Translations under genes and position numbers: made by a program | Origin: Sulfurospirillum sp. | GTDB lineage: Bacteria; Campylobacterota; Campylobacteria; Campylobacterales; Sulfurospirillaceae | Assembly (NCBI GenBank): GCA_014859685.1 | Contig: JACUTU010000013.1 | Coordinates: forward strand, 1 to 33,077 | Direction: 5' to 3' | DNA: 33,077 bases | Shown here: positions 1 to 33,077 of the stretch, piece by piece | Layout: every line of letters begins with the position of its first letter | Position numbering within the stretch: position 1 is the stretch's first letter | Notes under the pieces: model-generated | The model's database searches: none | The model's input: only the letters and a program-made list of their open reading frames with translations | Told to the model about the DNA's origin: nothing

Positions 1-28
1 AAAGCTCCCATTCTTGCCAAACGGCAAA

Positions 29-83
29 GCTTTAGTGCAAGGAATTTTTGCTAGGCTTTGCCTAGTAAAAAGGAGACAGAAAA
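29..83 (+). repeat. 55-bp structured leader element, minC copy
   Basis: The element has a conserved 19-nt head (29-47, GCTTTAGTGCAAGGAATTT), a 12-bp hairpin (45-56 with 60-71, loop TTT) and a purine-rich tail with a Shine-Dalgarno (AAAGGAG). It ends on the base before the minC ATG. The copy in front of comF on the other strand has the same length and layout. The stem differs at five of twelve pairs, yet every pair is kept, with one G-T wobble at the same position in both. A further small hairpin (TTGCC, loop AAAC, GGCAA; 14-27) lies just upstream. It looks like an RNA leader or a mobile palindromic repeat that carries a ribosome-binding site. Function is unknown. Confidence 0.7.
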
Positions 84-671
84 ATGAAAGTTAAGCAGAA
101 GAATTTACGCGTTTTTCACATTGTCATAGAGGATAAAGCAACTTTTATAGAATATTTCAATAAAAACTCTGTTATACTTAAGGAATTTTTTTTGCTTCTT
201 GAGGGTTGTGTTGATGCACAGATTGCTCAGCTTCTTGATGCACATGGAGTTTGCTATAAAGATATTAGCAATTATAACTTGCGACTTGGAAATGTAAAGC
301 AAGAGCAAGTGCCACAAGATGCGGTAAAAACAGAGCAAATTGATCTTTTTTCGCAAAAAAGTGAACAAAAATCGATGGCAATTTACCATAGACCAATCCG
401 TTCAGGCGAAGAGATTTATGAAGAAATACCCGTGGTTGTTTTTGGAAGAATTAACAGCGGCGCAAAACTTTTTTGCACGCAAAGTGTAAGTATTTATGGA
501 CAAGTTGATGGTTTGGTGCAATGTGATGGCGAATTTCTTGTGCTTATGGGTGTGGGTGAAAAAGGACATGTTGTTTTCAATGGAGAAATTCTTGATAAAA
601 CAAACATCAAAAGCAATCAATTGCAAAAAATTAGTCGTAAAGATGGGAAAAATTTAGTGAGGGAAATGTAA
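84..671 (+). CDS. minC: Septum site-determining protein MinC
   Basis: MinC is an FtsZ-assembly inhibitor that works with MinD at the membrane to keep Z-rings away from the poles. The product has 195 aa, short for the family. The C-terminal part (about 103-175) has the MinC beta-helix signature: RPIRSGEEIYEE, VVVFGRINSGAKL and SIYGQVDGLVQCDGE. The N-terminal half is weakly conserved, as is usual. The ATG at 84 is preceded by AAAGGAG. It lies 2 nt upstream of lpxC, so the two are probably cotranscribed. minD and minE are not in the window. The 5' leader is a copy of the 55-bp structured repeat also found before comF. Confidence 0.87.
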   Translation: MKVKQKNLRVFHIVIEDKATFIEYFNKNSVILKEFFLLLEGCVDAQIAQLLDAHGVCYKDISNYNLRLGNVKQEQVPQDAVKTEQIDLFSQKSEQKSMAIYHRPIRSGEEIYEEIPVVVFGRINSGAKLFCTQSVSIYGQVDGLVQCDGEFLVLMGVGEKGHVVFNGEILDKTNIKSNQLQKISRKDGKNLVREM

Positions 672-673
672 CG

Positions 674-1558
674 ATGAAACAAGTTACAATAGCAAGAAGA
701 GTACAAAGTGTCGGCATAGGTCTGCACAAAGGTGAACCTATACAGATTACGCTCGATCCGCTTGAAGCAAATAGTGGGATAGTATTTTATAGAAGTGACA
801 TTGGTATGTCTGTAAAAGCAGAACCAACAAGCGTTGTCAATACGCAGATGGCAACCGTCATAGGCGATGGCAAACACTATATCTCTACCATAGAACATCT
901 TCTCTCGGCGATCTATTCATATGGTATAGACAATATTCTTATCACGCTTGATGCAGCTGAAGTGCCTATCATGGATGGCAGTGGAGCAAGTTTTTGTATG
1001 ATGCTCGATGATGCTGGCAGAAGAGTGCTTGAGGAAAATAAATCTGTTTTTATTATCAAAAAAGAGGTTATTATTCATGATGGTGAAAAGTTTGTGAAAG
1101 TAAGCCCATCAAATAATCCAACTTATGATTTTATGATAGATTTTTCCCATCCAGTTATAGGTAAACAAGAGTATAGTTTTGAGTTCAGTAGGCAAAATTA
1201 TATTGACCATATCTCAAGAGCGAGAACTTTTGGCTTTATGCAAGATGTGCAGTATCTTAGAAGTAAAGGCTTAGCCCTTGGTGGTTCTTTAGAAAATGCC
1301 ATTGTTATGGATGATAAAAAAATTCTTAATCCAGAGGGCTTACGATTTCCTTTAGAGTTTGTACGCCATAAAATTCTCGATGCTATTGGCGACTTAGCAC
1401 TTTTAGGGGCGCCAGTCATAGGCTCATACGCATCACTTGCTGGGAGTCATAATCTCAACCATCTGCTCACAAAAGCTATCTTGGCTGATCCAAATAATTT
1501 TGAACGAAGAGCTTTAGCAAATGAAAATGAGTTTGAACTCGCGGGAGTTTTTGCATAA
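674..1558 (+). CDS. lpxC: UDP-3-O-acyl-N-acetylglucosamine deacetylase LpxC
   Basis: This is the zinc-dependent deacetylase that performs the committed step of lipid A synthesis in the cytosol. The product has 294 aa, the normal length. Zinc ligands can be placed at H75 (STIEHLLSA), H232 and D236 (VRHKILDAIGD). H259 in SLAGSHNLNH is the probable catalytic histidine. The N-terminal signature SVGIGLHKGEP and the central motif DISRARTFGF are intact except for the usual His/Asp variation. A GAGGGAA ribosome-binding site precedes the ATG. It follows minC by 2 nt. The stop codon TAA at 1556-1558 lies inside the probable 5' end of the TsaB-like gene. Confidence 0.97.
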   Translation: MKQVTIARRVQSVGIGLHKGEPIQITLDPLEANSGIVFYRSDIGMSVKAEPTSVVNTQMATVIGDGKHYISTIEHLLSAIYSYGIDNILITLDAAEVPIMDGSGASFCMMLDDAGRRVLEENKSVFIIKKEVIIHDGEKFVKVSPSNNPTYDFMIDFSHPVIGKQEYSFEFSRQNYIDHISRARTFGFMQDVQYLRSKGLALGGSLENAIVMDDKKILNPEGLRFPLEFVRHKILDAIGDLALLGAPVIGSYASLAGSHNLNHLLTKAILADPNNFERRALANENEFELAGVFA

Positions 1559-1626
1559 AAAAGAGTATCGATCTTGTAGCCCTTACTCTAGGATCCAAGG
1601 TACAAATAGGACTTTATAGAGATAAT

Positions 1627-2013
1627 TTGTGTATAGAACAGATTGAATCTAGCGAAAAAACGAGTGAAGCATTACCAAAAATTTTTGAGCAAATACTCAA
1701 ACGCTTTACATGTAAGAGAGTTTTTTTTGCTAGAGGCCCTGGAAGTTTTATGGCGATAAAAATTACCTATATTTTTCTTCGAACCCTCGCAATCACTAAA
1801 GGTATAGAGCTTTTTGCAAGCGATGGATTTTATTTTTCTCACGATTTGCCAATTAAAGCCATGGGAAAACTCTATTTTGTTAAAGAAAATGGTACAATTG
1901 CCGTGAAAATTTTACCCGAGCCCATAGAGACACTTTTTTTTCTCCCACAAACTATTGAAGAGCATTGTTTTTCAAAGGAGATTGAACCATTGTATATTTT
2001 ACCGGCTATTTAG
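1627..2013 (+). CDS. tsaB: TsaB-like protein (t6A tRNA modification partner); true 5' end unclear
   Basis: The product resembles the short TsaB-type glycoprotease-fold proteins of Campylobacterota. TsaB is the inactive partner of TsaD in making threonylcarbamoyl-adenosine at tRNA position 37. The family core is VFFARGPGSFMAIKITYIFLRT, split here as ARGPGSF followed by MAIKITY. The only in-frame canonical start is TTG at 1627, giving 128 aa. The same frame stays open upstream to about 1537 and encodes a plausible first beta-strand (SIDLVALTLGSKVQIGLYRD) without any ATG, GTG or TTG. The real start may be an ATA overlapping the lpxC stop (1555). Alternatively, a TTG at 1551 may be separated from the frame by one A in a six-A run. 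The gene sits between lpxC and thrB, as in C. jejuni. An internal TACATGTA encodes Thr-Cys. Confidence 0.7.
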   Translation: MCIEQIESSEKTSEALPKIFEQILKRFTCKRVFFARGPGSFMAIKITYIFLRTLAITKGIELFASDGFYFSHDLPIKAMGKLYFVKENGTIAVKILPEPIETLFFLPQTIEEHCFSKEIEPLYILPAI

Positions 2014-2021
2014 GAGAAGAG

Positions 2022-2906
2022 ATGACACTGCAAATACCAGCTACAAGTGCAAACCTTGGACCAGGATTTGACACTTTAGGTTTGGCGTTACAACTGTATA
2101 ATTTTGTCACCATAAAACCTTCTTCTTGCTACAGTATCTCCATAAAAGGTGAGGGTGCAAAGAAACCAAAGCTTAAAGTAAACAATATGTTTGTCTCGCT
2201 TTTTTATGAAATCTATCAAGAATTACAGGGTAAAAAAGACCCTTTTCGCTTTGAATTTCAAAACAATATCCCTTTTGCCAGAGGTTTGGGCAGTAGTTCA
2301 GCGGTGATTGTTGGGGCTATCATTGGTGCTTATGAGATGGCAAATATAAAAATATCCAAAGAAGCACTGCTCAATCGAGCTTTATATTATGAAACACATC
2401 CTGACAATATCGCTCCAGCAGTGTATGGGGGATTTACAAGCTCTGTTGTTGTGAATGGAAGAGTGAAAACGCTCAAAAAAGAGTTGCCAAATAACTTAAG
2501 AGCGGTTGTAGTTATTCCAGATCGTGCTATGTCAACAGCGCATTCGAGAGGACAATTACCAAAAAACTATAGTATGAAGGATGTTGTGTATAATCTCTCT
2601 CGTGTTGGTGCAATGAGTGCCGCTTTTTTTAGTGAAGATTGGGAAATGCTTCGTTTTATTGCAAATGATTGTATGCACGAGCATAGAAGAATGCAAAAAC
2701 TCAAAGAACTTTTTGAAGTTAGAAGAGTCGCTATGCAAGCTGGCGTGCTAATGAGTACACTCTCAGGAAGCGGTTCAACCATGTTTAATTTGTGCTATGA
2801 GAAAGAGAGTGAAGCCATCACCGAAGCGTTGCAAAAAAGCTTTCCTTTGTTTAAAGTCTTGAGTCTTGGATTTGACAACACAGGCGTTATGTGTATACAA
2901 AGATAA
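2022..2906 (+). CDS. thrB: Homoserine kinase ThrB
   Basis: ThrB is a GHMP-family kinase that phosphorylates L-homoserine with ATP in threonine synthesis. The product has 294 aa, typical of the family. The N-terminal motif PATSANLGPGFDTLGLAL, the ATP-binding glycine loop PFARGLGSSSA (about 88-98), HPDNIAPAVYGG and the C-terminal STLSGSGSTMF motif are all present. AGGAGAAGAG lies just before the ATG, 8 nt after the stop of the TsaB-like gene. asd, an earlier enzyme of the aspartate family, is far away at 24923. The protein should be active as read. Confidence 0.96.
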   Translation: MTLQIPATSANLGPGFDTLGLALQLYNFVTIKPSSCYSISIKGEGAKKPKLKVNNMFVSLFYEIYQELQGKKDPFRFEFQNNIPFARGLGSSSAVIVGAIIGAYEMANIKISKEALLNRALYYETHPDNIAPAVYGGFTSSVVVNGRVKTLKKELPNNLRAVVVIPDRAMSTAHSRGQLPKNYSMKDVVYNLSRVGAMSAAFFSEDWEMLRFIANDCMHEHRRMQKLKELFEVRRVAMQAGVLMSTLSGSGSTMFNLCYEKESEAITEALQKSFPLFKVLSLGFDNTGVMCIQR

Positions 2907-2928
2907 AAAACAGTTTAATTTTGATATA

Positions 2929-3216
2929 ATGATGAGCAAAAAATTGAAGCCTACGAGAATGTGTATTATCTGCAGGGGTCGTTTTGAACAAGATACTTTA
3001 CTTCGTTTTCAAATTAATAGTGGAAAAATATTAGAATTTTCAAAAGAGGGAAGAAGTTTTTACATGTGTAAAAACTGTATGTGTTTTGCTCAAGATAAGC
3101 TTGTAAAATTGTTGAACGGCAAATTAAAATTACGATATAAAAATATAGAAGACTTTGGAGAGTATTTTTCAAAGAGCGTGCGAGAGCACAATAAGGAGAT
3201 CATAACGAATGGATAA
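2929..3216 (+). CDS. YlxR-family (DUF448) RNA-binding protein
   Basis: This is a small basic protein of about 95 aa. The YlxR signature is present: [18 protein letters not shown] near the start and [13 protein letters not shown] in the middle. In Firmicutes the family has been linked to RNase P modulation (RnpM). In many bacteria it lies upstream of infB, as here. I place the start at one of two adjacent ATG codons (2929 or 2932). A longer reading frame from 2866 would overlap thrB and adds residues foreign to the family. The 3' end overlaps infB by 8 nt, which suggests translational coupling. No strong ribosome-binding site is visible. Confidence 0.82.
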
Positions 3217-5776
3217 AGTGCGAATACATGAGATAGCAAAAGAACTTGGTATCAAAAGTAAAGATGTAGTTGATAAAGCTATTGAGCTTGGACTCGAAGT
3301 CAAAGCAGCTTCGAGTGCAGTTTCGACTGAAGAAGCGGAAAAACTGATGAACTTTGTTTTAACAGGTATCAAAGAAGATGTTGTTGCACAAGTAGAACCA
3401 AGTATAGAACAAAAACCGCAAGAGCCTCAAAAAGAACAGATGCAAACTGAAGAAAAAAAAGAACCCCAAGTAAAAGTAAAAACTCCAGAGCCACAAGAGC
3501 CAGTCGAAACAGTTTTACCAAAAGAGGAAAAACAAGAAAGACCTAAAGAAACTTTGGCACAAGCAAGTGTTACAAAAAGAAGAGGTTTAGTAATTGTTAA
3601 AAAGAAAAATCCAATTAAAGAAGTCGATGAAGATGTTTCACAAGAACAATATATAAGACCATCTTTGAGTAAAAAACCACGACAAACGCTAGAATCTGTC
3701 TTTGGTGATGCGAGTGAAAGTGTTAAAAAGAAAAAGAAAATTAAAAAATCTATTTTAACTAAAAAAACACAAGCGGAAAAAATAGACATAGCTTTTAACT
3801 CTGATATATCTGATGTTTCACTCGAGTATGAAGAAGGAATGGTAGAATTGCCAGATTTTTCAGTGAAAGCAGAAGTGCCACAAGAAGATAAAAAGAAAAA
3901 AATGGATCCAAACCAAATCCGTACAACTAATAAAAAAAGCACTTTTATACCACAGGGAATTAAAAGGCAGAGCCGTAGAAAAAGACCACAAAGAAAGATC
4001 GTTGAAGTTTTGGGAGAAGTGAAATCTATACAAATTCCTGAAGATATACGGGTATATGAATTTGCGGAAAAACTCAATAAACAAGCAAGTGAAATCATCA
4101 AAGAACTTTTTAATCTCGGTGTAATGTTTACAAAAAATGACTTTTTAGATAAAGATTCTATTGAGATTTTAGCAGAAACTTTTGGAGTGAGTGTAGATAT
4201 CGTTGATGCGCAAGAAGAGTTTGACTATGTTGGTGCATATGATCATAATGAAAATATCGAATTAGTTGATCGAGCGCCTATCATCACTATCATGGGGCAT
4301 GTTGATCATGGAAAAACTTCTTTGCTTGATTATATCAGAAATACAAAAGTAGCCGATGGAGAATCTGGTGGTATTACGCAACATGTGGGTGCGTATATGG
4401 TCACTAAAAATGGGAAAAATATCACATTTATTGATACACCAGGCCATGAAGCCTTTACGCAAATGAGAAGTAGGGGCGCACAAGTTACCGATATCGTTGT
4501 AGTTGTGGTTGCAGCTGATGATGGTGTTATGCCACAAACAAGAGAAGCGATAGATCATGCGAAAGCAGCACAAGTTCCTATTATTATTGCGGTCAATAAA
4601 ATGGATAAAGAAACAGCAAATCCAGATTTGGTGAAAGCACAACTAGCAGAGCTTGATATCACGCCAATCGATTGGGGTGGAGAGTATGAGTTTGTACATG
4701 TATCCGCAAAAACTGGTATGGGAATCGCAGATCTTTTGGAAGTGATTAATTTGCAAGCAGAAGTTATGGAACTTCAAGCAAGCCCATCAAGAGAAGCAAA
4801 AGCTACAGTTATTGAGAGTTCAGTTGAAAAAGGTAGAGGTCCTGTGGCAACGGTTGTTGTTATAGATGGAACACTCAGACAAGGCGATACAGTCGTTGCT
4901 GGTGTTGCTTATGGAAAAGTAAGGGCATTGTTGGATGATCTAGGCAAACCAATTAAAGAAGCAAAACCAGGCGAGCCTGCTGTTGTTGTTGGATTGAGTG
5001 AAACTCCTGGATCTGGCGAGCATTTAGTGTCTGTAAAAACTGATAAGATTGCAAAAGAATATGCACAAAAACGAGCAGAATATTTGAGACAAAAAGAGCT
5101 TTCAAAATCTACAAAAGTAACGCTTGATGAGTTGAGTTCTATGATCGCAGAAGGAGCACTTAAAACACTTCCTGTCATCATTAAGGCAGATGTACAAGGT
5201 TCACTTGAAGCCATAAAAGGTTCGTTAGAAAAAATCAAAACAGAAGAGACAAGAATTCAAGTCGTAAGCTCCGGTGTTGGCGGTATCAGTGAAAATGATG
5301 TTGCTCTTGCTAGTGCGAGTGAAAACTGTATCATTTTAGGTTTTGGTGTGCGTCCAACAGGAGTTGTAAAAGAAAAAGCTAAAAGTGTAGGGGTTGAGAT
5401 TAAAACCTATACTATCATTTATGATTTGATTGATGATGTAAAAGACTTGATCGCAGGTATGCTCTCACCAATTATAAGAGAAGAAAATATAGGGCAAGCA
5501 CAAGTACGAGAAGTGTTTGTTGTTCCTAAAATTGGGGCGATTGCTGGATGTATCGTCACTGACGGCTCAATCAACCGAGGGGTAAAAGTACGACTTATCC
5601 GCGATGGTATCATCATCTATCAGAGTAAAGTTTCTTCATTGAAGCGATTTAAAGATGACGCAAAAGAAGTCTCAAAAGGTTATGAATGTGGTATCGGCAT
5701 CGAGGGATACAATGATATTAAAGTTGGCGATTTTATCGAAAGCTTCAAAGAAGTTGAGGAAAAAGCTACACTGTAA
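3209..5776 (+). CDS. infB: Translation initiation factor IF-2
   Basis: IF-2 is the GTPase that brings fMet-tRNA to the 30S subunit and drives subunit joining. The product has 855 aa. An IF2_N-type helical module ([20 protein letters not shown]) starts the protein. A long charged, low-complexity linker follows (about 55-265), then a second IF2_N module (about 275-335). The G domain has G1 GHVDHGKTS at 363-371, DTPGHEAF and NKMD. C-terminal beta-barrel and tRNA-binding domains complete it. The linker explains the long antisense open frames on the other strand, which are not genes. infB is followed by rbfA and rimP. One TACATGTA (4695-4702) falls inside the G domain as Val-His-Val. Confidence 0.98.
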
Positions 5777-5798
5777 CTTACATGTAGGCTTATAAAAT

Positions 5799-6167
5799 AT
5801 GGATAAAAGTATAAAATTACAAAGAACGCAAAGTGTCTTAAAACAACTTATCCCAGAAGCACTTTCTAGCATGAATGATGTTATGCTTCGGGGTGTTTGT
5901 GTGATTGATGTGGACTGTACACGCGGAAAATATGACGCGACAGTATATATTGATCCAGTACTCTATGATGCTGATGAAAAGAAGTATATTTTGGAACATT
6001 TGCAAAAAGCAAGTAGAAGTGTGCAGAATTATTGTATGCAAATGGAAGGCTGGTATCGATGCCCTAATTTGCATTTTAAATTTGATGATTCTTTAAAAAA
6101 ACAAAATGATATGGACGCACTTTTTGAGCAAGTAGCAAAAGAGTTGCACAAAGGAGAAAAAAGTTGA
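5799..6167 (+). CDS. rbfA: Ribosome-binding factor A
   Basis: RbfA is a KH-like factor for late 30S maturation and cold adaptation that binds near the 16S 5' end. The product has 122 aa, with the conserved core LRGVCVIDVDCTRGKYDATV and the C-terminal LHFKFDDSLKK element that matches the family's P.L.F..D motif. It starts 22 nt after infB with no obvious Shine-Dalgarno. A TACATGTA palindrome (5779-5786) fills much of the gap. The 3' end overlaps the rimP start by 4 nt. Confidence 0.9.
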   Translation: MDKSIKLQRTQSVLKQLIPEALSSMNDVMLRGVCVIDVDCTRGKYDATVYIDPVLYDADEKKYILEHLQKASRSVQNYCMQMEGWYRCPNLHFKFDDSLKKQNDMDALFEQVAKELHKGEKS

Positions 6168-6595
6168 GCTTAACACAAACGATAGAGCAAATTGTTAGCA
6201 GTTGTGGAGTGCAACTTTATGACACTGAAGTAACAAGCGAAGGTGGACGCAAGATATTTCGTATCTATATCACCGCAACTGATGGTGTTACACTTGAAAA
6301 ATGTGCCGAAATTTCGCATATTCTCTCACCTATTTTTGATTTAGAACCACCACTAGAAGATGAATATACGCTTGAAATAAGCTCGCCCGGAATTGAGCGG
6401 CCACTTAAAAACCTCAAACATTTTCAAGCCTCAATCGGTGAAATTCTCAAAGTAAAACTTATCAATACAGATAAAATCATCGGTAAATTAGAAAAAGTAA
6501 GTGACAAAGAGATCACTCTTTTAGAAAATGATGGCGAAATCACTACAATTGCTTTTGATGAGATAGCAAAGGCACGAACCTATTTTGAATGGTAA
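6164..6595 (+). CDS. rimP: Ribosome maturation factor RimP
   Basis: RimP assists 30S subunit assembly. The product has 143 aa, starting at a TTG that overlaps the rbfA stop. AAAGGAG lies at good spacing upstream, which supports this start. The family signature is clear: LYDTEVTSEGGRKIFRIYI in the N-terminal domain and YTLEISSPGIERPLKN at its end, followed by the small C-terminal SH3-like domain. It overlaps ribD by 7 nt, so rimP and ribD are probably translated from one message. Confidence 0.94.
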   Translation: MSLTQTIEQIVSSCGVQLYDTEVTSEGGRKIFRIYITATDGVTLEKCAEISHILSPIFDLEPPLEDEYTLEISSPGIERPLKNLKHFQASIGEILKVKLINTDKIIGKLEKVSDKEITLLENDGEITTIAFDEIAKARTYFEW

Positions 6596-7596
6596 AGACT
6601 GATCAGTATTTTATGCAAAAAGCGCTTGATGCAGCGTGGCACTATCAGGGCTTAACTTTTCCAAATCCAGCTGTTGGCGCTGTCATCATTGATAAACATG
6701 GCGATATATTGGCTTGTGGCGCACATGCGTACGCAGGCGCTCCTCATGCTGAGGTTGTAGCCATCAAAGAGGCTTACGCCAAATTGACACACGACACAAA
6801 ACTTCTACCTATCACAGATGCAGCACAGATTCACGAATACCTCTACGCAAATCACAAGGGTGTATTTTATGATAAAACTATCTTCATCACTTTAGAACCT
6901 TGCAACCATTTTGGCAAAACCCCGCCTTGCTCGCAACTGCTTACTACACTCCATTTTAAAAGTGTTATTATAGGTACCAAAGATCCAAATGTAAATGCCA
7001 CAGGTGGTTATGAAAAACTACAAAATGCGTGCTTACATGTAAAACTTAGCGTTTTAGAAGATGCGTGCAAACTACTTCTTGAACCTTTTAGCATTTGGCA
7101 AAAAAAACCTTTTGTGTTTTTCAAAATCGCTATGCATAAAAATGGTGTAATTGATGGCGGCATTGTTACATGTAAAACTTCACGCACCCATGTGCATTCG
7201 CTTAGAGATAAGATAGATCTGCTTGTTATTGGAGGCAATACAGTTCGTAATGATCGCCCGATTTTGGATGCAAGATTGGTAGGAGGACGCGCTCCTGATG
7301 TGCTTATTTATTCAAAAACAAAAGAGTTTGATAGGAGTATCCCGCTTTTTGCTGTGCCAAAAAGAAAAGTTTTTATCGAGGATAATTTAGAAAAAATAAA
7401 CGAATATTGTTTTGTGATGATTGAGGGCGGAATGCAGATGTATGAGCAAGTTCAAAATCGCATCAATTGGCTTTTAGTTTATAAATCTAATTGCGAAAAA
7501 GAGGGCAAGAAGTTTATTTTGCAAGAAAATCTTCAAGAGCTTTTTACTACCAAAATTGCCACTGATACGCTCACTTGGTACAAAAAAAGATGTTAG
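6589..7596 (+). CDS. ribD: Bifunctional riboflavin deaminase/reductase RibD
   Basis: RibD performs the deaminase and reductase steps of riboflavin synthesis in the cytosol. The product has 335 aa. The N-terminal cytidine-deaminase-like domain has zinc ligands H53 (PHAEVVA), C105 and C114 (EPCNHFGKTPPC) and catalytic E55. About 35 residues between the histidine and cysteine motifs form an insertion relative to the E. coli enzyme as I recall it. The C-terminal reductase domain starts near 178 (FVFFKIAMHKNG) and is somewhat short and divergent. The ATG at 6589 overlaps rimP. An alternative ATG lies at 6613. Two TACATGTA sites occur in the coding region (7034, 7167). Confidence 0.92.
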   Translation: MVKTDQYFMQKALDAAWHYQGLTFPNPAVGAVIIDKHGDILACGAHAYAGAPHAEVVAIKEAYAKLTHDTKLLPITDAAQIHEYLYANHKGVFYDKTIFITLEPCNHFGKTPPCSQLLTTLHFKSVIIGTKDPNVNATGGYEKLQNACLHVKLSVLEDACKLLLEPFSIWQKKPFVFFKIAMHKNGVIDGGIVTCKTSRTHVHSLRDKIDLLVIGGNTVRNDRPILDARLVGGRAPDVLIYSKTKEFDRSIPLFAVPKRKVFIEDNLEKINEYCFVMIEGGMQMYEQVQNRINWLLVYKSNCEKEGKKFILQENLQELFTTKIATDTLTWYKKRC

Positions 7597-8336
7597 ATAT
7601 TTTTACTATTTTTGAGCTTATCATTTTTTTTGGCTCAGGACTAGCACACGGTATCATAGGTTTTGGGTTTCCAATGGTTGCTACGCCGATGCTTTCAACA
7701 TTTATGAGCGTCAAAGAGAGCGTTTTGCATACACTGTTTCCAACGATGAGCGTCAATGCCAATGTCTTGAAAAAAAGTGGCAATTTTAAAGCAGTTTTTA
7801 GCGAGTACAGATACCTTATCATTGCTGTTTTGGTGGGCAGTTTTGTAGGGACAAATTTTCTCATTATTTTCTATAATGATATATATATTTTGCTCCTCGC
7901 ACTTGTCATACTTTTGTATCTCAACACAGCGAAAATAAACCTCTCACTGTATGACACCATCCAGCAAAATCCAAGAATCATGATGCTATTTTTTGGTTTC
8001 ACAAGCGGCATCATAAGTGGGCTTGTCAATATTATGATTCCGGTGCTTATCATCTATATTTTAGAGAGTAAAATTGACAAAGAGAAAGCACTTGTAGTGA
8101 TGAATAGCTGCTTTTTGACTAGCAAAGCTTTACAGATTTTGATTTTTGGCACATACGGAAGTTTTTCATGGCCATTTCTAGCGTTTATGATTCCTGTCGT
8201 TGGTACTTCGCTTTTTGGACTTTTTTTAGGCACAAAGTTACGCCATAAACTTGATGAAGAGCTTTATAAAAAAATCCTACGCTTAAGTCTTTGGGGATTG
8301 GCGTTTTATTTGATTGCAAATTATTTTTTAAAATAA
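7590..8336 (+). CDS. TauE/SafE-family membrane permease
   Basis: This is a membrane protein of about 248 aa with seven or eight hydrophobic helices and the family's paired glycine-rich motifs. One is near the start (GLAHGIIGFGFPMVATPML) and one in the second half (FTSGIISGLVNIMIPVLIIY). TauE/SafE proteins are thought to export sulfite, sulfonates or other small anions. The substrate here is not deducible. The ATG at 7590 overlaps the ribD stop by 7 nt. A TTG at 7575 is also possible. The gene converges with the DUF309 gene and overlaps it by 9 nt. Confidence 0.82.
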   Translation: MLDIFTIFELIIFFGSGLAHGIIGFGFPMVATPMLSTFMSVKESVLHTLFPTMSVNANVLKKSGNFKAVFSEYRYLIIAVLVGSFVGTNFLIIFYNDIYILLLALVILLYLNTAKINLSLYDTIQQNPRIMMLFFGFTSGIISGLVNIMIPVLIIYILESKIDKEKALVVMNSCFLTSKALQILIFGTYGSFSWPFLAFMIPVVGTSLFGLFLGTKLRHKLDEELYKKILRLSLWGLAFYLIANYFLK

Positions 8337-8642
8337 TTTTTTATACTCTACATGTAAGCGTATTCTCGCCTCTTCATACAAAAGTGAATCTGCACAATTA
8401 AGGGTTTCTATCAATGGTTCGTACTTTAAAAATGTTTCCCATACCTGCAACGCTGGTGCGTGTTTTCCCATAGCTTTGAGCGCAAGAGCAGTTGAGCCGT
8501 TGATGAGAGCTTTGAGGATAAAACTTTCCTCTCTTTTTTCTGGTATATTTTTCCATTCTCTCCATCTATCTTCTAAAACTTCATGCCCAGCCACAAAATC
8601 ATGTATTGCTATTACATGTAAGAACTTATTGATATCTCTCAC
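8328..8642 (-). CDS. DUF309 domain protein
   Basis: This is a small protein of 104 aa of the DUF309 helical family. The signature HEVLEDRWREW lies in the first third and is followed by ALINGSTALALKAMGK. The biochemical role of the family is not known to me. The start is a GTG with AAAGGAGAG 6-8 nt upstream. It is the only minus-strand gene in the left half of the window. It converges on the permease and diverges from the MarR operon. Two TACATGTA sites lie inside (8349, 8613), both read as Leu-His-Val. Confidence 0.75.
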   Translation of the reverse strand: MRDINKFLHVIAIHDFVAGHEVLEDRWREWKNIPEKREESFILKALINGSTALALKAMGKHAPALQVWETFLKYEPLIETLNCADSLLYEEARIRLHVEYKKLF

Positions 8643-8670
8643 TTCTATCTCTCCTTTTTTATGAAAGCAA

Positions 8671-8693
8671 ACGCGTTCGTTTTGGTGCGTAAT
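8671..8693. promoter_or_regulatory. Possible operator, motif shared with the nitroreductase upstream region
   Basis: The 12-mer ACGCGTTCGTTT followed by NNGTGYGTAA occurs here, between the DUF309 and MarR genes, and again at 17200-17220 upstream of the nitroreductase. The core is near-palindromic, as expected for a TetR-like or related repressor site. No matching regulator is identified in the window. Confidence 0.4.
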
Positions 8694-8716
8694 TTGAATT
8701 ATTATAACAAAATAAC

Positions 8717-8745
8717 TTGACTTTTGATTTTATTTTTACTATAGT
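8717..8745 (+). promoter_or_regulatory. Sigma70-type promoter of the MarR-RND operon
   Basis: TTGACT (8717-8722) and TATAGT (8740-8745) are separated by exactly 17 bp, an unusually complete -35/-10 pair for this AT-rich genome. The -10 box lies inside the left arm of the inverted repeat described in the next entry, so a bound repressor would block polymerase directly. Confidence 0.65.
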
Positions 8746-8783
8746 TGCGCACTCTATAGTTGTATATACAACTATAGTAAAAA
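8733..8783. promoter_or_regulatory. MarR-type operator: nested inverted repeats
   Basis: A perfect 15-bp inverted repeat (TTTTTACTATAGTTG at 8733-8747 and its complement at 8769-8783) flanks and partly overlaps a perfect 24-bp palindrome at 8754-8777, centred on TGTATATACA. The ATAGTTG half-site therefore appears three times. This form is typical of operators for MarR dimers, and the gene directly downstream encodes one. Autorepression of the whole efflux operon is the natural inference. The right arm runs into the Shine-Dalgarno of the regulator. Confidence 0.7.
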
Positions 8784-8792
8784 GGAGGAAAA

Positions 8793-9227
8793 TTGCAAGA
8801 TTTTGAAAACTGTTTGGGTTTACAGATCAAACTGACGCAAAATATTATGGCAAATGAATACAATAAATACCTCAAAGATTTTGGTATTAGTAGTGAACAG
8901 GGTTTGCTTTTGAAGTTTGTCCATGAATCGCCTGGTTGCACGCAAACGCAACTTTCGCACATATTGCATAAAGACAAAACAACTATTACACGCATGATTG
9001 ACACTTTAGAAAAAAAAAGTAAATTATATCGTGAAAATTCATCTGAAGATAGAAGAATTTTTAAGATTTATCTTACACCTAAGAGTGCAAAAAAAGTGGA
9101 AGAGATTTCACCGCTTTTTGAACAAAGAGAACAAGAGCTAGAAGCGATAATTCCACCTAAGGATTACGAAACAACGATCAGAGTGCTAAATCAAATAAAA
9201 GAATATTATAGAGGATTAAATCGATGA
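8793..9227 (+). CDS. MarR-family transcriptional regulator
   Basis: This is a 144-aa winged-helix regulator. The recognition helix and wing are plain: CTQTQLSHILHKDKTTITRM, then DTLEKKSKLYRENSSEDRRIFKIYLT. It starts at a TTG with a strong AAAGGAGG upstream. It overlaps the TolC-like gene by 4 nt (ATGA), so it is the first gene of an efflux operon and probably represses it. MarR proteins usually release DNA on binding small phenolic compounds or on oxidation of a cysteine. The ligand is unknown. Confidence 0.92.
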   Translation: MQDFENCLGLQIKLTQNIMANEYNKYLKDFGISSEQGLLLKFVHESPGCTQTQLSHILHKDKTTITRMIDTLEKKSKLYRENSSEDRRIFKIYLTPKSAKKVEEISPLFEQREQELEAIIPPKDYETTIRVLNQIKEYYRGLNR

Positions 9228-10456
9228 AGAAATTGAGTTTATTATGCTTGCTAATTCCTGTGTTTATGCAAGCACAAGATCTAAAGTCGCTCATAGAGCA
9301 TGCTTTGAAAAATAACGATATTGTGGTATCAAAAGATTTTATCAAAGCTGCCAAAGAGCAAGAAATGCAGGCTGCAAAAAATGCCTATTTCCCAAGTGTT
9401 GATGCGGGAGGTTTTTATCAAAGCCTCAATGAAAAAACACCAAATCTAGCTGGAGACACTTACAGCGGGTATCTTAAAATTGGTGTAGATTTGTATGATG
9501 GTGGTAGAAAATCAAGTACCATACAAACAACAAAAAGCCTTTTAGATGCTGCAACATTTGACACGCAAGCATATAAAAAATCACTCGCACTTTTGATTAC
9601 GAGAGATTTTTTCACTATTAAAAATCAAGAAGCAAATCTCATAGCACTTGAAGAGAAAAATAAACAGCTTGAAGCCCAACTCCAAAGGGTGCAGCAATTT
9701 TTTGATGTAGGTAGTGCTACGAGCGATGAGATAGATAAACTCAAAGCAGAATTGAGCAATAATGTGTACCGGATGGATGCTACAAAATTTGAGATATTGT
9801 CCTATAAAAAAATCTTGAGTGTGAATGTCGGCTTAAATATTGCTACGCTTGATAATGCTTCATTTCTTGTGCCAAGCGATGTGATGATGGAAGATAGCGA
9901 TGGTATAAAATCGATGATGGCTCAAGCAAATGCATTGCAAAAAAATGCACAAGTCCTTGGTAGTGCGTATCTACCACAAGTTCGCTTGGAAAATACCTAT
10001 AGTATTTATGATTATGGAAGAAGCGATGCGAGCCATTTTGAGGGCTTAGATAAGCAAAATAAATTGATGCTTAGTTTCAATGTCAAACTTTTTGATGATG
10101 GGGTAATTGAGAAACAAAAAGAAGCAGTTCTTTTGCAAAAAAAAGCATTAGAATCACAAATCAATCAAGAAAAACAGTTCCAACAAATTAACACAAAACT
10201 CGCCTTTGCACGCATACAAACAGCACATGCACAAATACAAAGTGCCAAAAGTTCCTTGCTCTCGGCCCAAAGTGCGTATGAAAGCATTGTAGAAAAGTAC
10301 AAAGCAGGTGTTGTTGACAATATCGCATATCTCGATGCACTCAGTAAACAAACAGATGCAAAAGCACAGTATGAAGTAGCACGCAATGCTTTGCAAGTGG
10401 CATATGCTAGTTATTATTATTACACAAATAAAAATATAGAGGAATTTATACAATGA
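9224..10456 (+). CDS. TolC-family outer membrane efflux protein
   Basis: This is a 410-aa outer-membrane channel of a tripartite pump. A signal peptide is visible (KKLSLLCLLIPVFMQA, cleavage near residue 17). Two TolC-type repeats of long alpha-helical coiled coil follow, rich in Gln, Ala and Lys. The typical motif GLNIATLDNAS-like turn, FDVGSATSDEIDKLKAEL and YKAGVVDNIAYLDAL are present. It is somewhat shorter than E. coli TolC. Its stop overlaps the start of the adaptor gene (ATGA, 4 nt), supporting coupled translation. Confidence 0.9.
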   Translation: MKKLSLLCLLIPVFMQAQDLKSLIEHALKNNDIVVSKDFIKAAKEQEMQAAKNAYFPSVDAGGFYQSLNEKTPNLAGDTYSGYLKIGVDLYDGGRKSSTIQTTKSLLDAATFDTQAYKKSLALLITRDFFTIKNQEANLIALEEKNKQLEAQLQRVQQFFDVGSATSDEIDKLKAELSNNVYRMDATKFEILSYKKILSVNVGLNIATLDNASFLVPSDVMMEDSDGIKSMMAQANALQKNAQVLGSAYLPQVRLENTYSIYDYGRSDASHFEGLDKQNKLMLSFNVKLFDDGVIEKQKEAVLLQKKALESQINQEKQFQQINTKLAFARIQTAHAQIQSAKSSLLSAQSAYESIVEKYKAGVVDNIAYLDALSKQTDAKAQYEVARNALQVAYASYYYYTNKNIEEFIQ

Positions 10457-11496
10457 GAAAGATTTTTTTAGTTATATGTTTTATGTTTATAAGCATTCAA
10501 GCACAAGAGCAAAAAGCTTCACTTGTGCAAACAGCACCTATCACCAAAGAACGCGTAAAGACTCTGAAAAACTTTGTAGGCAATGTTGTGTTTGAACAAA
10601 GTACAAACATAGCATCACAAAGTTTTGGAGCAATTGTGCAATTGCAATTCAAACTAGCAGATAGAGTCAAAAAAGATCAAATCCTTGCAAAAGTGGATGA
10701 TACTATTATTAAAGCACAGATAATTGCGGCAAAAGCAGTACTTGATGAAACGCTTGTAAATTTAGAAAAAGCACACAAAGATTTAAAGAGATATACAACA
10801 TTGTATGAGCAAAAAGCAATTTCGCAAACAGCATTTGATGATTATTATTTTCTTGCTAAAAGTTTAGAGAGCAAGGTGGCAACACAAAAAGCAAATCTCA
10901 ATACTCTTGAAGTTGAGCAAGCCAAAAAAATTATATATGCACCTTTTGATGGCATTGTTGTGGCAAAACATATAGAACTTGGAGATTGGGCTGCTCAAGG
11001 AACACAAGTAGCACAGGTTATCAATCCAAAATCAGCAGAAGTTGAAGTCAATCTTCCTCAAGATGTTGCAAGTATCTTACATGTAAACCAAGTGATTCGC
11101 GTAAAAATTGCCCAAGATGTTTATGAGGGATTTGTGCAAGCGATTATTCCAAAAGGTGATATGAAAACGAGAACTTTTCCCGTTCGTATAGCTTTTAAAA
11201 AACCTTTTACAACTATTTATGAGGGAATGAGCGCTGAAGTGATGGTAGAAACAATGCAAGAGGAAGATTCTTTTGTGGTGATGCGTGATGCGATTATCCA
11301 AAAATTTGGACAAAATGTAATCTTTATCAACAATAATAACACCGCTTTGATGGTTCCTGTGCAAATTATTGGGTATCTGAAAAACAAAGTTGCGATAAGC
11401 GCTCAAGGACTCCAAGAAGGAACACCTGTGGTGGTTAAGGGCAATGAACGGATATTTCCAAATATGCCTTTGCAAGATATTGGAGGTAAACAATAA
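10453..11496 (+). CDS. RND efflux periplasmic adaptor (membrane fusion protein)
   Basis: This is a 347-aa HlyD/AcrA-type adaptor that bridges the inner-membrane pump and the TolC-like channel. A signal peptide (RKIFLVICFMFISIQA) precedes a biotinyl-lipoyl-like half domain (IVQLQFKLADRVKKDQILAKVDDT). A coiled-coil hairpin (about 75-155) and the second lipoyl half (IIYAPFDGIVVAKHIELGDW) follow. Beta-barrel and membrane-proximal domains complete it. No lipobox cysteine is seen, so it is probably a soluble periplasmic form. Its last base is the first base of the pump start codon. Confidence 0.92.
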   Translation: MRKIFLVICFMFISIQAQEQKASLVQTAPITKERVKTLKNFVGNVVFEQSTNIASQSFGAIVQLQFKLADRVKKDQILAKVDDTIIKAQIIAAKAVLDETLVNLEKAHKDLKRYTTLYEQKAISQTAFDDYYFLAKSLESKVATQKANLNTLEVEQAKKIIYAPFDGIVVAKHIELGDWAAQGTQVAQVINPKSAEVEVNLPQDVASILHVNQVIRVKIAQDVYEGFVQAIIPKGDMKTRTFPVRIAFKKPFTTIYEGMSAEVMVETMQEEDSFVVMRDAIIQKFGQNVIFINNNNTALMVPVQIIGYLKNKVAISAQGLQEGTPVVVKGNERIFPNMPLQDIGGKQ

Positions 11497-14400
11497 TGGA
11501 TATCATAGGCTATTCAATAAAGAAGCCTGTTAGCATTATAGTTGGGGTTATTTTACTTATACTTTTTGGATTGTTAGCACTTTCAAAACTTCCATACCAA
11601 CTCACTCCAACAGTGACACAGCCTGAACTTTCGGTAAAAACTTTTTGGCCAGGTGCCACCCCTTATGAAGTAGAGAGCAATATAATCCAAGAGCAAGAAG
11701 AAGCACTCAAAAACACAACAGGATTAGTAAAATACGAGAGTACATCAAGCGATAATGTGGGAACAATTGTGCTTACATTTAAAACAGGAACGGATATCAA
11801 TCAAGCAAAACTTGATGTTTCCAATAAACTCAATGAGGTAAGTTCGTATCCACAAAATGTTGAAAAACCCGTCATAAGTTCAAGTGGTGATAATTCAAGT
11901 CCCGTTATTTGGAGCGTTTTACAAACCAAAGATGGCAATGAAAAACATATCTATAAGTATCTTACTTTTTTCAATGATGAGATAAAAGAGAGAATCCAGC
12001 GAGTTCCTGGTGTTGCTTCTTTGTTTGTGATAGGCGGACAAGAAGATGAGGTACATGTAAAAGTTGATGTGGCAAAACTTGCAACTTACCATTTGAGTAT
12101 CGATACTGTTGTGCAGGTTTTACAACATGAAAACCAAAATGTCGCTGCTGGTAGTATGGATGTTGATAGAAGAACTTATAGAATCCGCACAACAGGTGAA
12201 TTTAAAGATCTACAAAGCATTAGAGATGTTGTGATTCAAAGTGATGGAGCTAGGAGAATTTTTCTCAAAGACATCGCAACTGTGAGTTTTGGAAATGAAA
12301 AAGCCACTGGTATTACGATGTTTTTGGGTGTGCCGAGTATCATTGTTGGTGTACGTGCACAAAGTGATACAAATATAGTGGAGATGACTGATGAAGTAGA
12401 AAAAGTCTACAAAGAGCTCAATGCTGGAGCTTTGAGCGAAAAAAATCTTGAGCTCAAGTGGTTATATGATCAAAGACCTTACATTATGGGATCCATTGAT
12501 CTTGTGAAACAAAATATCTTTATAGGCGCGATTTTGGCAATAATTGTTTTGCTTATATTTTTGCGATCAGTTCGAGCAACCGCAGTAGTTGCTATCGCAA
12601 TTCCTATAAGTATCATTGCTACCTTTATCATCCTAGCTATCATGAACAGAAGCATCAATACAATATCTTTGGCTGGTATCTCATTTGCCGTGGGAATGCT
12701 CGTTGATAGTGCAATTGTTGTGCTAGAAAATATAGACAGGCACAAGCAGATGGGCAAAGCATTTTTTAAAGCAGCTTATGATGGTGCAAGTGAAGTTTGG
12801 GGAGCATTAATCGCATCTGCATTGACAACGATCGCTGTCTTCTTGCCGATAGTATTTTTAGAAGATGAAGCTGGACAACTTTTTAAAGATATAGCCATCG
12901 CAGTCACAGGAGCAGTTTCTTTTTCTCTTTTTGTTTCTATTTCGGTTATTCCTATGCTTTGGACACTTGTAATGGCACGCAAAAAAGATACTAAGATATC
13001 ACAGCCACAAACAAAAAGCTTTCTTGTGCGTTTGGGCGAACAATTTGTAGATTTATTTATGTTTTTTATCAATAAGTCTCTCACAAATGTTTTTACCCGT
13101 TTGGTGACGGTTGTCTCTCTTATTAGTTTTGCGGTTTTGAGTGTTTATATCTTTTTTCCTAAGATGGAATACCTCCCTCAAGGTAACCAAAATTTGATTT
13201 TCAACATCCTCATCCCGCCTCCTGGTTTATCGCTTCAGGAGAGAACAAATATCGGAGAGTCTTTGTTTAAAAAAATGGAAAAACATATTAACAAAGAAGT
13301 AGACGGTATTCCACCTATCAACAGATTATTTTTTGGCTCTTTTGGAGATTTTATGATCTTAGGCGGCACTAGCGCATATGAGGAAAGAGCGAGAGAATTG
13401 ATACCAGCTTTTATCCCCGTTGTAAACTCTTTTCCTGGTGTTTTTGGTATCACTTTACAAAGAGGTGTATTTGAAAATGGCATTGGTGAAGGTCGTAGTG
13501 TAGATATTGATCTTAGTGGCGAGAGTATAGAAAAGTTGGCAAATGTCGGTGGAGCTTATTTTCAAGCATTGAAGCAAGCGCTTCCCGCTGTGCAGATTAG
13601 ACCAGTTCCGTCGATCGAACTTTTGTATCAAGAGGGAAGATTTTATCCAAAAAGAGAGGCTTTGCGAGCAGTTGGTTTGGATGCAAATTCTTTGGGAATT
13701 AGTCTTGATGTCCTGATGGATGGTAGAAAAATTGGAGATTTTAAGCAAGATGGTAAGAAAAAAATCGACCTTAAACTAATGGGTTTGAACGAGGATGCAA
13801 CAACGCCAGAAGCGCTTGAAAAGATGCTACTTGCCACTCCAAGCGGCGGGCTTGTTCCTATCTCTACTTTGGCGCAACTAGAAAAAACAACTGGTATTTC
13901 AGAGATTAGACATTTAGGGGGCAAAAGAACAATCACGCTCAAAGTTACCCCGCCTGAATCGATGACAATCCAAGAAATGATGGCGTTGATTGATATGCAA
14001 ATCACACCAGCCATTAAAAAAACAGGTTTATTGCAAGAAGTGAGCGTAGGACTTTCGGGAACAGCGGATAAACTCAAAGAAACAATCAGTGCGATGTCGC
14101 TCAATATCATTTTAGCGCTTATCATAACTTATTTGCTGATGAGTGCTTTGTTTAGCAATTTTATATATCCACTTATCATCATGGTAACCGTGCCTATTGC
14201 TGCTGCTGGAGGGTTTATAGGCTTAAAACTCACCGATACTTTCATAGCTATGCAACCTATGGATGTACTCACGATGTTAGGTTTTGTTATCCTTATCGGT
14301 GTTGTTGTAAATAACGCTATTTTGATAGTATATCAAGCTTTGAACAATATAAGAATCTATAAATTAGAGTATAAAAAAGCAGTTCTTGAAGCTACAAAAA

Positions 14401-14642
14401 GCCGTTTGCGACCTATTTTTATGAGTTCACTTACCTCAATTTTTGGTATGTTGCCATTGGTGCTTTTTCCAGGCCCAGGGAGTGAATTTTATAGAGGTTT
14501 GGGCAGTGTTATAACTGGTGGTTTGGCACTTTCAACATTTTTTACTATCTTTATGATCCCATCATTATTGCTATTTGTAGTGCATTTTGAAAAAAAAGGA
14601 TCACAAAAACAAGACGGTAAACAAGTTGTACCAGAGTTATAA
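11496..14642 (+). CDS. RND multidrug efflux permease (AcrB/HAE1-like)
   Basis: This is a 1048-aa inner-membrane proton antiporter with the usual 12 helices and two large periplasmic loops. Typical motifs are LPYQLTPTVTQPELSVKTFWPGA near the start, VVAIAIPISIIATFIIL and RLRPIFMSSLTSIFGMLPL. In the proton-relay helix TM4 the AcrB Asp-Asp pair is D404-S405 (GMLVDSAIVVLEN). In TM10 the AcrB lysine is replaced by N939 (VVVNNAILIV). This Asp/Asn type is known from other RND branches but differs from AcrB. Substrates cannot be read from the sequence. The C-terminus overlaps the next gene's longest start by 56 nt. Confidence 0.95.
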   Translation: MDIIGYSIKKPVSIIVGVILLILFGLLALSKLPYQLTPTVTQPELSVKTFWPGATPYEVESNIIQEQEEALKNTTGLVKYESTSSDNVGTIVLTFKTGTDINQAKLDVSNKLNEVSSYPQNVEKPVISSSGDNSSPVIWSVLQTKDGNEKHIYKYLTFFNDEIKERIQRVPGVASLFVIGGQEDEVHVKVDVAKLATYHLSIDTVVQVLQHENQNVAAGSMDVDRRTYRIRTTGEFKDLQSIRDVVIQSDGARRIFLKDIATVSFGNEKATGITMFLGVPSIIVGVRAQSDTNIVEMTDEVEKVYKELNAGALSEKNLELKWLYDQRPYIMGSIDLVKQNIFIGAILAIIVLLIFLRSVRATAVVAIAIPISIIATFIILAIMNRSINTISLAGISFAVGMLVDSAIVVLENIDRHKQMGKAFFKAAYDGASEVWGALIASALTTIAVFLPIVFLEDEAGQLFKDIAIAVTGAVSFSLFVSISVIPMLWTLVMARKKDTKISQPQTKSFLVRLGEQFVDLFMFFINKSLTNVFTRLVTVVSLISFAVLSVYIFFPKMEYLPQGNQNLIFNILIPPPGLSLQERTNIGESLFKKMEKHINKEVDGIPPINRLFFGSFGDFMILGGTSAYEERARELIPAFIPVVNSFPGVFGITLQRGVFENGIGEGRSVDIDLSGESIEKLANVGGAYFQALKQALPAVQIRPVPSIELLYQEGRFYPKREALRAVGLDANSLGISLDVLMDGRKIGDFKQDGKKKIDLKLMGLNEDATTPEALEKMLLATPSGGLVPISTLAQLEKTTGISEIRHLGGKRTITLKVTPPESMTIQEMMALIDMQITPAIKKTGLLQEVSVGLSGTADKLKETISAMSLNIILALIITYLLMSALFSNFIYPLIIMVTVPIAAAGGFIGLKLTDTFIAMQPMDVLTMLGFVILIGVVVNNAILIVYQALNNIRIYKLEYKKAVLEATKSRLRPIFMSSLTSIFGMLPLVLFPGPGSEFYRGLGSVITGGLALSTFFTIFMIPSLLLFVVHFEKKGSQKQDGKQVVPEL

Positions 14643-16137
14643 GTCTTACTTGCAAAAAGAGTATGGCTTCGAGCTATACTCCATAGCTGTAGATTTGGAA
14701 TTTGGCTGTCCAAATAGAGATAGTGATGGCCAAGGTGGTTGTACTTTTTGTCCTAGCGATGGGGCAAGGGCGGTGCAGATCAAAGATGCAAAAAGCCTTG
14801 AAGAACAGATACAAAAAGGGATCGCTTTTGCGAAAAAAAGATATAAAGCAAAGCATTTTATGCTTTATATTCAAGCTTATAGCGGTACCTTTGCAACTTT
14901 ACGACAACAAAAAGAAGCTTATGAAAAACTCCTCAATCTTTATGATTTTAAAGCTATAGCTATTGGAACAAGACCTGATTGTTTAGGCGATGAAACGCTT
15001 GCATATCTCCATGATTTGAACCAAAAGATTTCCCTACATGTAGAGCTTGGTGTGCAAACACTCAACGACAAAACACTTTCGCATATTAACCGTGGACATG
15101 ATGCAAAAGCGAGTGTAGATGCCATCAAAAAACTCAAGGCATATGGTCTAAAAGTATTTGCACATATAATAGTTGGTTTGCCCCATGAAAATAGAGCGGA
15201 TTGGAGTCACACTGTGCAAACGCTCATAGCGCTCAAAGTTTCTGGTATCAAGTTTCACAATTTACACATCATCAAAAATACAGCCCTACATGTAGCGTTC
15301 CAAAAAGAACCGTGGAAAATTTTCGATGCGTATGAATACGCCGAAGAGCTGATCCATCTTTTAAGAATGCTACCTTGCGATATGGTTGTGCAACGGCTCT
15401 CAAGCGACACGCCAAAAAATGATCTTATTGCACCGATTTGGCACATGCAAAAAGGACAATTTGCAAACTATATCCATCAAACAATGCACTATCGTTTTGG
15501 TAAAAGCAGTGTAGATGAGCGGTTTTGGAGTGAGGAATATGGGGAGTATTATTATCCAAAAAGCGGTGCAATCAAACAAGCTAGAGAGCTTTTTATAGCC
15601 CATTCACAATTAGAAAAAAGGCTTACATGTAAGGATGTTTATCTTTTAGATATAGGATTTGGTTTTGGAGTTAATTCGCTTGAAGCTTTGAAAATAACAT
15701 CTAAAAACACCTTACATGTAAGCGCGCTTGATCAAGATGCACGCATAGCAAAAAACTTGCCCAAAAGCATAGATTTTATCGTAGGTGACATAAGATACAC
15801 GCTGAAAAAACTAGATAAAAAATATGATGTGATATTTTTAGATCCATTTTGTGAGGATAAAAATGCCTCAATGCTGAGCGTCGAAGTGTTTATGATGCTT
15901 AAAAAACTTCTCAAAAAAGATGGCGTGATGATAACTTCCACAAAAGAAGAATCCGTAAGAGTAGGATGTAGTCACGCTGGTTTTAAAAGCGTGGTAGTAA
16001 GTCATGGCGACATAAAAGGCTTAGTAGTCACACATGCAGATGAGCCTCTAAATGGCGAGCCTTATCATGACCCGCATCTAGTATGGAGCGATAAAATGAT
16101 AGCGGCATATAGAAATCAATTAAAAAAAGGGAGTTAG
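14587..16137 (+). CDS. Fusion: YhcC/YtqA-type radical SAM protein + MnmC-like methyltransferase
   Basis: The product has 516 aa in two parts. Residues 1 to about 305 match the TIGR01212 (YhcC/YtqA) radical SAM family: cluster cysteines C41, C52 and C55 in FGCPNRDSDGQGGCTFC, then YIQAYSGTFA, GTRPDCL and ELGVQTLNDKTL. Residues from about 312 match the MnmC methyltransferase domain (DUF752): YGEYYYPKSGAIKQARELFI, SAM loop DIGFGFGVNS (355-364), FLDPFCEDKNASML (D419) and VRVGCSHAGF. MnmC makes the final methyl group of mnm5U in tRNA wobble uridines, so a role in tRNA U34 modification is inferred. The start is uncertain: TTG at 14587 inside the pump gene, or TTG at 14626. It carries four TACATGTA sites. 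Confidence 0.88.
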   Translation: MKKKDHKNKTVNKLYQSYKSYLQKEYGFELYSIAVDLEFGCPNRDSDGQGGCTFCPSDGARAVQIKDAKSLEEQIQKGIAFAKKRYKAKHFMLYIQAYSGTFATLRQQKEAYEKLLNLYDFKAIAIGTRPDCLGDETLAYLHDLNQKISLHVELGVQTLNDKTLSHINRGHDAKASVDAIKKLKAYGLKVFAHIIVGLPHENRADWSHTVQTLIALKVSGIKFHNLHIIKNTALHVAFQKEPWKIFDAYEYAEELIHLLRMLPCDMVVQRLSSDTPKNDLIAPIWHMQKGQFANYIHQTMHYRFGKSSVDERFWSEEYGEYYYPKSGAIKQARELFIAHSQLEKRLTCKDVYLLDIGFGFGVNSLEALKITSKNTLHVSALDQDARIAKNLPKSIDFIVGDIRYTLKKLDKKYDVIFLDPFCEDKNASMLSVEVFMMLKKLLKKDGVMITSTKEESVRVGCSHAGFKSVVVSHGDIKGLVVTHADEPLNGEPYHDPHLVWSDKMIAAYRNQLKKGS

Positions 16138-16138
16138 A

Positions 16139-17146
16139 ATGCTTTTTGATGCGATAGAAATTGGTGGTATCGATTTGAAAAATCGAGTTGTAATGTCTCC
16201 TATGTGTATGTACAATGCAGCCCATGATGCAAAAGCTACGCATTTTCATATGGAGCATTATGCGTCAAGAGCCGCAGGCGGTGTTGGGCTTGTTATGCTT
16301 GAAGCAACGGCGGTTTGTGCTGATGGGCGGATTAGTGATCGTGATTTGGGATTGTGGAATGATGTGCAGATGATATCTTTGTCTCACATCGTGGAGCGAA
16401 TCCACTCATATGATTGCAAGGTTGGTATACAATTAGCACATGCTGGTAGAAAAAGTGAAGCAGCCACTACGCCTTTTGCGCCAAGTGCCTTGAGATTTAG
16501 TGAAAATTATCGTATGCCAAAAGAGATGCGTATCCAAGATATTGTTCAAATAAAACAGCAGTTTTTAGACGCCTGCAAGCGAGCTGAGAGCATAGGATTT
16601 GATGTCATCGAAATTCATGCAGCGCATGGGTATCTTCTCCATGAATTTCTTTCACCTTTTTCAAATAAAAGAGAAGATGATTATGGTGGAAGTTTTGCAA
16701 ATCGAGCGAGATTTTTGTTAGAAATTGTAAAAGAGCTACGAACTTTTTATACAGGCGCACTTTTTGTGAGACTCTCAGCAGTTGAGTATCAAGATGTTGT
16801 TTGTGGGCTTGAGGAAAGCATTGCACTTGCGCGCCTTTTAAAGGATTTGGGAGTCGATCTTATTGATGTGAGTAGCGGTGGAAACTCTCCAAAACTTCCA
16901 AGCCAAATTTTTTCAGGGTATCAGATAGAGTATGCAAAGGCGATTAAAGAGAGTGCACACATGAAAACAGCCGCGGTTGGGATGATTGATAGTTATGAGC
17001 TTGCTGAAAAAACACTCACACAAGGCGCAGCGGATTTGATATTTTTAGGTAGAGAATTACTACGCAACCCGTATTGGGTAGCCAACAATGCATATCAATA
17101 CGAAAAAAAGAATTTTATGTTAAAAAATTATACCAGAGCGTATTAA
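16139..17146 (+). CDS. Old yellow enzyme family NADPH dehydrogenase, YqjM type
   Basis: This is an FMN-dependent ene-reductase of 335 aa. The YqjM-class features are visible: C23 and Y25 in VVMSPMCMY (the redox-tuning cysteine), H160 and H163 in IHAAHGYLLHEFLSPFSN for substrate binding, RKSEAA and IFLGRELLRNPYW at the flavin phosphate end. Such enzymes reduce activated alkenes and nitro compounds and often serve electrophile detoxification. The start lies 1 nt after the fusion gene's stop, so the two are cotranscribed. The physiological substrate is unknown. Confidence 0.93.
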   Translation: MLFDAIEIGGIDLKNRVVMSPMCMYNAAHDAKATHFHMEHYASRAAGGVGLVMLEATAVCADGRISDRDLGLWNDVQMISLSHIVERIHSYDCKVGIQLAHAGRKSEAATTPFAPSALRFSENYRMPKEMRIQDIVQIKQQFLDACKRAESIGFDVIEIHAAHGYLLHEFLSPFSNKREDDYGGSFANRARFLLEIVKELRTFYTGALFVRLSAVEYQDVVCGLEESIALARLLKDLGVDLIDVSSGGNSPKLPSQIFSGYQIEYAKAIKESAHMKTAAVGMIDSYELAEKTLTQGAADLIFLGRELLRNPYWVANNAYQYEKKNFMLKNYTRAY

Positions 17147-17199
17147 GGTTAACTTAAATAAGATAGAATTACTCTTCTATGTCCCTGCCACTAAAACGG

Positions 17200-17231
17200 A
17201 CGCGTTCGTTTGAGTGTGTAAGGTCAGTTAC
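17200..17231. promoter_or_regulatory. Putative operator region with 19-bp direct repeat, copy 1
   Basis: A near-palindrome (17194-17211, centred on ACGCGT, one mismatched pair) abuts the 19-mer AGTGTGTAAGGTCAGTTAC (17213-17231), which recurs at 17904-17922. Within the 19-mer, GTAA and TTAC form a short dyad. The location, 31 bp before the nitroreductase start, suggests a regulator site. Confidence 0.45.
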
Positions 17232-17261
17232 TCTTATAAAATTTTAAAGGATAAAACAATT

Positions 17262-17882
17262 ATGGATAAGAAAAAGATGTTTTTAGATGCGATGTGGTTT
17301 CGGCACGCTACAAAACTTTTTGCGGACAAAAAGATTGCAAAAGAGGATTTGGAGTTTATTTTAGAGGCTGGAAGATTGAGTCCTAGCTCTTTTGGTGTGG
17401 AACAGTGGAAATTTATTGTTGTGCAAAATCAAAAGCTTAAAGAGTCTATCGAGGCAGTTGCTTGGGGACAAAAGCAGATCTCTACAAGCAGTGATTTACT
17501 CGTGATTTTGGCTAGAAAAGATGTGCGAAGTCGTGATACATATACCCAAAAACAACTTGCCCGTTGGGGATTGTCAGCAGATGCGTATGCTGGATTTTTA
17601 AATATTTACAAAGATTGGGTTGATGGTAGAGATGATCATACTATAGAGATGTGGAGCGAAAAACAGTGCTATATAGCTGCTGCAAACATGATGAGTGCCG
17701 CTGCATTTATCGGCATTGATTCTTGCCCTATTGAGGGATTTGTTGCGAGTGAAGTGGATGCAATTTTACGCGTTGATACAAGTGTATTTCAAACCGCACT
17801 TCTCATTCCGTTTGGTTATCGCGCAAGTGAGCCAAAACCAAAATCAAGACTCAGTATGGACGCAGTAGTTTCTTACATCTGA
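17262..17882 (+). CDS. Nitroreductase-family NAD(P)H-dependent oxidoreductase
   Basis: This is an FMN flavoprotein of about 206 aa. Nitroreductase fold markers are the N-terminal R-H-A-T-K-x-F basic patch (FRHATKLFAD), RLSPSSFGVEQWKFIVV for flavin binding, and the C-terminal IDSCPIEGF followed by LIPFGYRA. I place the start at the ATG at 17262, preceded by AAAGGA. A GTG at 17214 would begin inside the 19-bp repeat. The protein most likely reduces quinones or nitroaromatics. It stands as its own unit between 19-bp direct repeats, which could be operators or a trace of acquisition. Confidence 0.87.
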   Translation: MDKKKMFLDAMWFRHATKLFADKKIAKEDLEFILEAGRLSPSSFGVEQWKFIVVQNQKLKESIEAVAWGQKQISTSSDLLVILARKDVRSRDTYTQKQLARWGLSADAYAGFLNIYKDWVDGRDDHTIEMWSEKQCYIAAANMMSAAAFIGIDSCPIEGFVASEVDAILRVDTSVFQTALLIPFGYRASEPKPKSRLSMDAVVSYI

Positions 17883-17884
17883 TG

Positions 17885-17912
17885 TTGCGCACTTTTTTAC
17901 AAAAGTGTGTAA
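17885..17912. terminator. Stem-loop after the nitroreductase gene
   Basis: CACTTTT (17890-17896) pairs perfectly with AAAAGTG (17901-17907) around TTAC. Outer pairs with two G-U wobbles extend the stem to 12 bp. No T-run follows, so it may be a weak terminator or a regulator dyad that includes the GTGTGTAA end of the 19-bp repeat. Confidence 0.4.
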
Positions 17913-17922
17913 GGTCAGTTAC
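17904..17922 (+). repeat. 19-bp direct repeat, copy 2
   Basis: This is an exact copy of the 19-mer at 17213-17231, placed just after the nitroreductase gene. Its end merges with a TTACATGTAA palindrome at 17919-17928. The two copies flank the gene with 672 bp between them. Confidence 0.8.
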
Positions 17923-17979
17923 ATGTAAGCTTTATTTTTTTATACACTTACATTCTCAAAACACAATATAAATTAGAAA

Positions 17980-17988
17980 TGGTATAAT
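17980..17988 (+). promoter_or_regulatory. Extended -10 promoter for ppaC
   Basis: TGGTATAAT lies 27 nt before the ppaC start codon. No convincing -35 is present, which is usual for this phylum. The same nine bases precede the phosphoethanolamine transferase gene at 30792-30800. Confidence 0.6.
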
Positions 17989-18014
17989 GCCATTAAAAAA
18001 TATAAAGGAAAAAT

Positions 18015-18932
18015 ATGTCAGCATATGTCGTAGGACACATCAATCCAGATAGCGATTCTATCGTGAGTGCTATCTCATTGTCATATCTCAAAAATCAAAT
18101 AGGTGAAACTTGCATCCCTGCACGCCAAGGCGAACTCAGCCCAGAAACGCAGTTCATACTCTCTAAGTTTGGTTTAGAAAAACCACTTTTAAAAACTGAA
18201 TTTGCCAATGAAAATGTCTATATAGTTGATTATTCTGATTTAGCTCAAGCACCAAAAGATATCAAAGAAGCAACTATTTTAGGCATAGTAGATCACCACA
18301 AATTAGGAGATATGACAACTTCTGCACCACTTGAATGCTGGATCCGTCCAGTTGGATGCTCTAATACCGTAATCAAAGAGATGTATGATTTTTATAAAGT
18401 TGCGATTCCAAAAGATATCGCAGGTGCGATGATGTGTGCAATACTCAGTGATACTGTGATTTTTAAATCTCCTACATGTACGAAAAATGACACAAAGGCG
18501 GTCAAAGAACTCGCAAGTATCGCGGGAGTTGCAGATTTTAAAGCAGTCGGTATGGAGATGTTTTTGGTTAAATCTGCTCTTGAGGGAGCAACCGCTCGTG
18601 AACTGACAACTAGAGACTTTAAAGATTTTATGATGAATGGTAAAAAAGTAGGCGTTGGGCAACTTGAAGTTGTTGATCTAAGCGTCTTTGACAATAAAAA
18701 AGAGATGCTTTTTGCTGATTTGCAAGCACTTAAAATTGAGGGAGAACGGCATACTGTTATGCTGTTACTTACAGATATTATGGTTGAGGGCTCACAACTT
18801 TTAGTAGTAAGCGATGATCCAAGTATCGTTGAAAAAGCGTTTGGTGTAGAACTTGAAAATGCTCAAGCATGGCTTCCTAAAGTGCTCAGTCGAAAAAAAC
18901 AAGTCATTCCATTTTTAGAGAAAGCCTTTTAG
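18015..18932 (+). CDS. ppaC: Manganese-dependent (family II) inorganic pyrophosphatase
   Basis: This enzyme hydrolyses pyrophosphate in the cytosol. The product has 305 aa of the DHH-DHHA2 type. Metal ligands are visible as H8, D12 and D14 in VGHINPDSDS and in VDHHKLGD (the DHH motif). The C-terminal SRKKQVIPFL is the substrate-binding SRKKQ motif. No CBS regulatory insert is present. AAAGGA precedes the ATG. The gene is a single transcription unit with an extended -10 upstream and a stem-loop downstream. Confidence 0.96.
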   Translation: MSAYVVGHINPDSDSIVSAISLSYLKNQIGETCIPARQGELSPETQFILSKFGLEKPLLKTEFANENVYIVDYSDLAQAPKDIKEATILGIVDHHKLGDMTTSAPLECWIRPVGCSNTVIKEMYDFYKVAIPKDIAGAMMCAILSDTVIFKSPTCTKNDTKAVKELASIAGVADFKAVGMEMFLVKSALEGATARELTTRDFKDFMMNGKKVGVGQLEVVDLSVFDNKKEMLFADLQALKIEGERHTVMLLLTDIMVEGSQLLVVSDDPSIVEKAFGVELENAQAWLPKVLSRKKQVIPFLEKAF

Positions 18933-18987
18933 ATACACTTATGTCAAAAATGAGACTATGTAAAAAATTCTTAGTCGAAAACCCAGC

Positions 18988-19027
18988 AGAGATAAGGGCA
19001 AATTTATCTAAAATTACCCTTATCTCT
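18988..19027 (+). terminator. Long stem-loop after ppaC
   Basis: AGAGATAAGGG (18988-18998) and CCCTTATCTCT (19017-19027) form a perfect 11-bp stem with an 18-nt loop. There is no clear T-run. It lies 55 nt after ppaC, at the left border of the decayed mobile-element region, and may be the ppaC terminator or part of the scar. Confidence 0.5.
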
Positions 19028-19174
19028 TCTCACATGTAAGCCCCGCCAAACAAGTTAGCGTTTATAAGTTTGCAGATTTTTCTCTCCAAAATCGGTCCAC
19101 TATCGTGGACTATAAAAGTACCTTAAAGTTTATCTTGTCAAACAAATTCAAATTAAAATAAAGGAGATACTATA

Positions 19175-19453
19175 ATGTCAAATATCATTAAATATAAAGG
19201 ATATGTTGGTTCTATTGAATACTCTAGTGAAGATAAACTTTTTTTTGGGAAAATAGAATTGATAGATGATCTTGTGATATTTGAAGCAGATAGTGCTAGT
19301 GAACTTGAAACAAATTTTTAAAATGCAGTAGATGAATATTTAGAAACTTGTGAGTTTTTAGGGAGAAATCCACAAAAAACCTATAAGGGAGTTTTTAATG
19401 TGCGTATTGATCCAAAATTACACCACCACGCAATAAGAGCTTTTTTTTCTTAA
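19175..19453 (+). pseudogene. HicB-family antitoxin pseudogene
   Basis: Translation from the ATG (with AAGGAG upstream) gives YKGYVGSIEYSSEDKLFFGK, matching HicB-type antitoxins. After residue 48 there is an in-frame TAA (19319-19321), probably AAA changed to TAA, since the expected sequence is a phenylalanine, a charged residue, then NAVDEYLE. Beyond the stop the family sequence resumes (NAVDEYLETCEFLGRNPQKT and FNVRIDPKLHHHA). It then breaks off at a T8 run, where the DNA-binding tail should follow. The frame ends at 19453, overlapping the last codons of the integrase pseudogene. No hicA toxin gene is present. Confidence 0.8.
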
Positions 19454-19959
19454 AAATATTTTATTTTATTTGTTCTATTGTAAGCAGCTTTAACTTTGTT
19501 TTGCTCTCCATGAGCCAAGCAAGTCTCTATAATATCGCTATTAAATCCATGCTCATCGATTTTTTCATGAGCAATAGTTGAAAACATTGATCTAAATCCG
19601 TGGCTTGTCATTATACCTTTGTAGCCCATTTTCATGAGTGCTTGGCTTAAAGTGTTTTAGCTCATGGCTTTTAAGTTACTTGTAGCACTTGGAAAAACAT
19701 ATTTACTCTTTACAAAAGAATAAGGTTTTATTTTTTCAATAATTTTTAGAGCTTGTGAAGACAAAGGCAAAAGAAAATCTTGTTTTATTTTCATCTTCTA
19801 AGCTGTAATATCTAAAAACTTATTTTCAAAATCTACTTCAGACTAAAAAATTTACTACCGTTAAGATCTAACCACTAAATACAAATTATCACTGTCAGTT
19901 ATATTTTTATCTTTAGGTTTTGCCTTACATATCGCAGTATCAGTGATTGGAGTGGTTAT
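19450..19959 (-). pseudogene. P4-type tyrosine integrase pseudogene with internal deletion
   Basis: Read leftward from about 19959, the sequence starts like a P4-type integrase (ITDTAICKAKPKDKNITDSD, then NLYLVVRS), but with ATA where the start ATG should be. A one-base frameshift near 19865 leads to NGSKFFSLK. It then jumps directly to the catalytic region (VDFENKFLDITA, KMKIKQDFLLPLSSQAL, GIMTSHGFRSMFST, CLAHGEQNKVKAAYNR). The middle of the protein is therefore deleted. Nonsense codons lie at 19798-19800 (TAG) and 19657-19659 (TAA). The R of HGFR and H of LAHGE are still readable, but the last part with the catalytic tyrosine is missing. It is inactive. Confidence 0.85.
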
Positions 19960-20022
19960 TATTTTGAGATTTAGTTTAATTGATTGATTATAGACATTTT
20001 GACATAATATAAAATAAAAAGA

Positions 20023-20097
<75 letters not shown>

Positions 20098-20176
20098 ACA
20101 TGTTTAACAAGGTCGAAATTATAGTAAAAAATTGCCCACTTGTCAAGACTTTTTTAAAAAAAGTGTTATGTTACAA

Positions 20177-20190
20177 AAAGTATACTTTTG
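20177..20190. promoter_or_regulatory. 14-bp palindrome upstream of the TAXI gene
   Basis: AAAAGTATACTTTT is a perfect palindrome 89 bp before the TAXI start codon, and it contains TATACT, a possible -10. The 182-bp gap between tRNA-Asn and this gene otherwise holds only AT-rich sequence and the AAAGGAG ribosome-binding site. Confidence 0.3.
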
Positions 20191-20279
20191 TTTATTGTGT
20201 TTTATCAAAACAACAATTTTATTTAGAAACAAGATGGAAGTTGATAAGATTAAGTGATATAAATTTAAAGGAGTCAAGT

Positions 20280-21227
20280 ATGACAAAAAAACTAGCTACA
20301 GTTGCGCTAGCAGGAGCTTTGAGTATGCCGATGATGGCAGCTGATTTTATCACTATTGGAACGGGTGGTGTTACTGGCACTTACTATCCAACTGGTGGAG
20401 CGGTATGTCGTTTGGTGAACAAGCTCAAAAAAGAAACTGGAATCCGATGTTCGGTTGAATCTACAGGTGGATCTGTCTATAACATCAATACTATCCGTGC
20501 TGGAGAGTTAGATTTTGGTATTGCACAAAGTGATACTATTAGTCAAGCACTTAAAGGTGAAGTAGCTTTTAAAGACAATCCTTATACAGGTGTAAGAAGT
20601 GTTCTTGCAATCTATCCAGAACTTTTGGCGCTTGTTGTAAGAACTGATAGCGGCATTAAAAAGCTTACAGACATTAAAGGCAAAAAAATCAATGTGGATA
20701 TTCCCGGCTCTGGTACGCGTGTAACTGCTGAGATCGTAATGGGTGCAGAGGGCGTAAGTACAAAAGATTTATCACTTGTAAGTGAACTTAAATCTACTGA
20801 AGGTCCAAATATGCTCAAAGACAATAAGATAGATGGCTATTTTGGTGTTTTTGGTCATCCAACTGCAAATATAAAAGATGCAGCAAACTCTGTTGATGCG
20901 TATATCGTGCCGATTGATGGCAAAAACATAGATGCTCTTATTGCAAAATATCCATACTATGCCAAAGGTGTTATCTCTGGAACTTTTTACAAAGGCATCA
21001 CAAATGACACGCCAAGTATTGGTGTAAAAGCGGTTTTAGTTACAAGTGACAAAGTAAGTGATAAAGCAGTTTATACAGTTACAAAAGCGATACTTGATAA
21101 CTTTGAAGAATTCAAAAAATTGCATCCAGCATACAAAACCATTACACCTAAGTCGCTATTAGATGGACTTACAGCACAGCAACATCCAGGTGCTATCAAG
21201 GCATTTAAAGAAGCAGGTTTGCTCTAA
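20280..21227 (+). CDS. TAXI-family TRAP transporter solute-binding protein
   Basis: This is a 315-aa periplasmic binding protein. A signal peptide (MTKKLATVALAGALSMPMMA, cleaved before ADF) precedes the mature protein. The family signature GTGGVTGTYYPTGGAVCRLV is plain, with ESTGGSVYNI and ELDFGIAQSD after it. TAXI proteins bind organic acids such as glutamate or dicarboxylates and hand them to a fused permease, encoded next. I choose the ATG at 20280 because it has AAAGGAG and a proper signal peptide. The open frame to 20100 runs into the tRNA promoter side. Confidence 0.94.
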   Translation: MTKKLATVALAGALSMPMMAADFITIGTGGVTGTYYPTGGAVCRLVNKLKKETGIRCSVESTGGSVYNINTIRAGELDFGIAQSDTISQALKGEVAFKDNPYTGVRSVLAIYPELLALVVRTDSGIKKLTDIKGKKINVDIPGSGTRVTAEIVMGAEGVSTKDLSLVSELKSTEGPNMLKDNKIDGYFGVFGHPTANIKDAANSVDAYIVPIDGKNIDALIAKYPYYAKGVISGTFYKGITNDTPSIGVKAVLVTSDKVSDKAVYTVTKAILDNFEEFKKLHPAYKTITPKSLLDGLTAQQHPGAIKAFKEAGLL

Positions 21228-21240
21228 GTTTAGACCCGAC

Positions 21241-21267
21241 CAAAGAGGGGTTTTAAGCTCCTCTTTG
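21241..21267 (+). terminator. Intercistronic stem-loop between TAXI protein and permease
   Basis: CAAAGAGG and CCTCTTTG form a perfect 8-bp stem with an 11-nt loop in the 65-bp gap, without a T-run. Such hairpins often protect the upstream mRNA end and lower expression of the permease relative to the binding protein. Confidence 0.55.
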
Positions 21268-21292
21268 TAAATCTATCGTATGGATGTGACGC

Positions 21293-23383
21293 ATGAATAT
21301 TGATCAACATAAACTAGAAGAAAAAGTTATAAAAGAAGAAAAAATTATCTCTGAACTTGAGGGGCAGAGATCTTTTGAAACATCACAGTGGCAATACTGG
21401 ATGATTGCGATTATCGCATTTGCATGGTCAACTTACCAACTCTATGTAGGAACGGTTCCGGTAAATGCAGTTTTTATTCGATCTGTGCATTTAGCATTTG
21501 CTTTTGCTATGGTTTTTCTCATGTTTCCTATCAGAAAAAAACATGAACATATGGGTACTATCGCATGGCATGATATACTTTTGGGAATCATTGGTATTTG
21601 TGCTGCATTGTATATTTATATAGACTATACAGGACTTTCTTATAGACCTGGTATGTACCTAAATCGCGATATTATCATTGCTATAATCGCAATTATTTTG
21701 CTTCTTGAGGCTTCAAGAAGAGCCTTAGGGCCTGCACTTTCCATCATCGCTTTTAGTTTCTTGCTTTACAGCTATTTTGGTCCTTACATGCCAGAACTTA
21801 TCTCACACAAGGGTGCGAGTTTTCATAAACTAGCTGGGCAGATGTTTTTGACCACAGAGGGTATATTTGGTGTGCCTTTAGGCGTGAGTGCTGGTTTTGT
21901 ATTTTTATTTGTTTTATTTGGAGCGCTTTTAGAACGAGCTGGTGCGGGTGAATACTTTATAACACTTGCCTATTCACTACTTGGAAAGTACAAGGGAGGG
22001 CCAGCAAAAGCTTCAGTTGCCGCTTCAGGGCTTACGGGTATCATATCAGGTTCATCTATTGCCAACACCGTTACTACTGGAACTTTTACCATCCCTTTAA
22101 TGAAAAAATTAGGTTTTCCAAAACACAAGGCTGCTGCGGTTGAGGTTGCAGCATCTACAAATGGGCAACTCATGCCTCCTATCATGGGAGCTGCTGCTTT
22201 TATCATCGCTGAGTTTTTAGGCTTGAGTTATTCTGATGTTGTAATGTCTGCTTTTATTCCTGCTTTTGTATCGTATTTTGCACTTTTTTATATTGTGCAT
22301 TTAGAGGCTTTAAAGCTTGGACTCAAAGGTGAAGACCCTGCAAATTTACCAAAAAAATGGCCCATTTTTATACGAGGTATCCACTTTATCATACCTGTAT
22401 TTTTTCTAGTATATACACTGATTGTGCTCAAACAATCTGCTACAAGTGCCGCTATGAGCGGGATAACCTTTTTGATGATGATTATGGTGGTACAAAGACC
22501 AGTTTTTGCACTTATCTACAAACAAAAACTAACACTACATGTATTTCTTGAGGGTTTCATCGATATAGCAGTAGGTATGGTTAATGGGGCTAAAAATATG
22601 GTTCCAATTGCTATCGCAACTGCCGTTGCTGGTATCGTCGTAGGGTCTGTGACACTTACAGGTATCGGTCAAGTGTTGATAGAGGTTATTGAACAATTAT
22701 CAAATGGCTATATTATCTTAGTGCTTGTCCTCACAGCTGTTACCTCATTGATTTTAGGTATGGGGCTTCCTACAACGGCAAATTATATCGTTATGGCTTC
22801 TTTGACTGCCCCTGTTATCATGACTTTGGCGCATGACAATGGCTATATCATACCAGCAATTGCTGCACACCTTTTTGTGTTTTATTTTGGTATCTTGGCT
22901 GATGATACACCCCCTGTGGGTATCGCTGCGTATGCTGCGGCAGGTATAGCTAAGAGTGATCCTATCAAAACAGGTATTCAGGGTTTTACTTATGATATGA
23001 GAACGGCGATATTGCCTTTTATGTTCTTTTTCAACAACGAGCTTTTGCTTATAAGCCATGTAGATCCGCTCAATGCTGATGATCCTTCACATTGGACATG
23101 GATCACAGATCCATTGCAAATAGGTGTTATATTTCTTACTGCATGTTTGGGAATGTTTGCTTTTGGGTCTGCCACACAGAGTTATTTTATGATAAAGATA
23201 AATACACTAGAGCGGCTGATATTTTTAGCGATAGTTCCATGTATGTTTTTACCACAAATCACGGGTAAATTACTTTTCTTGCCACACCCTTACATCTCTT
23301 ATATTGTAGGTATTGGTTTATATATAACTGTATATATCATGCAAAAAGCGAGGATTAAACTCAATCCTGCTTTAGTGAGGTAA
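21293..23383 (+). CDS. TRAP transporter permease, fused DctQ-DctM type
   Basis: This is a 696-aa inner-membrane protein with many helices. The fused small and large TRAP subunits are typical partners of TAXI proteins. After a soluble N-terminus, the first four helices (about 30-165) form the DctQ-like part. The DctM part has GALLERAGAGEYF, AASGLTGIISGSSIANT, STNGQLMPPIMGAAAFI and LGMGLPTTANYIVMASL. Uptake is driven by a sodium or proton gradient. The start ATG has only a weak ribosome-binding site. The stop codon lies within the bidirectional terminator shared with hemE. The substrate is unknown. Confidence 0.95.
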   Translation: MNIDQHKLEEKVIKEEKIISELEGQRSFETSQWQYWMIAIIAFAWSTYQLYVGTVPVNAVFIRSVHLAFAFAMVFLMFPIRKKHEHMGTIAWHDILLGIIGICAALYIYIDYTGLSYRPGMYLNRDIIIAIIAIILLLEASRRALGPALSIIAFSFLLYSYFGPYMPELISHKGASFHKLAGQMFLTTEGIFGVPLGVSAGFVFLFVLFGALLERAGAGEYFITLAYSLLGKYKGGPAKASVAASGLTGIISGSSIANTVTTGTFTIPLMKKLGFPKHKAAAVEVAASTNGQLMPPIMGAAAFIIAEFLGLSYSDVVMSAFIPAFVSYFALFYIVHLEALKLGLKGEDPANLPKKWPIFIRGIHFIIPVFFLVYTLIVLKQSATSAAMSGITFLMMIMVVQRPVFALIYKQKLTLHVFLEGFIDIAVGMVNGAKNMVPIAIATAVAGIVVGSVTLTGIGQVLIEVIEQLSNGYIILVLVLTAVTSLILGMGLPTTANYIVMASLTAPVIMTLAHDNGYIIPAIAAHLFVFYFGILADDTPPVGIAAYAAAGIAKSDPIKTGIQGFTYDMRTAILPFMFFFNNELLLISHVDPLNADDPSHWTWITDPLQIGVIFLTACLGMFAFGSATQSYFMIKINTLERLIFLAIVPCMFLPQITGKLLFLPHPYISYIVGIGLYITVYIMQKARIKLNPALVR

Positions 23384-23405
23384 AAGGGTATTTTTACCCT
23401 TTTAC
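23380..23405. terminator. Bidirectional terminator between TRAP permease and hemE
   Basis: This is a perfect 11-bp stem (GTAAAAGGGTA at 23380-23390, complement at 23395-23405) with a TTTT loop. A T7 run follows on the plus side. Each arm carries the stop codon of one of the two convergent genes (TAA at 23381-23383 and, on the minus strand, 23402-23404). Confidence 0.85.
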
Positions 23406-24427
23406 ACTTTTTTTGTGAGTGTTTGCACAAGATCTATAAAATACTGTGCATTTTCAACTGGAATATCAGGCAAGATTCCATGCCCTAGATTAAAAATATG
23501 CTTTTTATCTTTCGTTACATGTATGATATGTTCTACACCGCTTTTAATAGCTTCTTTGCTATAAAGCCTTGTTGGCTCCATATTGCCTTGTAAAACATAA
23601 CGATCACCAAGTTTTTCAACAGCTAGCTCCATAGGTGTGGACCAATCCACTGCAAATACATCAAAATCCCCATCAATGCGGTCAAGATAGCCACTAATTC
23701 CTTTAGGAAACATGATCACAGGAATTTGCGGATAGTTTGTTTTGATAAAACTGCTGATCTCTTTCATATATTTCCATGAAAATTCAAAATACGCGTCCTC
23801 CTCAAGTGCTGCTGCCCATGAATCAAAAATCATCGCTACATGTATGCCACTTTTGATCTGATTTTCCATATAGAGTTTTAGCACCGCTGTAATCTTTGTC
23901 AAGAGTGCATGCATCAGTGCTGGATCTGTGTAGATCAATTTTTTTACTTTTGCATATGTTTTACTGCCTTGCCCCTCAATCATATAAGTAGCAAGCGTCC
24001 ATGGTGAACCACAAAAACCTATGAGTGCTTTATCTGCTGCAAGACGCCCTCTTATGAGGCGGATAGTTTCATACACATATTCAAGATTTATAGCTGCTTT
24101 TTCAATGCTCAATGCTTCTATATCTTGCATCGTTTCGATAGGTTTTGGAAAAAAAGGTCCCTCGCCTTTGATGAATTGCAACTCCATACCCATCTCAAGG
24201 GGTACTACGAGAATATCTGTAAAAACTATAGCAGCATCAACGCCGAGAATATCAACTGGCTGCAAAGAAACTTCACAAGCTTTTTGTGGATCATGACATA
24301 ATCCTAAAAAATCTCCAGCACTCTTTCGCACTTCCATATATTCTGGCAGATATCTACCTGCTTGTCGCATCATCCATACCGGAGTGTAAGGAGTTTTTTT
24401 ACCTCTACAGGCATCTAAAAATATCAT
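23402..24427 (-). CDS. hemE: Uroporphyrinogen decarboxylase
   Basis: HemE converts uroporphyrinogen III to coproporphyrinogen III in haem synthesis. The product has 341 aa. The N-terminal signature [19 protein letters not shown] contains the substrate-binding arginines. [19 protein letters not shown] holds the essential aspartate, and [28 protein letters not shown] and [14 protein letters not shown] follow. The ATG overlaps the yqhA-like stop by 4 nt, so both are read from one message that starts farther right. Two TACATGTA sites occur (23516, 23837). Confidence 0.97.
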
Positions 24428-24921
24428 GAGTGGTGTCCTACTTTACTTAAAAAATACAGTCCAACAGACAAAGTCGCAACAGAGAGAGCAAAATAAAACA
24501 TTTCAAGCGCTCCATTGTATTGTGTATGCAAAACTCTTTGGAAAAAATTTACTACCAAAACCATAACGATGACTTTTGCTATCTTGTCTTTGAGTTGATC
24601 AAGTGAACTTACATGTAAGATTCTCTCGCCATCTCTTTGTGCCGGTTCGATATCAGAGATAAAAAGCTCATAGATACCAAAACCAAAGATTAAAAGAACA
24701 ATTCCAATAAGAAACAAGTCGATAGCTCCGATGATCTCTGCAACAATATCAGCGTGAAAATCTTCAGGATGATAACCCGCAAAAAAATAGCTATAAGTAA
24801 GTTTTATCACATGTACTATGTCAGCACTTGCGATGATAAAAAGTATAATCGCGCTAATGATGCCAAATATGACTGCTAAAATTGTGATCAGTCGTGTAGT
24901 CCATAAACCATGTTCAAACAT
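24424..24921 (-). CDS. YqhA-family (UPF0114) membrane protein
   Basis: This protein of about 165 aa has three or four hydrophobic helices. It matches the UPF0114/YqhA family: [20 protein letters not shown], then [20 protein letters not shown] and [11 protein letters not shown], with [16 protein letters not shown] in the last third. Its function is unknown to me. I choose the ATG at 24921, 1 nt after the asd stop. A TTG at 24933 would overlap asd. A TACATGTA (24610) is read as Leu-His-Val in the loop before the third helix. Confidence 0.85.
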
Positions 24922-24922
24922 A

Positions 24923-25948
24923 TTAGCCCTCAAGCTCTATCCATTTTTGTGCAATGCGTACAGCATTTGTAGCCGCACCTACACGGATCTGATCTGCTGC
25001 ACACCAAAGGTGTAAAACATTATCACGATAAAGGTCTTTTCTGATGCGACCAACATAGGTAAAATCTGTATTTGTGGAGATAAGTGGCATTGGGTATTCG
25101 TTCTTGCTGATGTCGTCTACAACAACTACGCTTGGGGCATTTTTCAGCACTTCGATAGCTTTTTGTACTTGCACATCATTCGCAAAATGGATAGTGATCG
25201 CTTCACTATGACTACGAAGCACAGGTACACGAACACAAGTTGCACTTACTTCGACATTTTTACCCAAAATCTTTTGGGTTTCATTGACCATTTTCATCTC
25301 TTCTTTTGTATAAGCATTATCCATAAAAACATCAATATGCGGGATAACATTGAGTGCTATTTGGTGTTGAAACACTTTTGGTTGGCTCTCATCGAGTTTG
25401 AATGCAAAAAAATCTTGCATCTGCCTCACCAACTCTTCCATTCCCTCTTTGCCAGCACCGCTTACCGCTTGATAAGTACTCACATCGACTCGTTTGATAT
25501 CAAAAGCATCATCAAGTGGTTTGAGAATCTGCACCATTTGGATAGTGGAGCAGTTTGGATTTGCTATGATTCCTCGATTTTTCCAATCGCCAATAGCCTG
25601 TGGATTGCATTCAGGCACAACCAATGGTACATCGCCATCCATACGAAAATGGCTTGTATTGTCGATGACAACAGCACCTGATTGTGCGGCAAATTGTGCA
25701 AAATGTGCCGAAACAGAACCACCAGCACTAAAAAAAGCGATGTCTACTTCTTGTTCTTCAAAAACACTCTCAGTGAGTTCTAACACTCTATAATTTTTGC
25801 CTTTAAACTCTATATCTGTTCCGGCAGTTCGACTACTTGCCAATGGTACGATATTGTTGATAGGAAAATCCATTTGTGCTAAAACCCTAAAAATTTCTTC
25901 ACCTACAGCACCAGTTGCACCAACAACCGCTACATTATATCTCTTCAT
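24923..25948 (-). CDS. asd: Aspartate-semialdehyde dehydrogenase
   Basis: Asd reduces aspartyl phosphate to the semialdehyde, the branch point to lysine, diaminopimelate, threonine and methionine. The product has 341 aa. The NADP loop VVGATGAVGEEIFRVL begins the protein. The catalytic cysteine lies in IIANPNCSTIQMV, the catalytic histidine in PVLRSHSEAITI. Its start lies just 4 nt after the flgR stop. In C. jejuni asd also follows flgR, so the order is conserved. Confidence 0.97.
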   Translation of the reverse strand: MKRYNVAVVGATGAVGEEIFRVLAQMDFPINNIVPLASSRTAGTDIEFKGKNYRVLELTESVFEEQEVDIAFFSAGGSVSAHFAQFAAQSGAVVIDNTSHFRMDGDVPLVVPECNPQAIGDWKNRGIIANPNCSTIQMVQILKPLDDAFDIKRVDVSTYQAVSGAGKEGMEELVRQMQDFFAFKLDESQPKVFQHQIALNVIPHIDVFMDNAYTKEEMKMVNETQKILGKNVEVSATCVRVPVLRSHSEAITIHFANDVQVQKAIEVLKNAPSVVVVDDISKNEYPMPLISTNTDFTYVGRIRKDLYRDNVLHLWCAADQIRVGAATNAVRIAQKWIELEG

Positions 25949-25952
25949 TTTT

Positions 25953-27251
25953 TTAAACCTTTATGTTGTATTTTTTTATTTTTGCTTGCAATGATTCTTT
26001 TGAAACACCCAATATGCTTGATGCTTCATCCAAATCATGCTCTGTACTTTCTAGCACTTCTTGCAACAACTCTTTTTCTAATGTGTGTATATCCTTTTGT
26101 TTTGGACTTCTTGATTCTAAAAAAAGATCCTCGCCACTTATACATGTAGCATCACTCAAAATAGCGGCTCGCTCGATAACCGAGATGAGTTCACGAACAT
26201 TTCCAGGCCATTTATAAGCTTCAAGTTTCTCTTTTGCATCATCGCTCAAATCAAGTTGTTCTAAATCGTATTTTTTACAAACTTTTTTTAGCATTTCTAG
26301 TGCTATTGGTATAATTTCTTCAATTCTTTCTCGAAGCGGAGGAATAGAAAGAATAATTGTGTTGATTCTATAGTAGAGATCTTCACGAAATTTGCCCGTA
26401 TCTATACAGTGCAATATATTTGCATTGGTTGCCGATACGATGCGAACATCGATAGCTATCTCTTTAGTGCCTCCCACACGCGTGATGATTCGCTCTTGTA
26501 AAACGCGTAAAAGTTTTGCTTGTAAAGCGATGGGCATTTCGGCTATTTCATCTAAAAAAAGTGTGCCGCCATTTGCAAGTTCAAAATGTCCTTTTTTCTC
26601 TTGCAACGCATCTGTAAACGCTCCTTTTTCATGGCCAAAAAGTTCACTTTCAAGTAGACTTTCAGGAATCGCTGCCATATTGATTGCAATAAAAGGATTT
26701 TGTTTGCGTGGTGAGTTTTGATGGATAAAGTTTGCAAAAAGTTCCTTGCCAACACCGCTCTCACCCATTAAAAGTATAGATGCATCTGTTCTAGCAGCTT
26801 TTGTTGCAAATGTAAGTATCTTTTCAAGTGCTGGCGATTTTGCTATAAAATCACCATTTTCTTCCTTACATGTAAGCTTTGTTTTATTTGATTTGAGTTT
26901 ATTTTGGATTTTACTTTCTCTTTTGATAGCTTCTATGAGTGTGTCGATCTCAAAAGGTTTCATCAAAAAATCTTTTACACCAAGTCGCACAGACTCAATA
27001 GCACGACCAAGCGTTGCGTTGCCTGTAATAACGATGATATCAAAGGCTCCATCTAGTCTTTTGATAAACTCTATACCATCCATGCCAGGCATTGTGATAT
27101 CGGTGATGATAAGATCAACACTTGCATCTATCTTTTTAAGTGCTTCTTGGGCGTTTTTATAAGTTTTAATATGATAATCATCATATTCATCGAGAGCATA
27201 TTCTAAGGATTTGCGCATATTGATATCGTCTTCAACGATCGCTATATTCAT
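25953..27251 (-). CDS. flgR: Sigma54-dependent response regulator, FlgR type
   Basis: This is a 432-aa NtrC-type activator. The receiver domain has D8, D9 and the phosphoacceptor D51 (LIITDITMPGMDG). The AAA+ domain has Walker A GESGVGKE and Walker B GGTLFLDEI. The sigma54 contact loop reads GAFTDA instead of GAFTGA. The C-terminus has a Fis-like helix-turn-helix (DLDEASSILGVSKESLQAKI). FlgR activates middle and late flagellar genes in Campylobacter with the kinase FlgS, which is not in the window. The neighbours flgQ, flgP and gyrA match the C. jejuni order and support the name. The N-terminal EDDINMRKSL resembles FlgR as I recall it. Confidence 0.85.
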   Translation of the reverse strand: MNIAIVEDDINMRKSLEYALDEYDDYHIKTYKNAQEALKKIDASVDLIITDITMPGMDGIEFIKRLDGAFDIIVITGNATLGRAIESVRLGVKDFLMKPFEIDTLIEAIKRESKIQNKLKSNKTKLTCKEENGDFIAKSPALEKILTFATKAARTDASILLMGESGVGKELFANFIHQNSPRKQNPFIAINMAAIPESLLESELFGHEKGAFTDALQEKKGHFELANGGTLFLDEIAEMPIALQAKLLRVLQERIITRVGGTKEIAIDVRIVSATNANILHCIDTGKFREDLYYRINTIILSIPPLRERIEEIIPIALEMLKKVCKKYDLEQLDLSDDAKEKLEAYKWPGNVRELISVIERAAILSDATCISGEDLFLESRSPKQKDIHTLEKELLQEVLESTEHDLDEASSILGVSKESLQAKIKKYNIKV

Positions 27252-27266
27252 GACCTGCCTAAAGTG

Positions 27267-27659
27267 TTATTTAAGAGTGTTTATAATAGCGAATTCGTCT
27301 TTAAAATCTACTGTAAAGCGTTGTGGCAGTATAGTTAATTCATTTTCCTCAAGCATCCCTTGCGTTTGGATTTGTGAGTAAAAAGCAATGCGAGATTTTT
27401 CTGGATAGAAGCATTCAAGAAGGGTCTCATAGGTATTATTTAAAAAATCCAGACTTGTTTGTAGCGGTTTTTTTGTGTTGGGGATTTTACATAGATAATA
27501 CTGTTTTAAAGAGTTCTGCTGCATCATAGCAGGAGAGATATTTCTCTCCTCGCTTGTCATTATTTGATTGGTTGTGGTAATTTGGTATGAAAACCAAAAT
27601 GATTCACTAGCAAGCGTAGCAGTTGCTGCACAAACTAGTAAGCAAAGATTTCTTGCCAC
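27267..27659 (-). CDS. flgQ: FlgQ-like secreted motility protein
   Basis: This is a 130-aa exported protein with a short N-terminal signal (LCLLVCAATATLA, cleaved before SES) and no membrane anchor after it. I do not recognise it by sequence alone. Its place between flgP and flgR, as in C. jejuni (Cj1025c), suggests FlgQ, which is required for motility. The GTG start overlaps flgP by 25 nt. A purine-rich AAAAGG sits directly against it, too close for a normal ribosome-binding site. Translation is probably coupled to flgP. The exact start is uncertain. Confidence 0.6.
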   Translation of the reverse strand: MARNLCLLVCAATATLASESFWFSYQITTTNQIMTSEERNISPAMMQQNSLKQYYLCKIPNTKKPLQTSLDFLNNTYETLLECFYPEKSRIAFYSQIQTQGMLEENELTILPQRFTVDFKDEFAIINTLK

Positions 27660-28141
27660 CTTTTACCGCTCATAATGAGTTCCATTCGCACCTTATAAAG
27701 TCCATCAGCAAAAGAATTTTCAACGATAGTTGCATCTTTTACTAGCCCATCTACTTGAGACACAATGCGTGAATCATAGAGTGCAGCATCTTTGATGGTA
27801 TCTTTTGCACTGATCTTGACGCCATAAAGCTTTTCAGCCATTTGACGGTACGCATCAGCCACAGCCGCTCTTTTTGCAAGTGCCATAGCTTGTGCAGGAG
27901 AAACTGTATTTTGAGGAGCGATTCCCTCACCATTCACGGCAAATACTTTTTCAGCATTATTGTCGATGTAGAGAAGTTTTTCCTCTTCAAGGATCTTTTT
28001 GATATCTTCTCTCTCAACTTTTTGTACAATCACCGTTGGTGCAACTTTCTCTGTTTCAGCCTGTGTATTGATAATCGCACAACCTGAAAAAAGCATCAAC
28101 AAACCTACACCCACAAAAAGGGAAATTATCCATCTATTCAT
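27635..28141 (-). CDS. flgP: FlgP-like outer-membrane lipoprotein
   Basis: This is a lipoprotein of about 168 aa. I choose the ATG at 28141 (MNRWIISLFVGVGLLMLFSGC) because it gives a lipoprotein signal with the lipid cysteine in LFSGC and has AAAGG upstream. A frame open to 28213 adds residues that do not fit. The second half (AKRAAVADAYRQMAEKLYGV) is the LPP20-type motif shared with FlgP. In Campylobacter FlgP forms the basal disk of the flagellar motor in the outer membrane. Position next to gyrA agrees. Confidence 0.82.
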   Translation of the reverse strand: MNRWIISLFVGVGLLMLFSGCAIINTQAETEKVAPTVIVQKVEREDIKKILEEEKLLYIDNNAEKVFAVNGEGIAPQNTVSPAQAMALAKRAAVADAYRQMAEKLYGVKISAKDTIKDAALYDSRIVSQVDGLVKDATIVENSFADGLYKVRMELIMSGKRWQEIFAY

Positions 28142-28209
28142 AGCAAACCTTTGTAGCAATTTTCTATAAATAAGCAATTTATGTTCCATTTTTTGAATGT
28201 GTGTTGTTA

Positions 28210-30702
28210 TCATTCTAAAGTTATACCTTCTTCATCATCACCCAATACTTCAATCTCTTCAGGTTCTTCTTTTGGACATCGAGCGATACTTGCTACAATT
28301 TCTTGTCCTGAAACATTAACAACGATAACACCGCTTGTGTTGCGACCAGCTTTTCGGATACTTTGCATATCAACTCGTATCATCTTGCCATCGCTTGTAA
28401 GCGTCATAAGATCTTTATCTTCATCAACAATTACGACCCCTACTAGATCTTTTGTTTTGGCAGTGAGTTTCATAGCAATAACGCCTTTACCACCTCTTTT
28501 TTGCAAACGGTATTCTTCGGCTGTTGTGCGTTTTCCTATGCCTTTTTCACTCACAGTAAGTAACTCTTCTTGGTCATGGTATATAACAGCAGCACCAACA
28601 ACTACATCACCGTGTTCTTTAAAGCGAATACCAGTTACCCCACGAGCCGTTCGTCCAAGTTCTCTTGTGTCATTTACTTCGAAGCGAATACACATCCCCT
28701 TTTTGGTAACAATGAAAAGATTTTGTACTTCTTGTGTAACTATTTTTGCACTTACAAGTCCATCATCTTCATCAAGCGTGATAGCTCGTACGCCAACGGC
28801 ACGAATATTTTTAAATTCACTTAAATTTGTTCGCTTGATGATACCATTTTTAGTGAAGAGTGCGAGGGATTTTTTCTCATCAAAGTCGGTTGTTGGGATG
28901 ATTGCCATGATTTGTTCATCAGCTTGTAATTGTACAAGATTGACAACCGCTTTTCCTTTGGCACTACGACTTCCTTCTGGTATTCTATAAACTTTGAGCC
29001 AGTAAAGTTGCCCACGATCTGTAACAAACATCAATGTATCATGTGTGTTGGAAACAAAGAAACTCTCTATAAAATCATCATCATAAGTAGTTATGGCAAT
29101 TTTGCCTTTACCACCTCTTTTTTGTTTGTCGTATGATTTGAGAGGAACTCTTTTAATGTACCCGCGATGTGTGATCGTAACAACCATAGGTTCATTTGCT
29201 ATCAAATCTTCAACATCGATATCATCATAATCATCTTCTATCTCTGTGATGCGTGGAGAGTCAAATTTGCCTTTAATCTCTAAGAGTTCATTTTTGATCA
29301 TCTCATTAAGCAGTGCTTCGCTCTTTAAAATCGCACCAAGTCTTTCTATCTCTTCAAGTAGTGCTTTGAGTTCATTTTCTATCTTTTCTCGCTCAAGTCC
29401 TGTTAGGCGATTGAGTCGCATATCCAAAATAGCGCCAGCTTGCAATTCGCTCAAACCAAATTTCGCTACAAGCCCTTCTTTAGCACTTGCACTATCGGCA
29501 CTTTTTTTGATAAGTTCGATAACAGCGTCAATGTTGTCAAGTGCTATTTTTAAACCCTCTAAGATATGGGCTTTGGCTTTGGCTTTTTCAAGTTCAAAAA
29601 TAGTGCGTCTTATGATGACTGTTTTTCTATGGTTGATAAAAAGTCGTAGAAGTTCTAAGAGTGTAAAGACTTTTGGTTCTTTGTTTTCAATGGCAAGTAA
29701 GATAACGCCAAAAGTTACTTCAAGATTAGTTGATTTGTAAAGATTGTTGAGTACTATTTCACTCATTGCTTCTCTTTTAAGCTCCATCACAACCCTGATA
29801 CCATCTCGATCACTTTCATCTCGCAATTCGCTGATGCCTTCTATCTGTTTTTCTTTTACAAGTGTTGCGATCTGTTCGATGAGCCTTGCTTTATTGACTT
29901 GATATGGAAGCTCATCAACGATGATGATGTCTTTATTGCCTTTTTTCTCGATATGTACTTTTGCACGAATTCTGATGCGTCCTCTTCCTGTTTTGTACGC
30001 ATCAATGATCCCTTTTTTGCCAAAAATTATGCCTTTGGTAGGAAAATCTGGACCTTGTATAAACTCCATCACATCAGTAAGTTCAGCATGCGGTTGATCT
30101 AGGAGTAGTAAAAGTGCATCTACGAGTTCATTTAAGCTATGTGGCGGGATATTTGTTGCCATACCAACAGCGATACCACTTGAACCATTGAGTAGAAGGT
30201 TTGGAACGCGACTTGGTAAAACATCAGGTTCGACCATACTATCATCATAGTTTGCTGTAAAATCAACTGTATCTTTATCGATATCTCGCAAAAGCTCTTC
30301 TGCTAGTGAAGTCATTCTAGCTTCCGTGTAACGCATAGCAGCAGCATTGTCGCCATCGATAGAACCGAAGTTACCTTGCCCATCAACAAGTGGAATACGC
30401 ATAGCAAAAGGTTGTGCCATACGAACAAGCGCATCATATACGGCTGTATCTCCGTGTGGGTGGTACTTACCGATAACATCACCGACGATACGGGCCGATT
30501 TTTTATAAGGGCTACGAGAGCTGATACTGAGATCATTCATCGCAAAGAGTATCCTTCGGTGTACAGGCTTGAGACCATCTCTAGCATCAGGAAGCGCACG
30601 ACCGATGATAACACTCATCGAATAATCAAGATAGCTAGCCTTTATCGAATCTTCGATATTGACTTTTTGTATGTCTTGATTAACATCAAAAATATTGTCC
30701 AT
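28210..30702 (-). CDS. gyrA: DNA gyrase subunit A
   Basis: GyrA is the DNA-breaking and rejoining subunit of gyrase. The product has 830 aa. The active-site tyrosine lies in [11 protein letters not shown]. The quinolone-resistance region reads [18 protein letters not shown], with threonine at the site equivalent to C. jejuni T86 and aspartate at D90, i.e. the susceptible form. The GyrA box QKRGGKG begins the C-terminal DNA-wrapping domain. AGAGGG precedes the ATG. There is no TACATGTA in its 2.5 kb, in contrast to many neighbours. Confidence 0.98.
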
Positions 30703-30827
30703 TGATTTCCCTCTTTGAAAAATTTGTCTTTATTTTATCGCAAATAGCTTTAAAGTCTTATTGCACGGCATGTAGGGCATTTGCAATTTTGTGGTATAAT
30801 CACAACTTTTTAAGAAAAGGGGTTAGA
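30703..30827. promoter_or_regulatory. Divergent promoter region gyrA / phosphoethanolamine transferase
   Basis: This 125-bp AT-rich gap serves both directions. On the plus side TGGTATAAT (30792-30800) is an extended -10 for the transferase gene, 27 nt before its GTG, with AAAGGGG as ribosome-binding site. On the minus side TAAAAT (30732-30737) is a possible -10 for gyrA, without a clear -35. Confidence 0.5.
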
Positions 30828-32384
30828 GTGATCAAAAAATATCTTCTCAATCGTTATGAATTACTGCTGTTTATAATTGTTTTATTTATCGCATTTGGTG
30901 CCAATCAAACATTTTTGAGTAAAATGTACCAGTTTGCAAGTGTCGAGTCAAATACGAGTATTTTGTGGTTCTCGCCATTCATCCTTGTTTTACTCCTTTT
31001 TAGTGCTTTACATGTAGTGCTTATACCGTTTTCAAAAAGTGTCTCAAAGCTTTTAATTGCTTTACTTTTGCTAATCAGCGCTTTGTGTGCTTATTTTATA
31101 GATTCATTTGGCACTATCATCGATAAAGATATGATTACAAATATGCTTGAAACAGATACCGCAGAAGTACTTGATCTTTTTACGCTAAAACTTTTTTTAT
31201 ACCTCATTTTTCTGTTTTTTTTACCCTCTGCTATCTTTTGGCAAACGCGTTTTGAAAAAGAGGAGATTTTCAAAGGATTTATAAAAAGAGCTATCGTCGC
31301 GTTTTTGCTTTTAGTAGTTGTATCTGGTGTGTACATGAGCGTGAGCAAATCATATAGCTCATTTTTCAGGAATCATAAAGAACTCAAGATGTATCTCAAT
31401 CCTTACTATCCGATAGCTTCAAGCGTAAAATATGTACAAGCGTTCTTCAAGGCCGACATAACCATAAAACCCATAGCACAAGATGCAAAAAAAGCCGCGA
31501 ATTCAAAGCCGCGAGTGATGATTTTTGTGCTTGGAGAAACACAAAGAGCTGCAAATTTTTCACTCAATGGCTACACGCAATTAACCAATCCGCTTCTTGG
31601 TAAAAGAGAAGACATCATCTCTTTTACAAACTTCTACTCATGTGGCACGGCAACAGCTGTTTCTGTGCCTTGTATGTTTGCAAAATTTGGACACGACGCA
31701 TGGAGCGATGACAAAAAATACTATGAAAATATCATCGATGTGTTGCAAAAAGTTGGTACAAAAATCATCTATAGAGATAATAATTCAGGCGGCTCAAAAG
31801 GTATAGCAGACCGTGTAAAAGATGTGAAATACTGGTGGGGAAAAGAATACGATAGCATACTTTTGCAAGATCTTGAGGAAAATTTGGCAAATATTTCAAG
31901 TGATACTTTTATACTTTTACATGTAGAAGGAAGCCATGGACCGACTTACTTTAAACGCTATAGTGATAATTATCGCTATTTCAAGCCTACATGTGATACG
32001 CAAGATTTAGAAAAATGTACCCAAGAGATGATAGTAAATACTTATGATAACACCATAGTTTATGCAGATTTTATCATTAATGAAACTATAGAGGCACTCA
32101 AAAAATATGAAAAAGAGTATGCAGTTGCCTTGTGGTTTATCTCAGATCACGGAGAGTCTTTGGGCGAAAATGGAATCTACTTGCACGGGTTGCCTTATTT
32201 TATAGCACCCGATACACAAAAACATGTTCCTTCTGTTTTGTATGTCGGTGATGTGCAACGCTATAAAGCACTGAAGCAAAAAGAGCAACAAGCATATTCG
32301 CATGACAATATTTTCCATACCATCTTAGGTTTTTATGGTGTACAAACAAACGAGTATGATAGAAAACTCGATATGCTTCGCTAA
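30828..32384 (+). CDS. EptA/EptC-like phosphoethanolamine transferase
   Basis: This is an inner-membrane enzyme of about 518 aa. Five N-terminal helices (about 10-200) precede a periplasmic sulfatase-fold domain. Visible motifs are VLGETQRAANFSLNGY (metal-binding glutamate), the nucleophile region YSCGTATAVSVPCMF (threonines 274 and 276) and ISDHGESLGENGIYLHGLPY (metal-binding Asp-His). Such enzymes move phosphoethanolamine onto lipid A. C. jejuni EptC also modifies the flagellar rod protein FlgG. I choose the GTG at 30828 because of its AAAGGGG and promoter. A frame open to 30702 lacks both. The 3' end overlaps comF by 4 nt, convergently. Confidence 0.9.
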   Translation: MIKKYLLNRYELLLFIIVLFIAFGANQTFLSKMYQFASVESNTSILWFSPFILVLLLFSALHVVLIPFSKSVSKLLIALLLLISALCAYFIDSFGTIIDKDMITNMLETDTAEVLDLFTLKLFLYLIFLFFLPSAIFWQTRFEKEEIFKGFIKRAIVAFLLLVVVSGVYMSVSKSYSSFFRNHKELKMYLNPYYPIASSVKYVQAFFKADITIKPIAQDAKKAANSKPRVMIFVLGETQRAANFSLNGYTQLTNPLLGKREDIISFTNFYSCGTATAVSVPCMFAKFGHDAWSDDKKYYENIIDVLQKVGTKIIYRDNNSGGSKGIADRVKDVKYWWGKEYDSILLQDLEENLANISSDTFILLHVEGSHGPTYFKRYSDNYRYFKPTCDTQDLEKCTQEMIVNTYDNTIVYADFIINETIEALKKYEKEYAVALWFISDHGESLGENGIYLHGLPYFIAPDTQKHVPSVLYVGDVQRYKALKQKEQQAYSHDNIFHTILGFYGVQTNEYDRKLDMLR

Positions 32385-32950
32385 AACTCTTTTGCATCAG
32401 CGAGTGTGAGTGCAAATGCTACATGTACACCATGTCTCTTACATGTAGCATTTGCTTCTTGTAGGGTTGCGCCTGTAGTGACTATGTCATCTATAAGTAT
32501 GACTTGAATATCACGCTTACATGTAAGAACAAAATCCCGTTTTTGCATTGCTCTTACATGGAGTTTTTGTCCTGAGTAGCGGGCGTGGTTTTTAGCTCGA
32601 AGTACGCCGTAAAGCGGGATTATGTGCGAGCGAATTTCATGAGCTAAGATCGCAGTATGTGAATAACCGTGGCGTACATGATCATCGATAGGTAAACCAA
32701 AAATATCTTTACATGTAAACTCTCGCACAAAAGGCAAGAGAGCTGTTTTGGCTAAAAGTGCAAATAGTTTTGCGCCTTGATAAGTGTGTTTTGTGTGGAG
32801 TAATTCTTTGATTTCAGAGTATTTGTAAAAACTATACACGATGAGTCCATTTTCAAGAACTCTTTTGTGCGTTTGTGGAACTAAGATCGTGGCAAGACAA
32901 TCTTTGCAAAGCGGCTGCCAACTAAGGTTTAGACAAAGTTGGCATCGCAT
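32381..32950 (-). CDS. ComF/CtsW-family phosphoribosyltransferase-like protein
   Basis: The product has 189 aa. The N-terminal four-cysteine zinc motif (C3, C6, C15, C18 in MRCQLCLNLSWQPLCKDC) and the PRPP loop VILIDDIVTTGATLQEA near the C-terminus define the ComF family. ComF proteins act in DNA uptake. The C. jejuni homologue next to gyrA is CtsW, needed for natural transformation. I place the start at the ATG at 32950, directly after the repeat element. A longer frame would begin inside the repeat (MGFAQAKGNRQ) and is not a family feature. Four TACATGTA sites lie in these 570 bp. Confidence 0.85.
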   Translation of the reverse strand: MRCQLCLNLSWQPLCKDCLATILVPQTHKRVLENGLIVYSFYKYSEIKELLHTKHTYQGAKLFALLAKTALLPFVREFTCKDIFGLPIDDHVRHGYSHTAILAHEIRSHIIPLYGVLRAKNHARYSGQKLHVRAMQKRDFVLTCKRDIQVILIDDIVTTGATLQEANATCKRHGVHVAFALTLADAKEF

Positions 32951-33005
32951 TTGTCTGTTTCCTTTAGCTTGGGCAAAGCCCAAACTAAATTCCTTGCACT
33001 AAAGC
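32951..33005 (-). repeat. 55-bp structured leader element, comF-proximal copy
   Basis: Read on the minus strand, the element has the 19-nt head identical to that upstream of minC. A 12-bp stem (32989-32978 with 32974-32963, loop TTT, one G-T wobble) and the tail AAAGGAAACAGACAA follow, ending on the base before the comF ATG. The tail contains the comF ribosome-binding site. It is identical over all 55 bp to the copy at 33023-33077. Confidence 0.85.
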
Positions 33006-33021
33006 ACAACCTTGCGGTCGT
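33006..33021 (-). repeat. Small hairpin between tandem leader elements
   Basis: On the minus strand ACGACC and GGTTGT pair around GCAA, a GNRA-type loop, with one G-U wobble. It sits directly against the head of the 55-bp element, in the place of the small hairpin at 14-27 upstream of the minC copy. The sequences differ, so only the structure is shared. Confidence 0.55.
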
Positions 33022-33022
33022 A

Positions 33023-33077
33023 TTGTCTGTTTCCTTTAGCTTGGGCAAAGCCCAAACTAAATTCCTTGCACTAAAGC
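33023..33077 (-). repeat. 55-bp structured leader element, distal tandem copy
   Basis: This is an exact duplicate of the copy at 32951-33005, with a period of 72 bp (55 bp plus a 17-bp spacer). No start codon follows this copy directly; the spacer and the next copy do. The window ends at the last base of its head, so further copies may lie beyond. Confidence 0.85.

Follow-up and report, generated by a model that had tools for sequence, protein, structure and literature searches.

The 33,077-nucleotide stretch of Sulfurospirillum sp. DNA analysed here (hereafter, the window) contains, at positions 14587–16137 of the forward strand, a single 516-codon open reading frame that encodes a radical SAM domain fused to an MnmC2-type methyltransferase domain. 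The product is probably an MnmL-MnmC2 enzyme that resembles the bifunctional MnmC but dispenses with its oxidase domain. We consider it reasonably likely that this protein is a bifunctional wobble-uridine enzyme that converts cmnm5U to nm5U and then to mnm5U, an analogue of MnmC that is probably independent of oxygen. The role of the TIGR01212 radical SAM family in the modification of U34 is already known; what is added here is a third subclade of this family, the group of fused methyltransferases and the accompanying pattern of gene content.

The gene and its two domains

An earlier note, made from the sequence of the window, had read this frame as a radical SAM domain joined to a DUF752 methyltransferase domain, and both assignments are confirmed by matches to TIGR01212 and PF05430 above the respective cut-offs; the three cysteines C41, C52 and C55 and the motifs DIGFGFGVNS, FLDPFCEDKNASML and VRVGCSHAGF that it pointed out are all found in the protein. 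The first codon of the frame is a TTG (14587) located inside the end of the preceding frame for an RND efflux transporter (11496–14642, forward strand), which is context and has no part in the function. The alignment of homologues suggests that translation may really begin closer to the second in-frame TTG (14626). The TTG start codon and the overlap with the upstream gene could suggest that two adjacent genes had been annotated or assembled as one, but 25 Campylobacterota genomes and ten genomes from other phyla, complete chromosomes included, share the continuous two-domain frame, which excludes chance and assembly error; this artefact, to which we would assign practically no probability, is therefore ruled out by the homologues. 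The neighbouring genes were read at six fused loci, with no shared tRNA-related partner among them.

The radical SAM domain spans residues 14–303 (14626–15495, forward strand) and consists of the PF04055 core and the PF16199 Radical_SAM C-terminal domain, with a score of 271.6 bits against TIGR01212 (cut-off 180). The codons for the [4Fe-4S] cysteines C41 (14707), C52 (14740) and C55 (14749) form a Cx10Cx2C motif at 14707–14751 (forward strand), recognized by conservation: these cysteines are nearly invariant among 59 TIGR01212 proteins and are present in every fused protein of the alignment that covers the region, one sequence (L119) being cut off before it. Altogether, 24 residues, the cluster cysteines included, are conserved at the level of at least 95% over the fused, YtqA and YhcC clades, which, at the level of sequence, favours the same chemistry in all three; positions 123, 225 and 273 are clade-specific among the TIGR01212 clades. 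Against the Elp3 model TIGR01211, the protein scores 62.3 bits, far under the cut-off of 350, and the profile search yielded no match to a GNAT domain. A linker (residues 304–317; 15496–15537, forward strand), delimited by the alignments and by a dip in the confidence of the predicted structure, connects the two halves; it is short here, most homologues having a longer one with a QGDL...DGS motif.

The MnmC2 domain (DUF752, Methyltransf_30) occupies approximately residues 318–483 (15538–16035, forward strand), as indicated by PF05430, NF033855 and the fold. Residues 393–467 match PF05430 with 54.1 bits (cut-off 22). Against the MnmC2 equivalog NF033855, this half of the protein scores 81.1 bits, below the cut-off of 136, and stand-alone Campylobacterota MnmC2 proteins likewise fall under it (108 and 112 bits). 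All 16 aligned fused proteins matched MnmC2 in the profile search.

The active-site residues of MnmC2, including the role of Asp178, are defined by crystal structures (PMC3648344), and the fused proteins retain the equivalents of F67, G68, G70, E101 (as Asp or Glu), D178 and F180. The SAM-binding motif GFGFG (residues 357–361; 15655–15669, forward strand) corresponds to G66–G70 of Escherichia coli MnmC, and F358, G359 and G361 of its FGxG loop are invariant in all 31 fused proteins. The catalytic motif DPF (residues 419–421; 15841–15849, forward strand) contains the counterparts of Asp178 (D419, 30 of 31 fused proteins) and Phe180 (F421, 31 of 31), and the equivalent of Glu101, D382 here, is Asp or Glu in 31 of 31. 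Neither the MnmM domain PF06962 nor the MnmC1 FAD oxidase TIGR03197 has a match in the fusion protein. When each domain was searched alone, as the earlier note had proposed, the C-terminal half proved closest to MnmC2 by sequence, active-site residues and fold, with no better match to a methyltransferase family other than MnmC. Two fused copies are possibly decaying: in L086:96-1691, Asn replaces the catalytic Asp (FLNPF), and L040:1501-2919, the fusion of genome G347, ends early, with the loss of a C-terminal segment.

The AlphaFold2 model of the fusion protein, obtained with an alignment of fused homologues as input, has a mean pLDDT of 89.3 and a pTM of 0.87, the pLDDT dipping to 72–77 at residues 301–330, that is, at the linker. 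In Foldseek searches of the PDB, the top hit of the radical SAM half is Elp3 (8pty, E = 1.3e-12), and the methyltransferase half retrieves the Aquifex MnmC2 (3vyw, E = 8.5e-11) along with 2qy6 (E = 2.6e-7), being about 20% identical to solved MnmC2 in the fold alignment. The protein is thus predicted to combine an Elp3-like half with an MnmC2-like half. Elp3 is a radical SAM enzyme of the wobble uridine that acts at C5.

Distribution and phylogeny of the fusion

The earlier note had suggested mapping the fusion across the Campylobacterota. Among 397 Campylobacterota genomes at least 90% complete, homologues defined by at least 52% identity over a single frame of about 480–600 amino acids were identified in 25, mostly in the family of the window: 19 of the 22 Sulfurospirillum-family genomes, five Arcobacteraceae (family f7) and one Sulfurovum (family f4). 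The other Campylobacterota TIGR01212 proteins among the matches listed are all stand-alone, about 320 amino acids long and 32–39% identical. A scan of GTDB r220, with one genome per species, detected the two-domain frame in ten genomes from Lentisphaerota, Kiritimatiellota, Verrucomicrobiota and a Margulisbacterium. The MnmL-MnmC2 fusion is, accordingly, a real protein family.

In the phylogenetic tree of TIGR01212, the fused radical SAM domains, together with a few unfused relatives from Kiritimatiellota, Lentisphaerota and Paceibacterota, form a third subclade (SH-aLRT 99, stem length 0.74), apart from the YtqA of Bacilli and from the YhcC group, which includes E. coli YhcC and the stand-alone Campylobacterota copies. 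The description of this half as a YhcC/YtqA radical SAM protein in the earlier note therefore holds at the level of the TIGR01212 family, but the domain is not a YtqA orthologue, belonging instead to a separate, deep subclade. The Campylobacterota fusions comprise one group nested among the other fused radical SAM domains. The fused methyltransferases likewise form a single group in their tree, distinct from both the bifunctional MnmC and the stand-alone Campylobacterota MnmC2, so that one fusion event followed by transfer between phyla would be the simplest history of these sequences.

Unfused radical SAM proteins of the third subclade occur in seven genomes (L114, L116, L117, L120, L121, L123 and L125) that have no match to PF05430, MnmC1 or MnmM. 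At two of these loci (L114:3287-4894 and L123:3274-4882), the third-subclade radical SAM protein is associated with QueH, the epoxyqueuosine reductase: in a Kiritimatiellia genome, a QueH domain (PF02677, 194 bits) is fused to its N-terminus, and in another genome, QueH is encoded directly upstream. The association with QueH is a second type of link between the third TIGR01212 subclade and enzymes of wobble-base modification.

Gene content, proposed reaction and alternatives

The genome from which the window comes encodes MnmE, MnmG and MnmA, and the fusion is its only PF05430 gene, hence its only MnmC2 candidate. MnmM (PF06962) is absent from this genome and from the 80 Campylobacterota genomes searched for it. 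The observation in the earlier note that the oxidase half of MnmC is missing was borne out both for the protein and for the genome, where no match to MnmC1 (TIGR03197) exceeds the cut-off; the only weak one, at 59 bits, was rejected as MnmC1 because it is an L-2-hydroxyglutarate oxidase. With this oxidase discounted, none of the 19 Sulfurospirillum-family genomes with the fusion has an MnmC1 match that reaches the threshold. Two unfused genomes of the family (G061 and G330, genus g3) have an MnmC1-like oxidase and no match to PF05430 or radical SAM, and in these, the modification may end at nm5U. Genome G364 has the fusion and no MnmC1; four congeners without the fusion possess MnmC1. In all ten fused genomes outside Campylobacterota, the fusion is the sole PF05430 gene, with no MnmC1 above the cut-off and no MnmM, these absences carrying less weight because several of the genomes are draft MAGs. 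Five fused Arcobacteraceae have kept MnmC1 and have two PF05430 genes. The fusion and MnmC1 are thus mutually exclusive in two lineages, with the five Arcobacteraceae as the exception.

The window genome additionally encodes a stand-alone YhcC-type TIGR01212 paralogue (G000:C20:181478-182413; L001:1501-2436), with a score of 287.6 bits, directly after an apparent purF. We considered the fusion as a plain replacement of YhcC and rejected this notion given that both copies coexist in one genome. Elsewhere, in three genomes of family f3, genus g54 (G231, G319 and G354), there is a stand-alone TIGR01212 protein, with no PF05430, MnmC1 or MnmM among the matches listed, so that here the radical enzyme occurs without a known partner methyltransferase.

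We infer the substrate and the order of the steps as follows. MnmEG, which installs cmnm5 or nm5 at U34 (PMC9976899), would first place cmnm5 (or nm5) on the tRNA. The N-terminal half of the fusion would then employ its [4Fe-4S] cluster and a 5'-deoxyadenosyl radical to strip the carboxymethyl group from cmnm5(s2)U34, yielding nm5(s2)U34, after which the C-terminal half would use a second SAM to methylate the amine, with D419 as the base, to produce mnm5(s2)U34. MnmC performs both steps with a flavin oxidase (PMC3648344). In the fusion, the radical SAM half would stand in for this FAD oxidase, such that the conversion would probably proceed without oxygen. An oxygen-independent route is plausible, since radical SAM chemistry uses no oxygen and the lineages that carry the fusion but not MnmC1 are largely anaerobic or microaerophilic. 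The model builds on what the analysis shows directly, namely the domains, the retained active-site residues, the folds, the distribution and the genes present in the window genome. Several observations speak against this MnmL-MnmC2 model: by sequence, the fused radical SAM domain falls outside the YtqA clade and the methyltransferase half under the equivalog cut-off; in addition, the Arcobacteraceae combine the fusion with MnmC1, and there is no conserved tRNA-linked neighbour at the six loci read. Furthermore, MnmC2 may methylate nm5U that is formed directly by MnmEG with ammonium (PMC3648344), so that a cmnm5 step does not follow from the methyltransferase half by itself. The retained YhcC-type paralogue may duplicate the radical step or share it with the fusion: were YhcC an MnmL, the radical half of the fusion would be superfluous or serve a different set of tRNAs, and were the MnmL activity to lie in the fusion, YhcC would have another role.

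Conceivably, the methyltransferase half produces mnm5U from nm5U that comes from MnmEG or the YhcC-type paralogue, and the fused radical SAM half acts on this uridine in another way, for example, by a further or alternative modification of U34. We regard this as unlikely; in its favour are the long, well-supported branch that parts the fused clade from YtqA and YhcC (SH-aLRT 99, length 0.74), the clade-specific positions 123, 225 and 273, the YhcC-type copy retained in the window genome, the MnmC1 and second PF05430 gene kept by the Arcobacteraceae, and the seven genomes with unfused members of the clade and no PF05430 gene. A separate reaction is harder to reconcile with the finding that, in most lineages, MnmC1 is lacking precisely in those genomes whose sole MnmC2 is the fusion, and with the 24 residues, the cluster cysteines among them, that are common to the three clades. 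That the fused radical SAM domain represents a third functional type of TIGR01212, with its own U34 reaction unlike that of MnmL and with nm5U supplied by the YhcC-type paralogue or by MnmEG with ammonium, strikes us as rather unlikely. That the protein acts elsewhere than at U34, on a different tRNA position, on rRNA or on a small molecule, its MnmC2-like domain having been co-opted for another N- or O-methylation, might be suspected from the score of the methyltransferase half, well under the MnmC2 equivalog cut-off, and from its approximately 20% identity to solved MnmC2. The catalytic Asp and the SAM-packing Phe are, nevertheless, retained in 30–31 of 31 fused proteins, the fusion is the sole MnmC2 candidate where the MnmEGA set is complete, and each half independently points to U34 enzymes (MnmC2 for one, MnmL and Elp3 for the other), all of which renders such a target improbable.

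Under the preferred MnmL-MnmC2 reading, both candidate active sites reside in a single chain, and the cmnm5-to-nm5-to-mnm5 sequence would be testable with one purified protein; the fusion also suggests how anaerobes could complete wobble modification without a flavin oxidase. The existence of the third TIGR01212 subclade implies, at the same time, that the MnmL function should not be simply copied onto its members.

Relationship to known systems

The study of Jaroch et al. 2024 is said to have found that MnmL is genetically required for mnm5s2U. Its abstract reportedly mentions 'fusion proteins', so that fusions of this type may have been described before. The proposal of the earlier note that this radical SAM family acts in tRNA U34 modification is supported and had already been published: NCBIfam release 20 gives TIGR01212 the title 'tRNA modification radical SAM protein MnmL/YtqA', and a 2025 review (PMC12548931) has MnmL as an enzyme that can take the place of MnmC, with reference to Jaroch et al., J Bacteriol 2024. 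The proximity of ytqA and ytqB, which the note had stated for Bacillus subtilis, is seen as a gene pair in Anoxybacillus, Listeria and Enterococcus, the Listeria partner being MnmM (246 bits). A search of the tRNA literature on E. coli YhcC yielded nothing relevant.

Among the closest known systems is MnmL (YtqA) of B. subtilis and Streptococcus, which shares with the fusion the TIGR01212 equivalog, the cluster motif, the Radical_SAM_C domain and the tie to a methyltransferase of the U34 amine. MnmL, however, is a separate protein encoded in an operon with MnmM, an unrelated methyltransferase, whereas the fusion carries an MnmC2-type domain within its own chain, and its radical SAM domain groups in a subclade other than the YtqA of Bacilli, for which the MnmL function was shown. 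YhcC, in E. coli and as the stand-alone Campylobacterota copy, is a member of the same TIGR01212 family but is only about 33–38% identical, is unfused and belongs to a separate clade. Elp3, of the Elongator complex, provides the closest solved structures to the radical SAM half, which here comes without an acetyltransferase domain. The stand-alone MnmC2 (DUF752) of Aquifex aeolicus (3VYW) and of most Campylobacterota families has the same Methyltransf_30 fold and active-site residues; in contrast to the stand-alone Campylobacterota proteins, the domain described here is part of a fusion and falls into a group of its own in the tree. The bifunctional MnmC of E. coli (MnmC2-MnmC1) unites in one polypeptide an MnmC2-type methyltransferase and an enzyme for the preceding conversion of cmnm5 to nm5, as the fusion probably does, but in the fusion, a radical SAM domain takes the place of the oxidase, at the N-terminus rather than the C-terminus, and there is no FAD domain.
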